64,000 nt of DNA, taken from contig NZ_VDUZ01000028.1 of the NCBI RefSeq assembly GCF_008039615.1, forward strand, positions 1 to 64,000, read 5' to 3'. The translations under genes and the position numbers were made by a program. This stretch comes from Vineibacter terrae (GTDB lineage: Bacteria > Pseudomonadota > Alphaproteobacteria > Reyranellales > Reyranellaceae). This document shows positions 1-64,000 of this stretch, one piece after another (positions within the stretch are counted from its first letter, which is position 1; the number at the start of each line of letters is the position of its first letter). The notes under the pieces were generated by a model. The model was not told the DNA's origin and ran no database searches. It worked only from the letters and a program-made list of their open reading frames with translations.

Positions 1-204
1 CGCGCCGCCTGCGGCGGTGGCCTGCGGCCAGCCTTGACCCGTCTTGCGCGCGGCGCTCTGCAATCTTCATGGTCGGGACGAAGGGATGGTCTGTGCCGAT
101 CAAACAAAGGGATGCTTTGTCGATGAAAGCCTCTTGACTTCCAAATGCTCATATAAGGATGACAACGAGGCTGCCCTCACGATGTGCGCTTTACGAGCCG
201 CTCG
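1..204. other. left edge, no supported gene
   Basis: This stretch lies 3' of the proline iminopeptidase gene. The reading frames that cross it are short and match no recognisable protein. A G+C-rich segment at 1-50 gives way to a more A+T-rich stretch around 100-170. No tRNA, terminator with a T-run or clear repeat is seen. It may be the end of a spacer whose other gene lies outside the window. Confidence 0.4.
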
Positions 205-1167
205 TCATTCGCCCGGTGCGAATGCATCCAGCGCGGCACGCATCTGCGCCATCGACAGCGGCCCGCCATGTCCTTCGGCTTCCACGATGACCAGCCGGCT
301 TGCCGGCCAGTGGCGGTGGAGATGCCAGGCCGTCGCCGCCGGCCCGCTGATGTCGCGGCGACCGTGAATCAGAACAGCGGGGATATGGCCGATCGTGCCG
401 AGACGGCGTCGTATTTCCTTTCCGTCGTGGAGAAATCCATCGTTCGACCAGTAGTGCGTGACGAGGGTTGCGAAGACCAGGCTCTGCCGCTCGTCGAAGC
501 GCTGGCCGATCGGCTCCCAGTTCGGATCGAGCGAGATGTGCGTTGACTCCCAGTCGTTCCAGGCGCGCGCCGCCCGCCGCCGATCCGCCACATCCATCGT
601 GGCAAGGCGCCGGGCATAGGCGTCGACGATGCGCTCTCCATCGCGCCTGCCGGAGGCATGCTCGAGCCGTTGCCAGGCTTCGGGAAAGAAGCGCCCGACA
701 CCGTCGGTAATCCAATCGACCTCCTCGCGGCTGATCGTGGTTACGGCGACGAGAACCAGTTCCGAGATCCTGTCTGGATGGGCCTGGGCATACGCGAGCG
801 CAAGCGTCGTTCCCCAGGACACGCCCGACACCAGCCACGCATCGATGCCGAGGTGCGTTCTGAGCGCTTCGATGTCAGCGAGCAGCGACTGTGTCGTGTT
901 GCGGTGCAGCTCGCCCAGAGCGTCGGTGACAAGGGGGCGGCTTCGACCACATCCGCGCTGATCGATCCCGACGATGCGATACTTCTGCGGGTCGAAGTGG
1001 CGGCGATAGCTGCCCGAGCGAAGCGCGCTGCCCGGGCCGCCGTGCAGATAGAGAGCGGGCTTTCCGGCGGGATTGCCCGATGCTTCCCAATAGATCTCGT
1101 TGCCGTCGGCGACGCGGAGGAACCCGGAATCGAACGGATCGGCCTGAGGGAATAAATTCTCGGTCAT
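205..1167 (-). CDS. pip: proline iminopeptidase (alpha/beta hydrolase, S33)
   Basis: Predicted cytosolic aminopeptidase that removes N-terminal proline from peptides. The 320-residue protein has the usual family length. It shows the oxyanion-hole motif HGGPG at residues 42-46, the family signature DQRGCGRS at 69-76, and the nucleophile elbow GVSWG with Ser117. The acid Asp sits in HGRRD and the catalytic His in EGHGG near the C-terminus, so the triad looks complete. There is no signal peptide. The ATG at 1167 gives the full alpha/beta-hydrolase N-terminus. The gene is transcribed away from the broken kinase gene, with a 114-bp shared spacer. The S33 family also includes prolyl aminopeptidases of related specificity, so the exact substrate is inferred. 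Confidence 0.9.
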   Translation of the reverse strand: MTENLFPQADPFDSGFLRVADGNEIYWEASGNPAGKPALYLHGGPGSALRSGSYRRHFDPQKYRIVGIDQRGCGRSRPLVTDALGELHRNTTQSLLADIEALRTHLGIDAWLVSGVSWGTTLALAYAQAHPDRISELVLVAVTTISREEVDWITDGVGRFFPEAWQRLEHASGRRDGERIVDAYARRLATMDVADRRRAARAWNDWESTHISLDPNWEPIGQRFDERQSLVFATLVTHYWSNDGFLHDGKEIRRRLGTIGHIPAVLIHGRRDISGPAATAWHLHRHWPASRLVIVEAEGHGGPLSMAQMRAALDAFAPGE

Positions 1168-1281
1168 GGCGTAGGCTCAATACATCAGCAGAGGTGATCC
1201 TCGACAGGGATCCCGATGCCACTGCGCAAGGTAAGGGCGATGTCAGGGGGCCACGCCATTGTCTGATCAGGGAACGCGATA

Positions 1282-2248
1282 ATGAACGAGGAGCGGCCGG
1301 CGGCGGCGCCGATCACGACGGCATCCGATACCGGTCAGGAAGACCCGTTCGGCGGGCTGCGGCCGGGCACGCAGGTCGGCAAGTACGAGATCGTGGAGAT
1401 GCTGGGCCAGGGCGGCTTCGGCATCACCTATCGCGCGCGCGACGCGCAGCTGCGCCGTGACGTGGCCATCAAGGAGTACCTGCCCACCAGCTTCGCCGTG
1501 CGCCAGGGCGGCACCACGGTGCTGCCGCGATCGACCCAGACCGCCGAGGATTTCCGCTGGGGCCGCGAGCGCTTCCTCGACGAGGCCCGCACGCTGGCGA
1601 CGCTCGAGGACGCGCCGGGCATCGTCAACGTCTACGACTTCATGGAGGCCAACGGCACAGCCTACATGGTGATGGGGCTGGTGCGCGGCGAGACCGTCGA
1701 GGCGCGGCTGAAGCGACGGCCGCCTGCCGCAACCGGCCGTCGAGCAGCTCGTCTACCCGCTGCTCGACGGCCTGGAACGGGTGCATGCGGCCGGCTTCCT
1801 GCATCGCGATATCAAGCCGGCCAACATCCTGCTCGACGGCCACGGCCGGCCGACCCTGATCGATTTCGGCGCCTCGCGCGTAGCGCTGCAGGGACGCACG
1901 CAGGCGCTGACGGCCGTGTACACGCCGGGCTATGCCGCCTTCGAGCAGTCGACCTCGGCCCGGCAGGGACCGTGGACCGACATCTACGCCCTGGCCGCCA
2001 CACTCTATCATTGCATCACGGGCGCGCCGCCGCCCAGCGCCATCGACCGCATGATCGATGATCGCCTCGTGCCGGCAGCGGACGCGGGCAAGGGGCGCTA
2101 CGCGCCCAGCCTGCTGGCGGCGATCGATGCCGGCCTGACGCTGAAGCCCACGGAACGGCCGCAGGCGATCGCGCAATGGCGGCAGGTGTTGTCGGGGATC
2201 GCACACAGCGCCGGCCATGTATCGCCGGATGACACGCGGCGGATGTAG
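1282..2248 (+). pseudogene. Ser/Thr protein kinase, frameshifted and stop-interrupted
   Basis: Hanks-type kinase domain split over two frames. The first frame, from ATG 1282, carries the glycine loop (LGQGGFGITY, residues 41-50) and the ATP-binding lysine in VAIKEY (Lys64). Family-like sequence stops at about position 1711-1716 and continues one frame over (DGRLPQPAVEQLVYPLLDGL), then reaches the catalytic loop HRDIKPANIL and the DFG motif at about 1801-1870. The shift equals one extra base or two lost bases; loss of a CG from a CGCG run would restore KRDGRLPQ. The second frame ends at TAG 2246-2248, and the same frame stays open beyond it into the membrane/peptidoglycan-binding segment at 2312-3367. 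I infer one ancestral kinase-transmembrane-sensor gene with two lesions, unless these are sequencing errors. As read, no single product holds both VAIK and HRD/DFG. Confidence 0.75.
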
Positions 2249-2311
2249 GCGACGCGACGGATCGGCAGTTCCACGCCGCAGGGGGCGGCGCCGGCGCAGA
2301 GCCGCAAGCGC

Positions 2312-3367
2312 ATGCCCGTGGCCCGGATCGCGGCCGGCATCGTGGCGCTGGCCGTCGCCGTCGGCGGCGCGTGGCTGGCCTTGCGTCCGGGCGAGGACAG
2401 GACGGCGATGGAAGGCGTGCCGCCGCCACAGACGGATGACGCGCAGCGGCGTGGCGCGGACGAGCAGCGCGCGGGCCGGGAAGCGCAGGCGCGCAAGGTG
2501 GCCCAGGAGAAGGCGGCGGCCGAGGCGGCGCAGCGCCAGGCGAAAGAGCAGGCCCGGGCCGCCGCCGCCGCCAGGCAGCAGGCCGAGGCGGAGGAGGCCA
2601 AACACCGGGCGGAGGCCGAAGCGCGCGCCGCCGAGGCCCAGGCCAGGGCGGACGCGGAGCGGCAGGCCGAAGCGGCCGAGACAGCGCTGCGCCTGTCGGA
2701 GCAGGACCGCAAGCGGATCCAGGTGGCGCTTTCGTCCCTCGGCTACAGCACGCAGGGCAATGACGGCGCTTTTGGTCCGCGGACGCGCCAGATGATCGCG
2801 GCCTGGCAGAAGAGCCAGGGTGCGCTGGAAACCGGTTATCTCACGGCGGGTGAGCTGGCGGCGCTACGGCAGCAGGCGGCTTCGGCGCTGGCGCGCTACG
2901 ACGATGAGCAAAGGAAGATCGAGGAGGACAAAAAGCGGGCCGATGCAGACGCCAGGCGGCAGCAGGAGGAGGACGCCCGCAAGCGCGCCGAGGAGGACCA
3001 GCGCCGGCAGGCGCCGCCGCCCGCCTCCGTCGCAGTGGCGCCACCGCCGAGCGCGGCAGCGGCCGACGGATCGTACTATGGAGAGCACTGCTCGGGCCTC
3101 AAGGGCGAGGAGGTGTCATGCCGGGCGGTCAGCGCGGTCGTGACCGGCGGCGTGGGAAGCTTTCGCTGGCGGGTCGGCCGTTGCGGCAACGGCTCGTTTG
3201 GATCGGCGACATTCAAGATCGACCCGACCGGGGCCCTGACCGGCACCGTCATGGGCTTCAACGAAAGATGCCTGCCCGGCGGCGCCCAGATCTGGGGTCA
3301 ATATGCGGCCGGCCGGATCACGATCCAGAGCCGGGGCAACCTGCGCGCCACCTTGATCCGGAAATAG
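2312..3367 (+). CDS. membrane-anchored peptidoglycan-binding protein, probable C-terminal part of the broken kinase
   Basis: The 351-residue product starts with a membrane segment (about residues 4-23). An Ala/Glu/Arg-rich coiled coil (about 40-130) follows, then a PG_binding_1-like domain (about 133-185, with GNDGAFGPRTRQMIAAWQ), a second charged coiled coil and a Pro-rich linker. The C-terminal domain (about 250-351) holds four cysteines that could form disulfides outside the cytoplasm. The frame is the same as that of the upstream kinase segment and is open back to the TAG at 2246, which suggests it was once the extracytoplasmic sensor of that kinase. The ATG at 2312 has only a weak ribosome site, so independent translation is uncertain. 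A separate wall-associated protein remains possible. Confidence 0.6.
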   Translation: MPVARIAAGIVALAVAVGGAWLALRPGEDRTAMEGVPPPQTDDAQRRGADEQRAGREAQARKVAQEKAAAEAAQRQAKEQARAAAAARQQAEAEEAKHRAEAEARAAEAQARADAERQAEAAETALRLSEQDRKRIQVALSSLGYSTQGNDGAFGPRTRQMIAAWQKSQGALETGYLTAGELAALRQQAASALARYDDEQRKIEEDKKRADADARRQQEEDARKRAEEDQRRQAPPPASVAVAPPPSAAAADGSYYGEHCSGLKGEEVSCRAVSAVVTGGVGSFRWRVGRCGNGSFGSATFKIDPTGALTGTVMGFNERCLPGGAQIWGQYAAGRITIQSRGNLRATLIRK

Positions 3368-3380
3368 GCGTGTGTGGTTT

Positions 3381-3528
3381 ACCTTCCCCCGCTTGCGGGG
3401 GAAGGTGGCGCGCAGCGCCGGATTGGGGGGTGCTTCACCGCAAATGGTGCATCCGATCGAGCATCGGCGCTGTTGCACCATCCCCCATCCGCCCTTCGGG
3501 CACCTTCCCCCGCAAGCGGGGGAAGGTA
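3381..3528. repeat. inverted-repeat element with CCTTCCCCCGC arms
   Basis: Two arms (3382-3405 and about 3503-3526) each form a hairpin of the type CCTTCCCCCGC-TT-GCGGGGGAAGG, and they bracket about 95 bp. The element fills most of the spacer between the kinase remnant and the sigma factor gene. It resembles non-autonomous palindromic elements and may act as a bidirectional transcription barrier. It has no coding capacity. Confidence 0.7.
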
Positions 3529-3544
3529 GATGACATCAGAGGTG

Positions 3545-3563
3545 GTTGCGAGTCGCTCGCAAC
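3545..3563. promoter_or_regulatory. Fur-like palindrome upstream of the fecI-type gene
   Basis: A perfect 8-3-8 inverted repeat, GTTGCGAG-TCG-CTCGCAAC, ends about 70 bp before the sigma factor start. Its 15-bp core, TGCGAGTCGCTCGCA, resembles the TGCGAAT-N-ATTCGCA type of Fur operator known from other proteobacteria, with one substitution per half-site. Its place in front of an iron-uptake cassette makes iron-dependent repression the natural inference, but Fur binding is not shown by sequence alone. Confidence 0.5.
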
Positions 3564-3631
3564 AGGGGTAGCGTCGGCGGTGGTGATTCCGCGATGCCGC
3601 AGACTGGCAAAGCAGGGTCTGCGTGCCGCCG

Positions 3632-4174
3632 ATGTCAGATTCGCATCTCAAGCTTCTTGCCGTCTTCACCGAGCAGCGCGCCGCGCTGACGCGCTTCCTT
3701 GCGCGGCGCCTGGGCAGCCGCGACACGGCCGAGGATCTTACCCAGGAGGCGTGGCTGCGCGCGTCGGGCGGCGGCGCATCGGCGGTCGTCAACCCGCGCG
3801 CCTATCTATTCCGCATCGCGGCCAATCTGGCGGTCGACCATCAGAGACGCGAGGCGCGCCAGCCACTGGCGGCCGCGGAAATCGATGCCTTGCTCGACGT
3901 GCCTGACGATGCACCGGATGCGGCTGCCATCGCGGCAGCGCGTGATGAGCTGATCATGCTGCAGCGAGCGCTCGACGAGCTGCCGCCGCGGCGGCGGGCG
4001 ATCTTCCTGGCCGCGCGCCTGGGCGCGCAGACCCATCGCGAGATCGCCGACCGCCACGGCATCTCCACGCGTGCGGTCGAGATCAACCTGCAGCGCGCCC
4101 TGGAGCATTGCGCACGGCGGCTGGAAAAAAATCCGGTCCGCCGCTTCGGTCCGCGCCGCGTCGCGTCGTCTTGA
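3632..4174 (+). CDS. ECF sigma factor, FecI type
   Basis: RNA polymerase sigma-70 factor of the extracytoplasmic-function class, 180 residues. Region 2 is visible as FLARRLGSRDTAEDLTQEAWLRA followed by RAYLFRIAANLAVDH. Region 4 is ALDELPPRRRAIFLAARL...THREIADRHGISTRAVEINLQRALEHCARRL. The spacing and the region 4 sequence are typical of FecI-like factors that respond to iron-chelate receptors. ATG 3632 was chosen over the in-frame GTG 3623 because it gives the usual short N-terminus. It is followed 73 bp downstream by its likely anti-sigma/activator FecR and then by the TonB receptor, so the expected job is to transcribe the receptor operon when ligand is sensed. Confidence 0.88.
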   Translation: MSDSHLKLLAVFTEQRAALTRFLARRLGSRDTAEDLTQEAWLRASGGGASAVVNPRAYLFRIAANLAVDHQRREARQPLAAAEIDALLDVPDDAPDAAAIAAARDELIMLQRALDELPPRRRAIFLAARLGAQTHREIADRHGISTRAVEINLQRALEHCARRLEKNPVRRFGPRRVASS

Positions 4175-4247
4175 TAGGCGAGGAATTGCGATTGGTGCCG
4201 GCGCTGCTATTGCTGCGCGCAGCAGGTGCCGCTCGACCCGAGTTGTC

Positions 4248-5204
4248 ATGGCCGATCACTCCCACGACAAGATTGCCGCAGAAGCTCTCCAGCGCGAGGC
4301 GCTCGCCTGGGTGGTCCGCCTCACATCCGGTGCCGCGACGCAGGCCGACGCCGATGGGCTGAAGGCCTGGCGCCGGCGTACGCCGGCGCATGACACAGCG
4401 TTCCGGGCCGCGGTGCGGCTGTGGCAGCAGGCGGGCGCGGCGGCGACATTGGCGAACGGCGTGCGGCCAAGACCGAAGTTGCCCGGCCGGCGGATGGTCA
4501 TGGCAGGCGCGGCGTTGGCAGCCGGCGCTGCGGGCGTGATGCTCGCCGGCGTGCGGCTGGGCTACGTGGCGGAGCCCAGCGCGTGGCTGGCGGAGCACCG
4601 CACGGGCACCGGTGAGCAGAAGCGGGTGGTGCTGCCCGACGGCAGCGTTGCGGAGCTCAACACGCGCACCAGCCTGTCGCTGCGGTTCACACCGGCGCAG
4701 CGGGGGGTCGAGCTGCTGGACGGAGAGGCCTCGTTCGCGGTGACGAAGGACGCATCGCGGCCCTTCGTGGTGATGGCGGGTCGCGGCACGACGACGGTCA
4801 CGGGCACGCTGTTCACCGTGCGCGACCAGGACGACGTCGTGCGCGTGGTCTGCGTGGAAGGATCGGTCGAGGTGCGGGCCAGGGAGACGGCGCGGCTCTC
4901 GGCGGGCGACCTTGCCACCTACGACGATCGCGGCCTGCACAGCGTGGCGCGCGCCGATGCCGCCGCGGAGACCGCGTGGCGCCGGGGCATGCTGGTGTTT
5001 CGCGGCCAGACGCTGCGCCAGGTGGTGGAAGAGATCAACCGCTACCGCCGCGGCCGGATCTGGCTGGAGAACGCGGCGGCGGCGCAGCGCAAGCTGAGCG
5101 GCGTCTTCCATCTCGACCGGCTGGACGAGGCGATCACCCACATCCAGCGCACCTTGGGCCTGCAGGCCACGCAGCTGCCCGGCGGAATCGTCTTCTTGCG
5201 CTGA
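4248..5204 (+). CDS. FecR-family transmembrane sigma regulator
   Basis: 318-residue inner-membrane signal relay. The N-terminal cytoplasmic DUF4880-like segment (about 10-60, with EALAWVVRLTSG and DADGLKAWRRRTPAH) would hold the sigma factor. A membrane helix follows at about 85-110, then the periplasmic FecR domain (VVLPDGSVAELNTRTSLSLRF...RGVELLDGEASFAV). The C-terminal part (QTLRQVVEEINRYRRGRIWL, then KLSGVFHLDRLDEAI) resembles an STN-like secretin/TonB short domain. ATG 4248 gives the canonical start. By the Fec model it receives the signal from the receptor's N-terminal domain and activates the adjacent sigma factor. Confidence 0.88.
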   Translation: MADHSHDKIAAEALQREALAWVVRLTSGAATQADADGLKAWRRRTPAHDTAFRAAVRLWQQAGAAATLANGVRPRPKLPGRRMVMAGAALAAGAAGVMLAGVRLGYVAEPSAWLAEHRTGTGEQKRVVLPDGSVAELNTRTSLSLRFTPAQRGVELLDGEASFAVTKDASRPFVVMAGRGTTTVTGTLFTVRDQDDVVRVVCVEGSVEVRARETARLSAGDLATYDDRGLHSVARADAAAETAWRRGMLVFRGQTLRQVVEEINRYRRGRIWLENAAAAQRKLSGVFHLDRLDEAITHIQRTLGLQATQLPGGIVFLR

Positions 5205-5317
5205 AATTCAAAGAAATCGTCCGGCGGGATTCGGTCCCGCGCACTGCCGCACGTCCTTGAAAGTAAGACCTATTCGCATTTCAGAATGGGCGTGACCGTG
5301 CGTGCCTTGGGGGACTG

Positions 5318-7696
5318 ATGCAAAGCCTGACGAGCCTGACAGGGAAATTCCGCAGAACGAACCATCAGGGGGCCAACCGGCGACAAGGTCATGTGGTCAT
5401 GGCGGTGCTGGCGGCCACGTTCTTCCCGGCGGCCGGGGTGCATGCCCAACCCGCGCCAGCGTCACGCCCGACGCTCGTGGCGCAGACCCGGCCCTTCAAT
5501 ATCCCGGCACAGCCGCTGGATTCGGCGCTGGCGGCCTACGCTGCCGCCACCGGCGTGCAGGTGCTCTATGACAGCCGCATCACCAGCGGCCTGCGGTCAG
5601 GCGGCGTCACCGGGCCGCTGGCGCCCGAGGAAGCGCTGCGCCGGCTGGTGGCCGGCACGGGCCTGCTGGTGCGGTTCACCGGCCCGCGCGCCGCGACGCT
5701 GGAGAGGGTGCAAGCCTCGGCGCCGGATGTCACGACGCTGGCGCCGGTGACGGTCGCGGGCGAGAAGGTGCAGCGCTCGCTGCGCGACACGGCCAGCAGC
5801 GTCAGCGTTTTCGGACCGGCGGATCTGGGCCGCAAGCGCCCTGGCCTGTCGACCACCAACGACGTGATGGCGCGCATTCCCAACGTCGTGACAACCGAGT
5901 CCAACAACCTGGCGCCGGCGATCCGGGGCATCGACGGCACCGGGCCGGCCCAGGGTGTCGATGCGTTCGTCGGCGGCATCCGGCCGCGGATCACCTACAC
6001 CGTGGATGGCCGGCCGCTCAGCTTCAACGAGGCGATCTTCGGCGACCTGTCGCTGTGGGACCTGGAGCGCGTCGAGGTGTTCCGCGGTCCGCAGAGCACC
6101 CTGCAGGGGCGCAATTCCATCGCCGGCGCCGTCGTGGTCAAGACCCGCGATCCCTCTCTGACCGAGACCGAGATCGGCGGCCAGGTGATCGTCGGCAACC
6201 AGAACCAGCAGCAATACTCGGCGGTCGTGTCGGCGCCGGTGGTCAAGGACGAGCTCGCGCTGCGCCTGGCCGTCGACTACAAGGCCTACGACAGCTTCGT
6301 GCACTTCCAGGGCTTCGGTGGGGCCAAGGATCCGGGCGATTACCGCTCGCTGACCGTGCGCGGCAAGGTGCTGATTCAGCCGGAAGCGCTGCCGGGGTTC
6401 TCGACCCTGATCACCGTGACCCACCAGGACTATCGCGGACCGCAGACCGACATCGTTCAGAAGCCGTATCGCGAACATATCCCGTCGACGCCGGACATGC
6501 CGGTGTTCGAGCCGACCGCGACCAGCGGGGTCATGGAGACCACGTGGAAGATCTCCGACACGCTCACCTTTCAGAACACGTTCTCGCTGGCCGATGTGAA
6601 GGTGAAGCGGCTCGTGGCCCAGTTAAGCGACGGACCGGCCTACGTGCACAGCCGCGAGATCCTGGCCGAGCCGCGGCTGCAGTTCACCGGAATGGAGGGA
6701 CGCCTGAAGGGCTTCGCCGGCCTCTATTTCTTCCGCGCCAACCAGGACGACTGGCTCAACTTCAACGGCTTCAACCGGTGGGATGACCGGACGACGACGC
6801 TGGCCGCCTACGGCGAGGCGACGCTGCGGGTGTTCGGCAACCTCGACCTCACGCTGGGCGGCCGCTTCGAGCGCGAGCACCGTCGTCGCGTCGGCGGCAT
6901 CCCGCCCCTGTTCGACGTGGATTTCAAAGAGACCTACAACGTGTTCCTGCCCAAGGTCGGCGTTGCCTGGCACGCCACCGACGAGCTGACCGTCGGCGCC
7001 ACGATATCGCGGGGCTACAATGGCGGCGGTGCCGGCGTCAGCTTCAACGTCCCGTTCGTCAGCTACACCTACAAGCCGGAATACGTGTGGAGCTACGAGG
7101 CCTACGCGCGTGCCGAGCTGTTCGACAAGCAGCTGCAGCTGACGGGCAACGTCTTCTACTCGCGCTACAAGGACATGCAGCTGCCGTTTGCGCTGAGCCC
7201 GGTTTCGACCGAGATCCGCAATGCCAAGTCGGCCATCACCTACGGCGCCGAGCTGGGCGCGCGCTGGCTGGCGCTGCCCGGACTTGAGCTGTTCGGCGAG
7301 ATCGGCCTCCTGAAGACCGAGATCCTGAAGTATCCCAACTCCGGGATCGAGGGCGAGGCGCTGCCGCGGTCGCCGGCGTTCACCGCCACGGCCGGCGCCA
7401 GCTACAAGCACAGCAGCGGCTTCGACGTCAGCGTCGATGCCCGCTACTCATCCTCGTACTATTCCAGCGCCAACGCCAACACGAGCCAGCCCAACAATCC
7501 GCGCGGCCGCGTTGATCCCTATGTCGTGGTCAACGCGCAGGCGGGCTTCACCTACGGCAATGCCCGCGTCTTTGCGTTCGTGAACAACCTGTTCGACTCG
7601 GGCAAGCCGGTGGCGGTGTGGCCGTTCGGCGCGGTCGAGGAAGCCAACATTCTGCGCCCGCGCTGGTTCGGCGTCGGCGTGCAGGCAACATTCTGA
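5318..7696 (+). CDS. TonB-dependent ferric-chelate receptor with STN signalling domain
   Basis: 792-residue outer-membrane receptor. After a long leader ending near VHAQ (about residue 45) comes the STN signalling domain (about 58-125: RPFNIPAQPLDSALAAYAAA...). A plug domain follows (about 150-270, with DVMARIPNVV, YTVDGRPLSF and RVEVFRGPQSTLQGRNSIAG) and a 22-strand-type barrel to the end (LFDSGKPVAVW...GVGVQATF). The terminal Phe is typical of outer-membrane barrels. The STN domain with upstream FecI/FecR indicates that the receptor also signals ligand binding. ATG 5318 follows a GGGGGA ribosome site. The ligand (siderophore or ferric citrate-like) cannot be read from the sequence. Confidence 0.9.
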   Translation: MQSLTSLTGKFRRTNHQGANRRQGHVVMAVLAATFFPAAGVHAQPAPASRPTLVAQTRPFNIPAQPLDSALAAYAAATGVQVLYDSRITSGLRSGGVTGPLAPEEALRRLVAGTGLLVRFTGPRAATLERVQASAPDVTTLAPVTVAGEKVQRSLRDTASSVSVFGPADLGRKRPGLSTTNDVMARIPNVVTTESNNLAPAIRGIDGTGPAQGVDAFVGGIRPRITYTVDGRPLSFNEAIFGDLSLWDLERVEVFRGPQSTLQGRNSIAGAVVVKTRDPSLTETEIGGQVIVGNQNQQQYSAVVSAPVVKDELALRLAVDYKAYDSFVHFQGFGGAKDPGDYRSLTVRGKVLIQPEALPGFSTLITVTHQDYRGPQTDIVQKPYREHIPSTPDMPVFEPTATSGVMETTWKISDTLTFQNTFSLADVKVKRLVAQLSDGPAYVHSREILAEPRLQFTGMEGRLKGFAGLYFFRANQDDWLNFNGFNRWDDRTTTLAAYGEATLRVFGNLDLTLGGRFEREHRRRVGGIPPLFDVDFKETYNVFLPKVGVAWHATDELTVGATISRGYNGGGAGVSFNVPFVSYTYKPEYVWSYEAYARAELFDKQLQLTGNVFYSRYKDMQLPFALSPVSTEIRNAKSAITYGAELGARWLALPGLELFGEIGLLKTEILKYPNSGIEGEALPRSPAFTATAGASYKHSSGFDVSVDARYSSSYYSSANANTSQPNNPRGRVDPYVVVNAQAGFTYGNARVFAFVNNLFDSGKPVAVWPFGAVEEANILRPRWFGVGVQATF

Positions 7697-7711
7697 TCGG
7701 CGAGGCGAGCG

Positions 7712-8866
7712 ATGAGCCCGGGCACGATCCGCAAATGGTCTTGGGTGCACAAGTGGTCGAGCCTCGTGTGCACGGCCTTCCTGCTGCTCCTGTGCATCAC
7801 GGGATTGCCGCTGATCTTCCATGAGGAGATCGAGCACCTGTTGGGCGACAAGCCCGAGCCGCCTGTCATGGCGGCCGACACGCCCAGGGCCAGCCTCGAC
7901 CGGATCATCGCCGCCGGGCTGGCGCGGCGGCCCGGGCAGGTCGTGCAGTTCGTCGTGTGGGACAAGGACGAGCCCGACGTCGTGATCGTCAACATCGCCA
8001 GGACGCTGGTCGAGCCGTTCGACAAGAGTCAGGTGATGATCTTCGATGCGCGCACGGCCGAGCTGCTGATGGAGCCAGGCGGACATGTCGGCTTCATGGA
8101 CATCATGCTGAGCCTGCACGTCGATCTGTTCGCGGGCCTGCCGGGCAAGCTGTTCCTCGGCCTGATGGGCCTGCTGTTCGTGGTCGCCATCATTTCCGGC
8201 GTCGTGCTCTACGCGCCGTTCATGCGCAAGCTGCCGTTCGGCACGGTGCGCAAGGACAAGGCGACGCGCACGCGATGGCTCGACTTGCATAACCTGCTGG
8301 GCGTCGTGACGGTGGGCTGGGTGCTGGTGGTCGGCGCAACCGGCGTGATCAACACCTGGGCCGATCTGCTGATCCAGCTCTGGCGCTTCGATCAGCTCGC
8401 CGACATGGTGACGCCCTATGCTGGCCAGCCGCCGGTCGGGAAGCCGGGGTCGCTCGACAAGGCGATGGTCACCGCGCATGCGGCGGCGCCCGGCATGCGG
8501 CCGAGCTTCGTCGCGTTCCCCGGCACCTTGTTCAGCAGCGGCCATCATTACATGGTGGCGATGCGCGGCGAGGCGCCGCTGACCAAGCGGCTGATCCAGC
8601 CGGTCCTGGTCGATGCCCAGACCGCGGGGCTGACCGATCTGCGCAAGATGCCGTGGTACATCACGTCGCTGCTGGTGTCGCAGCCGCTGCATTTCGGCGA
8701 CTATGGCGGCCTGCCGTTGAAGATCGTGTGGGCGCTGCTCGACATCATCTCGATCGTCGTGCTGGGCAGCGGCCTGTATCTCTGGATCGCGCGCCGCGGC
8801 GTGTCGATGGATGTGCGGCTGGCCGCGCTGGCGCAGGACGATCAAGCCGTGAGGGCCGGACGATGA
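7712..8866 (+). CDS. PepSY-domain inner-membrane protein of iron-uptake operon
   Basis: 384-residue integral membrane protein with about four membrane segments: residues about 14-35 (LVCTAFLLLLCITGLPLIF), about 147-172, about 198-220 and a final helix near 340-362. The PepSY_TM architecture is clear from WSWVHKWSSLVC near the N-terminus and the later DLHNLLGVVTVGWVLVVGATGVINTW motif. Histidines in HKW, HVDLF, DLHN and PLHF could bind haem, as proposed for ferric-siderophore reductases of this family. It starts 15 bp after the receptor gene and overlaps the next small gene by 4 bp, so the genes are probably co-transcribed. A reductase role is inferred from family and context. Confidence 0.82.
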   Translation: MSPGTIRKWSWVHKWSSLVCTAFLLLLCITGLPLIFHEEIEHLLGDKPEPPVMAADTPRASLDRIIAAGLARRPGQVVQFVVWDKDEPDVVIVNIARTLVEPFDKSQVMIFDARTAELLMEPGGHVGFMDIMLSLHVDLFAGLPGKLFLGLMGLLFVVAIISGVVLYAPFMRKLPFGTVRKDKATRTRWLDLHNLLGVVTVGWVLVVGATGVINTWADLLIQLWRFDQLADMVTPYAGQPPVGKPGSLDKAMVTAHAAAPGMRPSFVAFPGTLFSSGHHYMVAMRGEAPLTKRLIQPVLVDAQTAGLTDLRKMPWYITSLLVSQPLHFGDYGGLPLKIVWALLDIISIVVLGSGLYLWIARRGVSMDVRLAALAQDDQAVRAGR

Positions 8867-9060
8867 CGATGCGCCCGCCCTCCGGGTCGACCTTGTCGTT
8901 GCAGCGCATCTTCGGCGTGCCGCTGCTGCTGGCGACCGTCACCGTCATCGGCCTGGTCTCGGCGCTGCTCGACGACGGTTTCTGGGACGCGCTTTCGTGG
9001 GCGACGCTGGCGTTGCCGATGCTCGTGGCCGCATGGGCGATCTGGTTTCGGCGGGAATAG
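8863..9060 (+). CDS. small two-helix membrane protein, end of iron operon
   Basis: 65-residue protein starting at ATG 8863, which overlaps the stop of the PepSY gene (ATGA). It has two hydrophobic segments (about 15-37 and 43-60) separated by DDGFWDALSWA and ends in WFRRE. Small membrane proteins of this kind commonly follow PepSY genes in siderophore operons of alphaproteobacteria. No catalytic motif is seen. It may be an accessory subunit of the putative ferric reductase. Confidence 0.7.
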   Translation: MTMRPPSGSTLSLQRIFGVPLLLATVTVIGLVSALLDDGFWDALSWATLALPMLVAAWAIWFRRE

Positions 9061-9386
9061 CAAGCGGTTGTGGAAGCAGAGCGCGATACGCGCGAATATT
9101 ACCGGCATTTTTCACTGCACGCGGAACGCGTGACTGAATCCTCCCCCTCCGCGGCAGGGCATTGGCATATGCCCCTACCGTCATCCCGAGCGCAGCGAGG
9201 AATCTCCCGCGAATTGGGCACCGTGCGCTTGCCGCAGAAGATCCCTCGCTGGCGCTCGGGATGACAGCGAGGTCATATGCGAATGTCCTGCCCTCCACGG
9301 GAAGATTGAAACCACAAGCTCCTGGGAAAATCTGGCACGGCCACGTCCGGCTTGACTCGGCGGGTGGGATTCCCACTCTGCGCCGC
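9061..9386. other. spacer between iron cassette and mnmG
   Basis: 326 bp without a supported gene. It holds the inverted-repeat element at 9180-9265 and, downstream of it, the likely mnmG promoter region. In-frame codons continue upstream of the chosen mnmG start into the repeat, but that extension encodes repeat sequence and not protein-like sequence. Confidence 0.5.
9180..9265. repeat. dispersed inverted repeat, GTCATCCCGAGCG family, copy A
   Basis: 86-bp element whose arms start GTCATCCCGAGCGCAGCGAG and end CTCGGGATGAC, with a short core containing GCACCGTGCG. This copy carries a few arm mismatches (GAGGAATC, and CGCTGGCGC). The same element recurs at 27122, 35440, 43959 and 61676, with half-copies near 12348 and 62190. 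Confidence 0.85.
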
Positions 9387-11351
9387 ATGACGGACGGCAC
9401 CCCGGTGCGGGCATCCTACGACGTGATCGTCATCGGCGGCGGCCATGCCGGCACCGAGGCGGCTGGTGCTGCCGCGCGCATGGGCGCGCGCACGCTGCTG
9501 CTGACGCATGATCCGGCGACGATCGGCGAGATGTCCTGCAACCCGGCGATCGGCGGCCTGGGCAAGGGGCACCTGGTGCGCGAGATCGACGCGCTGGACG
9601 GGGTCATGGCGCGGGCCATTGATCAGGCCGGCATCCAGTTCAGGATGCTCAACGCCAGCAAGGGGCCGGCGGTGCGCGGGCCGCGCGCGCAGGCCGATCG
9701 CGCCCTCTATCGCCAGGCCGTGCAGGCGCTGCTGGCGCAGCAGCCGGGCCTGGAGATCGGTGCCGACGCGGTCGAGGACGTGCTGCTGGACGGCGGGGGC
9801 AAGACCTGCGGCGTGCTGACGGCGTCGGGGCGGCGCATCGCCGCCGCAGCGGTGGTGGTGACCACGGGCACGTTCCTGCGCGGGCTGATCCATTGCGGCG
9901 AAGTGAAAATTCCGGCCGGGCGTGCGCGCGGGCAGCGCAGCGGCGGGGGGCCTCTGGACCTGCCCGCATCCGCCGCAGTCGCGTCGTTCGACGCGCTGGA
10001 GCCGCCCTCTTCCGGCCTGGCGGCAACCCTCGCGCGCTTCGGCTTCCGCCTGGGGCGGCTGAAGACCGGCACACCGCCGCGCCTGGACGGCCGCACGATC
10101 GATTGGGCCAGCCTGGAGGAGCAGAAGGGCGATGATCCCCCTCTTCCCTTCTCCTACGCAACGTCGGAAATCACGGTTCCGCAGATTTCTTGTTTCCTTA
10201 CTTCCACGACTGCTGCGACCCACGCACTGATCCGCGCCAATCTGCATCGCGCGCCGATGTATTCGGGCCAGATCGACTCGACGGGCCCCCGCTATTGTCC
10301 TTCGGTCGAGGACAAGGTCGTGCGCTTCGGCCAGCGTGACCGGCACCAGATCTTCCTGGAGCCGGAAGGCCTGGACGACATCACCGTCTACCCCAACGGC
10401 ATCTCGACCTCGCTGCCGCGTGAGGTGCAGATCGAGGTGCTGAAGACGATACCCGGTCTCGAGCGCACGGTCATGCTGCGCCCGGGATATGCGATCGAAT
10501 ACGACTACGTCGATCCGCGCGAGCTGTGGCCGACGCTGCAGACCCGCCGCATTCCCCGTCTGTTCCTGGCCGGCCAGATCAACGGTACGACGGGATACGA
10601 GGAGGCCGCGGCGCAGGGCATCATCGCCGGCGTCAACGCCGCCTTGCGTGCCGGCGGGTCGGCCGTCGAGGCGGACGCGGGCTTTGTGCTCGACCGTGCC
10701 GACGCCTATACCGGCGTGATGATCGACGACCTGGTGACCCAGGGCGCGCCTGAACCCTACCGTATGTTCACGTCGCGTGCGGAATATCGCCTGAAGCTGC
10801 GCACGGACAATGCCGACCAGCGGCTCACGCCGCTGGGCCTCGCGGTGGGCTGCGTCGGCAGCGCCCGCCGGATGATGCACCAGGGCAAGATGGCGGCGCT
10901 TGACTCGGCGCGCTCCCTGGCGCGGTCGCTGGCCATGAGCCCGTCCGCGCTGGCCAGGCTCGGCATCGCCGTCAACCAGGACGGTGTCGTGCGGTCCGCC
11001 GCCGACCTCCTGGCCTATCCGGGCATGTCCGTGAAGCGGTTGTCCTCCGTGTGGCCGGCGCTGGCACAGATCACAGCGTCCGTTGCCGAGCAACTCGAGA
11101 TCGACGCCCTGTATGATGGCTACCTCAGCCGGCAGCAGGCCGATATCGACGCCTACCGCCGGGACGAGGCGCTGCTGTTGCCCGTCGATCTCGACTATGG
11201 GGCCATCGGCAGCCTGTCGGGGGAGATCCGGCAGAAGCTCACGGCACAACGCCCCACGACCCTGGGCCAGGCGGCGCGGATTGCCGGCGTGACGCCGGCG
11301 GCGCTGGTGGCGCTGCTCAAGCACGTGCGACGCCGCGCCCGAGCGGCTTAA
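9387..11351 (+). CDS. mnmG: tRNA uridine-5-carboxymethylaminomethyl modification enzyme MnmG (GidA)
   Basis: FAD-dependent enzyme that, with MnmE, installs the carboxymethylaminomethyl group on wobble uridine 34 of certain tRNAs. The 654-residue protein opens with the FAD-binding motif [14 protein letters not shown], has [26 protein letters not shown] and [13 protein letters not shown], and carries the family signature [18 protein letters not shown] followed by [22 protein letters not shown]. The C-terminal GidA-associated domain with [19 protein letters not shown] is present. A segment of about 20 residues between AGRARGQRS and [10 protein letters not shown] looks longer than in standard homologues. 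ATG 9387 begins MTDGTP just before the FAD motif; the frame stays open upstream, but through a repeat. The gene is followed by the parS-rich spacer instead of directly by rsmG. Confidence 0.95.
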
Positions 11352-11548
11352 AGCATTCTGCCCTGATCGGATCGACCGCGTCGCTCCGATCGCAGCGAAC
11401 GGGTCCGTCTGATTGTCGGCAGCACCAGGCAATACCTGGGATTAGCTTCGCGAGGACGACGCTTCCGTCCGGTCGCGATACGCTTCAGGCCCGAGATTCG
11501 GCGCGGGTCGCACGACAAGAGGGATCCGAGCGATATCGCAGTCGCGAT

Positions 11549-11564
11549 TGCTCCACGTGGAACA
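11549..11564. promoter_or_regulatory. parS: parS-like site 1
   Basis: TGCTCCACGTGGAACA differs at one position from the bacterial chromosomal parS consensus TGTTCCACGTGGAACA. The central CCACGTGG palindrome that ParB contacts is intact. The site is 67 bp from site 2 and about 3.3 kb from parB. Confidence 0.8.
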
Positions 11565-11615
11565 ATCCAGCCCAGCGATGTTCTGCCACCCTGCCAGGCA
11601 GGAGGACAGGCAGAC

Positions 11616-11631
11616 CGTTCCACGTGAAACT
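11616..11631. promoter_or_regulatory. parS: parS-like site 2
   Basis: CGTTCCACGTGAAACT keeps the parS core GTTCCACGTGAAAC, with mismatches only at the two outermost bases. TTCCACGTGAAA is a recognised variant core of ParB sites. It pairs closely with site 1. Confidence 0.8.
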
Positions 11632-11883
11632 TTCTGCGGGTGTTGGCAACGTGTTGCGAGCGAGGTCGGAGGCGCGACTCGCTGATTCAACCCGAACCCG
11701 AACGAATCATCGTCTGTGATTGATACACCAGACCGCAGCGTCCGATCTCTTTGCGCTCGAAGGAAACGGGATCCGAAGCACGGACGGCGCCTGCCCTGTT
11801 TGCGACGTGTGTGACCGAATTCTCTTCTGAGAAGAGGCTCCGAGGTGGTGGCATGCACCATCGCAGCAACACCTCATGGCGAG

Positions 11884-11990
11884 CATACATGAACACGAAG
11901 CATTCACCGGTGCTCGTCATGAAGGTTCTTTCTCCCATCGAGCTGCGTGCGCTGGCTGTCTCTCTCCCGAACGAGCTATCGGATCCATAC
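11884..11990 (+). repeat. imperfect direct repeat in the parS spacer, copy 1
   Basis: Aligns with 12885-12985. Shared landmarks in order are AGCATTCA, then CATGA-GG, CCCATCG-GC and GCGCTG-CTGTCTCTC. Divergence is substantial, so the duplication is old. Weaker matching extends upstream to about 11800, where CTGCCCTGTTTGCGACGTGTG lines up with the parS site 3 region of the other copy. Confidence 0.45.
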
Positions 11991-12773
11991 ATCCTAAGCG
12001 TCCCATCCCTCGGAGGCGAAAGGGAATGCTCGGGCAGAATCGGCGGCTGTTCAGCAGCATCGAAGCGGTTGCAACATCCCCTTCTGGCCCTTCGGTAAGC
12101 TCAGGGCAGGCTGCTGCGCGCCATCATCTCCCTCCAGGGGAAGGGACAGCGCGCAGCGTCTCAGGTAGCGGGCGCGATGTGTGAATGCCGCAGCCCAGAG
12201 AGGAAGGAGCCCCGAAGAGCCGGATGGGGGATACCTGAACGGATTCACGGGTCTCGAATCGCACCGAATCCGTCGAAGCACTTCCCCTCCAGCGCTTCGC
12301 GCCCCCTCGCCCTCCGGGCCTACAGTATTCACACATCTTCACAGTCGCCCTCGCTGCGCTCGGGATCGCCAACCTGACCTCAGGTGTGGAACCGCGTCTT
12401 GGGCTTTGCCGGCCTACAAGTCGGGGCCACTGGCCTCGCTGCACGGCGAATCGAACGGAGCCGCGGCGCTTGCTGCCGACAATGGGAATGGTTGACGCCT
12501 CGGTGGCCCTGCGGGGCTCTCCTGCTGCCAGCCTCTGCCCGATCGACACGCCTGTCGGCAAATAAGGAGCATCCCCTATGGAACCAAGCGCGCACTTGGA
12601 GGCGGCGTGTCGATTGGGATGGCTTCGCGGGCTGTCAGCGCGATCGGCTCGGTAGCGGCAATCGCGTTTGACGGCGCGGGCTTCCGACCCCGGTCCAGAG
12701 GCGGTCCCCAACACCTTTTCATGGCGCAGTCGGATGCGATGGCAGCGTTCAGTGGGAGATCCACCTGCCCCAT

Positions 12774-12789
12774 TGTTTCATGTGGAACA
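12774..12789. promoter_or_regulatory. parS: parS-like site 3
   Basis: TGTTTCATGTGGAACA differs from the canonical TGTTTCACGTGGAACA at one core base (C to T). The same 16-mer recurs exactly at site 4, which suggests that the variant is tolerated by this organism's ParB. Confidence 0.75.
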
Positions 12790-12884
12790 CGGCGGAACTC
12801 GCCGATGTGGCGTGATCGGCCATCCAGCCTCCAATGAAAAGGAGACTGCGTGTCGGCGAACGAGCCTCGCTGTAGCGCCGTTTC

Positions 12885-12985
12885 ACGGTTCGACTCGACG
12901 AATGCGTAGCATTCAACCGTGCGCACCATGAGGGCCCTCCTCCCCATCGGGCCGCACGCCCGCGCGCTGCCTGTCTCTCCAGGAC
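12885..12985 (+). repeat. imperfect direct repeat in the parS spacer, copy 2
   Basis: Partner of 11884-11990. In addition to the shared landmarks it begins with a half parS (CGTTTCACGG, about 12879). The duplicated unit may therefore originally have carried a ParB site. Confidence 0.45.
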
Positions 12986-13155
12986 GACGGGACCCGTGTC
13001 CCAGCCGCAATTGTCCATCGTGAGGGTCGATAGACCGGCTGCTCCATGGTGAACGCGCCCCTGCGCACGCTGGCGGCGGCTCGATTTGGCACCCAACCGT
13101 CCGGGCAGGCGAAACAGGGGTGTCGGGTGTGGTATGGAACCTCCACCCGATTGAC

Positions 13156-13171
13156 TGTTTCATGTGGAACA
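13156..13171. promoter_or_regulatory. parS: parS-like site 4 abutting the rsmG start codon
   Basis: TGTTTCATGTGGAACA ends at 13171, and the rsmG ATG begins at 13172. ParB bound here would cover the translation initiation region and possibly the promoter of rsmG-parA-parB. The only ribosome-site-like bases are the GTGGAA within the site itself. Confidence 0.78.
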
Positions 13172-13798
13172 ATGGCGCGAGACGACATCGCTGGCGCGGT
13201 CGCCCAGCTTGGCCTGAGCCTTCCCGAAGATGTGTGGCGTGGGCTGGAGATCCATGTCGGCGCCCTTCTGAAATGGCAGCGCAGTATCAACCTTGTCTCC
13301 CGCAGCACGCTTGACGAGGTGTGGACCCGGCACGTCCTGGACAGCCTCCAGCTCCTGCCGCTGATCCCGGCCGGCGCCCGGACATTGGTCGACCTTGGCT
13401 CCGGGGCGGGCTTTCCCGGCCTTGTCGTCGCCATTGCACGTCCCGATCTGTCGGTCCGGCTCGTCGAATCGGATAATCGAAAGGCCGTGTTCCTGGGCGA
13501 GGTCGCGCGCCAGGCGGCGCCGACGACCGTCATCGTCAACAAGCGGATCGAGGCGGCAGCGCCCGATCCGGCCGACGTGATCACCGCACGGGCCCTGGCT
13601 CCTCTCCCCGAACTCCTTGATTGGGCTCACCGATTCACAATTGATCCCACTATTTGCCTTTTCCACAAGGGCAGAAGCATCGACGACGAATTGACCGATG
13701 CCGAACGGCGCTGGATGATGACCATGGACCGCGTGCCGAGTGTGACGGCGCCGGACGCCGCGATCCTGAGGGTCGCCCGCCTGCGGCCCCGACGCTGA
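13172..13798 (+). CDS. rsmG: 16S rRNA (guanine-N7) methyltransferase RsmG (GidB)
   Basis: SAM-dependent methyltransferase for G527 (E. coli numbering) of 16S rRNA, 208 residues, normal length. Motif I is VDLGSGAGFPGLVVAI. The N-terminal helical region contains WQRSINLVSRSTLDEVWTRHVLDSLQL, the classic GidB stretch. Downstream ADVITARALAPLPELLDWA matches the conserved ARA(L/V)APL segment. The ATG at 13172 sits directly behind a parS-like site. Next downstream are parA and parB, the usual conserved order near origins. Confidence 0.93.
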   Translation: MARDDIAGAVAQLGLSLPEDVWRGLEIHVGALLKWQRSINLVSRSTLDEVWTRHVLDSLQLLPLIPAGARTLVDLGSGAGFPGLVVAIARPDLSVRLVESDNRKAVFLGEVARQAAPTTVIVNKRIEAAAPDPADVITARALAPLPELLDWAHRFTIDPTICLFHKGRSIDDELTDAERRWMMTMDRVPSVTAPDAAILRVARLRPRR

Positions 13799-13922
13799 GC
13801 GCCGCGCTACCACTGGGCGCGCGGTCCTCCTAACGATACGTGGTGCAGGTGTCCTTGCTGCCACCCAACATCAAGTGATAAGTCTCAACTGACCGAGAGT
13901 CCTTACGCGCAGCATATCCCTG

Positions 13923-14780
13923 ATGGCCGACGCCCCCTCTTCCTCGCCTGCTTCGGCCCTGACCTCGACCGCGGCTGTGGTGCCGCCCCGGGTCTACGCC
14001 GTGGCCAATCAGAAAGGTGGCGTCGGCAAGACGACGACCGCCATCAACCTCGCCACGGCGCTGGCCGCCGTGGGGCAGAAGGTTCTGCTGGTCGACCTCG
14101 ACCCGCAGGGCAATGCCTCCACCGGCCTGGGCATCGACATCGCCGACCGAACCATCGGCACCTACGAATTGTTGTGTGGTTTCGCGCAGCTGCCGCAAGC
14201 GATTGCGGCAACGCGCATTCCCAACCTCGAGATCGTGCCGGCCAACGTCAATCTCGCCGGCGCCGAGCTGGAGCTGATCGACCTCGAGAAGCGTGAGTTC
14301 CGGTTGCGGGATGCGCTGGAGGGCAAGCAGTCCCATTGGGATGTCATCCTGATCGACTGCCCGCCCTCCCTGGGGCTGCTCACCATCAACTCCCTGGTTG
14401 CCGCCGAAGCCGTCCTTGTTCCTTTGCAGTGCGAATTCTTCGCTCTCGAGGGTTTGGGTCAGCTCACGCGCACCATCGAGCGCGCGCGGCGCGCCCTCAA
14501 TCCGAAGCTCTACATCGCGGGTGTGATCCTGACGATGATGGACCGCCGCAACACGCTGGCGCAGCAGGTCGAGCGTGACGTGCGAGGGCATTTCGCCGAT
14601 GTGGTGTTCGGCACCACGATACCGCGCAATGTCCGGGTGTCCGAAGCGCCGTCCCATGGCCTGCCCGTCCTTCTCTATGACCATACCTGCACCGGCTCCC
14701 AGGCCTACATCCTGCTTGCCAGCGAATTGCTGCACCGCCGCCGCCACGGCGTGCCGCCGCGGCCACAGGCAGCGGCATAG
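13923..14780 (+). CDS. parA: chromosome-partitioning ATPase ParA (Soj)
   Basis: Walker-type cytoskeletal ATPase that drives origin segregation with ParB and parS. The 285-residue protein has a short Ala/Ser-rich N-terminus, then AVANQKGGVGKTTTAINLA carrying the deviant Walker A lysines. Walker A' is VLLVDLDPQGNAS, and Walker B lies in DVILIDCPPSLGLLTINSL. The sequence is typical of chromosomal Soj proteins and lacks the N-terminal helix-turn-helix of plasmid type Ia ParA. It starts 124 bp after rsmG and ends 60 bp before parB. Confidence 0.95.
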   Translation: MADAPSSSPASALTSTAAVVPPRVYAVANQKGGVGKTTTAINLATALAAVGQKVLLVDLDPQGNASTGLGIDIADRTIGTYELLCGFAQLPQAIAATRIPNLEIVPANVNLAGAELELIDLEKREFRLRDALEGKQSHWDVILIDCPPSLGLLTINSLVAAEAVLVPLQCEFFALEGLGQLTRTIERARRALNPKLYIAGVILTMMDRRNTLAQQVERDVRGHFADVVFGTTIPRNVRVSEAPSHGLPVLLYDHTCTGSQAYILLASELLHRRRHGVPPRPQAAA

Positions 14781-14840
14781 TTCTTCAACCCGAACGCGTA
14801 GAGCGCGATAGCGACCGGCGTACGCGATGAGACGTCCATC

Positions 14841-15887
14841 ATGACCAAGGAACCCAAGCATCGCGGACTGGGCCGCGGGCTGGCCGCCCTGCTGGGCGAC
14901 GACGTGCAGGCGGCGCCGCCACCGGGCGCATCGCCGGCAAGCGCGCCTGCGGCCGGCACGCCTGCGCCAGCGAGCCCGCCGGCAGCGCCGGTTGCAACGT
15001 CGGCGGGAACCACCACCGTTCCCATCACCTGGCTGAAGGCGAGCCGCTATCAGCCCCGCACCGTGTTCGATCCGGCGCATATTACGCAGCTCGCGGACAG
15101 CATCCGGGCGCACGGGCTTGTACAACCTTTGCTTGTGCGCCCCGTTACCGACGCGCCCAACCGCTACGAGATCGTCGCCGGCGAGCGACGCTGGCGGGCG
15201 GCGCAGCAGGCGCAGCTCCATGACGTCCCGGTGGTGGTCCGCGCGCTGGACGATCGCGAGGTCCTCGAGATCGCGCTGATCGAGAACGTGCAGCGCGCCG
15301 ACCTGACGCCGATCGAGGAGGCGCGCGCCTATCGCCGCCTGGTCGACGAGTTCAGCCATACGCAGGAGCAGCTCGCCGCGACCATTGGCAAGAGCCGGGC
15401 CCATGTCGCCAACCTGCTGCGGCTGCTGGACCTGCCGGCGCCGGTGCAGGCGCATGTCGAGCAGGGTCGCCTCGACATGGGCCATGCGCGGGCGCTGATC
15501 GGGACGCCCGACCCGGTGTTCCTGGCCGACTACGTCATCAACAAGAAGCTCACCGCGCGCCGCGCCGAGCAGCTGGCCGCCGACGCCAAGGAGGCGCGCA
15601 AATCAGGCTGGGACGGTCGCGGCCTGCCGCCGGCCTGGGCCGAGCCGGCGGCAGGCGATGCGGCGGGCACGCCGCGCGCCGGCAAGGCGCCGGCAGCCGA
15701 GGCGATGCCGAACGCCAAGGCCAAGACGGCCGAGACCCGCGGGCTGGAAAGGTCCATCGAGGAGGCGCTGGGGCTGAAGGTGTCGATCGATGTCACCGGC
15801 CCTCGCGAGGAGGCGCGGCTGACCATCTGGATGGACAATTTCGACCAGATGGACGACGTGGTCGAGCGCCTGACGCGCCGGCGATAG
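14841..15887 (+). CDS. parB: chromosome-partitioning protein ParB
   Basis: CTP-dependent DNA clamp that loads at parS, 348 residues. The N-terminus HRGLGRGLAALLGDD is the usual ParA-contact tail, followed by an Ala/Pro-rich linker. The ParB/Srx domain shows VPITWLKASRYQPRTVFD, LADSIRAHGLVQPLLVRP and the CTP-binding GERRWRAAQ. The central helix-turn-helix region runs from LIENVQRADLTPIEEARAYRRL through QEQLAATIGKSRAHVANLLRLLDLP. The C-terminal dimerisation domain ends RLTIWMDNFDQMDDVVERL. Four parS-like sites lie 1.7-3.3 kb upstream. Confidence 0.95.
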   Translation: MTKEPKHRGLGRGLAALLGDDVQAAPPPGASPASAPAAGTPAPASPPAAPVATSAGTTTVPITWLKASRYQPRTVFDPAHITQLADSIRAHGLVQPLLVRPVTDAPNRYEIVAGERRWRAAQQAQLHDVPVVVRALDDREVLEIALIENVQRADLTPIEEARAYRRLVDEFSHTQEQLAATIGKSRAHVANLLRLLDLPAPVQAHVEQGRLDMGHARALIGTPDPVFLADYVINKKLTARRAEQLAADAKEARKSGWDGRGLPPAWAEPAAGDAAGTPRAGKAPAAEAMPNAKAKTAETRGLERSIEEALGLKVSIDVTGPREEARLTIWMDNFDQMDDVVERLTRRR

Positions 15888-15957
15888 GTCTCGCACGGGC
15901 CGAGGGCCGGCGCGCCGGTGGTGAGCGCCGGAAGCGGTGGCGTGCTAGCATGCGGCC

Positions 15958-17178
15958 ATGCCCGAGGCGCCGTCTCTGCCCTTCCTCCAGGCCTGGCTGA
16001 TCGCCGAGAGCCTGCGCGGCTGCGGCGACACCGCGCTGATGCAGGGCTTCTGCGAGCGTCTGCTGGCCCAGGGCGTGCCGGTGTTCCGCGTCTTCGTCGG
16101 TTCCGACGTGCTGCACCCGACGCTGGCGGCGCGCACGCTGCGCTGGCGTCGCGGCAGCACGCTGGTCGATACCGACGTGGTGCGCGGCGACGGCACGGAC
16201 ACCGCCGAAGCGTGGCGGACCAGCCCGTTCTTCGCGATGATCGAGCAGGGAAGCTCGGAGCTGCGCGTGACGCTGGACGATCCGGCCAGGATCGAACGCT
16301 TCCCCGTCCTGCCCGACCTGAAGCAGGAAGGCGGCACCGACTACCTGGCGCTCATGGTGCCGTTCGGCGGCATGCTGCGCTTCGGCCAGGTCGAGGAGAT
16401 CTACGCGTCCTTCGCGACCGACCGCGCGGGCGGCTTCCGCGACCAGGACATCGCGACGCTGCGCGACGTGATCCCGGCCCTGGCGCTGGCGCTGCATGCC
16501 CAGCGGCTGGGCATCGCCAGCCGCACCCTGCTCGACACCTACCTGGGCTGCGACGCCGCCGAGCGGGTGCTGGCCGGCAACATCGTGCGCGGCCAGGCCG
16601 AGGCGATCCATGCCGTGATCTGGTCGAGCGACCTGAGCGACTTCACGCGCGTGGCCGACGAGATCCCGCCGGGCGCGATGCTGGCGATGCTCAACGCCTA
16701 TGCCGAGATCGTGGTCGATGCCATCACGACCCAAGGTGGCGACGTGCTGAAGTTCATCGGCGACGGCATCCTGGCGATCTTCCGCGACGAGGATCCGCAC
16801 GGCGCCTGCGGCCGGGCTCTGGACGCAGCGCGCGCCATGCTGGCGAAGGTCGACGCGCTGAAGGTCCGGCGCCGCGCCGACGGCCTGCCGGTGACCAACG
16901 TGACCCTGGCGCTGCATGTCGGCGAGGTGCTGTACGGCAATTTCGGCAGCGCCACGCGGCTCGACTTCACGGTGCTCGGTCCGGCGGTCAACGAGACGGC
17001 GCGCATCGCGGCGCTGAGCCGCTCGCTCGACCAGCGGGTGATCGTCTCGCAGGCGTTCGCGATCGAAGCCGGTCCGCGCCGGCGCGAGCTGGTGTCGCTG
17101 GGCCGCTATGCACTGCGCGGCGTCGCGCGCCCGCAGGAGTTGTACACGTTCGATGTCGAGGCCGTCGCGGTGGCGTGA
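15958..17178 (+). CDS. class III adenylate/guanylate cyclase
   Basis: 406-residue protein with an N-terminal GAF-like region of about 210 residues (VFVGSDVLHPTLAARTLRWRRG...) and a C-terminal class III cyclase domain (about 215-385). Catalytic features are visible: the first metal Asp in IWSSDLSDFT, the substrate Lys and second metal Asp in VLKFIGDGILAIF, and the Asn/Arg pair in GPAVNETARI. The N-terminal layout is like the soluble alphaproteobacterial cyclases annotated as adenylate cyclase. No membrane segment is present. It starts 70 bp after parB, but no functional link is implied. Whether the product is cAMP or cGMP cannot be settled here. Confidence 0.85.
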   Translation: MPEAPSLPFLQAWLIAESLRGCGDTALMQGFCERLLAQGVPVFRVFVGSDVLHPTLAARTLRWRRGSTLVDTDVVRGDGTDTAEAWRTSPFFAMIEQGSSELRVTLDDPARIERFPVLPDLKQEGGTDYLALMVPFGGMLRFGQVEEIYASFATDRAGGFRDQDIATLRDVIPALALALHAQRLGIASRTLLDTYLGCDAAERVLAGNIVRGQAEAIHAVIWSSDLSDFTRVADEIPPGAMLAMLNAYAEIVVDAITTQGGDVLKFIGDGILAIFRDEDPHGACGRALDAARAMLAKVDALKVRRRADGLPVTNVTLALHVGEVLYGNFGSATRLDFTVLGPAVNETARIAALSRSLDQRVIVSQAFAIEAGPRRRELVSLGRYALRGVARPQELYTFDVEAVAVA

Positions 17179-17263
17179 CGACGGTCTCGCTTCGGCGCGC
17201 AGCGAAGCATGCGCGATGGCCCGCCTGATAGACGGCCGCCAGGTATCGGAGCGGGAGGAAGCC

Positions 17264-18091
17264 ATGACCCAGGCCCAGAAGATCGCGCAGTTCCGCGCCC
17301 TGCATGAAAGCGGGCTGTTCGTGATGCCCAATCCCTGGGACCTCGGCAGCGCGGCCTATCTGCAAAGCCTGGGCTTCAAGGCGCTGGCCACGACGTCGCT
17401 GGGCTACGCCTTCAGCATAGCCAAGCCGGATTTCGAATGGGCGGTGACGCGCGACGAGATGCTGGCGCATATCGCCAGCATGGCGGCCGGCACGACGCTG
17501 CCGCTCAACGCCGACTTCGAATCGGGCTATGCCCATGATCCTGATGGCGTCCACGAAAGCGTGCGCCTGTGCGTCGAGGCCGGCGTCGCCGGGCTTTCGA
17601 TCGAGGACAACACCGGCGACAAGGCGCGGCCGCTGTATGGCCTGCACGACGCAGTCGCGCGCATCCGGGCGGCGCGCGCCGCCATCGATGCCAGCGGTCT
17701 TCCCGTCGTGCTGACCGGACGCGCCGAATGCTGGCTCGTCGGCCATCCCGAGCCGCTGGCGGAAAGCACCAAGCGCCTCGTCGCCTATGCCGAGGCCGGC
17801 GCCGATTGCCTCTATGCGCCGGGCGTGCGCAAGCCCGAGGAGATCGCGGCCTTGGTCAAGGCCGTCGCACCCAAGCCGTTCAACCTGCTGATCGGGGCGC
17901 CCGGCGTCAGCGCCCGGCAGGCGCAGGACCTGGGCGTGCGACGCATATCGGTGGGCGGCGCGCTGGCGCGCGTGGCCTGGGCAGCGTTCATGCGCGTCGC
18001 CGGCGACATCGCGCGCGAGGGCACGTTCGGCGGCCTGGCGGGCATCGCCTCGGCGGCCGATCTCAATGCCCTCTTCCGGGCGCGACGCTGA
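17264..18091 (+). CDS. isocitrate lyase/phosphoenolpyruvate mutase-family protein
   Basis: 275-residue TIM-barrel enzyme of the PEP mutase/isocitrate lyase superfamily. Visible elements are FVMPNPWDLGSAAYLQSLGFKALATTS, the metal-binding acidic stretch LNADFESGYAHDP, GLSIEDNTGD, and GRAECWLVG in place of the KKCGH signature of true isocitrate lyases. It is also shorter than aceA products, so it is not a glyoxylate-shunt isocitrate lyase. Related proteins include oxaloacetate decarboxylases and 2-methylisocitrate or dimethylmalate lyases; the substrate is unknown. ATG 17264 follows a GGGAGGAA ribosome site. The haloacid dehalogenase gene follows 78 bp downstream. Confidence 0.82.
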   Translation: MTQAQKIAQFRALHESGLFVMPNPWDLGSAAYLQSLGFKALATTSLGYAFSIAKPDFEWAVTRDEMLAHIASMAAGTTLPLNADFESGYAHDPDGVHESVRLCVEAGVAGLSIEDNTGDKARPLYGLHDAVARIRAARAAIDASGLPVVLTGRAECWLVGHPEPLAESTKRLVAYAEAGADCLYAPGVRKPEEIAALVKAVAPKPFNLLIGAPGVSARQAQDLGVRRISVGGALARVAWAAFMRVAGDIAREGTFGGLAGIASAADLNALFRARR

Positions 18092-18169
18092 GCGCGCGAC
18101 GGCGGCGCTCGACAGGGCGCGCAACTTGGTCCTTGATCGGCAGCCTGCTCATCATGCGAGGAAATGTCC

Positions 18170-18886
18170 ATGGCCGCCGACATCAGAGCCTGCATCTTCG
18201 ACGTCTTCGGCACGGTGGTCGACTGGCGCAACAGCGTCAGCCGCGACCTCGCCGCCTTCGGTGCCGACAAGGGCATCAGCGGTGTCGACTGGCTTGCCTT
18301 CGCCGTGGCCTGGCGCAAGCTCTACCAGCCGGCTATGGAAGAGGTGCGCAGCGGCCGCCGCGCCTTCACCGTCCTTGACGTGCTGCACCGCGAGAGCCTG
18401 GTGACGCTGATCGGCGAGTTCGCCATCACGGGGCTGAGCGAGGCCGAGATCGACCATATGAACCGCGCCTGGCATCGGCTCGATCCATGGCCCGACGCCG
18501 TCGCGGGGCTGACACGGCTGAAGAGCCGGCACATCATCGCGCCCTGCTCCAACGGCAACATCGCCCTGATCGTCAACATGGCCAGGCGCGCCGGCCTGCC
18601 CTGGGACTGCGTGCTGGGCGCCGAGACGGCCCGCGCCTACAAGCCGATGCCGGAAGCTTATCTCGCGGCGTGCCGGATGCTGGACCTGCAACCGGCGCAG
18701 GTGCTGATGGTGGCGGCGCATAACGGCGATCTGAAGGCCGCCAAGGCGCAGGGGCTTGGCACCGCGTTCGTGCCGCGGCCGACTGAGCACGGGCCGGACC
18801 AGAAGACCGACCTGGCGGCCGACGCAAGCGTCGTCGACATCGCCGCCGACAGCTTCGTGGACCTCGCCCACAAGCTGGGGTGCTGA
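18170..18886 (+). CDS. (S)-2-haloacid dehalogenase, type II HAD family
   Basis: 238-residue HAD-superfamily hydrolase. The nucleophile Asp lies in ACIFDVFGTVVDWR close to the N-terminus, motif II is in APCSNGN, the motif III Lys is in TARAYKPMPEAY, and the acidic loop is AAHNGDLKAAKAQGLGTAFV. The sequence follows type II 2-haloacid dehalogenases more closely than phosphatases. ATG 18170 has AGGAA seven bases upstream; ATG 18164 is too close to that site. Function is inferred from family; many such proteins have no proven dehalogenase role. It converges on holA with a 37-bp gap. Confidence 0.82.
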   Translation: MAADIRACIFDVFGTVVDWRNSVSRDLAAFGADKGISGVDWLAFAVAWRKLYQPAMEEVRSGRRAFTVLDVLHRESLVTLIGEFAITGLSEAEIDHMNRAWHRLDPWPDAVAGLTRLKSRHIIAPCSNGNIALIVNMARRAGLPWDCVLGAETARAYKPMPEAYLAACRMLDLQPAQVLMVAAHNGDLKAAKAQGLGTAFVPRPTEHGPDQKTDLAADASVVDIAADSFVDLAHKLGC

Positions 18887-18923
18887 GTCGCCGAGCGCGC
18901 TACTCGAAGAGCTCCCTCGATCC

Positions 18924-20003
18924 TTACCGCCGCGCCGGCGCACGCGCCAGGGAGCGGGCGCCCTGGGCGATGCGCAGGGCGGTGCGGCGCAGGATCGCCT
19001 CGTCGGGCAGGCCGGTGGTCTTGCATTGCATCTCGGCCTCCAGCAGCAGGTCGACGAGGTCGGCGAGCCGCCGCGATGGCCAGGTGCGGGCCTGGCGCTG
19101 CAGGGCCGCGCGCCGGCTGAAATGCGGCGGCGGGCGCAGCCGGGCGACGGCGTCGTCCGGCCGGGTGCCGGCCTCGATGGCGCCGGCCAGGCGATGCAGC
19201 TGGTCGGCGTGCCGCTGCAGGCCGCGGATCGCCGATGCCGGCGCCACGCCCTCGGCGAAGACGCGGTCCAGCGCGCGGTCGAGCCCCCCCGGATCGCCGT
19301 CGAAGGCAGCGAAGATGGCGTCGTCCAGGCCGATCGCGGCGCTGTCGCCGATCACCGCCACGGCATCGTCGAACGTCACGATGCGCGCCGCCGGCGGCGC
19401 GTCGGGCTTGGCGATGCCTTTGTACAGCGCCAGCTTCTCAAGCTCGCTGCGCGACAATCCGCGGTCGCTGCCGAGGTTGTCGACGAGGTAATCACGGGCA
19501 TCGTTGTCGGCGCGCAGCCCGGCGGCGCCCAGGACTTGCTCGATCAGGCCTTCCAGCGCGCGCTCGCCGTCCTCGAAGCAGGCGATCGCAGCACCCGCCG
19601 GGGCGGCGGCGACAAGCTGGCGCAGGCGTGAGCTGGGCGGCAGGTTGCCGGCCTCGAGCACGATCAGGGCATCGCCGGCGGTGGCGTCGAGCACGGTCTG
19701 AACGGCATCAACCGACTCGTCGCCCGCCGGCCGCACGCGCACCACGCGCCGGCCGCCAATCAGCGACAGCGACTGGAACTCGTCGCCCAGCCGTGCCGGG
19801 TCGTCCTTGAGCTGCGCCCCGCTCAGCTCGACGGCGCGGAAGGCATCGCCGAGATCCGGGCAGACGGCTTGCGCCAGCGTGCGGCCGCGCTCGGCGATCA
19901 TGCCTTCGTCATTGCCGTAGATCAGCGCCACGCGCAGCGCCGGATCCGGCTTGCGCACATAGCCGGCGACGAAGGCTTCCGACTGGCCGGCCTTGATATC
20001 CAT
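18924..20003 (-). CDS. holA: DNA polymerase III subunit delta
   Basis: Clamp-loader subunit that opens the beta clamp, 359 residues. N-terminal sequence ALIYGNDEGMIAERGRTLAQAV and the segment LIVLEAGNLPPSSRLRQLVAAAP match the AAA+-like domain I-II of HolA. RDYLVDNLGSDRGLSRSELEKLALYKG is the family's conserved central region. Only 3 bp separate it from the stop of lptE upstream, so the two form an operon. In related genomes holA and lptE follow leuS directly; here tamA-tamB intervene on the other strand. Confidence 0.92.
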   Translation of the reverse strand: MDIKAGQSEAFVAGYVRKPDPALRVALIYGNDEGMIAERGRTLAQAVCPDLGDAFRAVELSGAQLKDDPARLGDEFQSLSLIGGRRVVRVRPAGDESVDAVQTVLDATAGDALIVLEAGNLPPSSRLRQLVAAAPAGAAIACFEDGERALEGLIEQVLGAAGLRADNDARDYLVDNLGSDRGLSRSELEKLALYKGIAKPDAPPAARIVTFDDAVAVIGDSAAIGLDDAIFAAFDGDPGGLDRALDRVFAEGVAPASAIRGLQRHADQLHRLAGAIEAGTRPDDAVARLRPPPHFSRRAALQRQARTWPSRRLADLVDLLLEAEMQCKTTGLPDEAILRRTALRIAQGARSLARAPARR

Positions 20004-20006
20004 CGC

Positions 20007-20576
20007 TCAGAGCTTGCGCCGGTAGGCATAGAACACCGCCAGCTTGGCGCGGATGTCCTCGGCAAGCTCGCGCGTGGCGCGCTCGCGCGCGTTGTCCTCG
20101 GCGGCGATGGTGGCGTATTGCGACTCCAGGGTGTTGTAGCGGGTGATGGTGCGGCTATAGCCCGTGGTCAGCACATTGCCCTGCGGGTCGCGCACCTCGT
20201 AGTCGACGCTTAGGCGCAGGTTGGTTGCGGTCGAAAACTCATCGCTGCGCGTCAGAACAGAGTCCTTCTGCTCGTGGGTGCGGATGACCAGATAGTAAAT
20301 CGGCTGCGCCGGCTCGCCGTGCGGATTGAGCCGGTCGATCAGCCGGTTGCGCAGTATCTGGCCCGCCCGGTCCTGAATCGTGGTCACGCGCGTGCTGAAC
20401 AGGTCGTTCTGCACGCTGCCTTGCGCCGTCTGCTGGTCGGGTGGCGCGGTGCCGGTGCGATCGGCGTACATCGGCTCGAAACCACAGGCCGCCACAAGCG
20501 TCATCAGTAGCAGCGCAGCAGCGCACCGCGCGATCACTTCACGATTGTGCAAATGCACCGACAGGCGGGCAGTCAT
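20007..20576 (-). CDS. lptE: LPS-assembly lipoprotein LptE
   Basis: 189-residue lipoprotein that plugs the LptD translocon for lipopolysaccharide delivery to the outer membrane. ATG 20576 gives a short basic N-terminus, a hydrophobic core and a lipobox ending VAAC just before GFEPMYADR, the classic alphaproteobacterial LptE beginning. Downstream NDLFSTRVTTIQDRAGQILRNRLIDRLNP and LRLSVDYEVRD..GNVLTTGYSRTITRYN are typical. It sits 3 bp upstream of holA. It diverges from tamA with a 280-bp spacer. Confidence 0.88.
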   Translation of the reverse strand: MTARLSVHLHNREVIARCAAALLLMTLVAACGFEPMYADRTGTAPPDQQTAQGSVQNDLFSTRVTTIQDRAGQILRNRLIDRLNPHGEPAQPIYYLVIRTHEQKDSVLTRSDEFSTATNLRLSVDYEVRDPQGNVLTTGYSRTITRYNTLESQYATIAAEDNARERATRELAEDIRAKLAVFYAYRRKL

Positions 20577-20856
20577 GCAGGACGGCAGACACAGCGGCAC
20601 GTTCAGCCTCGACAGCAGCAGCAGGACGTTCGGGCGTCACGGCCGTGCCGCCACGGCGCCACTATCGTGCAGCAGGTACCATCCGGCAACGATGGATGAA
20701 AGCCTGCAGGTGCAGTTCCATTGCGGTAAGGAGAGAGTAGCTGTGATAGTTGGTGCCGGTTGCATCGAACCTGCACCTTGGGTGTGGACCGATTGGCGCC
20801 CAGGCACGGGCCGGCGCTGTTTCACAGGGTGTCAACAGGAGCACGGTCTGGTCAGG

Positions 20857-22794
20857 ATGCAGGATAGATATAGTCCCCTGGCGAGGCTCAGCGTCCTGTC
20901 GGCCGCGCTCTCCCGCAAGTTCGGCTCCCCGGCAGGTGCCATCGCGCTCGCGCTGGCCGCGGCCACGGCCGGAGCGCAGGCGCCCGATGCCACGCCACCT
21001 GCCGCGCCGGCGCCGGCAACGCCCGGAGCGCGCGGCAAGGCCGTGGTCTCGCTGCAGTTCACCGGCAATGAGAAGCTGCGCGAGGAGCTGCAGAAGCTGG
21101 TCGGCGCCGACGCCGAGGCGCAGGCCGCCGGCGCGACCTCGATCACGATCCTGCAGCGCGCGCATGCGCAGCGCGACCTGGTGATCAAGGCACTGCGGGC
21201 CTATGGCTACTACGCCAATCGCGTCACGGCGCGCGCCGCCGGACGGGATGTCGACGACCCGGCCGCCATTGATGCCATCGACGCGCTGCCGGCCGGCGCC
21301 GACGTGCCGGTCGAGGTCGCGGTCGAGAGCGGTCCGCGGTTCAACGTGCAGAGCATCGACGTCGTGCTGCCGCCCGCGGCCAGCGGGATGCTGGCGCGCG
21401 ACAAGCTCCCGCTGGCCGTAGGCCAGCCGGCTGAAGCGGCCAAGATCCTGTCCACCGACGACGAGATACTGAACCAGCTGCAGCGCCACGGCTATGCGCT
21501 GGCGCGCATCGTCAAACGCGATGTCCTCATCGACCACGACACGCGCACGGCACGCATCACCTGGCGGATCGATCCCGGGCCGCCCGCGACCATGGGGACG
21601 GTGACGTTCCGCGGCCAGCAGCGCACCGAAACCGAGTTCCTCGAACGGCGCGTGCCTTATCAGCCGGGCCAGCCCTATCATCCCGACCGGATCGAGGATC
21701 TGCGCACGCGCATGACCGAGCTGGGCATCTTCAGCAGCGTCAACATCATCCGCGGCAATGCGCTGGACGCTGACGGCCACCTGCCGGTCGTGGTCGAGGT
21801 CACGGAGCGGCCGCCACGCACGATCGGATTCTCCGCCAGCTATGCCTCGTCGGAGGGCGCGGCGCTGCGCGCCTACTGGCAGCACCGCAACCTGACCGGC
21901 GAGGCCGACTCGCTGCGCCTGTCGGCCGGGGCCACGGGCCTCGTCGAGCACTCGCTGGCCGACACCGGCTTTGCGATCACCGCCGACTACCGCAAGCCCG
22001 ACTTCCTGCGCATCGACCAGGCGATGACCCTGCAGGCGGCGGTTATCCGCGAGATCAACGACGCCTATCGCCGCCAATCGGCGATGATCGGTGGTGGCAT
22101 CGAGCGCCTCATCAACAAGGGCTTCGTCGTGCGCGCCGGCATCGCGTTCGAGACCGAGGTCGTCGAGACGGCGGAGCGGCGCGCCACCTACCTGCCGCTC
22201 AGCCTGCCGATGGGCATGACGCTGGACCGCGCGAACAGCCCCCTCGATCCGACCCGCGGCTATCGGCTGGCGCTGGACGTCATCCCCTATTTCGATTTGC
22301 GCAACCCCGGCCATCCGTTCGTGAAGCTGCGCGCCACCGGCAGCACGTATCTCGACTTGACGGGCAGCGGCTCCACGGTCGTGGCGCTGCGGGCATCCGT
22401 CGGCGTCATGCCCGGCGCCACCAAGGACGCGGTGCCGCCGGACAAGCGCTTCTACGCCGGCGGCGGCGGCTCGGTGCGCGGCTTCGATTATCAGAGCGCC
22501 GGCCCGCGCGACGCCGACCACCGGCCGCTGGGCGGCCAGAGCCTCATCGAGGGCAGCGTCGAGCTGCGGCAGCGGCTGACGGAAAAGTTCGGCGCCGTCG
22601 TCTTCGTCGATGCCGGCACGACCTATTCCAGCAGCCTGCCCGGCAAGGGCGATCCGCCGCGGATCGGCGCCGGCGTGGGCGTGCGCTACTACAGCGATTT
22701 CGGGCCGATCCGCGCCGATGTCGCCACCCCGATCAACCGCCGGCCGGGCGATTCCTGGTACGGCCTCTACATCAGCATCGGGCAGGCTTTCTGA
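20857..22794 (+). CDS. tamA: translocation and assembly module protein TamA (Omp85 family)
   Basis: 645-residue Omp85-type outer-membrane protein that works with TamB in outer-membrane protein or lipid transport. A signal-peptide-like segment ends near TAGAQA. Three POTRA-type repeats follow (about 60-320), with characteristic GYYANRV, RHGYALARIVKRDV and RVPYQPGQPYHPDRIEDLRTRMTELGIFSSVNI. The 16-strand-type barrel begins at GFSASYASSEGAAL and includes the Omp85 loop motif VRGFDYQSAGPRD (VRGF/Y). It ends with the aromatic terminal strand GLYISIGQAF. ATG 20857 was chosen because upstream in-frame codons overlap lptE and lack protein-like character. Its stop overlaps the tamB start. Confidence 0.9.
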   Translation: MQDRYSPLARLSVLSAALSRKFGSPAGAIALALAAATAGAQAPDATPPAAPAPATPGARGKAVVSLQFTGNEKLREELQKLVGADAEAQAAGATSITILQRAHAQRDLVIKALRAYGYYANRVTARAAGRDVDDPAAIDAIDALPAGADVPVEVAVESGPRFNVQSIDVVLPPAASGMLARDKLPLAVGQPAEAAKILSTDDEILNQLQRHGYALARIVKRDVLIDHDTRTARITWRIDPGPPATMGTVTFRGQQRTETEFLERRVPYQPGQPYHPDRIEDLRTRMTELGIFSSVNIIRGNALDADGHLPVVVEVTERPPRTIGFSASYASSEGAALRAYWQHRNLTGEADSLRLSAGATGLVEHSLADTGFAITADYRKPDFLRIDQAMTLQAAVIREINDAYRRQSAMIGGGIERLINKGFVVRAGIAFETEVVETAERRATYLPLSLPMGMTLDRANSPLDPTRGYRLALDVIPYFDLRNPGHPFVKLRATGSTYLDLTGSGSTVVALRASVGVMPGATKDAVPPDKRFYAGGGGSVRGFDYQSAGPRDADHRPLGGQSLIEGSVELRQRLTEKFGAVVFVDAGTTYSSSLPGKGDPPRIGAGVGVRYYSDFGPIRADVATPINRRPGDSWYGLYISIGQAF

Positions 22795-25700
22795 TGCGAG
22801 TCCGCCGCATCCTGTTGCGTTCGGCCGCCGTCATCGCCGGTGCCGTCGCCGTGGCCTTCGCCGGCCTGCAGACCGGCCCCGGCCAGCGGGCCCTGTTCGA
22901 CATGGCGGGATCGCTGGCCTCGGCACCGGGCCGCACGATCCGTCTCGAAGGCCCATCAGGGTTCTTCCCCACCGACCTGCGCCTGGCCCGGGTCGAGATG
23001 GCGGACGCCAAGGGCACGTGGCTGTCGGCCGATGACGTGCAGTTGTCCTGGTCGTTCCTGCCCCTGCTCGGCGGCAAGCTCGAGGTGCAGGCGGTGCGCG
23101 CCGCGCGTCTCGCCGTCACCCGGCCGCCCGAGCCCGCGGCGGAACCGGCACCACCGCCGGCCACGACGTCCGGCGGCAGCGGCGGCCTGCCCGTGCAGGT
23201 ATCGCTGGGCGCGCTCGCGATCGACGAGCTGCAGCTGGGCGCCGCGCTGACCGGAGTCGAGTCGCGCTGGCGCATCGACGGCGCGGCACGCCTGGAGGGC
23301 GCGCAGGGCGTCAACAGCGTGACGCTCACGGCCGCCCGCAGCGATGGCCGCGAAGGGCGCTTGGCCTTGCGCGCCAACTATGACGCGGCGCGGGGTGTCG
23401 CCAGCATCGACGGCGATGTCGTTGAAGGCGAAGGCGGCGTGCTGGCCGCCCTGCTCGGCCGGCCCGATCTGCCGCGCACGACAGGCAGGATCAAAGCGGA
23501 AGGCTCCAGCGACAGCGGCGACGTCGAGATGACGGTCGAGGCCGGCGATGCGCTGCGCCTCAACGGCTCGGGCCGCCTGCGCCCGGATCCGGCAGGCCGC
23601 CATGTCGCGCTGAGCCTGCGGATCGAAGGCGGCCACATGCCGAACCCGACCTGGGCGGCGGCGCTGGCACAGCCGGCGACGGTCGAGGCCGATGTGTTGC
23701 TGCAGAGCGCCGGCGCGATCGATATCCGCACGCTGCGCGTGGCAACGGCGCCGCTGGAGGCCACCGCCAGCGGCCGCTACGTCCCCAACGACAAGCGCCT
23801 TGACCTGCGGCTGGCGGCGACCGGGGGCGATCCGGCGGTGCTGGCCACGATTCTGCCCGGCGCCTCCTGGCGTGACCTGCGCCTGGAGGTGAACGCCAGC
23901 GGCACGATGGCGGCGCTCGATGCTACGGTGTCGCTGCGGGCAGCGGCGCTGATGATGGCGCCGACAGCGGCAGCGACGGATGTGAGCCTGACCGGATCGA
24001 CTCAGGGCGCCGACCTGACCGGCCCTGCCCTGCGGGCACAGCTCGACGGCACCGTCGGCTCCCTCACCGCGCAGCTGGAAGGCGGCAAGGAGGCGGTCGT
24101 CAACGACATGCGCCTGGCCCTGCGGGCCGAGCGCAGCACAGCCGGCGTCGTCACGATCAGCGGCCTGGACCTCGCCTCGTCGCTGGGCCACGTCACGGCG
24201 ACCGGCCGGCTGGCGGCCGACAGCAGCCTCGATGCGACGGCGACCCTTGAGGTCCCCGATCTCAAGGCGCTGGCCGCGGTCACCGGTCAGGCCCTGGGTG
24301 GCGCCGTGCAGCTGACGGCGCGGGTCACCGGCAAGCCCGATGCGCCCGCGGTTGCGGTCGATGCCACGCTGCGCGACGCCGTCGTGCCGGACGTGCCGCC
24401 GGGGCTGCTGACGCCCAGCACGCGCCTCACGGCCAATGCCGCGCTCGATCGCCAGGGCAGTTGGCGCCTGGACAAGATGACGATTGCGTCGGACGCGTTG
24501 TCGATCGAAGGCAGCGGCCAGGGGCGCGGTGCCGCAGGGACGGCGGATGTCACCATCGTGCTGCCCAGGCTGGAGGCGGTGGATCCGCGCTACACCGGCA
24601 ACCTGCGCAGCAACATCCGCATCGACGCAACCGGCGAACGCCGCACGGTGCAGCTCAAGGCGCAGCTGGCGCAAGGCCGCCTCGACGGCACGGCCGTCGA
24701 GCGCCTCGACCTCGAGGCCGACATGACGCTGCACCAGGACGGCATCGAAGCGACGCTGGCGCTGGACGGCAGCAGCGGCGACCGCCCGCTGCATGCCAAC
24801 GGCCGGATCGCGGCGACAGCCGGGCAGCGCCTGTCGATCCCGACATTCGAGGCTGTGTTGGGCAAGGTCAGCCTGTCGGTGAAGGACCTCACGGTGGATC
24901 GCACATCGGCGACGGGATCCGCCCGGCTGCTGGTCGAAGATCTGTATGAGGTCGGCGCGCTTGTCGGCCAGAAGCTGGCCGGCAAGCTGGAGGTCACGGT
25001 GGCCCCCGATCCGGCGGCCACCGACGGCAAGCTGAAGATCGCGGTGCGCGGCAGCAATCTGGCCTCGGGGAACCTCGGTGTCGGCACGCTGACCGGCGAC
25101 GCCACCGTCGTGGACCCCTTGGGGCGTGCCGGGTTCGAGGCCACCATCGTGGCCCACGCGCTGCGCGGCATCGCCGAGATCACCAGCGTCAACCTGAAGG
25201 CGTCCGGCGATCGCACCGCGGTCGCTGCGACCACCGACGTGTCCGGCCCCGGCGTGCAGGCGAGCACGGCGATCAAGGCGCGATTGAACGGCGGCGAGAC
25301 GACCATCGACATCGAGAGCCTGAAGGCCGTGCGCAACGGCCGCACGCTGGCGCTCACCAAGGCGGCGCAGATCCGGCTGGCGGACGGACGCACCACGATC
25401 GACCCCATGCAGCTGGCCGTTGTCGGCGGACAGATCCGCATCGCCGGTGTCGTGGATGCCGCCAACAGCGACCTGCAGGTCGACCTCACAGGATTGCCGC
25501 TGGCCGAGCTGGCGGCCCTGGGCGGCGCCGAGCTGCAGCTGGCCGGCGCGCTGCAGGGCCAGGTGCGCATGCGCGGGTCCAGCGCCAACCCGGATATCGA
25601 CGTCACCTACGCAATTAGGGACGCGCGGTTGCGCGGCCTCGCCCTGGCCTCGGTGCCGGCGGTCACGCTCACCGGCAAGGGCGCGCTGCGCAACCGCCAG

Positions 25701-27098
25701 GCGACGGCGGAGGCACAGCTTGCCGCCGGTGCCAGCAATCTGTCGCTCAACGTTGCCGCCCAGCTGCCGCAGAGCGGCGCGCCCGATCTGCGCCTCACCG
25801 TCAAAGGCCCGGTCGACCTCGCGATGCTTGCCAGCGTGCTGGGCCCCGACATCCAGCAGGTGGGCGGCCGCGCCGTATTCGACGCGGTCATCGCCAGCCG
25901 CGGCGGGCGACCCAGCGGCACCGGCACGGTGCGCCTGGAGGATCTGCACCTGGCGCTGCCGTCGGAGGGGTTGGTGCTGTCGAAGGGCACCGGCCTGATC
26001 CGGCTCGCCGACGACCGCGTCGTCATCGAGCGGTTCATCTTCCCTGCCGTCGGCAAGGGCGATATCTCGGCCTCGGGCGATGTGCGGCTGGACCCGCGCT
26101 TCACGCTGCCCGTCAACCTGCGGATCGAGACCCGCCGGGCACGCCTGCTGGGACGGCGCGACATGCTGGCAGAGCTGACATCGTCGTTGCAGTTCAGCGG
26201 GTCGGTCGCCGAGGGCCTGACGATCAGCGGTCCGATCCGGATCGACCGGGCCGAGATCAATGTCGCGATGGGTGGTGCCTCCGCGGCTGTGCCCTCTGTG
26301 CCGGTGCGGGAAATCGGCACCGGGGCGCCGAAGCAGGCCAAGGCGTCGACGCCGGCCAAGCCGATGACGCTGGATCTCAAGATCAGCGCGCCGCAGGCCA
26401 TCTTCGTGCGTGGCAAGGGCCTGGATGCGGAAGTGCAGGGTGACCTGGCGATCGCCGGCACCAGCGACAAGCCCAGCGTCACGGGCGGCCTGCAGCTGCG
26501 CCGCGGCACTTTCCAGATCCTGGGCCGCACGCTGAACTTCACCCGCGGCGTGGTGAGCTTCGTCAGCGCCGACCGTATCGAGCCGCTGCTGGACATGCTG
26601 GCCGTGTCGCGCAACGGCAACGTGACCATCAATATTGCTGTCACGGGATCGGCCTCCAATCCGAAGATCAAGCTGAGCTCGACGCCGACATTGCCGCAGG
26701 ACGAGATTCTGGCGCAGTTCCTGTTTGGCCGGGGCGCCGCCGAGCTGGGACCGTCACAGCTGGCGCAGGTGGCCGAGGCGGTGGCGCAGCTGGCCGGCGG
26801 CGGATCGGGCGGCGGCGTGGTCGATTCGATGCGCCAGGCGCTCGGGCTGGACCGTCTCGGCATTGGTGCCGGCGGCCAGGACAGCGGCAAGTCCGGCAAC
26901 GGCGGCGCCGTCGGCGGCGCCACGGTCGAAGGTGGCCGCTACATAGCGCCCGGTGTCTATCTCGGAGGCCGCCAGGGCATGCAGGGCGACAGCCGCGGCG
27001 TGGTGCAGATCGAGGTCATCCCGCACGTCAAGATCGAGGCGGAAGTCGGCACGAAATCGACCGGCCGGGCCGGCGTGGCCCTGGAATACGATTATTGA
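22794..27098 (+). CDS. tamB: translocation and assembly module protein TamB
   Basis: 1434-residue AsmA-like inner-membrane-anchored protein. An N-terminal membrane helix (about 5-25) is followed by a long, repetitive beta-rich periplasmic region that forms the lipid-conducting groove in the family. The C-terminal DUF490/TamB domain (about 1180-1434) shows KPSVTGGLQLRRGTFQILGR, FTRGVVSF, the LSSTPTLPQDEILAQFLFGR signature and the terminal GRAGVALEYDY. ATG 22794 overlaps the tamA stop (ATGA), so the pair is translationally coupled. It converges on leuS with an inverted-repeat element in the 121-bp gap. Confidence 0.93.
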   Translation: MRVRRILLRSAAVIAGAVAVAFAGLQTGPGQRALFDMAGSLASAPGRTIRLEGPSGFFPTDLRLARVEMADAKGTWLSADDVQLSWSFLPLLGGKLEVQAVRAARLAVTRPPEPAAEPAPPPATTSGGSGGLPVQVSLGALAIDELQLGAALTGVESRWRIDGAARLEGAQGVNSVTLTAARSDGREGRLALRANYDAARGVASIDGDVVEGEGGVLAALLGRPDLPRTTGRIKAEGSSDSGDVEMTVEAGDALRLNGSGRLRPDPAGRHVALSLRIEGGHMPNPTWAAALAQPATVEADVLLQSAGAIDIRTLRVATAPLEATASGRYVPNDKRLDLRLAATGGDPAVLATILPGASWRDLRLEVNASGTMAALDATVSLRAAALMMAPTAAATDVSLTGSTQGADLTGPALRAQLDGTVGSLTAQLEGGKEAVVNDMRLALRAERSTAGVVTISGLDLASSLGHVTATGRLAADSSLDATATLEVPDLKALAAVTGQALGGAVQLTARVTGKPDAPAVAVDATLRDAVVPDVPPGLLTPSTRLTANAALDRQGSWRLDKMTIASDALSIEGSGQGRGAAGTADVTIVLPRLEAVDPRYTGNLRSNIRIDATGERRTVQLKAQLAQGRLDGTAVERLDLEADMTLHQDGIEATLALDGSSGDRPLHANGRIAATAGQRLSIPTFEAVLGKVSLSVKDLTVDRTSATGSARLLVEDLYEVGALVGQKLAGKLEVTVAPDPAATDGKLKIAVRGSNLASGNLGVGTLTGDATVVDPLGRAGFEATIVAHALRGIAEITSVNLKASGDRTAVAATTDVSGPGVQASTAIKARLNGGETTIDIESLKAVRNGRTLALTKAAQIRLADGRTTIDPMQLAVVGGQIRIAGVVDAANSDLQVDLTGLPLAELAALGGAELQLAGALQGQVRMRGSSANPDIDVTYAIRDARLRGLALASVPAVTLTGKGALRNRQATAEAQLAAGASNLSLNVAAQLPQSGAPDLRLTVKGPVDLAMLASVLGPDIQQVGGRAVFDAVIASRGGRPSGTGTVRLEDLHLALPSEGLVLSKGTGLIRLADDRVVIERFIFPAVGKGDISASGDVRLDPRFTLPVNLRIETRRARLLGRRDMLAELTSSLQFSGSVAEGLTISGPIRIDRAEINVAMGGASAAVPSVPVREIGTGAPKQAKASTPAKPMTLDLKISAPQAIFVRGKGLDAEVQGDLAIAGTSDKPSVTGGLQLRRGTFQILGRTLNFTRGVVSFVSADRIEPLLDMLAVSRNGNVTINIAVTGSASNPKIKLSSTPTLPQDEILAQFLFGRGAAELGPSQLAQVAEAVAQLAGGGSGGGVVDSMRQALGLDRLGIGAGGQDSGKSGNGGAVGGATVEGGRYIAPGVYLGGRQGMQGDSRGVVQIEVIPHVKIEAEVGTKSTGRAGVALEYDY

Positions 27099-27121
27099 CG
27101 CCTTGCCCGAGAGAGTTCGCT

Positions 27122-27207
27122 GTCATCCCGAGCGCAGCGAGGGATCTCCCGCGAACGACGCACTGTGCGCCTTGCCGCGGGAGATCCCTCGCTGCGCTCG
27201 GGATGAC
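27122..27207. repeat. dispersed inverted repeat, GTCATCCCGAGCG family, copy B
   Basis: 86 bp, the best-preserved copy: the arms are almost perfectly complementary and the core reads ACGACGCACTGTGCGCCTTG. It sits between the convergent tamB and leuS genes, where the long hairpin could end transcription from both sides. Confidence 0.88.
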
Positions 27208-27219
27208 AGGTAATCCGGC

Positions 27220-29835
<2,616 letters not shown>

Positions 29836-30202
29836 GATCTCTACTCCTGGCGCTTGCCTGGCGTCGCGCGGACATGCCGGCAAACGACGCGAAAATCAGG
29901 AACGAAGCGGCATGCCGCGCAGCCTGGGCGGCGTCAAGCATGTTGTCGTCCTGTCGGCGGGCCCTTCCTGCCGCACTGCAAAGCCTGTCGAAGCACCCAC
30001 GCTAATTCATTCATGGCGGTGAATATTCCTCGGATCATCTGTTGCGCGAATGCCACACCTTTCGTGATTCTGGCGCCATTGCCCGTCGATCGCTGATCAA
30101 GCCTTTGGACGGACACGCCTTCCAGCATAGTATGCGCCCCGGAGATTGGACGGCGATCCTCCAGTCGAGGGTCGAGGACAAGCAAGAGAGAGGGGACTAG
30201 GG
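29836..30202. other. spacer upstream of OmpA copy 1
   Basis: 367 bp between the leuS start and the first ompA-like gene. It contains the shared outer-membrane element at 30039-30062 and a clear ribosome site (GAGAGAGGGGA) just before ATG 30203. No gene is supported. Confidence 0.5.
30039..30062 (+). promoter_or_regulatory. shared outer-membrane-gene element, copy 1
   Basis: CTGTTGCGCGAATGCCACAC followed by CTTT. The same element, with one or two changes, lies upstream of the second ompA-like gene and of the porin gene, and I found it nowhere else in the window. It is 141 bp before the start codon. Likely a common operator or promoter segment; the binding protein is unknown. Confidence 0.55.
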
Positions 30203-31378
30203 ATGCGGAAGACACTGCTTGCGGGTGCCGCGATTGGCACGCTGATGGTGGCCGGCGGCGCCCAGGCCCAGGTGCAGTCGGGCCCGGGCTTCTTCGGCTA
30301 CATGGACGGGATGTACATCCTGCCTGGCAACACGGGCATGAGCGAAGCGTCGACCATTCCCGGCAAGGCGGGCCGCGGCGACGGCTGGGGCATCGACGGC
30401 AAGCTGGGCTATCGCTTCGATGGCGCGTACGACCTGGCGCTGGGCGGCCGCTACTTCGACCGCAGCAAGGGCAAGGGCGCCGGCGTCTTCGACTGGCACG
30501 GCACGAAGAACACCTATTGGAACATCGACGCCGAGGTCGGCTACAACATCACCGGCCCGGGCTACGGCGTGCGGCCGTTCATCGGCATCCGCTACCAGCA
30601 GTGGCGTGCCTCGTTCGCCGATAGCGTCGCGCCGGTCTTCGGCGGCGGCGAGTACTCGTGGGGCGTCGGCCCGCGCATCGGCGTGGATGCCTCGCTGCGC
30701 CTGACGGACATCGTCAGCCTGTTCGGCGGCATCGACACGGCGTTCCTGTACGGCAAGACCAAGGGCAAGACCAGCGTGCCGCCGGGCGGCAGCCTGAACA
30801 GCGAGCGGCTGATCTGGGATATCGGCGGCCGCATCGGCATCGACGTCGAGCTTGCGCCGCTGTGGCATCTGGGCGTCGGCTATAAGGTCGAGTGGTTTGA
30901 CGGCGTGAACCATGCGCTGTCGCAGGGCGGCGGTGGCCCGAAGGGCCGCTCGGGCGAGCTGGTGCACGGCCCGTTCGTGCGTCTGGCGTACAACTGGGGC
31001 GCGCCGCCTCCGGGTGCGCCGGCGGTGGCGCCGCCGGTGCCGGGCGCGACGCGCTCGTTCATCGTGTTCTTCGACTTCGACAAGTCGAACCTGACGCCGA
31101 CGGCGGTGCAGACGATCAAGCAGGCGTCGGACCAGGCGAAGTCTGGCCGCACGACGCGGATCGACGTGACGGGCCATACGGACCGCGCGGGCACGGATGC
31201 GTACAACATGGCGCTGTCGCTGCGCCGTGCGAACGCGGTGAAGAACGAGCTGGTGCGCACCGGCATCCCGGCGACGCAGATCGCGGTCGTGGGCCGTGGC
31301 GAGAGCCAGCCGCTGGTGCCGACGGCGGACGGTGTGCGTGAGCCGCAGAACCGCCGCGTGGAGATCGTGCTGAACTGA
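30203..31378 (+). CDS. OmpA-family outer-membrane protein, copy 1
   Basis: 391-residue outer-membrane protein. The signal peptide (1-22) ends GGAQAQ. The N-terminal beta-barrel (about 25-265) contains GYRFDGAYDLALGGRYFD, RPFIGIRYQQWRASF and GVGYKVEWFDG. A Pro-rich linker (about 272-285) leads to the OmpA C-terminal peptidoglycan-binding domain, FIVFFDFDKSNLTPTA...VTGHTDRAGTDAYNMALSLRRA...VGRGESQPLVPTADGVREPQNRR. The domain's conserved Asp and Arg residues are intact. The gene is identical to the next gene, including the terminator. It probably anchors the outer membrane to peptidoglycan. Transcription comes from its own upstream element. Confidence 0.92.
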   Translation: MRKTLLAGAAIGTLMVAGGAQAQVQSGPGFFGYMDGMYILPGNTGMSEASTIPGKAGRGDGWGIDGKLGYRFDGAYDLALGGRYFDRSKGKGAGVFDWHGTKNTYWNIDAEVGYNITGPGYGVRPFIGIRYQQWRASFADSVAPVFGGGEYSWGVGPRIGVDASLRLTDIVSLFGGIDTAFLYGKTKGKTSVPPGGSLNSERLIWDIGGRIGIDVELAPLWHLGVGYKVEWFDGVNHALSQGGGGPKGRSGELVHGPFVRLAYNWGAPPPGAPAVAPPVPGATRSFIVFFDFDKSNLTPTAVQTIKQASDQAKSGRTTRIDVTGHTDRAGTDAYNMALSLRRANAVKNELVRTGIPATQIAVVGRGESQPLVPTADGVREPQNRRVEIVLN

Positions 31379-31403
31379 TCCGTACCATCCGGGACGGAAC
31401 GCG

Positions 31404-31430
31404 ACGGGCGCCCCCCAGGGGCGCCCGTTT
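31404..31430 (+). terminator. rho-independent terminator, OmpA copy 1
   Basis: Stem ACGGGCGCCCC with complement GGGGCGCCCGT around a CCA loop, followed by a short T-run. It lies 26 bp after the stop codon and is duplicated with the gene. Confidence 0.75.
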
Positions 31431-31455
31431 CTGTTGCGAGAATGCCACATCTTCC
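31431..31455 (+). promoter_or_regulatory. shared outer-membrane-gene element, copy 2
   Basis: CTGTTGCGAGAATGCCACAT followed by CTTCC, starting immediately after the terminator of copy 1 and 140 bp before ATG 31595. It also shares GTCAAGCGC downstream with the porin copy (GTCAAAGCGC). This places a separate promoter in front of the second ompA-like gene. Confidence 0.55.
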
Positions 31456-31594
31456 AAAAATACCGCGTCAAGCGCATGGGAATCGCGTGTCGAGGCTTTT
31501 GATTGCGCGCCGTTCGGGATTAAATGCACGCGGCACGACTGGCGATCCCCGTGAGGCGGCCGCGCGGATCGTCGCCAAAGAGAGAGGTGAGTGA

Positions 31595-32776
31595 ATGAAC
31601 ATGCGGAAGACACTGCTTGCGGGTGCCGCGATTGGCACGCTGATGGTGGCCGGCGGCGCCCAGGCCCAGGTGCAGTCGGGCCCGGGCTTCTTCGGCTACA
31701 TGGACGGGATGTACATCCTGCCTGGCAACACGGGCATGAGCGAAGCGTCGACCATTCCCGGCAAGGCGGGCCGCGGCGACGGCTGGGGCATCGACGGCAA
31801 GCTGGGCTATCGCTTCGATGGCGCGTACGACCTGGCGCTGGGCGGCCGCTACTTCGACCGCAGCAAGGGCAAGGGCGCCGGCGTCTTCGACTGGCACGGC
31901 ACGAAGAACACCTATTGGAACATCGACGCCGAGGTCGGCTACAACATCACCGGCCCGGGCTACGGCGTGCGGCCGTTCATCGGCATCCGCTACCAGCAGT
32001 GGCGTGCCTCGTTCGCCGATAGCGTCGCGCCGGTCTTCGGCGGCGGCGAGTACTCGTGGGGCGTCGGCCCGCGCATCGGCGTGGATGCCTCGCTGCGCCT
32101 GACGGACATCGTCAGCCTGTTCGGCGGCATCGACACGGCGTTCCTGTACGGCAAGACCAAGGGCAAGACCAGCGTGCCGCCGGGCGGCAGCCTGAACAGC
32201 GAGCGGCTGATCTGGGATATCGGCGGCCGCATCGGCATCGACGTCGAGCTTGCGCCGCTGTGGCATCTGGGCGTCGGCTATAAGGTCGAGTGGTTTGACG
32301 GCGTGAACCATGCGCTGTCGCAGGGCGGCGGTGGCCCGAAGGGCCGCTCGGGCGAGCTGGTGCACGGCCCGTTCGTGCGTCTGGCGTACAACTGGGGCGC
32401 GCCGCCTCCGGGTGCGCCGGCGGTGGCGCCGCCGGTGCCGGGCGCGACGCGCTCGTTCATCGTGTTCTTCGACTTCGACAAGTCGAACCTGACGCCGACG
32501 GCGGTGCAGACGATCAAGCAGGCGTCGGACCAGGCGAAGTCTGGCCGCACGACGCGGATCGACGTGACGGGCCATACGGACCGCGCGGGCACGGATGCGT
32601 ACAACATGGCGCTGTCGCTGCGCCGTGCGAACGCGGTGAAGAACGAGCTGGTGCGCACCGGCATCCCGGCGACGCAGATCGCGGTCGTGGGCCGTGGCGA
32701 GAGCCAGCCGCTGGTGCCGACGGCGGACGGTGTGCGTGAGCCGCAGAACCGCCGCGTGGAGATCGTGCTGAACTGA
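31595..32776 (+). CDS. OmpA-family outer-membrane protein, copy 2
   Basis: 393 residues if translation begins at ATG 31595 (MNMRKTLL...), which has AGAGG eight bases upstream; from ATG 31601 the protein is residue-for-residue the same as copy 1. Signal peptide, eight-strand-type barrel, proline-rich linker and OmpA peptidoglycan-binding domain are as in copy 1. Absence of any divergence points to a very recent duplication or continuing gene conversion. The two genes have different leaders, so they may be expressed differently although the mature proteins are identical. Confidence 0.92.
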   Translation: MNMRKTLLAGAAIGTLMVAGGAQAQVQSGPGFFGYMDGMYILPGNTGMSEASTIPGKAGRGDGWGIDGKLGYRFDGAYDLALGGRYFDRSKGKGAGVFDWHGTKNTYWNIDAEVGYNITGPGYGVRPFIGIRYQQWRASFADSVAPVFGGGEYSWGVGPRIGVDASLRLTDIVSLFGGIDTAFLYGKTKGKTSVPPGGSLNSERLIWDIGGRIGIDVELAPLWHLGVGYKVEWFDGVNHALSQGGGGPKGRSGELVHGPFVRLAYNWGAPPPGAPAVAPPVPGATRSFIVFFDFDKSNLTPTAVQTIKQASDQAKSGRTTRIDVTGHTDRAGTDAYNMALSLRRANAVKNELVRTGIPATQIAVVGRGESQPLVPTADGVREPQNRRVEIVLN

Positions 32777-32828
32777 TCCGTACCATCCGGGACGGAACGC
32801 GACGGGCGCCCCCCAGGGGCGCCCGTTT
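31601..32828 (+). repeat. perfect 1.2-kb direct repeat, unit 2
   Basis: Second unit of the duplication, separated from unit 1 by 170 bp of unique leader. Recombination between the units would delete one gene and one leader. Confidence 0.92.
32802..32828 (+). terminator. rho-independent terminator, OmpA copy 2
   Basis: Identical hairpin to the one after copy 1 (stem ACGGGCGCCCC/GGGGCGCCCGT), followed by TTTT. Confidence 0.75.
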
Positions 32829-32887
32829 TGCGTTGGCAATTCCCGCAAGCGCACCACTCGATCTCAGGAAGGCTGGGCTTGCGTTTA

Positions 32888-33039
32888 GTCGGGCCGCGCC
32901 GCTCCAGCGGCGCTCTTCTATCAATGACTCGTCAATAGGTCAGTCCGGGTGGCGCGAGCCTCCGATGACGTGCGATTCGGCCAACGCCGGTCAAATTCGG
33001 TCAAAATGCAAGAGCGCCGCTGGAGCGGCGCGGCCCGAC
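32888..33039. repeat. paired palindromic element (REPIN-like), copy 1
   Basis: Two inverted arms, GTCGGGCCGCGCCGCTCCAG... (32888-32917) and its complement (33010-33039), about 30 bp each and bracketing 92 bp. Each arm contains its own hairpin, CGCCGCT-CC-AGCGGCG. The same arms recur at 36794-36887 with a shorter core. It sits just downstream of the DUF3576 gene and the second ompA-like gene. Confidence 0.85.
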
Positions 33040-33053
33040 CAGGCGCGGCGCCC

Positions 33054-33617
33054 TTACTGACCCGTCTGGGCGATTCGCAGCTGCCGTGCGCGCGTGAGGA
33101 TCTGGTTCTCCAGCTCCAGGCTGGTGCGCGGGTCGACACTGGCATCCACCCAGCCGCGATTGCCGCCGGTCTGGCGAAACACGGATGCACGCACGCCATC
33201 GGCCCGCAGGTCGCGATCGAGGATCGTGATCTGCACCTTCATGCGCTCGTTGGGGCTCTCCGGCGGGCTGTACCAGTCGGTGATGATGGTGCCACCGAAC
33301 GGATCAGCCGATGCCAGCGGCATGAACGATACTGTGTCCAGCGAGGCCCGCCACAGGAAGGCGTTGACCGCGATGCCGGGCTCGTCGAGCCCCTTCTTCT
33401 TGTCATCGCGCGAGCCGAACAGGCCGCCGGGGCCGAACAGCCCGCTGTCCGATGGCTGGGTGCGACCGCCGATGCCGCGCTGGATCGCATCGCGGCGGCG
33501 GTCGATCGTGTCCACATCGGCGCCCTGGTTCGAATTGCATCCGGTCAAGCTGCCTGCCGTCATGACCAGGAAGAGACCGGCGAATGCCATTGCACCCGGG
33601 CGGACGATACGATTCAT
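33054..33617 (-). CDS. DUF3576 outer-membrane lipoprotein
   Basis: 187-residue lipoprotein. Signal peptide with lipobox LTGC (Cys27). The body shows AVNAFLWRASLDTVSFMPLASADPFGGTIITDWYSPP..NERMKVQITILDRDLRADGVRASVFRQ, the conserved core of DUF3576, a family almost restricted to alphaproteobacteria and usually encoded next to leuS and lptE. Function is unknown; the neighbourhood suggests envelope assembly. The stop lies 14 bp beyond the REPIN-like element. ATG 33617 follows AGCAAGG. Confidence 0.85.
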   Translation of the reverse strand: MNRIVRPGAMAFAGLFLVMTAGSLTGCNSNQGADVDTIDRRRDAIQRGIGGRTQPSDSGLFGPGGLFGSRDDKKKGLDEPGIAVNAFLWRASLDTVSFMPLASADPFGGTIITDWYSPPESPNERMKVQITILDRDLRADGVRASVFRQTGGNRGWVDASVDPRTSLELENQILTRARQLRIAQTGQ

Positions 33618-33937
33618 CGAGCCTTGCTCCTGCGCCGCCGGCGACTCCCTGCCCCCCAGGCGGCTGCCTTAGACTTCGGGCGTTGCTGCCCAGCCGGCGT
33701 TATGAGGGACTTCCAACCGCGCGGCAAGCCGCTTGCGCATCGCATTGCAGGAACAGTCGCTGAGAAACCGCCCGGCGCCGTATCGAAATGAAACAGCCCA
33801 TGGCGTGCAGATTCCGTTTTGCGGGCGTAAGTGGCAAATCGAAACTTGGTGTGACCGACGGTGACCCGCTGTCGATGCCGCCGTCCCGGACCGCGTCCGC
33901 AGCACCCGCGATCGGCAAATAATCCTGAAGACACAGT

Positions 33938-33962
33938 CTGTTGCCGAATAGCCACACCTTCC
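33938..33962 (+). promoter_or_regulatory. shared outer-membrane-gene element, copy 3
   Basis: CTGTTGCCGAATAGCCACAC followed by CTTCC. Compared with the two ompA-like copies it has a one-base shift around GAAT-(A)G-CCACA. It ends about 30 bp upstream of the candidate -35 hexamer. Confidence 0.55.
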
Positions 33963-33992
33963 GACAGAATCATGTCAAAGCGCTTTGGTTCC

Positions 33993-34022
33993 TTGACCCT
34001 GATTGCGACCCGGTGGTTACAT
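33993..34022 (+). promoter_or_regulatory. candidate sigma-70 promoter of porin
   Basis: TTGACC (33993-33998), an 18-bp spacer, then TTACAT (34017-34022). This gives a leader of roughly 110 nt before the porin start. Confidence 0.4.
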
Positions 34023-34141
34023 GCGGCGTCGTCCGTTCGTGGCGGGGGCGGTTTGTTGGCCGGCTCAGGCTAGACCCCTCGAACCGGCCAAAGACGGTCC
34101 GACATGCGTAGCGTAATTCAGACCCACGAGAGAGGGAGAAC

Positions 34142-35359
34142 ATGAAAAAAGCACTACTGGGCTCGACCGCGCTGGTCGCCGGTGGTCTCCTCGCCGCGCC
34201 GGCGATGGCTGCCGATCCGATCAAGCTCGAGCTGCGTGGCTACTTCCAGTTCATGATCGTGGTCGGCCACACCGACCGTGACGTGGTTGGCACGACCGGA
34301 ACGAGCTATCGCCCCGAGAACCTGAAGTACGAAGGCGAAATCTGGTTCACCGGCACGACCAAGCTGGACAACGGCACCTCCATCGGTATCCGTGTCGAGC
34401 TGGAAGGCTGGTCACAGGGCGGCGGCACCACCTCGACCAACGACCAGATGGACGAGGAATACCTGTTCGCGTTCGGCGACTGGGGCCGCATCGAGTTCGG
34501 CGGCACCGACTCGGCGTCGTTCAAGATGCAGTACTCGTCGCCGTCGGCGTTGATCGGCTGGGGCTTCAACGATCACAACTTCAACTACTTCGGCAACGGC
34601 TTCAACGCCAGCAACCAGGCCGGCCGTGGCGGCAACATCCTTGGAACCGGCGCTGCCCACAATGCCGGCTTCAGCGCTGACGCCAACAAGTTCACGTACT
34701 TCACGCCGCGGTTCGCCGGCTTCCAGCTCGGCTTCTCGTACACGCCGTCGTTCGGCCTCGGCGCGCTCGCCACGTGCACTTCGCGCAACGGCAACGCGAA
34801 CTTCAACAACTGCCCGAAGAACTCCAACATCTGGCACAACGGCCTCGACATCGCGGCGAACTACCTGAACAAGTTCGGTGACGTGTCGATCGCCCTGTAC
34901 GGCGGCTACGCGACTGCCGGCTTCGATCGTGGTCCGGGCTTGGTGGGCGTTTCAACGACGCTGGGTAGCCAGGCTGGCCGCTACAAGACCTGGGCTGCGG
35001 GCGCGCAGATCGGCTTCGCCGGCTTTACGCTGGGTGGCGGTGCCGGTGGCGACAACAACGGCTTGAAGGGCAACAACCAGACCCGCTGGTATACGGCCTC
35101 GCTGATGTACGAAACGGGTCCGTGGCAGCTCTCGGCCGGCTGGTGGGGCGGTCGCAACAACGACGGCAACGCCGTGGCGGGCTCGCAGAACGCGCCGGGC
35201 AAGGACAAGATCGACTACTTCGAGCTGGGCGCCAACTACGCGCTTTCGCCGGGCATCAAGCTCACTGGCGGCGTGTTCTATTACATGGGCTCGGGCCAGA
35301 GCAAGAGCGAGAAGGCGGACTCCTGGGCGTTCGTCTTCGGTACGGCTCTGACCTTCTGA
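34142..35359 (+). CDS. general porin, alphaproteobacterial Porin_4 type
   Basis: 405-residue outer-membrane porin. The signal peptide ends at PAMA (about residue 22). The mature protein is rich in alternating aromatic/polar strands (ELRGYFQFMIVVGH, GEIWFTGTTKLDNGTSIGIRVELEG) and ends in aromatic FVFGTALTF, as barrels do. The segment FGDWGRIEFGGTDSASFKMQYSSPSAL corresponds to the porin loop 3 region. The ribosome site is GAGAGAGGGAGAAC just before ATG 34142. A strong terminator follows. Codon use and leader suggest a highly expressed protein. Pore selectivity cannot be told from the sequence. Confidence 0.92.
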   Translation: MKKALLGSTALVAGGLLAAPAMAADPIKLELRGYFQFMIVVGHTDRDVVGTTGTSYRPENLKYEGEIWFTGTTKLDNGTSIGIRVELEGWSQGGGTTSTNDQMDEEYLFAFGDWGRIEFGGTDSASFKMQYSSPSALIGWGFNDHNFNYFGNGFNASNQAGRGGNILGTGAAHNAGFSADANKFTYFTPRFAGFQLGFSYTPSFGLGALATCTSRNGNANFNNCPKNSNIWHNGLDIAANYLNKFGDVSIALYGGYATAGFDRGPGLVGVSTTLGSQAGRYKTWAAGAQIGFAGFTLGGGAGGDNNGLKGNNQTRWYTASLMYETGPWQLSAGWWGGRNNDGNAVAGSQNAPGKDKIDYFELGANYALSPGIKLTGGVFYYMGSGQSKSEKADSWAFVFGTALTF

Positions 35360-35387
35360 TATCGATACTCACGGGTCTGAGTACAGG

Positions 35388-35418
35388 GAGAGCGGGCTGC
35401 GGCCCGCTCTCTTTTTTT
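35388..35418 (+). terminator. rho-independent terminator of porin
   Basis: Perfect 10-bp stem GAGAGCGGGC/GCCCGCTCTC with a TGCG loop, followed by seven T. The strongest terminator in the window. Confidence 0.93.
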
Positions 35419-35439
35419 GTGGCCATATACGCCCCCATT

Positions 35440-35519
35440 GTCATCCCGAGCGAAGCGAGGGATCTCCTGAGGATCGAGGCTCCATTCGCGGGAGATCCCT
35501 CGCTTTCGCTCGGGATGAC
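35440..35519. repeat. dispersed inverted repeat, GTCATCCCGAGCG family, copy C
   Basis: 80 bp; the arms have compensating changes (CGAAGCGAG paired with CTCGCTTTCG). The right end is followed by a 13-bp tandem duplication of GGATGACAGTGAA. Located between the porin terminator and the 3' end of hemW. Confidence 0.85.
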
Positions 35520-35559
35520 AGTGAAAGGATGACAGTGAAGATGTGTGGCGCCGAGAGCG

Positions 35560-36768
35560 CTAAGCTCGGGATGAGGTGCGAACCGCGTCCAGCAGCCGCG
35601 CCAGCACGGCGTTGAGCACCTGCCGGCCGTGGGCGGTGGCGCGCAGCGTCTGCGTGCTGATGGCCAGGAAGCCGCCCTCGACCAGGCGATGCAGCGCATC
35701 GGCATCGCACGCGGCCACCGGATCGACGCCGGTCACGCGGCGGAAGACCATGCGGTCGATCCCGTCCGTCAGGCGCAAGCCCATCATCAACGCCTCGGCC
35801 ACAAGGTCGGCGCCTTGGACGATCGTGTCCTCCACCGTCGCATGGCCATGGGCTTCGACCTGCTCGAGCCAGGCTTCAGGGCCGGTGGCTTGGCGCGTGG
35901 CACGCTTGCGCGCGCTTGCGTCGCCGCCACCCGGAGACGACACACGGCCGTGGGCGCCGGGGCCGACGCCGACATAGTCCTCATAGCGCCAATAGGCGAG
36001 ATTGTGCCGGCAAGCCCCGCCGCTCCGGGCATGATTTGATATCTCGTATGCCGGCAGGGCTGAATCGGCGAGCCGCATCTGGGTTGCTTCGAACAAAGCC
36101 GCCTGGGTGTCCTCGTCCGGCAGCGCGAACAGGCCGCGCGCGTGATCCTGCCAGAAGCGCGTGCCGCGCTCGATCGTGAGCTGATAGACCGACAAATGGT
36201 CGCGCACGAAGCCCAGCGCCCGATCCAGCTCGGCATGCCAGGCATCGACCGTCTGGCCAGGGCGGGCATAGATCAGATCGAAGGAGTGGCGGGGGAAGAT
36301 ATCGCGCGCCAGCGCCAGCGCCGCGAGCGCTTCGCCGACGTCGTGCTCGCGGCCCAGAAAGCGCAAGGCCTGGGCGTCGAAGGCCTGCACGCCCAGCGAC
36401 ACACGGTTGACGCCGGCCGCGCGCAAGGCCTCAAACCGGGCGGCCTCGACCGAGGTGGGGTTGGCCTCCAGCGTGATCTCGACGTCCTGGCTCACCGGCC
36501 ACAGGTTGCGGATGCTCTCGATGACGGCGGCGACCGTCTCCGGCGGCATCAGCGAGGGCGTGCCGCCGCCGAAGAAGATGCTGGTGACGGCACGGCCTGG
36601 CGTCTGTGTCGCATAGTGCCAGAGCTCGGCCTGCAGCGCATTGCGCCAGCGCCGTTGATCGACGGCATCGCGCACATGGCTGTTGAAGTCGCAATACGGG
36701 CACTTCGACCGGCAGAACGGCCAGTGCATATAGATGCCGAACAACGGCGTGCGCGAGGTCGATGTCAT
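35560..36768 (-). CDS. hemW: HemW, radical SAM haem chaperone (coproporphyrinogen oxidase-like)
   Basis: 402-residue radical SAM protein. The 4Fe-4S motif is CRSKCPYCDF near the N-terminus (C-X3-C-X2-C), preceded by GIYMHWPF. Other family segments are SIFFGGGTPSLMPPE, EITLEANPTSVE, GVNRVSLGVQAFDAQALRFLGR and the HemN C-terminal domain around EALMMGLRLTDGID. Once annotated as oxygen-independent coproporphyrinogen III oxidase, the family is now known to hand haem to respiratory proteins. ATG 36768 is used; a GTG at 36774 is also possible. It follows rph-rdgB on the same strand, the usual alphaproteobacterial order, with a REPIN-like element in the spacer. Confidence 0.9.
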   Translation of the reverse strand: MTSTSRTPLFGIYMHWPFCRSKCPYCDFNSHVRDAVDQRRWRNALQAELWHYATQTPGRAVTSIFFGGGTPSLMPPETVAAVIESIRNLWPVSQDVEITLEANPTSVEAARFEALRAAGVNRVSLGVQAFDAQALRFLGREHDVGEALAALALARDIFPRHSFDLIYARPGQTVDAWHAELDRALGFVRDHLSVYQLTIERGTRFWQDHARGLFALPDEDTQAALFEATQMRLADSALPAYEISNHARSGGACRHNLAYWRYEDYVGVGPGAHGRVSSPGGGDASARKRATRQATGPEAWLEQVEAHGHATVEDTIVQGADLVAEALMMGLRLTDGIDRMVFRRVTGVDPVAACDADALHRLVEGGFLAISTQTLRATAHGRQVLNAVLARLLDAVRTSSRA

Positions 36769-36793
36769 GGGCACCGCCGCAAATGAGTCATGG

Positions 36794-36887
36794 GTCGGGC
36801 CGCGCCGCTCCAGCGGCGCTCATGCAACGACGTTCCGGACGGATACGACCTTCGACACTGAGCGCCGCTGGAGCGGCGCGGCCCGAC
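36794..36887. repeat. paired palindromic element (REPIN-like), copy 2
   Basis: Arms 36794-36821 and 36860-36887 are the same sequence pair as in copy 1 (GTCGGGCCGCGCCGCTCCAG...), with a core of 38 bp. It lies between the rdgB stop and the hemW start, so it would be transcribed within that operon. Confidence 0.85.
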
Positions 36888-36903
36888 CGGATCGCTTGGC
36901 TCA

Positions 36904-37515
36904 TCAAAAGCAGGCGGCGATCAGCTTGCGGAAGGCGTTGCCGCGATGGCTGATCGCGCTCTTGGCCGCGGGGTCCATCTCGGCGCAGGTGAGCGCCGAG
37001 CCCTGCGGCTGAAATGTCGGGTCGTAGCCGTGTCCCTGCGTGCCGCGCGGCGGCCAGACGATGTGCCCGGGCATCTCGCCCCGCACCAGCTCGCAATGGC
37101 CGTCCGGCCACGCCAGCGCCAGCACGCAGACGAAGGTGGCGCGCCGGGCCTCGGGTGATTCCGGCACCCCGCGCGCCGTCAGTTCGCGCTGGATACGTGC
37201 CATGCCCACCATGGCGTCGCGCGTGGGGCCCTCCCAGTCGGCCGTGATGACGCCGGGCTGTCCGTCGAGCGCCGCGACGCAGAGGCCGGAATCGTCGGCC
37301 AGCGCCGGCAGGCCGGCCTCCAGGGCCGCCGCCCGTGCCTTCAGAGTGGCGTTGTCCTCGAACGTGGCGCCGGTCTCCTCCGGCGCCGCCAACCCCAGCT
37401 CGGCGGCCGAGACGACATCGATCGCGGCATCTCCCAGCAGGTGGCCGATCTCGGCTGCCTTGCCGCGATTGTGGGTCGCAACGACCAGCCTGGGTCCGCT
37501 GAAGCGCCGAGCCAT
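36904..37515 (-). CDS. rdgB: non-canonical purine NTP pyrophosphatase (RdgB/HAM1)
   Basis: 203-residue house-cleaning enzyme hydrolysing dITP, ITP and XTP. N-terminal LVVATHNRGKAAEI is the substrate-binding SHNxxK-type motif. ETGATFEDNATLKARAAA, LADDSGLCVAALDGQPGV, GHGYDPTFQPQG and the terminal AAKSAISHRGNAFRKL are all family signatures. ATG 37515 (MARRFSG) gives the standard length. It starts 14 bp after rph, so the two are co-transcribed. Confidence 0.93.
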   Translation of the reverse strand: MARRFSGPRLVVATHNRGKAAEIGHLLGDAAIDVVSAAELGLAAPEETGATFEDNATLKARAAALEAGLPALADDSGLCVAALDGQPGVITADWEGPTRDAMVGMARIQRELTARGVPESPEARRATFVCVLALAWPDGHCELVRGEMPGHIVWPPRGTQGHGYDPTFQPQGSALTCAEMDPAAKSAISHRGNAFRKLIAACF

Positions 37516-37529
37516 GATCCACCGCCCGC

Positions 37530-38252
37530 TCAGGCCGTCAGCCCGAGCGCCGCACGCTGCGCGGCGCAAAGCTCGGTGATGCCCTTGCGCGCCAGCGTCA
37601 GCAGCGCCAGGAACTCGGCTTCGCTGAACGGCGCCTTCTCCGCCGTGCCCTGCACCTCCACGATGCCGCCGCTGCCCGTCAGCACGAAGTTGGCGTCGGC
37701 CTGCGCGCCCGAATCCTCGGGGTAATCGAGGTCCAGCACCGCCGCGCCCTCGTGGATGCCGCAGGAGATGGCGGCGACCTGGCCCGTGATGGGGTCGCGC
37801 GCCAGCTTGCCGGCCTGACGCTGGCGGTCGATGGCCTGGCGCAGCGCCACCCAGGCGCCGGTCACGCTGGCGGTCCGCGTGCCGCCATCGGCCTGCAGCA
37901 CGTCGCAGTCGATCTTGATGGTGGTGTCCGGCATCGCCTCCAGATCGACCACGGCCCGCAGCGCGCGGCCGATCAGCCGCTGAATCTCCTGGGTGCGGCC
38001 CGACTGCTTGCCGCGCGCCGCCTCGCGGTCGGAGCGCGTATGGGTCGATCGCGGCAGCATGCCGTACTCCGCCGTCACCCAGCCGCGGCCGGAATTGCGC
38101 AGGAAGGACGGCACCTTGTCCTCGACGCTGGCCGTGCACAGCACATGCGTGTCGCCGAACTTGGCGAGGCATGATCCCTCGGCATGGCGTGAGAAGCCGG
38201 GGACGAGCTCGATACGGCGCAGCTGATCGGGGGCGCGGCCGGAGGGGCGCAT
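37530..38252 (-). CDS. rph: ribonuclease PH
   Basis: 240-residue phosphorolytic 3'-5' exoribonuclease that trims tRNA 3' ends. It begins [44 protein letters not shown], the canonical RNase PH start. [50 protein letters not shown] and [32 protein letters not shown] cover the catalytic core including the phosphate-binding arginines. It is divergent from hrcA across a 171-bp spacer, an arrangement conserved in alphaproteobacteria. Confidence 0.96.
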
Positions 38253-38423
38253 GATGGTCTCTTTCCTGTTGTCCGGGCATCACCAACACCGGAACCCGCC
38301 CGGTCGACAACTGTTATTTCGCCCGCCCGCCATCCCTGGCCCGGCGCGGGCCGGGCACGATCCCACATTGACGCCCGGCAGGCCACGGCCTAACTCTGGA
38401 TGGTATCGGAGGTGCAGCCCGCG

Positions 38424-39548
38424 ATGAGCCGCGTCACCCGCATCGACCCCTCTCCGGCCGCCGCGTCCCGGCGCGATCCGAGCGCTGTCGCCCGCACGCT
38501 GGCCGGCGCCGGCGCGCCTGTCGCCGAACTCAACGAGCGGGCCCGTGAGGTCTTCAGGCGCATCGTCGAAGCCTATGTCGAGAGCGGTGAGCCGGTCGGC
38601 TCGCGCACGCTGACGCGCCGCCTGACGGAGCAGCTTTCGCCGGCCACGATCCGCAATGTCATGGCCGACCTGCAGGATGCCGGGCTGCTGTTCGCGCCGC
38701 ATACCTCGGCCGGCCGGGTGCCGACCGAGGCCGGGCTGCGGCTGTTCGTCGATGGCCTGCTCGAGATCGGCAACCTGTCGCAGGAGGAGCGCGACAGCAT
38801 CGACGGCCGCTGCGCCGCCGTCGGCCGCAGCATGCAGGACGTGCTGAGCGAAGCCTCCAGCCTGCTGTCGGGGCTGTCGCGCTGCGCCGGCGTGGTCATC
38901 TCGCCGCGTGTCGAGCAGCCGCTGAAGCATATCGAATTCGTCAACCTGGGCCCCGGCCGCGCGCTCGTGGTGATCGTGACGGAGAACGGCGCGGTCGAGA
39001 ACCGCATCATCGAGACGCCGTTGGGATTGCCGCCATCGGCGCTGATCGAGGCCTCCAACTACCTCTCAGCCCGGCTCGTCGGCCGCAGCATCGAAGAGTC
39101 GCGCCGCCTCATCGAGGAGGAGCTGCTGGCGCAGCGGGCCGAGCTCGATGCCCTGACGCAGCGCATCGTCGAGGCGGGCCTGGCGCGCTGGAGCGGCGAG
39201 CCCGGCTCGGCGCTGATCGTGCGCGGCCAGGCGCGGCTGCTGGAGGATGTCACGGCGCTGGAGGACCTCGAGAACGTGCGCCGGCTGTTCGATGCCCTGG
39301 AGCGTGGCGAGTCGTTCATGCGCCTGCTCCAGCTGGCGGGCGACGCCGAAGGCGTGAAGATTTTCATCGGCGCCGAGAATCCGCTGTTCGGACATGCCGG
39401 CTGCTCGGTGATCGTGGCACCGTTCCGTAACAGCCAGGAACGGATCGTCGGCGCCGTCGGCGTCGTCGGCCCGACCCGGATCAACTACGCCCGCATCGTG
39501 CCGATGGTCGACTACACGGCCCGGGTGGTGGGGCGGCTGCTGGGCTGA
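38424..39548 (+). CDS. hrcA: heat-inducible transcription repressor HrcA
   Basis: 374-residue repressor that binds CIRCE operators (usually at groESL) and needs GroEL for activity. Winged-helix N-terminus: REVFRRIVEAYVESGEPVGSRTLTRRL..LSPATIRNVMADLQDAGLLFAPHTSAGRVPTEAGLRLFVDGLL. The C-terminal GAF-like region ends GAVGVVGPTRINYARIVPMVDYTARVVGRLL. ATG 38424 was chosen because GGAGGTG lies 9 bases upstream; ATG 38400 is in frame but lacks a ribosome site. No CIRCE element is visible before hrcA or dnaK in this window, so its targets probably lie elsewhere. Confidence 0.95.
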   Translation: MSRVTRIDPSPAAASRRDPSAVARTLAGAGAPVAELNERAREVFRRIVEAYVESGEPVGSRTLTRRLTEQLSPATIRNVMADLQDAGLLFAPHTSAGRVPTEAGLRLFVDGLLEIGNLSQEERDSIDGRCAAVGRSMQDVLSEASSLLSGLSRCAGVVISPRVEQPLKHIEFVNLGPGRALVVIVTENGAVENRIIETPLGLPPSALIEASNYLSARLVGRSIEESRRLIEEELLAQRAELDALTQRIVEAGLARWSGEPGSALIVRGQARLLEDVTALEDLENVRRLFDALERGESFMRLLQLAGDAEGVKIFIGAENPLFGHAGCSVIVAPFRNSQERIVGAVGVVGPTRINYARIVPMVDYTARVVGRLLG

Positions 39549-39809
39549 GAAACCTGGAGCGTGGCTCTTGCGGGCACGGTGCCCGCGTCATGGCCTTGAC
39601 GCTGCTGATCGCCCCGATCAACACCGCGGTGCGCCATGCGCTGGCCCTGCCGGCAGGGGGGTGTATCCGACGGGTGCGCTGGCAGTGCTTGCAGTGCCAT
39701 GGCCGCACCCGCTTGACCCCGGGCACCACAGCCCCTAAGTGCGGAGCATGCGGCGGGGCTTGGGTCTCGCCGCCGCTGTTTTCGAGACATGAGGCCAATC
39801 AGGATCGCC

Positions 39810-40490
39810 ATGCCGACCAACCCCGCGCAGAACAAGCCATCCGGCGCCGAGTCGGGTGCTGCCAATGCGCCTGAGAACGACAGCAGCCTCGATATTCCCG
39901 AGGTGCCAGGCGACGCCGCCGATCCCGCCCAGGTGATCCGTGCTGCTGCCGGCGCGCGGATCGAGCAGCTCGAGGCTGAGCTCGCGACGGCGCGCGAGAC
40001 CTGGATGCGCACGGCTGCCGATGCGCAGAACGCCCGCCGTCGTGCCAAGCTCGACGTCGAGGAGGCGCACAAGTTCGCGGTGTCGCGCTTTGCGAAGGAT
40101 TTACTGTCCGTCGCTGACAATCTCGGCCGTGCGCTGGCGTCGATGCCGCCGCAGGACCAGAGGCTGGACGACCGCCTGAAGAACATCGCTGCCGGCGTCC
40201 AGGCCACGGAGCGCGAGCTGCAGAGCGTCTTCGAGCGCAACGGCATCAAGAAGATCGCAGCCCTGGGCGCGCCCTTCGATCCGCAGCTCCACCAGGCGGT
40301 GAGCGAGATCCAGGACCCCTCGCGGCCCAACAACTCGGTCGCGCAGGTGTTCATGGACGGCTACACGCTGAACGACCGGCTGTTGCGCGCCGCCATGGTC
40401 GTGGTCGCCAAGGGCGGCCCCGCTACTGCACCCGCACACGCCGCCGAGCCTGAGCCGGCCAACACCGCCGTGGATGCCGACGGAGCATAA
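39810..40490 (+). CDS. grpE: nucleotide exchange factor GrpE
   Basis: 226-residue co-chaperone that releases ADP from DnaK. An acidic, Ala-rich N-terminal tail precedes the long dimerisation helix (QVIRAAAGARIEQLEAELATARETWMRTAADAQNARRRAKLDVEEA). The beta domain shows FERNGIKKIAALGAPFDPQLHQAVSEI and TLNDRLLRAAMVVVAKGG. ATG 39810 (MPTNPAQNK) is preferred over ATG 39789. It lies between hrcA and dnaK in the standard heat-shock order. Confidence 0.94.
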   Translation: MPTNPAQNKPSGAESGAANAPENDSSLDIPEVPGDAADPAQVIRAAAGARIEQLEAELATARETWMRTAADAQNARRRAKLDVEEAHKFAVSRFAKDLLSVADNLGRALASMPPQDQRLDDRLKNIAAGVQATERELQSVFERNGIKKIAALGAPFDPQLHQAVSEIQDPSRPNNSVAQVFMDGYTLNDRLLRAAMVVVAKGGPATAPAHAAEPEPANTAVDADGA

Positions 40491-40522
40491 TGGGCGTCCG
40501 GGCCTCCCAAGTCAGGCGCCTG

Positions 40523-40542
40523 GCCGGGCAAAAATGCCCGGC
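40523..40542 (+). other. hairpin after grpE
   Basis: GCCGGGCAAAAATGCCCGGC forms a 7-8 bp stem around an A-rich loop, 33 bp after the grpE stop. No T-run follows, so it is at most a weak or rho-assisted terminator that separates grpE from the dnaK promoter. Confidence 0.45.
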
Positions 40543-40560
40543 TGGCCTCCGAACGGACCC

Positions 40561-40590
40561 GTTGCAGGGGCGCGGTTGCACCCTATATAG
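40561..40590 (+). promoter_or_regulatory. candidate heat-shock promoter of dnaK
   Basis: TTGCA at 40562-40566 and CCCTATATAG at 40581-40590 resemble the -35 and the C-rich -10 of RpoH-dependent promoters in alphaproteobacteria. The leader would be about 100 nt and contains a bulged hairpin (CACACGGG...CCCGGTGTG, 40600-40623). The assignment is by position and pattern only. Confidence 0.4.
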
Positions 40591-40696
40591 CCCTTGTCAC
40601 ACACGGGTTTATCGCCCGGTGTGGCGATAATCCCACCTCCAGGGGGCTGCCCCGGCGCCGTCAGGGCCGGCCCGGCCCGCCGCAGAAGAGAGAGGC

Positions 40697-42640
40697 ATGG
40701 CAATGTCGAAAGTTATTGGTATCGACCTGGGCACGACCAATTCGTGCGTCTCCGTCATGGAAGGGGGCGACACCCGGGTCATTGAGAATTCCGAGGGTGC
40801 GCGTACCACCCCCTCGATGGTCGCCTTCGCCGACTCCGGCGAGCGCCTGGTCGGCCAGGCCGCCAAGCGTCAGGCCGTCACCAATCCGATGAAGACGCTT
40901 TATGCCGTCAAGCGCCTGATCGGCCGCCGTTTCGAGGACCCGATGGTCCAGAAGGAGGCCGCCATGGTCCCCTTCAAGATCGTCAAGGGCGCCAACGGCG
41001 ACGCCTGGGTCGAGGCCGACGGTCAGCAGTACAGCCCGAGCCAGATCTCCGCCTTCATCCTCGCCAAGATGAAGGAGACGGCCGAGGCCTATCTCGGCTC
41101 CGCGGTGACGCAGGCCGTGATCACCGTGCCGGCGTACTTCAACGACGCCCAGCGCCAGGCGACCAAGGATGCCGGCAAGATCGCCGGCCTGGACGTGCTG
41201 CGCATCATCAACGAGCCCACCGCAGCGGCGCTCGCCTACGGCATGGACAAGAAGAAGTCCGGCCTGATCGCCGTCTATGACCTGGGTGGCGGCACCTTCG
41301 ACATCTCCATCCTGGAGATCGGCGACGGCGTTTTCGAGGTCAAGGCGACCAACGGCGACACGTTCCTGGGCGGCGAGGACTTCGACAAGCGGATCATCGA
41401 CTACCTGGCCGACGAGTTCAAAAAGGACAACGGCATCGACCTGCGCGGCGACAAGCTGGCGCTGCAGCGCCTGAAGGAAGCCGGCGAGAAGGCCAAGATC
41501 GAGCTCTCCACCAGCAAGGAGACCGAGATCAACCTGCCCTTCATCACCGCCGACGCCTCGGGCCCGAAGCACCTCGTGCTGAAGCTGACGCGCGCCAAGC
41601 TGGAGGCCCTGGTCGACGATCTCGTGCAGCGCACGCTCGAGCCGTGCCGCGCGGCGCTCAAGGACGCCGGCGTCAGCGCCGGCCAGATCGACGAGGTGAT
41701 TCTGGTCGGCGGCATGATCCGCATGCCCAAGGTCGTCGAGACGGTGAAGTCGTTCTTCGGCAAGGAGCCGGCCCGCAACGTCAACCCCGACGAGGTCGTC
41801 GCGGTCGGCGCGGCGGTGCAGGGCGCGGTGCTGAAGGGTGAGGTCAAGGACGTCCTGCTGCTCGACGTGACCCCGCTGTCGCTGGGCATCGAGACGCTGG
41901 GCGGCGTTTTCACGCGCCTGATCGACCGCAACACCACGATCCCGACCAAGAAGAGCCAGATCTTCTCGACGGCCGACGACAACCAGACGGCCGTGACGAT
42001 CCGTGTCTTCCAGGGCGAGCGCGAGATCGCGGCCCACAACAAGCTGCTGGGCCAGTTCGACCTGGTCGGCATTCCTCCGGCGCCACGCGGCATGCCGCAG
42101 GTCGAGGTCACGTTCGACATCGACGCCAACGGCATCGTGCAGGTGTCGGCCAAGGACAAGGCCACGGGCAAGGAGCAGCAGATCCGCATCCAGGCCTCGG
42201 GCGGCCTCAGCGACGCCGACATCCAGCGCATGATCAAGGAGGCGGAAGCCAACGCCGCCGAGGACAAGAAGAAGCGCGAGCTGATCGACGCGCGCAATCA
42301 GGCCGAGGGCCTGGTCCACTCGACACAGAGAAACCTGCAGGAGCACGGCGACAAGGTGCCGGCCGCCGACAAGGCGACCATCGAGGGCGCGGTCGAAGCG
42401 CTGAAGGCGGTGATGACCGGCGAGGACGTCGAGGAGATCAAGTCCAAGACGAATGCGCTGGCCCAGGCCGCCATGAAGCTCGGCGAGGCCATGTACAAGA
42501 CCCAGCCGCCGCCGGATGCGTCAGCGGCAGGTGCCGCGGCGGCGGGCGCCGCCGGTGGCGAGCCAGCCAACAAGGACGACAAGGTGGTTGACGCCGATTT
42601 CGAGGACGTCACGGACAAGAAGAAGAGCGGCACTGGCTGA
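40697..42640 (+). CDS. dnaK: molecular chaperone DnaK (Hsp70)
   Basis: 647-residue ATP-dependent chaperone. Actin-like ATPase domain: [59 protein letters not shown] and [13 protein letters not shown]. The substrate-binding domain starts [20 protein letters not shown], and a helical lid follows. The C-terminus has an Ala/Gly-rich linker and an acidic VDADFEDV tail. The ribosome site is AGAGAGAGGC before ATG 40697. The protein is standard in length, with no missing motif. It follows grpE with its own probable promoter and precedes dnaJ. Confidence 0.98.
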
Positions 42641-42690
42641 ACCGCTGCAATAACGGTATGACGTTGCCGGCCCGCATTGCCTGCGATGTT

Positions 42691-42713
42691 GACCGCCTCC
42701 CGGCGAGGCGGTC
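42691..42713 (+). other. hairpin between dnaK and dnaJ
   Basis: GACCGCCTC and its complement GAGGCGGTC form a 9-bp stem with a CCGGC loop, 50 bp after the dnaK stop. No T-run follows. It could attenuate read-through into dnaJ or protect the dnaK message 3' end. Confidence 0.5.
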
Positions 42714-42800
42714 GACAGCCGCTGAAGGGCGGTGGGCCGGGACTTCTTCTAGGAGGAGACGCGACGGCATCCGCCGAGCCGTTGCCTGAGGACAGGCCGC

Positions 42801-43934
42801 ATGGCGCAGGACTTCTACGAACTGCTTGGCGTTGGGCGCAGCGCAAGTGCGGACGAGATCAAGAAGGCGTACCGCAAGCTCGCCATGCAGCATCACCCGG
42901 ACCGCAATCCGGGCGACAAGGCGGCTGAGAAGAAATTCAAGGAAATCAACCACGCCTACGACATCCTGAAGGATGAGCAGAAGCGCGCTGCCTACGACCG
43001 GTACGGCGCGGCTGCGTTCGAAGGCGGCGCCGGCCCCAACGGGCCGGGCGCCGGGCCGTTCGGCGGCGGCGGTTTCGATTTCAGCGACATCTTCGAGCAG
43101 ATGTTCGGCGGCGGCGACATGGCTGGCCGCGGGCGCAGCTCCGGACCGGCACGCGGCAACGACCTGCGCTACAACCTGGAGATCTCGCTCGAGGAGGCCT
43201 TCGCCGGCAGCGATGCCAGCGTGCGCGTGCCCAGCTCGGTGAGCTGCGACACCTGCCATGGCAGCGGTGCCGAGCCCGGGTCGCGCCCGGTCAACTGCCC
43301 GACCTGCCAGGGCCGTGGCCGCGTGCGCATGCAGCAGGGCTTCTTCACCATCGAGCGCACCTGCCCGACCTGCCACGGTGCCGGCCAGAAGATCGAGAAG
43401 CCGTGCCGCGTCTGTCACGGCGCCGGCCGCGTGCGCAAGGACAAGACGCTCAACGTCAAGATCCCGTCGGGTGTCGAGGACGGCACCCGCATCCGGCTGG
43501 CGGGCGAGGGCGAGGCCGGCGCGCGCGGCGGCCCGCCGGGCGATCTCTACGTCTTCCTGTCGGTGCGCAAGCACCGGCTGTACGAGCGCGACGGCGCCGA
43601 CCTGCTGTGCCGGGTGCCGATCAGCATGGTGCAGGCGGCCCTGGGCGGCTCGATCGAGGTGCCGACGCTCGACGGCAAGATGGCACGCGTGTCGATCCCG
43701 GCCGGCACCCAGGCCGGCCATCAGTTCCGCCTGCGCGGCAAGGGCATGCCGGTCCTGCGCACCACCCAGAAGGGCGATCTCTACATCGAGACCGTGGTCG
43801 AGACGCCGGTGAACCTGACGGCGCGCCAGAAGGAGCTGCTCAAGGAGTTCGACGCAGCCGGCAAGGGCAACGGCACGTCGCCCGAGTCCGAGGGCTTCTT
43901 CAACAAGGTCAAGGAGATGTTCGGCGGCGACTGA
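42801..43934 (+). CDS. dnaJ: co-chaperone DnaJ (Hsp40, type I)
   Basis: 377-residue partner that stimulates DnaK ATPase. The J domain (1-70) has the HPD tripeptide in [12 protein letters not shown] Gly/Phe-rich segment (about 75-115) follows. The zinc-binding domain holds all four CXXCXGXG repeats: [24 protein letters not shown] and CRVCHGAG. The C-terminal substrate domains include [21 protein letters not shown]. Full-length type I DnaJ; nothing unusual. Confidence 0.97.
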
Positions 43935-43958
43935 GCGCGCCGCCGACGTCAAGCCACC

Positions 43959-44043
43959 GTCATCCCGAGCGCAGCGAGGGATCTTCCGCGGGTGACGCAG
44001 GGTGCGCCATTCGCAGGAGATCCCTCGCTGCGCTCGGGATGAC
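43959..44043. repeat. dispersed inverted repeat, GTCATCCCGAGCG family, copy D
   Basis: 85 bp directly downstream of dnaJ and 47 bp before tag. Arms nearly perfect (GAGGGATC against GATCCCTC); core GACGCAGGGTGCGCC. Confidence 0.87.
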
Positions 44044-44090
44044 GGTCGCTGTCCTGTTGACCGACGCCACCGGGCACGCCACCGTCGGCC

Positions 44091-44681
44091 ATGGCCTTGA
44101 AGCAAGACATCATCACCCTGGCGGATGGCAAGCCGCGCTGCGGCTGGGTCAGCGACGATCCGCTTTACCTGCCCTACCACGACGATGAATGGGGCCGGCC
44201 GCACCGCGATCCGCAAGCACTCTTCGAGCTTCTGATCCTCGAAGGCTGCCAGGCCGGCCTGTCGTGGATCACCGTGCTGCGCAAGCGGGCGCACTACCGC
44301 AAGGTCTATGACGGCTTCGACCCGGCCAGGATCGCGCGCTACACGCCCAGGAAGCTCGAGCGGCTGCTGGCCGATCCCGGCATCGTGCGCAACCGCAGCA
44401 AGGTCGACGCCAGCGTCACCAACGCGCGCGCCTGGCTGGCGCTCGCCGAGCGCGAGGATCCGGTGGCGTTCCTGTGGTCCTTTGTCGGCGGCAGCCCCAG
44501 GATCAACCGGCCGCGGTCGCTCAAGCAGGTGCCGGCGCAGACGCCGCAGAGCGAGGCCATGTCCAAGGCCCTGCTCAAGCTCGGCTTCCGCTTCGTCGGC
44601 CCGACCATCTGCTACGCCTTCATGCAGGCCACCGGCATGGTCGACGATCATGTCGTCGGGTGCTCGTGCATCGAGCCCTAG
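44091..44681 (+). CDS. tag: DNA-3-methyladenine glycosylase I
   Basis: 196-residue base-excision repair enzyme removing 3-methyladenine. Signature residues: CGWVSDDPLYLPYHDDEWGRPHRD at the N-terminus, LFELLILEGCQAGLSWITVLRKRAHYR in the helix-hairpin-helix-type fold, and the C-terminal FRFVGPTICYAFMQATGMVDDH followed by CSC. The zinc-binding set (Cys near the N-terminus, His before the VVGCSC end, and Cys) is present. No signal peptide. It stands 40 bp upstream of dapB. Confidence 0.93.
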   Translation: MALKQDIITLADGKPRCGWVSDDPLYLPYHDDEWGRPHRDPQALFELLILEGCQAGLSWITVLRKRAHYRKVYDGFDPARIARYTPRKLERLLADPGIVRNRSKVDASVTNARAWLALAEREDPVAFLWSFVGGSPRINRPRSLKQVPAQTPQSEAMSKALLKLGFRFVGPTICYAFMQATGMVDDHVVGCSCIEP

Positions 44682-44720
44682 CTCTGCGCTACAACGCCAC
44701 CAGCAAGGGGAGTATCGGGC

Positions 44721-45521
44721 ATGAACATCACCATCACCGGCGCGGGCGGCCGCATGGGCCAGATGCTGATCCGTCAGGTCGCCAAGACGCCGGGCGCGGT
44801 CCTGGCGGCGGCGCTGGAGGCGCCGGGCAGCAAGGCGCTGGGCCGGGACGCAGGCGAGCAGGCCGGCCTCGAGGCGCTGGGTGTGAAGGTCACCGATGAT
44901 GCCGGTGCCGCCATCGCGGCGGGGCGGGTGACGATCGACTTCACGGTTCCGGCCGCGACGGTTGCGCATGCCGAGATCGCGGCTGCCAAGGGCAGCGCCC
45001 TGGTCATCGGCACCACGGGCCTGACGCCGGACCAGGCCAAGCGCATCGAGGCTGCTGCCGGCAGCGTGGCGATCGTGTGGGCCGCCAACATGTCGCTGGG
45101 CGTCAATGTCCTGCTGGCGCTGGTCGAGCGCACCGCAGCCCTGCTCGATGCCGACTACGACATCGACGTGCTGGAGATGCACCACCGTCACAAGATCGAC
45201 GCGCCATCGGGCACGGCGCTGGCGCTGGGCCATGCCGCAGCAGCCGGCCGCACCGTCAAGCTGGAGGAGGTCTGGCGCAAGACCCGTGACGGCCACACCG
45301 GAGCGCGGCCCAGTGGCGAGATCGGCTTCGCCACCCTGCGCGGCGGCGACGAGGTGGGCTTCCATACCGTGATGTATGCCGGGATCGGCGAGCGGCTGGA
45401 ACTGACCCATCGTGCCTTCAGCCGCGAGATCTACGCCAACGGCGCACTCAAGGCGGCGCGCTGGCTGCTCGACCGCAAGCCGGGGCTCTACACGATGAAG
45501 GACGTGCTGGGGCTGGGGTAG
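44721..45521 (+). CDS. dapB: 4-hydroxy-tetrahydrodipicolinate reductase
   Basis: 266-residue enzyme of lysine and diaminopimelate synthesis. The Rossmann motif is ITGAGGRMGQ, and VVIGTTGL appears here as LVIGTTGLTPDQ. The catalytic His/Lys segment is EMHHRHKIDAPSGTALALG, and the substrate contact region is GEIGFATLRGGDEVGFHTVMYAG. The ribosome site AAGGGGAG precedes ATG 44721. Genes for DUF2244 and nth follow, as in many alphaproteobacteria. Confidence 0.96.
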   Translation: MNITITGAGGRMGQMLIRQVAKTPGAVLAAALEAPGSKALGRDAGEQAGLEALGVKVTDDAGAAIAAGRVTIDFTVPAATVAHAEIAAAKGSALVIGTTGLTPDQAKRIEAAAGSVAIVWAANMSLGVNVLLALVERTAALLDADYDIDVLEMHHRHKIDAPSGTALALGHAAAAGRTVKLEEVWRKTRDGHTGARPSGEIGFATLRGGDEVGFHTVMYAGIGERLELTHRAFSREIYANGALKAARWLLDRKPGLYTMKDVLGLG

Positions 45522-45611
45522 GGCGGCTGCCGATCCCTGGGAGCGCCGGCTTCCAGCCGGCTCATGACCCGTCGCTTCGCGCCGGTGCCGGCGAGATGCC
45601 GGCGTTCCCTG

Positions 45612-46112
45612 TCATTCCCACCGGTGATCGTAGGTCGGCGTCCGGATGCGGGCGACGGCGGCGCGCAGCGCCTTGGCCACCTCCAGGCGCTCGTCGGGCG
45701 TCAGGAAGCGGCCGACGACCAGCCGGTTGCCGCGCGAGATCAGGGTCAGGCGGCTCTCGTGCTCGGGCGGGTCGTCCATGTCCACCCGCAGCCAATAGGC
45801 GTCCAGCCGGGTCTCCTCCACCAGCCCCTCGGGGTCCAGGCGGGTGACGATCAGCGCGCTGTCGGTCAGCTTCAGCGTCTCGGTCAGGCGGCCGCTCTTG
45901 TAGTTGAGCCGGAACAGCACCACCACCAGGGCCACGTCCAGGCCCATGAAACCGATCACCGGCCAGGCGCCCAGCAGGAAGACCGGCAGGCCGATCAGCA
46001 GGTTGGCCGCCAGCAGCACGCCGATCAGCCACCGGAAGCCGCGCCGCGACAGGCTCCTGTGCGGCACCAGCGTGGCGTTGAAATGGACAGCTTGTGCGAC
46101 CGCATCGCTCAT
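45612..46112 (-). CDS. DUF2244 integral membrane protein
   Basis: 166-residue protein with two adjacent membrane segments (about 29-72, GFRWLIGVLLAANLLIGLPVFLLGAWPVIGFMGLDVALVVVLF), followed by a soluble DUF2244 region containing LTDSALIVTRLDPEG, YWLRVDMDDPPEHESRLTLISRG and LTPDERLEVAKALRAAV. Function unknown. ATG 46112 (MSDAVAQ) is used; the frame stays open to 46148. It diverges from nth by 77 bp; family members are commonly next to nth. Confidence 0.85.
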   Translation of the reverse strand: MSDAVAQAVHFNATLVPHRSLSRRGFRWLIGVLLAANLLIGLPVFLLGAWPVIGFMGLDVALVVVLFRLNYKSGRLTETLKLTDSALIVTRLDPEGLVEETRLDAYWLRVDMDDPPEHESRLTLISRGNRLVVGRFLTPDERLEVAKALRAAVARIRTPTYDHRWE

Positions 46113-46189
46113 CGCTACACCATAGTCGTCAAAACGTCGCACGACCACGGGCGGGATGCTGCGTCGGATGGCCGCGAGGAGAGACCTGA

Positions 46190-46837
46190 ATGGCCCAGCT
46201 CAAGCCGGCGCAGATCGAGGAATTCTACCGGCGCCTGCAGGAACGCGACCCGGCGCCCAAGGGCGAGCTGGAGCATCATAACGTCTATCAGCTGCTCGTG
46301 GCCGTCGTGCTGTCGGCGCAGGCGACCGATGCCGGCGTCAACAAGGCGACGCGGCCGCTGTTCGACAAGGTGAAGACGCCGCAGCAGATGCTGGCGCTCG
46401 GCGAAGCGGGGCTCACGGGATACATCAAGACCATCGGCCTCTATCGCGGCAAGGCCAAGAACGTCATCGGCCTGTCCCGGATCCTGGTCGACTCCCATGG
46501 CGGCGAGGTGCCGCACGACCGTGAGGCGCTGGAGGCGCTGCCCGGCGTCGGGCGCAAGACCGCCAATGTCGTGCTCAACATCGCTTTCGGCGAGCCCACC
46601 ATCGCCGTGGACACCCATGTCTTCCGGGTCGGCAACCGCACCGGCCTGGCGCCAGGCAAGACGCCGCTCGAGGTGGAGCGCAAGCTGCTCAAGCGCACGC
46701 CGCCGCAATTCCTGCGCCATGCCCATCACTGGCTGATCCTGCACGGCCGCTATGTCTGCCGGGCGCGCGCGCCCAATTGCCCGGTCTGCGTCGTTGCCGA
46801 TATCTGCACCTTCAAGGGCAAGACCGTTTCCGTCTGA
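46190..46837 (+). CDS. nth: endonuclease III (DNA glycosylase/AP lyase)
   Basis: 215-residue repair enzyme for oxidised pyrimidines. The helix-hairpin-helix is ALPGVGRKTANVVLNIAFG, with the catalytic Lys in GRKTAN and the catalytic Asp in IAVDTHVFR. The C-terminal 4Fe-4S cluster motif C-X6-C-X2-C-X5-C is intact (CRARAPNCPVCVVADIC). GAGGAGAGACC precedes ATG 46190. The LeuB-like gene follows 53 bp later. Confidence 0.95.
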   Translation: MAQLKPAQIEEFYRRLQERDPAPKGELEHHNVYQLLVAVVLSAQATDAGVNKATRPLFDKVKTPQQMLALGEAGLTGYIKTIGLYRGKAKNVIGLSRILVDSHGGEVPHDREALEALPGVGRKTANVVLNIAFGEPTIAVDTHVFRVGNRTGLAPGKTPLEVERKLLKRTPPQFLRHAHHWLILHGRYVCRARAPNCPVCVVADICTFKGKTVSV

Positions 46838-46890
46838 CCCAGCCGCGGAACGATCAAAGCCAGCAACAGCGTCGCGTCGGGAGAACCACT

Positions 46891-48027
46891 GTGTCCAGCT
46901 CCAGCAACAGCTACCGCCTGCTGATCCTGCCCGGCGACGGCATCGGCCCCGAGGTGATGGCCGAGGTGCGCCGGGTCGCCGAATGGTTCCGCGATCGGCG
47001 GGCGCTGCCGATCGACCTGCGACAGCGGCATTTCGGCCTGGCGTCCTGGCAGGCGCATGGCTCGCTGATGCCTGACGAGACCTGGGCCGAGATCGAGGCG
47101 GCCGACGCGATCCTGTTCGGGGCCATGGATTCGCTCGACCAGGCGATCCGGATCCCGCCCAGCGAGCGCCGCAAAGGCAGCCTGCTGCGCCTGCGCAAGA
47201 ACCTGGACACGTTCGCCAACCTGCGACCGATCCGCGCCGTGCCCGGCCTGCTCGATGCCTCGACCTTGAAACGGGAGGTCGTCGACGGTGTCGACCTCGT
47301 GTTCGTGCGCGAGCTGACCGGTGGCGTCTATTTCGGGGAGCCGCGCGGCGTGGAGACGCTGTCCGATGGGCGCGAGCGCGGCGTCAACACGCACGTCTAC
47401 ACCAGCGACGAGGTCGAGCGGGTGGCGCGCTTCGCCTTCGAGCTGGCGCGCCGCCGCCGCGCCGACGGCAAGCCGGGGCGCGTGCACTCGGTGGACAAGA
47501 GCAACGTGATGGAAGCCGGCGCCATGTGGCGGCGCATCGTGCAGCGCGTGCACGATGCCGACTATGCCGATATCGAGCTGCATCACATGCTGGCGGACAA
47601 CTGCGCCATGCAGCTGATCCGCTGGCCGCGGCAGTTCGACGTCATCGTCACCGACAACCTGTTCGGCGATCTGCTGTCGGATTGCGGCGCCATGATCACG
47701 GGCTCGCTGGGCATGCTGCCGTCGGCCTCGCTGTCGGCGCGCGGCGGTGCCAGCAACCGCCGGCGCGCCCTCTACGAGCCGATCCACGGCAGCGCGCCCG
47801 ACATCGCCGGGCGCGGCATCGCCAACCCGCTGGCCGCGATCCTCAGCTTCGGCATGTGCCTGCGCGAGACGATGGAGATGGCCGACGAGGCCGACCGGCT
47901 CGAGCGCGCCGTCGACGCCGTGCTGGCCGCCGGCGCGCGCACGGCCGATCTCGCTGCCCCGGGAAAACCCCACCTGTCGACAGCGGCGATGGGCGATGCG
48001 GTGCTCGATGCGCTGGGGCGCCCGTGA
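46891..48027 (+). CDS. isopropylmalate/isocitrate dehydrogenase-family protein (LeuB-like)
   Basis: 378-residue beta-decarboxylating dehydrogenase. Motifs: LLILPGDGIGPEVMAEV at the N-terminus, GSLLRLRKNLDTFANLRPI with the substrate arginines, VRELTGGVYFGEPRG, VDKSNVMEAGAMWRRIV, DNLFGDLLSD with metal aspartates, and the NAD-site segment YEPIHGSAPDIAGRGIANPLAAILS. GTG 46891 gives the right N-terminus; the longer frame overlaps nth. Sequence features point to LeuB more than to isocitrate dehydrogenase, but leuC and leuD are not nearby. It may be a paralogue acting on another malate derivative. Confidence 0.83.
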   Translation: MSSSSNSYRLLILPGDGIGPEVMAEVRRVAEWFRDRRALPIDLRQRHFGLASWQAHGSLMPDETWAEIEAADAILFGAMDSLDQAIRIPPSERRKGSLLRLRKNLDTFANLRPIRAVPGLLDASTLKREVVDGVDLVFVRELTGGVYFGEPRGVETLSDGRERGVNTHVYTSDEVERVARFAFELARRRRADGKPGRVHSVDKSNVMEAGAMWRRIVQRVHDADYADIELHHMLADNCAMQLIRWPRQFDVIVTDNLFGDLLSDCGAMITGSLGMLPSASLSARGGASNRRRALYEPIHGSAPDIAGRGIANPLAAILSFGMCLRETMEMADEADRLERAVDAVLAAGARTADLAAPGKPHLSTAAMGDAVLDALGRP

Positions 48028-48180
48028 CGCGCGGACGATCGTCACGGGAGCGGCGAGCCACCAGATATAGCGGCGGCGGCGCATGGCTCCCCTGACGGCG
48101 CCGGGCGCGGCGGCGGTGGACGGCAGGTGAGCAATGGTTTAGCCACGGCTTCATTGCGCCACCACGGATGGATGCCCGAC

Positions 48181-49383
<1,203 letters not shown>

Positions 49384-49404
49384 CGCCGCGCGCCGCCGGT
49401 CATC

Positions 49405-49839
49405 TCACCACTCGAAGACAAGGCTCTGGTGGTTTCCCGCAGCGACATGCACCGTCTGCTGCTTGGCGATGCCGCGTTCGGTCGCGGTCACGGTATAGGT
49501 GCCGCCCGGCAGGTTTGCGAGCAGGTAGGGGCCGCGTGACCTGGTGTCGAGCACGACGTGGCCTTCGGCGTTGCGGATGACGACCGGCACATAGGCCAGG
49601 TAGTCGTCATTGCCGCGCTGGCGCTTGGCGAACACCAGCTCCAGCCCATAGCGCGATGCGGCCTGCTTCATGGCTGCCGATTCATCCGAGCCGATGCCGC
49701 CGGACACGAAATGCACCGTGCCGTAGGTATGCTCCATTGGCATGACCGCGCGGGCGCTGGCAGCCGGCGCGAGGCCGGTCAGCAGGACCATGCCGACGAC
49801 CGGCGCAAGGGCGAGGGAGCGCATGATGAACGGTTTCAT
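49405..49839 (-). CDS. secreted small protein with carboxypeptidase-regulatory-like fold
   Basis: 144-residue exported protein. The signal peptide (about 1-30) ends ASARA. The mature part contains GTVHFVSGGIGSDESAAMKQAASRYGLELVFA, then YVPVVIRNAEGHVVLDTRSRGPYLLANLPGGTYTVTATERGIAKQQTVHV, which looks like a CarboxypepD_reg/transthyretin-like beta sandwich. AGGAG lies 9 bases before ATG 49839. It is the last gene of the minus-strand block behind the first DegP/DegQ protease, 72 bp downstream of it, so an envelope role is plausible. No enzymatic residues are recognised. Confidence 0.75.
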   Translation of the reverse strand: MKPFIMRSLALAPVVGMVLLTGLAPAASARAVMPMEHTYGTVHFVSGGIGSDESAAMKQAASRYGLELVFAKRQRGNDDYLAYVPVVIRNAEGHVVLDTRSRGPYLLANLPGGTYTVTATERGIAKQQTVHVAAGNHQSLVFEW

Positions 49840-49911
49840 GGGTCGTACTCCTGTTGCCTGGAGAAAAGGCCGTCCGGGCGCGGGACGGCCGTGGGGCGTG
49901 CCACCTGGCCG

Positions 49912-51366
49912 TCAGCCGAGGTCGAGCGGCACGAAGATCTTGGCGTTCTCGCGTCGGATCAGCAGGGCAGCGTGGTCCTGCGCCTTGGCGGCGAGCCCGC
50001 GCAGCGCGTCGATTGAGGTCACCGGCTGACCGTTGAACGAGAGCACCACGTCGCCCGGCTGGACGCCGGCGCGCGCTGCCGGTCCGGTGACGCCCTCGAC
50101 CAGCAGGCCGCCCTTCTCGTCGATCGAGCGGGCTTCCTGCGGCGACAGCGGCCGCACGGCAAGACCGAGGCGCCCCTGGGTGGCGGGGGTGCTGGAGTCG
50201 GCCTGCGCCTGCTGGTCGGCATGGCGCTCGCCGATCGTCACCGCCAGCTGCTTGGCCTCGCCGCGGCGCCAGATGTCGAGATGGGCGCGCGTGCCGGGCG
50301 CCAGGTCGGCGATGCGCGGCGGCAGGTCGCCGGAGCGCGGCACCTCGCTGCCGTTCAGCTTCAGGATCACGTCGCCCGACTGCAGGCCGGCCTTGGCGGC
50401 GGGGCTGTCCTGCTCGACGCTGCTGACCAGCACACCGCCGGGCTTGGCGAGGCCGAAGGCGTCGGCCAGCGCCTGGGTCACATCCTGCACGGTGGCGCCG
50501 AGCCAGCCGCGATGCACGGTGCCATGGGCCACGATCTGCTTCTGGACCTTCATCGCGACGCTGATCGGGATCGCGAACGACAGGCCCTGGTAGCCGCCGG
50601 TGTCGCTGTAGATCTGCGAATTGATGCCGACCACCTCGCCGCGGGTGTTGAACAGCGGTCCGCCGGAGTTGCCGGGGTTGACCGGCACGTCGGTCTGGAT
50701 GAACGGCACATAGGACTGGTTCGGCAGGGCCCGCGAGGTCGCCGACACGATGCCCGCCGTCACGGTGTTCTCGAAGCCGTAGGGCGAGCCGATCGCCAGC
50801 ACCCATTCGCCGACATGGACCTTGTCGGCATCGCCGATGGTGACGGTGGGCAGGTCCTTGGCGTTGATCTTGAGGACCGCGACGTCGGTCGCCTGGTCGA
50901 GGCCGATCACCTTGGCGGCGAACTCACGCTGGTCGGAGAGCTTCACCGTGACCGTCCTGGCGTTTTTCACGACATGCGCGTTGGTGAGGATCAGGCCGTC
51001 GGATGCCACGATGAAGCCGGATCCGAGGCCCCTGACCGGGCGGTCCGGGCGCTCCAGCCCGAAGCGGCGCGCGAAATCCGGCGGCATGCCGGGGAACATC
51101 GGCGTGTCGTCCGACGCCGCCCTGGCGGTGCCTTCGACCCGGATATTGACCACCGCAGGCCCGAAGCGTTCGACGATCGGTGAGAAATCCGGGCCGCCCA
51201 TGGCCGGCGCGGCGGTGGCGGCACGCGCCGGCTCGTCGCCCAGGCCGGCTGCGAGCGCGGCGGTCGAGGTCAGGGTCTTGGGCGCGAATTCGACGATGGC
51301 GCCGCCCAGCACGCTCACCAGGGCGACGGCGGCGAGACCGCGGGTCAGGATGTTCTTCTTGGACAT
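49912..51366 (-). CDS. periplasmic serine protease, DegP/DegQ (HtrA) family, paralogue 1
   Basis: 484-residue HtrA protease/chaperone. Signal peptide or anchor at the N-terminus (about 8-40). The trypsin-like domain has His in LTNAHVV, Asp in ATDVAVLKI and Ser in VPVNPGNSGGPLFN. Two PDZ domains follow: about 275-370 (GWLGATVQDVTQALADAFGL...GLQSGDVILKLNG) and about 390-484 (GRLGLAVRPLSPQEA...GVQPGDVVLSFNG). It lies downstream of the histidine kinase gene on the same strand. A second, clearly related protease gene lies on the other side of the two-component system; the two differ mainly in linkers and N-termini. Confidence 0.92.
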   Translation of the reverse strand: MSKKNILTRGLAAVALVSVLGGAIVEFAPKTLTSTAALAAGLGDEPARAATAAPAMGGPDFSPIVERFGPAVVNIRVEGTARAASDDTPMFPGMPPDFARRFGLERPDRPVRGLGSGFIVASDGLILTNAHVVKNARTVTVKLSDQREFAAKVIGLDQATDVAVLKINAKDLPTVTIGDADKVHVGEWVLAIGSPYGFENTVTAGIVSATSRALPNQSYVPFIQTDVPVNPGNSGGPLFNTRGEVVGINSQIYSDTGGYQGLSFAIPISVAMKVQKQIVAHGTVHRGWLGATVQDVTQALADAFGLAKPGGVLVSSVEQDSPAAKAGLQSGDVILKLNGSEVPRSGDLPPRIADLAPGTRAHLDIWRRGEAKQLAVTIGERHADQQAQADSSTPATQGRLGLAVRPLSPQEARSIDEKGGLLVEGVTGPAARAGVQPGDVVLSFNGQPVTSIDALRGLAAKAQDHAALLIRRENAKIFVPLDLG

Positions 51367-51438
51367 ATCGGGCTCCGTGTCGTCGCGGCGCTGGAAGGCA
51401 CCGGACTGTTGCAGTGGAGCCGATGTAGTCGGCCAAGC

Positions 51439-52788
51439 TTAAGGTTTGCTTAGGGGCAGCGGCTGCATGTCGATTTCCGAGGTGCCGGCGGCGAAGACGA
51501 CGCGGGCGCTCAGGCCGCCCGCGCGTGAATCGCCCAGCACGATGTCGGCGCGGTGGCGCTCGGCGATGACCTTGACGATGGCAAGGCCCAGGCCGCTGCC
51601 CGGCTCGTGCGTATCCTTGCCGCGATAGAACCGGTCGAACACATGTGGCCGGTCCTGGGCCGCAATGCCGGGCCCGGAGTCGGCGACCTCGAGGTAAGGG
51701 CGCCCGTCGGCGATGCCCACCGTCACGTCCACCGTGCCGCCCGGCGGGGTGTAGCGAATGGCGTTGTCCAGCAGGTTGCTGATGAGCACACCCAAGGCGG
51801 CGGGATCGCCAACGGTCCTGGCATTGTCGTCCAGCGCCGCAGCGCCGAGGTCGATCCCCTTGGCGATCGCGACGTCGACCTGGCCGGCAATGGCCTCGCG
51901 CGCCAGGGCCGCGAGGTCGGCGGCGGCCGGCGGCGGTCCGGCCGCGCCCGGCTCCTGGCGGGCCAGCGTCAGGAGCTGACCGACCACATGCGTCATGCGG
52001 TCGAGCCCGCGCTTGAGCTCACCGACCGCCTTGGCGCGCGCCGCATCGTCCGTCGCCCGCTCCACCAGCTGGGCCTGGAGCCGCAGCGCCGCCAGCGGCG
52101 TGCGCAGCTCGTGCGCAGCGTCGGCGACGAAAGCGCGCTGGAGCGACAGCGCCTTCTCGAGGCGCGCCAGCAGGTCGTTGAGCGCATCGACCACCGGCGC
52201 GATCTCCGCCGGCGGCGAGGACAGCGCCAGCAGCCCGAGCTCGCCCGGCCTGCGGCGGGTCAATGCAGCCGTGAGCTGCTCGAGCGGCTGCAGCCCGCGT
52301 CCGACCGCGATCCAGATGCCGATGGCCAGCGCCGGCAGCAGCAGCAGCGAGGGCACCAGGATGTGCGATGCCGCCGACAGCGCCTGGCGTCGCCGCACGC
52401 TCATCGGCTGCGCCACCTGCACCGTGCGGCCCTGGAGCTGCAGCGCGAAGACCCGCCATGTGCCGTCGCTGGTCTCGACGTCGGCGTAGCCCATGCGCGC
52501 CCAGTTGGGCAGCACGCGATGCGGGTGCGAGAAGTAGATCGTCACGCCGTCGCGGCGCCAGATCTGCACCACCAGGTCGAGCGCCGGATCGGGCGTGACG
52601 AGCCCGGGCACCAGCGCCATGTCCATGTTTCGCTCGCCCACGGACAAGGCCACCTGGCGCAGCTGGTAGTCGAAGAGCGTGTCGACCTCCTGGCGCGCGA
52701 TGCGGTAGGTGACCACGGCGCTCAGGCCGACGATGGCCGTGGCCGCTGCCATCAGCACCAGCAGGAGGTTGCGGCGGATCGACCTCAT
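51439..52788 (-). CDS. sensor histidine kinase (QseC/PmrB-like)
   Basis: 449-residue membrane kinase. N-terminal helix about 7-30, periplasmic sensor about 31-140 (2CSK_N-like) and second helix about 145-167. Dimerisation/phosphotransfer segment FVADAAHELRTPLAALRLQAQL with the H-box His. The ATPase domain shows NLLDNAIRYTPPGG, VADSGPGI, FDRFYRG and GSGLGLAIVKVIAERH. Its start overlaps the response regulator stop by 4 bp, so the two are translated together. Flanking HtrA proteases suggest that it senses envelope conditions, but the signal is unknown. Confidence 0.92.
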   Translation of the reverse strand: MRSIRRNLLLVLMAAATAIVGLSAVVTYRIARQEVDTLFDYQLRQVALSVGERNMDMALVPGLVTPDPALDLVVQIWRRDGVTIYFSHPHRVLPNWARMGYADVETSDGTWRVFALQLQGRTVQVAQPMSVRRRQALSAASHILVPSLLLLPALAIGIWIAVGRGLQPLEQLTAALTRRRPGELGLLALSSPPAEIAPVVDALNDLLARLEKALSLQRAFVADAAHELRTPLAALRLQAQLVERATDDAARAKAVGELKRGLDRMTHVVGQLLTLARQEPGAAGPPPAAADLAALAREAIAGQVDVAIAKGIDLGAAALDDNARTVGDPAALGVLISNLLDNAIRYTPPGGTVDVTVGIADGRPYLEVADSGPGIAAQDRPHVFDRFYRGKDTHEPGSGLGLAIVKVIAERHRADIVLGDSRAGGLSARVVFAAGTSEIDMQPLPLSKP

Positions 52789-53450
52789 GGCTGTCGCGGC
52801 ATCATGTAGCCGACGCCGCGGACGGTGCGGATCCAGCCGGCGCCGAGCTTGCGGCGCAGGGCATGGACATGCACCTCGATGGCGTTGCTTTCGACCTCCT
52901 CGCCCCAGCCGTAGATTGCCTCCTCCAGGCGCGAGCGGGAGAATGGCATGCCAGGGCGCTGCAGCAGCGTGCGCAGCAGCGCGAACTCGCGCGTGGTGAG
53001 CCGCACCGGCGCGCCGTCCAGCGTCGTCTCGTGCCGTGCCGGATCGAGCGCCAGCGCACCATGGCGCAGCACCGCCTCGCGCTGGCCGGAAGGGCGGCGC
53101 AGCAGCGCCCGTACCCGCGCCAGCAGCTCGTCGAGGTCGAACGGCTTCACGAGATAGTCGTCGGCGCCGGCGTCGAGGCCCGTCACGCGATCGCCGACGG
53201 CATCGCGCGCCGTCACCACCAGCACCGGCATCTCGCTGCCGTGGGCGCGCGCCGTGCGCAGGACATCGAGGCCGCCTTTGCCGGGCAGGCCCAGGTCGAG
53301 CAGGATCAGGTCGTAGGGTTCGGCCTGCAGCGCCGCCTCGGCGTCGACACCGTCACGCACCCAGTCGACGGCATAGCCCTCCTGGCGCAGCGCCGTGCGC
53401 ACGCTCTCGCCGATCATGCGATCGTCCTCGACAACAAGCAGTCGCATCAC
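52785..53450 (-). CDS. OmpR/PhoB-family response regulator (QseB/PmrA-like)
   Basis: 221-residue regulator. Receiver domain: acidic pair VVEDDRM, phosphorylation site Asp52 in LILLDLGLPG, Thr/Ala in LVVTARDA and Lys in YLVKPFDLDELLARVRALLRR. Winged-helix effector: LTTREFALLRTLLQRPGMPFSRSRLEEAIYGW..VESNAIEVHVHALRRKLG...IRTVRGVGYMM. The partner is the overlapping downstream kinase. Likely targets are the two neighbouring protease genes; candidate palindromic operators lie before the second one. Confidence 0.93.
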   Translation of the reverse strand: MMRLLVVEDDRMIGESVRTALRQEGYAVDWVRDGVDAEAALQAEPYDLILLDLGLPGKGGLDVLRTARAHGSEMPVLVVTARDAVGDRVTGLDAGADDYLVKPFDLDELLARVRALLRRPSGQREAVLRHGALALDPARHETTLDGAPVRLTTREFALLRTLLQRPGMPFSRSRLEEAIYGWGEEVESNAIEVHVHALRRKLGAGWIRTVRGVGYMMPRQP

Positions 53451-53526
53451 CGACCTCGTCGTTCGAGACGACTATCGCATGAGCAGGCTTGTCGTGCATG
53501 GCGCACTGCGCTCTGGATGACGGATC

Positions 53527-54987
53527 TCAGCCCAGGGTCAGCGGCAGGAACAGCTTGGCACCCTCGCGCCGGATCAGCAGCGCGGCATGATGGCCGCTCT
53601 TGTCCGCCAGCGTGCGCAGCTTCTCGACCGTCGTCACCGGCTCGCCGTTGATCGCCAGCACGACATCGCCGGGCTGCATGCCGGCGCGGGCCGCCGGGCC
53701 CGAAACGGACTGCACCAGCAAGCCGCCGCCTTCGTCGAGCGCATCGGCCTCCTTGGGCGACAGGGCACGCACAGATAGCCCCAGCCGGCCCTGGCCCCGC
53801 GCCGGCGCGGCCGGTGCCGCCGCGGCTTCGACCTTGAGCGCGCCGACCACGACGGCGAGCTGCCTGGTCTCGCCGCGCCGCCATACGTCGAGCGTGCTGC
53901 GCGCGCCGGGCGCCAGGTCGGCGACCTTGGGCGGCAGATCGAAGGAGCGGTTGATCGCCACACCGTCGATCGCCAGCACCACGTCGCCCGGCTGCAGGCC
54001 GGCCTCGGCGGCCGGGCCGTTCTTGTCGACGTTGTTCACCAGCGCGCCACGCGGTGTGGGCAGGCCGAAGGCGTCAGCCAGCGCCTGGGAGACATCCTGC
54101 ACGCCGGCGCCCAGCCAGCCGCGCCGGATCACGCCATCACTCTCCAGCCTCTTGGCGACCTTCATCGCGACATCGATCGGCACCGCGAATGACAAGCCCT
54201 GGAAGCCGCCCGTGTCGGTGTAGATCTGCGAGTTGACGCCGATCACCTCCCCGTTGGCGTTGAACAGCGGGCCGCCGGAGTTGCCGGGATTGACCGGCAC
54301 GTCGGTCTGGATGAACGGCACGTAAGCCTGATGCGGCAGCGACCGGGTGGTCGCCGACACGATGCCGGCAGTGGCCGTGCTGTCGAAGCCGTGGGGCGAG
54401 CCGATCGCCAGCACCCAGGCGCCGACGCGCAGGCGGGTAGGATCGCCGATGACCACGGTCGGCAGGTTCTGGGCGTCGATCTTCAACAGCGCCACGTCGC
54501 TGGGACGATCAAGGCCGATCACCTTGGCGGTGAACTCACGCTGATCGGACAGGCGCACCGTCACCGTGGTGGAGTCGGCGACGACATGGGCGCTGGTCAG
54601 GATCACGCCGTCAGGGTTGATGATGAAGCCGGAGCCAAGTCCGAATGTCGGTTGGTTGTCCGGGCGGCTGGGCGCGCCGAAGGCGTGCGGCTGGGTGACC
54701 GGCGGCTGGCCAGTCTGCGGCGCTTCGCCGGGGCCCGGCGTGCTGCCGTTGCCCTCGACCGCCACGTTCACAACCGCCGGTCCGTAGCGCTCGACGATGG
54801 CTGAAAAATCCGGGCCGACGACGGGAGATACCGGTGACGCTGCCGGTGTCGCCGGGGCATCGAGCCAGCCTGCCGCTCGTGCCATGGGCGCTGCGGAGGT
54901 GACGGGATCGAATAGGCTGATGCCGCCGGCCAGCACGGCGATGAGCGCGCCGATCGCCAGGCCGCGGGTTGGAAGTCGGTCGCGCAT
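53527..54987 (-). CDS. periplasmic serine protease, DegP/DegQ (HtrA) family, paralogue 2
   Basis: 486-residue HtrA protease. ATG 54987 (MRDRLPTRG) follows GGAGGGCGAC; the frame is open to 55077, but that extension is not signal-like. After a hydrophobic leader come the catalytic His in LTSAHVV, Asp in PSDVALLKI and Ser in VPVNPGNSGGPLFN. PDZ1 starts GWLGAGVQDVSQALADAFGL, PDZ2 starts GRLGLSVRALSPKEADAL. Colinear with paralogue 1 throughout, including the C-terminal LIRREGAKLFLPLTLG. It is the first gene of the protease-regulator-kinase-protease block; 76 bp separate it from the response regulator. Confidence 0.92.
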   Translation of the reverse strand: MRDRLPTRGLAIGALIAVLAGGISLFDPVTSAAPMARAAGWLDAPATPAASPVSPVVGPDFSAIVERYGPAVVNVAVEGNGSTPGPGEAPQTGQPPVTQPHAFGAPSRPDNQPTFGLGSGFIINPDGVILTSAHVVADSTTVTVRLSDQREFTAKVIGLDRPSDVALLKIDAQNLPTVVIGDPTRLRVGAWVLAIGSPHGFDSTATAGIVSATTRSLPHQAYVPFIQTDVPVNPGNSGGPLFNANGEVIGVNSQIYTDTGGFQGLSFAVPIDVAMKVAKRLESDGVIRRGWLGAGVQDVSQALADAFGLPTPRGALVNNVDKNGPAAEAGLQPGDVVLAIDGVAINRSFDLPPKVADLAPGARSTLDVWRRGETRQLAVVVGALKVEAAAAPAAPARGQGRLGLSVRALSPKEADALDEGGGLLVQSVSGPAARAGMQPGDVVLAINGEPVTTVEKLRTLADKSGHHAALLIRREGAKLFLPLTLG

Positions 54988-55093
54988 GTCGCCCTCCGTC
55001 GTCCATCGGGCCGCGATCATCCGGGGCGACGTCGGCGCATGATGCTGCGGGCCAGTGAGAACAGGCTGACAGCGCATCCCGGACTGCGGGCAG

Positions 55094-55105
55094 GGTCAAT
55101 TGACC
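55094..55105. promoter_or_regulatory. 12-bp palindrome upstream of protease paralogue 2
   Basis: GGTCAATTGACC is perfectly self-complementary and lies 107 bp upstream of the protease start codon. It overlaps the left edge of a larger inverted repeat. Either could be an operator for the neighbouring response regulator. Confidence 0.35.
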
Positions 55106-55130
55106 GCACGTGCACGCACTACGTGCGGTC
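55102..55130. other. 10-bp-stem inverted repeat upstream of protease paralogue 2
   Basis: GACCGCACGT and ACGTGCGGTC flank a 9-nt loop. It could be the transcription terminator of the DUF2000 gene upstream or a regulator binding site; no T-run is seen on either strand. Confidence 0.45.
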
Positions 55131-55242
55131 CGGCTCGAGGCGTTTCCAGCGCCGTGCGACGGGGCGCCGCGGCGCGATCGGCCTTGTGAAGGCGCGTGAT
55201 CTGTTCGTGAGCGCCCGCCGGGATGCCCGCGAGCGGCCGACA

Positions 55243-55653
55243 CTAGGGGTGCAAAACCAATCCTTTCATGACCTTGTCGACGGTCTTGCGATCGGCGTGC
55301 AAAGCCAGGCCCACGAGGTCGAGCGATTCGGCCGCCACCGCCGCGACCGCGGCGCGGTTGGCCTCGTCGTGGCCGGTGGCGAACAGCTCGCGGGTGTAGA
55401 TGGCGATGCGCTCGTTGCGGTCGAGCGCCCGCCGGTGCGTGGCCTTCAACGCCTCGCCCGTGCCCGCGAAGACCAGGATCGGCTGGCGTGACATGGCGAG
55501 ATAGAGGTTGCCGGACGCGTCGCAATAGGGCGCGCCGATCAGCGTCTGGTCGGCGCCCGCGATGGCGCTGGTCAGGAACGCGGCCACGTTGAGCTTCTGC
55601 CAGACGGCGAGGTCCTGGTGGACGGCAACGGCGATCTTGGTGTCGAAGCGCAT
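55243..55653 (-). CDS. DUF2000 family protein
   Basis: 136-residue cytosolic protein of unknown function. MRFDTKIAVAVHQDLAVWQKLNVAAFLTSAIAG opens the conserved DUF2000 fold; IGAPYCDASGNLYLAMSRQPILVFAG and ELFATGHDEANRAAVAAV follow. ATG 55653 gives the family length; the longer upstream frame overlaps the AraC gene in antisense. It is divergent from the AraC regulator by 90 bp, a pairing seen often for DUF2000, which suggests that the regulator controls it. Confidence 0.85.
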   Translation of the reverse strand: MRFDTKIAVAVHQDLAVWQKLNVAAFLTSAIAGADQTLIGAPYCDASGNLYLAMSRQPILVFAGTGEALKATHRRALDRNERIAIYTRELFATGHDEANRAAVAAVAAESLDLVGLALHADRKTVDKVMKGLVLHP

Positions 55654-55743
55654 GGCGTGACCTTGAGGCTCCCGAGGATCGGCAAGCTCTAGCTGCGGCC
55701 GGCGGCGCGCTCTTGTACGATGTTGCGCGGTGGAGCCGGGACC

Positions 55744-56571
55744 ATGGGCACGTACACGCACGACCGGGACTGGGTACGCTACGATCAGCCGCGGCGCGGG
55801 ATCGAGACGCTGAACGCATTCTTCCGCGGCCATGCGTTCGATCGGCACGCGCACGAGACGCTGGCTGTTGCGTGCACCGACAGCGGCGTCCAGCGCTTCC
55901 GCTACCGCGGCCGGCAGCACGACAGCACATGCGGCGGCATGATCGTGCTGCACCCCGGGGAAGCGCATGATGGCGAGTGCGGCGCCGATGACGGCTTCGC
56001 CTACCGCATGGTCTATCTCGATCCGTCCTATGGCCTGGAGCTGCTGCGCGAAGCGGATCTCGGGCCGCATCTGCCGTTTGCGCCCGATCCGCTGACGCGT
56101 GATCCTCATCTAGGCCGCGCATTCGCGGTCCTGTGGGATGCGCTCGGCGAGCCGGGCGAGCGCCTGCGCCAGGACGAGGCGCTGGTGCGGTTGTGGCAGT
56201 CGCTGGCCGGCAACCGCGCGCGCGGGCAGGCCGTGCCGTCAGTATCGTATCGGCTGGCGCGTGTGCGTGACGCGCTCGCCGATGCGCCGCAGGAGCATTG
56301 GTCGCTGGATGAACTGGCGGCGCTCGCCGGCATGAGCCGGTTCGCCGTGTGCCGCGCATTCCGGCGCGCCTACGGCGTGCCGCCTTACACTTACTTGTTG
56401 ACCTGTCGCCTGGCGCGCGCCCGGCAGGATCTTGCCGCCGGCGTGCCGGCAGCCGAGGCCGCGCTTGCCGCCGGCTTCGTCGATCAAAGCCACCTGACAC
56501 GCAACCTGAAGCGCCGCTTCGGCATGGCGCCGGGGCGCTTCGCACGCGCCGCGGCCGGGGTTGTCGGCTGA
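55744..56571 (+). CDS. AraC-family transcriptional regulator
   Basis: 275-residue regulator with an N-terminal cupin-type sensor domain (HAFDRHAHETLAVACTDSGVQRFRYRG...IVLHPGEAHDGECG) and two C-terminal helix-turn-helix units (WSLDELAALAGMSRFAVCRAFRRAYGVPPYTYLLTCRLARARQDL, then AEAALAAGFVDQSHLTRNLKRRFGMAPGRF). ATG 55744 is preferred. Divergent from the DUF2000 gene, whose promoter shares the 90-bp gap. Confidence 0.9.
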   Translation: MGTYTHDRDWVRYDQPRRGIETLNAFFRGHAFDRHAHETLAVACTDSGVQRFRYRGRQHDSTCGGMIVLHPGEAHDGECGADDGFAYRMVYLDPSYGLELLREADLGPHLPFAPDPLTRDPHLGRAFAVLWDALGEPGERLRQDEALVRLWQSLAGNRARGQAVPSVSYRLARVRDALADAPQEHWSLDELAALAGMSRFAVCRAFRRAYGVPPYTYLLTCRLARARQDLAAGVPAAEAALAAGFVDQSHLTRNLKRRFGMAPGRFARAAAGVVG

Positions 56572-56587
56572 GGCCGCGCACGTCAGG

Positions 56588-56671
56588 TCAGTGCAGCCAG
56601 CCCAGCGCCCACATCAACAACAGGACCGGGATCGGTACGCCCAGGAGCCACAGAATCGCCGCGCGTCCCAT
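56588..56671 (-). CDS. 27-residue hydrophobic peptide
   Basis: MGRAAILWLLGVPIPVLLLM followed by WALGWLH: one membrane helix with two prolines, the pattern of the small 'LLGVP-P' membrane peptides scattered through alphaproteobacteria and usually left unannotated. AAGGAAA lies 7-8 bases upstream of ATG 56671. It sits between the AraC gene (convergent) and the TauD-like gene on the same strand. Function unknown. Confidence 0.6.
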   Translation of the reverse strand: MGRAAILWLLGVPIPVLLLMWALGWLH

Positions 56672-56750
56672 GTCGAGGTTTCCTTCTGCATCCGCATTCG
56701 ATGCAGGGGGAACGCGCCTTGCGCGGGCCGGGTTCCCGGCCCGCCGGGCA

Positions 56751-57611
56751 TCAGAACACGCGGTCGCCGTCGATCGTGACCCGGTGCATCTCGCGGCGGA
56801 AGCCGTGGTAGTCGTTGAGGGCGTAATGCTGCGTGCAGCGATTGTCCCAGAACGTGAGAGTGTCGGTTTCCCAGCGCAGGCGGCAAGTGAACTCGGGCCG
56901 TGTGTAATGCTCGTAGAGCCAGCGCAGCAGTGGCTGGCTCTCCTGCCTGGTCCAGCCATCGAAGCGTTCGACGAAGGCACGGTTGACGAACAGGCATTTG
57001 CGGCCGGTCTCGGGATGGGTGCGCACCACCGGATGCGTCACCTCCTTGCGCGCCTCCGCCGAGGTCCGTGGCTTCATGGTGCGCTGGTCGTTGAGCTTCG
57101 CGGCCTCGCTGCCGTCGACGCCATATTGCTTGTTGGCGCTGTGCACGGCGCGCAGGCCGCTGAGCATCCGCTTCATGCCGTCCGACAGCGCGTCGTAGGC
57201 GAGGTACATGTTGAGGAACATGGTATCGCCGCCATGAGGCGGCACGTCGCGGGCATAGAGCATGGAGCCCAGGACGGGCGTCTCCAGGAAGGTCATGTCG
57301 GAGTGCCAGCCGCCGCCGAAATTGGCCTTGTCCGCCTTCTCCTTGAAGATGGTCATCACCTCGGGATGACCTTCCAGCGCCGGCGCGTAGGGATGCACGT
57401 TGAGGCTGCCGAAACGCCGGCCGAACGCCTTGTGCTGGTCGGGCGTCAGCCGCTGGCCGCGAAAGCAGATCACCAGGTTGTCGAGGAAGGCGTGGTGGAT
57501 CTCGGCGAAGGTCTGGTTGTCGAGTGGCTTGCCCAGGTCGACGCCGTCGATCTCGGCGCCCAGCGCGCCTGCGATCTTGCGTACGGCGATGCGGGAATAG
57601 GATTCGGTCAT
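56751..57611 (-). CDS. TauD/TfdA-family Fe(II)/2-oxoglutarate dioxygenase
   Basis: 286-residue oxygenase. The iron-binding facial triad is His103 and Asp105 in GGGWHSDMTF and a distal His in NRCTQHYALND. The 2-oxoglutarate Arg is expected in HRVTIDGDR. N-terminal GAEIDGVDLGKPLDNQTFAEIHHAFLDNLVICFRGQ is the standard TauD opening. The substrate may be taurine, another sulfonate or a different small acid; no transporter genes are adjacent to decide. Divergent from the MetE-like gene across 108 bp. Confidence 0.87.
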   Translation of the reverse strand: MTESYSRIAVRKIAGALGAEIDGVDLGKPLDNQTFAEIHHAFLDNLVICFRGQRLTPDQHKAFGRRFGSLNVHPYAPALEGHPEVMTIFKEKADKANFGGGWHSDMTFLETPVLGSMLYARDVPPHGGDTMFLNMYLAYDALSDGMKRMLSGLRAVHSANKQYGVDGSEAAKLNDQRTMKPRTSAEARKEVTHPVVRTHPETGRKCLFVNRAFVERFDGWTRQESQPLLRWLYEHYTRPEFTCRLRWETDTLTFWDNRCTQHYALNDYHGFRREMHRVTIDGDRVF

Positions 57612-57719
57612 GGCGTGTCCTTCAGCGTCCCGGCGAGGGTAGCGAGGAATCCCGTTGCAGCAAAGGCCGCAGCCATGTCGCGGCTATGCTAGGCTCGCCG
57701 CCAAAAGGGAGGTGGCAAA

Positions 57720-58739
57720 ATGCTCGAGACGACATTGGCCGGCAGCCTGCCCAAGCCGTCCTGGCTGGCCCAGCCCGGCGTGCTGTGGGCGCCGTGGACG
57801 CTCGCCGGCGCGCCGCTGCACGAGGCCAAGCTCGACGCCACGATGCTGTCGGTGGCGGCGCAGGAGCGCTGCGGCATCGACATCGTCAGCGACGGCGAGC
57901 AGGCGCGGCAGCACTTCGTGCACGGCTTCCTGGCCGAGGTCGACGGCGTCGACTTCGCGCGCAAGAAGCGCATCGGCATCCGCAACAACCGCTACGAGGC
58001 CGACTGCCCGACAGTGGTCGGGCCGTTGAAGCGCCGCCGCCCGGTGCACGCCGAGGAAGCGCGTGCGGCGCGGGCGGCAGCGACGCGCAAGCTGAAGTTC
58101 ACCCTGCCGGGGCCGATGACCATCGTCGACACGCTGGCCAACGAGCACTATGCCGACAAGGTGGAGATGGCCTTCGCGTTCGCCGCCCTGCTCAACGAGG
58201 AGGCGCGCGAGCTGGAGCAGATCGGCGTCGACGTCGTGCAGTTCGACGAGCCGGCCTTCAACGTCTACATGGACGAGGTGCCGGAATGGGGCATCGAGGC
58301 GCTGCACCGCGCTGCCGCCGGGCTGCGCTGCCGCACGGCGGTTCATATCTGCTACGGCTATGGCATCGAGGCCAACATCAAATGGAAGACGACGCTGGGC
58401 GATCAATGGCGCCAGTATGAGCGCACCTTCCCGCATCTGGACCGCAGCCGCATCGACCAGGTGTCGCTGGAATGCGCCAATGCCAAGGTGCCGCTCGAGC
58501 TGATGGCGCTGCTGAAGACCAAGACCGTGCTGGTCGGCGCCATTGATGTCGCGAGTGACTCTGTCGAGACGCCCGACCAGGTCGCCGCGACCATCCGCGC
58601 GGCGATGAAGCATGTCGATGCCGAGCGCATCCAGCCCTGCACCAATTGCGGCATGGCGCCGATGGCGCGCGACACGGCGTACGCCAAGCTTCGCGCGCTC
58701 GCGGCCGGCGCGGCCATCGTGCGCAAGGAATTGGGTTGA
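57720..58739 (+). CDS. core MetE-type (cobalamin-independent) methionine synthase-like methyltransferase
   Basis: 339-residue zinc methyltransferase corresponding to the C-terminal catalytic half of MetE. TTLAGSLPKP opens the barrel, then GIDIVSDGEQARQHFVHGFL, LKFTLPGPMTIVDTLA and VDVVQFDEPAFNVYMDEVPEWG. Zinc ligands are visible as His and Cys in VHICYG, Glu in VSLECAN and Cys in CTNCGMAP. It lacks the N-terminal half of E. coli MetE. Such core enzymes use other methyl donors, in some cases methylcobalamin-protein. GGGAGGTGG precedes ATG 57720. Whether it truly makes methionine is not known. Confidence 0.85.
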   Translation: MLETTLAGSLPKPSWLAQPGVLWAPWTLAGAPLHEAKLDATMLSVAAQERCGIDIVSDGEQARQHFVHGFLAEVDGVDFARKKRIGIRNNRYEADCPTVVGPLKRRRPVHAEEARAARAAATRKLKFTLPGPMTIVDTLANEHYADKVEMAFAFAALLNEEARELEQIGVDVVQFDEPAFNVYMDEVPEWGIEALHRAAAGLRCRTAVHICYGYGIEANIKWKTTLGDQWRQYERTFPHLDRSRIDQVSLECANAKVPLELMALLKTKTVLVGAIDVASDSVETPDQVAATIRAAMKHVDAERIQPCTNCGMAPMARDTAYAKLRALAAGAAIVRKELG

Positions 58740-58767
58740 TGGTGGCGGGCCGGGAGGTCCGCGCTGA

Positions 58768-59814
58768 TTACAGCGCCCGCGTCTCACCCAGCCGCAGGGT
58801 CCAGACATCCTCGTCGGCGTAGCCGGCGGCGCGGGCGGCAGCGCGCAGGCGTTGCGGCGGCTCGAAGGCCGGCTCGCCCGACAGCACGATCGCGCCGTAG
58901 TGCATGCCGACAAGCTGGCGCGCGCCCAGCAGGCGTCCCATCTCGACAGCTTCCTCGGGCGTGGCGTGACTAACCCTGAAGATGGCGCGCGGCTCGTAGG
59001 CGCCGATGCCCAGGATCGCCAGGTCGAACGGGCCGTGGCGCTGGCCGATCTCGCCGAACACCGGCCCGAAGGCGCTGTCGCCGCCGAAGAACAGGCGCTT
59101 GCCGCCGCCGTCCAGCACGAAGCCGCACCACAGCGTGCGGTTGCGATCGAACAGGCCGCGGCCGGAGAAATGCACCGCCGGCGTCGCCACCACCCGCAGC
59201 GGCGCATTGCTGCTGCCGCCCACGGTCAGCGCGTGATGCCAGTCGACCTCCGTGACGTCGGCATAGCCCAGCTCGAGCAGCCGCGGCCCCAGCCCCAGCG
59301 GCACGATCATGCGCCCGCCGCGCGGGAAACGCGGGTGCGAGAGGGTCGCGACGTCGAAGTGGTCGTAGTGGTTGTGCGAGATCAGCACCACGTCGGGCGG
59401 CGGCAGGTCGCGCAGCCGCAAGGCCGGCGGCGTGAAGCGGCGCGGCCCGAAACCCTCGATCGGCGCGGCATAGTCGCCGAGGAACGGATCGGTGAGGATC
59501 GTGCGGCCGCCGAGGCGGATCAGGAAGCAGGCGTGCCCCAGCCAGGTGACGCTGTCGATGCCGCGATGGCGGCGCAGCTCGTCGCGCACGGCCTCACGCG
59601 GCAGCACGAAGCCGTCGGGCACCTCGGGTTGTCGCGGCACATGCCGTGTCAGCCACAAATAGCGCAGGATCACCCAGAGATGGCCCAGCGTGCCGTGATC
59701 GCGCGCGCTGCCCGGCGGATTGCGAAATCCGCGCCGCGTGTGATGGGCTGGCCGCACGCCTGATGCAGCCGTGGAGGCTTCGGACAGGCGGGGCGTCTGG
59801 ATGTCATCCGGCAT
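58768..59814 (-). CDS. metallo-beta-lactamase-fold hydrolase (NAPE-PLD/UlaG-like)
   Basis: 348-residue zinc hydrolase. The N-terminal 100 residues hold GTLGHLWVILRYLWLTRHVP and other basic sequence. The MBL fold starts SVTWLGHACFLIRLGGRTILTDPFLGDYAAP. The zinc motif is ISHNHYDHFD (HxHxDH), with further ligands in AVHFSGRG, FGGDSAFG (Asp) and HYGAIVL. Family members include N-acyl-phosphatidylethanolamine phospholipase D-like and UlaG-like enzymes; the substrate here is unknown. ATG 59814 (MPDDIQTP) is used. It lies 37 bp downstream of the cyclase-like gene on the same strand and may be part of that transcript. Confidence 0.85.
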   Translation of the reverse strand: MPDDIQTPRLSEASTAASGVRPAHHTRRGFRNPPGSARDHGTLGHLWVILRYLWLTRHVPRQPEVPDGFVLPREAVRDELRRHRGIDSVTWLGHACFLIRLGGRTILTDPFLGDYAAPIEGFGPRRFTPPALRLRDLPPPDVVLISHNHYDHFDVATLSHPRFPRGGRMIVPLGLGPRLLELGYADVTEVDWHHALTVGGSSNAPLRVVATPAVHFSGRGLFDRNRTLWCGFVLDGGGKRLFFGGDSAFGPVFGEIGQRHGPFDLAILGIGAYEPRAIFRVSHATPEEAVEMGRLLGARQLVGMHYGAIVLSGEPAFEPPQRLRAAARAAGYADEDVWTLRLGETRAL

Positions 59815-59851
59815 GCCCGGGGAACATAGGCATCCGCGGCCCGCGCCGCCA

Positions 59852-60997
59852 TCACGCTTCCTTGTCGTCGGGCGCCCTGTCGTCGCCCAGCTGCCGGCCG
59901 CGGACCTTGGCGGCCTGCTCCTCCAGGTTCTTGGACAGCTCGAGGTCCAGCGAACCCGAGCCCGCCGCAGCGGCCTGGTCGTGGACGAACTGCTCCTCCT
60001 TGCCCATCTCCTGGCTGATGCGCCGGCGGATGGTGGCCAGCTTCTCGCTGTGCTCGGGCGGGACGGTGCCGTAGACGCAGCGGTCGGCGACAACGATGTA
60101 CGGCATCACCAGGATGGGCGCTTCGGCGATGAAATGGCCGCACATGTCGCGCAGCGCCTCGGCATTGCACGACGTGCGGCTCATCAGCCGTTCGAGGCTC
60201 GAGCGCGGCGAGCGGTGCGAGAGCGCATCGACCCAGATCACCGGATACTCCTTGTCGTTCAGGATCCCCTTCAGCACCTGGCCTTCGTCGACCTGCAGGT
60301 TCACGCGGTCGATCAGGTCGTTGCGCACCATCATGTCGGCCAGCACGTAGGCGAGCTCGACCGAGACGACGAAGCGGCGCGGCGTGGCAAGCTCGGCGAG
60401 CCGGAATCCGAGATCGATCGAGGGACCGACGAAATCGCGCTGATGCGGCAGCGTGCCCTGGTCCAGGCGCGCGATCTGCACCATGGTGTTCTGCACGATC
60501 GCGTCCTGCACGATCGCATCGTCGCCGTACGCGTCCGCGTACGAGCCAACCAGCGGGATCTCCTTGTTGAGGTTGGGAAAGCCGCCAAGCCAAGCGGTGG
60601 CCTTGAGCTTCAACCGCCCCTCGCTGCGGCGCAGGATGGCGTCGTTCTGCTGCACCAGCACGTCCTTGAAGGCCAGGACGGCGCTCAGGCATTGCAGCGG
60701 ATGCGTGATCTCCTTGACGAACAGCAGCTCGTCGCCCGCCGACTTCCAGAACACGGGCTCCGGGCCCGGCTCGGCGGCCGGCACGTCGTGGCGCAGCCGC
60801 TGGGCGATCTTGAGCCAGCTTCGCTCGACGGTAGATTGGGTCTCGATGTAGAACCAGTGGATGATCGGCAGCCACGTCTCGACGTTGTCGGACGCATACT
60901 TGAAAGACGTCGATCCCTGGATATCGAGGCTGACGAACAACCTCAGGCGCGGCGCCAGGTAGTCGTAGCGATCGGCCATTTCCGGCGCGGCGGGCAC
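59852..60997 (-). CDS. class III nucleotidyl cyclase-like protein, partner of ImmA/IrrE gene
   Basis: 381 residues (from GTG 60997; ATG 60979 is an alternative). Residues about 18-205 look like a class III cyclase: first metal Asp25 in FVSLDIQGSTSF, Lys85 and second metal Asp89 in FWKSAGDELLFV, and Asp195 plus Arg199 in FVGPSIDLGFRLAEL at the place of the usual Asn-x3-Arg ribose/transition-state pair. Asn to Asp is unusual and may change the base or product. A short internal repeat (DAIVQ-DAIVQ-NTMVQ, 160-174) and a C-terminal region of about 180 residues with an acidic, Lys-rich tail are unassigned. It begins directly after the TAG of the ImmA/IrrE gene. No TIR or membrane effector is adjacent, so it is not a typical Pycsar locus. 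Function inferred from motifs only. Confidence 0.65.
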   Translation of the reverse strand: MPAAPEMADRYDYLAPRLRLFVSLDIQGSTSFKYASDNVETWLPIIHWFYIETQSTVERSWLKIAQRLRHDVPAAEPGPEPVFWKSAGDELLFVKEITHPLQCLSAVLAFKDVLVQQNDAILRRSEGRLKLKATAWLGGFPNLNKEIPLVGSYADAYGDDAIVQDAIVQNTMVQIARLDQGTLPHQRDFVGPSIDLGFRLAELATPRRFVVSVELAYVLADMMVRNDLIDRVNLQVDEGQVLKGILNDKEYPVIWVDALSHRSPRSSLERLMSRTSCNAEALRDMCGHFIAEAPILVMPYIVVADRCVYGTVPPEHSEKLATIRRRISQEMGKEEQFVHDQAAAAGSGSLDLELSKNLEEQAAKVRGRQLGDDRAPDDKEA

Positions 60998-61507
60998 CTA
61001 TGCCAGTCCGAGGCTCTTTGCGCGAATGGCCGCCGCCTGCGTCGACACCTGGAAGAGAGCCGCGACCTTGCCGACGTCGCCGGCATACGCCTCGAATGCG
61101 CCACGGAACTGCTCGGACGGCATCAGCAAGCCGGCTGCGAACCAGTTCGCCTCCCACTCGACGCGGTCGCTGCCGTAGCGCCGTGCCGCCATGGGGCACG
61201 AGCACAGAGGGAAATGCAGGAAGTAGTGGCCAAGCTCGTGCGCGATTGTGAACCGGTCGCGCGCGGCGCCGGTGTAGGTCGGCAAGGTGATGGTGAACTT
61301 GCCGTGGCGCTCCACCACGATCGAGCCGTTGTCGAAGTCGGCATCGTCGAGACGCTTGTAGCAGACCTGCCCGCCCAGGCGTTCGACCAGTGGCTCGAGT
61401 GGGTCGCCCGGCTGCAGCTCGACGTCGCGTGCGAACTTCTCGGCCGCCGCCACGATGGCAGCCTTGCTGGCGTTACAGGGCGTGGGCGCCGCGTGCTTGT
61501 CGCTCAT
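60998..61507 (-). CDS. ImmA/IrrE-family zinc metallopeptidase
   Basis: 169-residue protein with the gluzincin motif HELGH (90-94) in DRFTIAHELGHYFLHFPLC and the third-ligand helix EWEANWFAAGLLMPSEQF, both typical of ImmA/IrrE. In known cases such peptidases cleave a repressor or antitoxin when triggered (ImmA-ImmR, IrrE-DdrO). Here no helix-turn-helix partner is adjacent; instead a cyclase-like gene follows with zero spacing. ATG 61507 (MSDKHAAP) is preferred over a TTG at 61531. A cysteine pair (CSC, about 101-103) follows HELGH. Upstream is an A+T-rich region with an inverted repeat, likely its promoter. The target is unknown. Confidence 0.85.
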   Translation of the reverse strand: MSDKHAAPTPCNASKAAIVAAAEKFARDVELQPGDPLEPLVERLGGQVCYKRLDDADFDNGSIVVERHGKFTITLPTYTGAARDRFTIAHELGHYFLHFPLCSCPMAARRYGSDRVEWEANWFAAGLLMPSEQFRGAFEAYAGDVGKVAALFQVSTQAAAIRAKSLGLA

Positions 61508-61541
61508 GACCAATCGTCCGAGACGGACCAACCAGTTTCAA

Positions 61542-61560
61542 CTGCCTACCAGTGTAGCAG
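61542..61560. promoter_or_regulatory. imperfect palindrome upstream of ImmA/IrrE gene
   Basis: CTGCCTAC-CAGT-GTAG-CAG, an inverted repeat with one unpaired base, 35 bp upstream of the ATG at 61507. Its position suggests an operator for an autoregulated operon; the regulator is not known. Confidence 0.3.
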
Positions 61561-61675
61561 ACAGAGTCATATATGGGAAACGGTCGGCGTTTTGTCATTC
61601 CCTTTGATTGTATTTGTATATCAATGAGTTACGGGGCGTGCCAGATCCTGCCGACGGCAAAGATCGGTCGGGACC

Positions 61676-61760
61676 GTCATCCCGAGCGCAGCGCGGGATC
61701 TCCTGCGAAGGACGCACCGTGCGTCTTGCCGCAGGAGATCCTCGCTGCGCTCGGGATGAC
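61676..61760. repeat. dispersed inverted repeat, GTCATCCCGAGCG family, copy E
   Basis: 85 bp; left arm GTCATCCCGAGCGCAGCGCG, right arm with one base deleted (GGAGATCCTCGC). Core GACGCACCGTGCGTCTTGCC. Confidence 0.85.
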
Positions 61761-61985
61761 GGGTGAATGTGAGGGATCCGAACGCCGTCCGCGCAAGCGC
61801 CGCTTAAGCTTCCTTCAAGAATTCATCGTTTGTTGCCGATGGGCCGCGCTTTCTAGTGTTGCACCCGTCGGCGGTCGACCTGATCGACGGGGCCTCGAGC
61901 TGCTGGAGTGCGTGTGATGACGTGCGGTCACGTTCCTGCGGCAAGCCGGCCGGCGAACGCGCTGGTACCGATCCGGAGGCTGCTG

Positions 61986-62177
61986 ATGGAGATGATCCAT
62001 GTCGATTGGCTGCCGTTGCGCTTCTGGCTCGCGGCGCTGGGCAGCACGTCGCTGCTGATCCTGGGCCTGCTCGCCGTCGGCGCGATCGACGATGGCGCCG
62101 GCGACAATGTCGGGATCACGGCGCTGCTGCGCGATGCCGACGCAGCGCTGTACCAAACGCCCGCGCGCACGAACTGA
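61986..62177 (+). CDS. small membrane reading frame ending like a GGDEF domain
   Basis: 63 codons from ATG 61986, which has CGGAGG upstream. The product has one hydrophobic segment (FWLAALGSTSLLILGLLAVGA) and ends ITALLRDADAALYQTPARTN, close to the terminal LLRRADxALYxAKxxGRN signature of diguanylate cyclases. No GGDEF active site is present. Most likely the remnant of a decayed gene; a chance match or a genuine small protein cannot be excluded. Confidence 0.35.
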   Translation: MEMIHVDWLPLRFWLAALGSTSLLILGLLAVGAIDDGAGDNVGITALLRDADAALYQTPARTN

Positions 62178-62204
62178 GACGGAACCGCGGCGCTCGGGAT
62201 GACC

Positions 62205-62375
62205 CCTCGCCCCGCGGGAGCGGGGAGAGGGAGGAGGCCATCGCAAAGCGATGGGAGGGTGAGGGGTACGAGCGATCAGTCCCCGTTCTTACCGCATGGC
62301 TTGATCGTTCCTACCCCTCACCTTCCCATGCCTTCGGCATGGGCCCCTTCCTCTCCCCGCTGCCGCGGGGCGAGG
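62205..62375. repeat. 171-bp inverted-repeat element with CCTC(G/T)CCCCGC arms
   Basis: Outer arms 62205-62230 and 62350-62375 are complementary and each also folds on itself (CCTCGCCCCGC...GCGGGGAGAGG). Inner segments (CATCGCAAAGCGATG and CATGCCTTCGGCATG) form further hairpins next to GAGGGGTA/TACCCCTC. Similar in style to the element at 3381-3528. No coding capacity. Confidence 0.75.
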
Positions 62376-62427
62376 AGACAGCACCGATTGCGCTGGGAAG
62401 GACAGCAGGGCTACGGTCGGCTGTGCT

Positions 62428-63381
62428 TCACAGCGATGAGGATGTCAGCGAGGCGTCGACCAGCGTCGCATCGTTGCCGGTCTGGGCGCGCAGCCAGCGC
62501 AGGAAGGCAACGACCTTGGCCAGCGACGTCTTGCGCCGCGGGCACACGAGGTAATAGGCGAAATCGAGCGTCTGCGTGACGTTGAACGGCCGGATCAAGC
62601 GGCCGGTGCGGAGATCCTCGGCCGCCAGCGTGCCCTTGGCCAGCGCCACGCCCTGACCGGCGACCGCAGCCTCGAGCACCAGGCTCGACTGGTTGAATCG
62701 CAGGCCGCGCGCCGCTTCCACGTCCGTGACGCCGGCAGCCTTCAGCCACATGCGCCAGTCGGGGCAGCTGGGGTCCTGATCTGGGCTGTCGTCATGCAGC
62801 AGGGTGAGCTGCGCCAGGTCGCGCGGCTTCTTGAGCGCGCCGCCGTTCTGCGCCAAGGCCGGGCTGCAGACCGGAAAGACGGTCTCTTCCAGGATCCTCT
62901 CGGCGAACAAGTCGCCGTAATCTCCGGCACCGTAGCGGATGGCGCAGTCGACATCCTCGACGTCGAAGTCGACCAGGTGCATGGAAGCGCTGATGCGCAC
63001 GTCGATTTCCGGATGAACCGTGCGGAAATTGTCTAGCCGCGGCACCAGCCACTTGGCGGCGAAGGAGGGCGCGACCGAGACCGTGATTGGCCCGGCCTGG
63101 CCGGCGGCGTCGATCTGCTCCAATGCATGCACGATGCGCTCGAACGCTTCGGCGAGGCCGGGCAGGCAGGCCTGGCCCTCGTCGGTCAGCACCAGGTTGC
63201 GGTTGGAGCGCCGGAACAGCTCGCAACCCAGCTGGTCCTCGAGCTGCTTGATCTGCTGGCTGATCGCCGCTGGCGTGACGTGCAACTCGCCGGCAGCCCT
63301 GGAAAAGCTCATATGCTTCGCCGCCACCACGAACGCGCGCAGCGCGTTGAGCGGCGGCAGCCGGCTGAGGGAAATGCGCAT
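62428..63381 (-). CDS. LysR-family transcriptional regulator (GcvA-like)
   Basis: 317-residue regulator. Helix-turn-helix: PPLNALRAFVVAAKHMSFSRAAGELHVTPAAISQQIKQLEDQLGCELFRRSNRNLVLTDEG. The PBP2 GcvA-type effector domain follows, with VSVAPSFAAKWLVPRLDNFRTVHPEIDVRIS, DVDCAIRYGAGDYGDL and AAVAGQGVALAKGTLAAEDL. ATG 63381 (MRISLSRLPPL) is used; upstream codons are not family-like. The adjacent peptidase gene is transcribed in the same direction, so no divergent target gene is obvious here. Confidence 0.9.
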   Translation of the reverse strand: MRISLSRLPPLNALRAFVVAAKHMSFSRAAGELHVTPAAISQQIKQLEDQLGCELFRRSNRNLVLTDEGQACLPGLAEAFERIVHALEQIDAAGQAGPITVSVAPSFAAKWLVPRLDNFRTVHPEIDVRISASMHLVDFDVEDVDCAIRYGAGDYGDLFAERILEETVFPVCSPALAQNGGALKKPRDLAQLTLLHDDSPDQDPSCPDWRMWLKAAGVTDVEAARGLRFNQSSLVLEAAVAGQGVALAKGTLAAEDLRTGRLIRPFNVTQTLDFAYYLVCPRRKTSLAKVVAFLRWLRAQTGNDATLVDASLTSSSL

Positions 63382-63524
63382 CGCCGAATTTCTGATTGGA
63401 CCTGAGGAGCCGCTGCCGGTAGGTGCTACCGGTTTCCTGCATATCGTTGATGCCGCCGCGAGGCGCAAGAGCGACCGCGCTTTCAACGATAGTTCTTCTT
63501 ATGCGAGGATGAGGCTCCCTCCGT

Positions 63525-64000
63525 TCACGGCGGCAGGCCGGGAATCAGGTCGCCGCCGGTCTCGATCCTCAGGCTGGAGCCGGTGAAGTCATCGATGACC
63601 GGCTGGAAGCGGCCGCCCAGATACCGGGCAAGGAAGGCCTCGACCACCGCATGGAACGCCATCCGGTTCTCGGGACGGACAAAGCCGTGCCCTTCGTCGG
63701 CAAAGGTGAGGTACGTGACCGGCACCCGGCGCTGCTTCAGCGCATCCACCATCTGCTGCGATTCAGCGGCCACGACCCGCACGTCCCGCATGCCCTGCGC
63801 GATCAGGATCGGCCGCCTGGCGCGTGCGATATGCGTGAGCGGCGAGCGTTCGCGCAGGAAGGCGCGGCCGGCTTCCGTGTCGGGATCTCCCAGCCGCTTC
63901 TTCCAGATGCTGAACCACGGCCCCCAGTAGGGCGGGACGGTGGCCATGAAGGTCAGCAGGTTGGAAATGCCGAACACGTCGACGATGCAGGCGAAGGCAT
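63525..64000 (-). CDS. S9-family prolyl oligopeptidase-like peptidase, C-terminal part (cut by window edge)
   Basis: The frame is open to the right edge (AFACIVDVFGISNLLTFM...), so the gene continues outside. What is visible is the end of the alpha/beta-hydrolase domain: ISNLLTFMATVPPYWGPWF, RSPLTHIARARRPILIAQGMRDVRV with the catalytic Asp, and FADEGHGFVRPENRMAFHAVVEAFLARYLGG with the catalytic His. The nucleophile Ser (GGSYGG) must lie beyond the window. Related to dipeptidyl or acylaminoacyl peptidases; location and specificity cannot be told. Confidence 0.85.
   Translation of the reverse strand, partial: AFACIVDVFGISNLLTFMATVPPYWGPWFSIWKKRLGDPDTEAGRAFLRERSPLTHIARARRPILIAQGMRDVRVVAAESQQMVDALKQRRVPVTYLTFADEGHGFVRPENRMAFHAVVEAFLARYLGGRFQPVIDDFTGSSLRIETGGDLIPGLPP

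Follow-up and report, generated by a model that had tools for sequence, protein, structure and literature searches.

Two ompA-like genes and a porin gene of Vineibacter terrae share a short element in their otherwise unlike leaders, and the question that this locus raises is whether that element is a binding site for a regulator, part of a promoter or a relic of common descent. A sequence-only reading of the window (the whole stretch of 64,000 nucleotides that was analysed) had described it as a gapped motif with a gap of 1-2 nt and an optional A. The three copies are found as it stated, as CTGTTGCGCGAATGCCACA at 30039-30057, CTGTTGCGAGAATGCCACA at 31431-31449 and CTGTTGCCGAATAGCCACA at 33938-33956, each placed before its gene (Table 1), and a flexible pattern of the motif matches nowhere else in the window (shuffle mean 0.01). 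The shared element thus stood, while the gap and the optional A did not: all three copies fit TGTTGC-N6-GCCACA without gaps, and the element is better read as an 18-nt interrupted palindrome of constant spacing, the general form of which, TGTKRC-N6-GYMACA, also has three matches in the window (shuffle mean 0.02). The proposal of GTCAA(A)GCGC as a second shared element proved weak, as GTCAANGCGC alone occurs four times in the window against a chance mean of 1.5, and GTCAAA is retained solely in three same-genus leaders of nine aligned.

Table 1. Genes, dyads and predicted promoters at the locus (positions in the window)
Feature	Position	Strand	Basis
Putative operator dyad TGTTGC-GCGAAT-GCCACA before ompA1	30040..30057	+	pattern search, sequence
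ompA1 promoter (predicted), TTGGAC-N17-TAGTAT, with the dyad centred at about -91.5	30105..30133	+	prediction only
ompA1: barrel and OmpA domain (ATG 30203)	30203..31378	+	Pfam run on ompA2, identical from 31601 on
Putative operator dyad TGTTGC-GAGAAT-GCCACA before ompA2	31432..31449	+	pattern search, sequence
ompA2 promoter (predicted), TTGATT-N15-TTAAAT by the scorer or TTTTGA-N17-TTAAAT read by eye, with the dyad centred at about -91.5	31497..31525	+	prediction only
ompA2: PF00691 OmpA domain, PF05150 barrel match	31595..32776 (alternative ATG 31601)	+	Pfam
DUF3576 gene (PF12100), transcribed away from the porin, with the third putative operator in between	33054..33617	-	Pfam
Putative operator dyad TGTTGC-CGAATA-GCCACA before the porin	33939..33956	+	pattern search, alignment of leaders
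Porin promoter (predicted), TTGACC-N18-TTACAT, with the dyad centred at about -81.5	33993..34022	+	prediction
Porin, PF13609 Porin_4 (ATG 34142)	34142..35359	+	Pfam

Because ompA1 and ompA2 have an identical block of 1,228 nt in common, their two copies may not be independent of each other; for the porin copy and for those in other genomes independence is not in doubt. By eye, a terminator-like hairpin lies behind ompA1, and the ompA2 dyad starts directly after it. The DUF3576/porin pairing is seen again in other Alphaproteobacteria, and the single close ompA homologue of genome G002 is preceded by TGTTGC-GGGAAT-GCCACA. Across the 8.76 Mb genome of V. terrae the flexible pattern matches only in those three places and the reversed pattern not at all; three of its nine strict sites lie in coding DNA, and the strict motif is absent near five of six porin paralogues and 11 of 14 OmpA-like matches. 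Four of 101 genomes contain the flexible pattern: besides V. terrae, G003 has it before the porin, G014 as a coding-sequence match whose N10 spacing sets it apart from the dyad, and G031 about 200 nt upstream of a gene for an exported protein, relatives of which have a site in G010 and G022 as well. Judged against the reversed pattern, which contains CpG and is an imperfect yardstick, there was no excess in the V. terrae genome once 2 mismatches were allowed (387 strand hits vs 509), and in 189 genomes outside the family the raw counts of the dyad pattern showed hardly any (231 vs 208 strand hits).

We used the Reyranellaceae to examine where the dyad lies. As TGTKRC-N6-GCCACA, it precedes porin genes at 47 of 64 named loci (six of 70 were set aside because their genes were cut short or had next to no sequence before them, and several loci are paralogues of one organism), at a distance to TTGAC of 36 nt in 38 cases and 37 nt in nine; the other 17 loci lack it, two of them having a one-base variant. 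The spacer varies at fixed length, being GCGAAT, GAGAAT or CGAATA in V. terrae, mostly AAAGAC in Reyranella, and GTTCCT or GTCCGT in genus g5, the dyad of which is the perfect palindrome TGTGGC-N6-GCCACA. Ten family genomes hold 56 distinct sites, which leaves 45 after removal of the 11 seed sites before porin or ompA genes (one of the 45, C31 in V. terrae, was already known before the count). Thirty-eight of these are intergenic, compared with 3 of 24 reversed-pattern decoys and a local non-coding background of 19% and 15%, and 35 stand no more than 350 bp upstream of a gene start; within the family, then, the motif does not turn up as often at a distance from gene starts as near them. No class is larger than outer-membrane barrels among the 41 proteins flanking the first 40 of the 45 sites (OMP_b-brl 16, OmpA 15 and Surface_Ag_2 14, in overlapping sets), with NlpC/P60 matched by 3 and Gcw_chp by 2. 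In a comparison set of 75 other genes from the fetched loci, OmpA was matched by 2, among the 25 families listed.

Elsewhere in Alphaproteobacteria, among the matches listed, 65 of 100 sites are intergenic against a local background of 13%, the hundred being made up of 60 fetched by choice (45 intergenic) and 40 more (20 intergenic). Two further sites in G127 lie beyond this count, one coding and one intergenic. Many of the intergenic sites are near porins, ClpB or TonB receptors. Twelve genomes gave 34 intergenic sites out of 41; they had been picked mostly for having many sites, so we did not use them as a test. The position of the dyad and the class of its targets are far from chance.

The distance from the dyad to the promoter carries further information, with the proviso that start sites here are predictions and that the promoter weights and gene caller are our own. 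Upstream of ompA1, ompA2 and the porin, the dyad lies 36-49 nt before the predicted -35 boxes; the porin promoter region itself contains CTTGACCC, invariant across nine aligned leaders from three genera. Of 60 non-redundant sites, 21 have the dyad centre between -79 and -83, against a mean of 2.4 and a maximum of 6 in 500 shuffles, and 34 have it in windows around -70, -81 and -92 that were chosen after a first look at the promoter predictions (shuffle mean 9.0, maximum 17). As in the arrangement of a class I activator, the centre is upstream of the predicted -35 box and in helical phase across promoters, with a best-fitting period of 11.4, not 10.5. The predicted starts lie downstream of the dyad rather than upstream of the element.

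From the computed dyad, its conservation, intergenic position, target class and distance to predicted promoters, we infer protein binding, a dimeric state and activation: the 18-bp dyad is probably the operator of a homodimeric activator of an outer-membrane regulon, upstream of sigma70-type promoters. An inverted repeat whose spacing is constant while the letters of the spacer change, enriched upstream of genes, is what a dimeric operator would look like, and the suggestion that this is the operator of an envelope regulator gains support from the dyad symmetry, the intergenic sites, the outer-membrane targets and the near-constant promoter distance. Put simply, the dyad is very probably a landing site for a regulator of the outer coat, because it stands at matching distances before the promoters predicted for genes of outer-membrane proteins, in relatives also. 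A putative homodimeric protein would bind TGTKRC-N6-GYMACA (in this genome TGTTGC-N6-GCCACA) upstream of a sigma70-type promoter, with the dyad centred about 82 bp from the start site at the porin and about 92 bp from it at the two ompA genes. Since these centres are about one helical turn apart, the protein and RNA polymerase would sit on one face of the helix, and the protein may activate transcription by contact from upstream. The largest class of its targets would be proteins of the outer membrane, namely porins, OmpA-type and Gcw_chp barrels and TonB receptors; some enzymes of the envelope would also belong, as would several clpB genes in genomes beyond the family.

A protein bound at the same operator could instead repress or only modulate, for example through looping or nucleoid structure, and promoter scores are low enough that no convincing promoter can be assigned for a number of sites. 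In well-scored cases, however, the dyad is clear of the predicted -35, -10 and start, and the clustering of centres near -70, -81 and -92 likewise makes repression or modulation improbable. Within porins, the near-constant distance to the -35 box would also suit a core or extended promoter element, the other proposal of the sequence-only reading, or the site of an alternative sigma factor. This we consider very unlikely, because the dyad is palindromic and too far upstream of the -35 to lie within sigma contacts, the porin -35 box is conserved separately, and distances to other promoters vary by about one helical turn. Conservation in the porin extends past the promoter into the 5' leader, which invites the thought of an mRNA leader element, riboswitch-like or an sRNA target, but with the dyad upstream of the predicted start we attach next to no weight to it; when 29850-34200 was scanned against Rfam, the single match was to a microRNA model, covered a repeat and scored under the cut-off set for that family. 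Coincidence, or common descent of leaders that were duplicated, would account for ompA1 and ompA2, which are duplicates, but not for the porin leader and the leaders of other genera and families, which are no duplicates of the ompA leaders, and the porin-locus and ten-genome counts contradict it to the point that it is barely credible. Beside the dyad itself, 7 of 86 sites have AAT[GA][CT]C 7-11 nt downstream (mean 0.8) and 15 of 86 have GAA[AT] in its best window (mean 4.8), both chosen after looking, and no distinct peak emerged from a half-site matrix scan, in which z never exceeded 1.8; a third half-site is only a lead.

The operator could belong to an envelope regulator already known in Alphaproteobacteria (NtrX, ChvI/BvrR or CenR, with NtrX the best of these) if the motif published for it falls short, which we regard as unlikely. 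The TGT-N12-ACA spacing that our motif has by construction appears in the available portions of papers on PpsR/CrtJ and QseF, and Reyranella G005, with 150 of its 168 candidates scored, has at least three HTH_8 matches that by sequence are NtrC-like, NtrX-like and RegA-like, in our naming; the NtrX-like protein is without the GAFTGA loop and could therefore work at sigma70 promoters. However, the published motifs do not fit, none rising above the shuffle range in 97 footprints, in which perfect palindromes were counted on both strands. The NtrX motifs, as given in the portions of the literature available, matched 7 (CAAN2-5TTG; shuffle mean 2.6, range 0-9) and 0 (GCAn9TGC; mean 1.0, range 0-5), the CenR motif TGA-N8-TGA matched 0 (mean 1.1), and the ChvI repeats matched 11 (GCC-N8-GCC; mean 4.7, range 0-12) and 0 (TTGC-N3-GCAA; mean 0.06). 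Sites for CRP (TGTGA-N6-TCACA) and FNR (TTGAT-N4-ATCAA) matched none of the 97, and CtrA was rejected in the same comparison. Nor is there a porin among the R. sphaeroides NtrX ChIP targets in the accessible part of that report. Among the loci examined, the site does not recur at any regulator gene, and no operator copy was found at the window's two-component system (51439-53450), which does not disprove dependence on it. At site L417 of G002, an OmpR-type response regulator gene lies 128 bp downstream; on this one case, its product could be the binding protein.

To our knowledge, the control of outer-membrane protein levels in Alphaproteobacteria is poorly understood beyond a few model species. 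We are evenly poised on the wider proposal that one dimeric activator reading TGTKRC-N6-GYMACA governs an undescribed outer-membrane regulon across much of the class, in which a phase-locked upstream site would drive porins, OmpA-type barrels, TonB receptors, the ClpB disaggregase and perhaps BamA, in the role of OmpR and sigma-E in enterobacteria. Literature searches for the motif or regulon found no description among the matches listed. With a defined 18-bp operator, a near-constant promoter geometry and a target list, such control becomes directly testable and the regulon predictable in other genomes, and the sites before several clpB genes suggest that the load on the outer membrane and the repair of proteins may be under joint control.

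At class I promoters of E. coli, which are sigma70 promoters, CRP dyads are centred at helical-turn steps of -61.5, -72.5, -82.5 and -92.5. Our dyad shares this helical-turn placement upstream of a sigma70 promoter, but here the outer TGTG and CACA are spaced by 10 nt, against 8 nt at CRP sites. PpsR/CrtJ and QseF are regulators with a Fis-type HTH. In the portions of the literature available, the sites of PpsR/CrtJ (at photosynthesis genes) and QseF (GlrR) have the same outer TGT and ACA at 12-nt spacing, whereas the dyad differs in its inner bases (KRC/GYM), its outer-membrane targets and its position near -82. The NtrX regulon resembles the dyad's targets in envelope role and wide presence in the class, but its published motifs are unlike the dyad. 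The ChvI repeats are similarly unlike it, while the ChvI/BvrR regulon, in the accessible part of its description, includes outer-membrane genes such as omp25, as the targets do here.

Read as TGTTGC-N6-GCCACA, the three motif copies at 30039, 31431 and 33938 align without gaps, so the variable gaps of the sequence-only reading vanish while its motif stands. The copies are the sole matches in the window and, in the form first proposed, in the 8.76 Mb genome of the same assembly (reversed pattern, 0). The gapless form is an imperfect inverted repeat (half-sites TGTTGC and TGTGGC; spacers GCGAAT, GAGAAT and CGAATA), found three times in the window against a shuffle mean of 0.02. We regard this dyad as a real, functional-looking putative operator of an outer-membrane regulon, sequence evidence that supports the earlier guess of an operator for an envelope regulator; to that guess the present analysis adds the constant spacing, a putative regulon across the family, the dyad's occurrence elsewhere in the class, and the geometry relative to predicted promoters.

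Positions of features in the window and of one regulator gene in a fetched locus
Feature	Position	Details
Dyad before ompA1	30040	ATG 30203
Dyad before ompA2	31432	ATG 31595 or 31601
Dyad before porin	33939	ATG 34142
Common ompA block	30203-31430; 31601-32828	1,228 nt, 100% identity
Inverted repeat	32881-33046	between ompA2 and DUF3576 gene; 37-nt arms, 92% complementary, 92 nt apart
Stretch seemingly resembling it	near 36800	by eye, from translations
DUF3576 gene and porin	33054-34142	divergent, operator between
Porin 5' leader	34025-34141	3' of predicted start
Short intergenic repeats	27100-27250; 35430-35540	similar translations (HPERSEGSP / IPSAARDLP)
OmpR-type two-component system	51439-53450	between two similar exported proteins (49912-55020)
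Atypical OmpR-type regulator gene, locus L417 (G002)	2698-3537	PF00072, PF00486; strict dyad 128 bp upstream

Under the strict family form, TGTKRC-N6-GCCACA, the same genome holds nine sites, three of them (contigs C20, C38 and C45) within coding DNA, one (C1) intergenic yet not just upstream of any gene, and one (C39) 135 nt before an NlpC/P60 gene. A strict site lies near one of six porin paralogues, namely the window porin, and, among 14 OmpA-like matches, near the window pair and C31:86103 only. This reflects either selective regulation or overlooked weaker sites in this genome; with two mismatches permitted, motif counts there showed no excess over the control.

Across ten Reyranellaceae genomes the strict form gave 72 strand hits versus 30 for the reversed pattern, with no match in one of the ten (G001). 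From 56 distinct sites we set aside the 11 seed sites before porin or ompA genes and classified the other 45 with a purpose-written codon-model gene caller: 38 were intergenic, compared with 3/24 for the reversed-pattern control in these genomes (Fisher p about 6e-9), and 35 had a gene no more than 350 bp downstream. Among the 41 proteins encoded within 350 bp on either side of the first 40 sites, Pfam returned the overlapping sets OMP_b-brl (16), OmpA (15) and Surface_Ag_2 (14), as well as NlpC/P60 (3) and Gcw_chp (2); the remaining neighbours are metabolic, and partly genes across a divergent region. A comparison sample of 75 random genes from 278 others in the fetched family and class loci, its first member a porin, yielded OmpA twice among the first 25 families listed. 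At L005, L188 and L203 (Reyranella G031, G022 and G010) the gene behind the dyad encodes an exported protein of unassigned kind, carrying EHVVATxxAEWRxLWSRVG.

Outside the family, raw strand hits in 189 evenly drawn alphaproteobacterial genomes barely exceed the control (231 versus 208), and position is more telling than counts. Of 100 sites fetched among those listed, 65 are intergenic (local non-coding background, 13%) and 57 have a gene no more than 350 bp downstream; the intergenic share was 45/60 for the first sites, hand-picked partly from genomes with several matches, and 20/40 for the remainder. The 58 proteins flanking those first 60 included, by Pfam, Porin_4 (8), Clp_N (ClpB; 4), and DUF3576, TonB receptor, DcaP, Porin_2 and OmpA (3 each), with Porin_O_P (2); by eye, ClpX (L307) and BamA (L394) also adjoin sites. 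The dyad precedes clpB-like genes at L257, L260, L301, L304, L348 and L361 (the last two named by eye), and the divergent DUF3576-porin pair with a site between recurs at L266, L274, L284, L303, L390 and L403, where some names are our reading of the sequence.

The closest named relatives of the window porin come from Reyranella, Enhydrobacter and alphaproteobacterial MAGs, and on that basis the window probably falls within the Reyranellaceae. Of 70 named porin loci collected, six were left out as truncated, and 47 of the 64 tested carry the strict dyad, 36 nt from TTGAC in 38 and 37 nt in nine. Within the window's own genus it is kept before the porin of G003 and the close ompA homologue of G002; between genera the spacer varies and the half-sites are retained. 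The commonest Reyranella form is TGTGAC-AAAGAC-GCCACA, three porin leaders of genus g5 hold the perfect palindrome TGTGGC-N6-GCCACA, and a one-base variant (GACACA) occurs in those of Reyranella sp. CPCC 100927 and one MAG. In an alignment of nine chosen leaders, the main conserved blocks are the operator half-sites, a GAAT-like block, a CTTGACCC box and the ribosome-binding region. The tabulated porin 5' leader is strongly conserved within the genus (L114, L116) and is possibly structured.

Another way to view the dyad is by its distance to the best promoter predicted between it and the start codon by a hand-weighted -35/-10 scorer. Among 60 non-redundant sites, 21 have the dyad centre between -79 and -83, where 500 shuffles averaged 2.4 and never exceeded 6. 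Windows around -70, -81 and -92, defined after inspecting the predicted distances, take in 34/60 (shuffle mean 9.0, maximum 17). Because roughly 11 separates one cluster from the next, the best-fitting period is 11.4; the window porin lies at -81.5 and both ompA genes at -91.5. In class I geometry an activator touches RNA polymerase from upstream, and the clustered distances to predicted promoters are those that such an activator would need.

The ompA block starts at the ompA1 start codon and stops just before the second operator. Identity beneath unlike leaders points to an older tandem duplicate homogenised by gene conversion, or else to an assembly effect; in G002 there is a single close homologue. 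Over the inverted repeat, Rfam gave only a sub-threshold microRNA-model match, and the short intergenic repeats are probably REP-like palindromic elements.

As to the regulator acting through the dyad, the OmpR-type protein of L417 is a candidate. An ArsR-like gene (L218, in G005) and a sigma-factor-like gene (L265) also stand behind sites by eye, and each of these three regulator genes was seen once only. No operator copy accompanies the window's two-component system within 49912-55020; the exported proteins flanking that system look, by eye, like DegP/HtrA proteases. Of 168 candidates in the Reyranella genome G005, 150 were scored and three match HTH_8; by sequence these are NtrC-like (GAFTGA present), NtrX-like (GAFTGA absent) and RegA-like. 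As given in the accessible parts of their sources, the published motifs of NtrX (PMC7240162, PMC9223101), CenR (PMC9275681) and ChvI (PMC9731502) misfit the 97 operator footprints; BvrR (PMC9491525, PMC10538546, in part) was judged solely through its relative ChvI, and the accessible part of PMC5780451 held no ErxR motif for comparison. Literature searches for the dyad found no entry. Its spacing equals the TGT-N12-ACA listed for PpsR/CrtJ and QseF.
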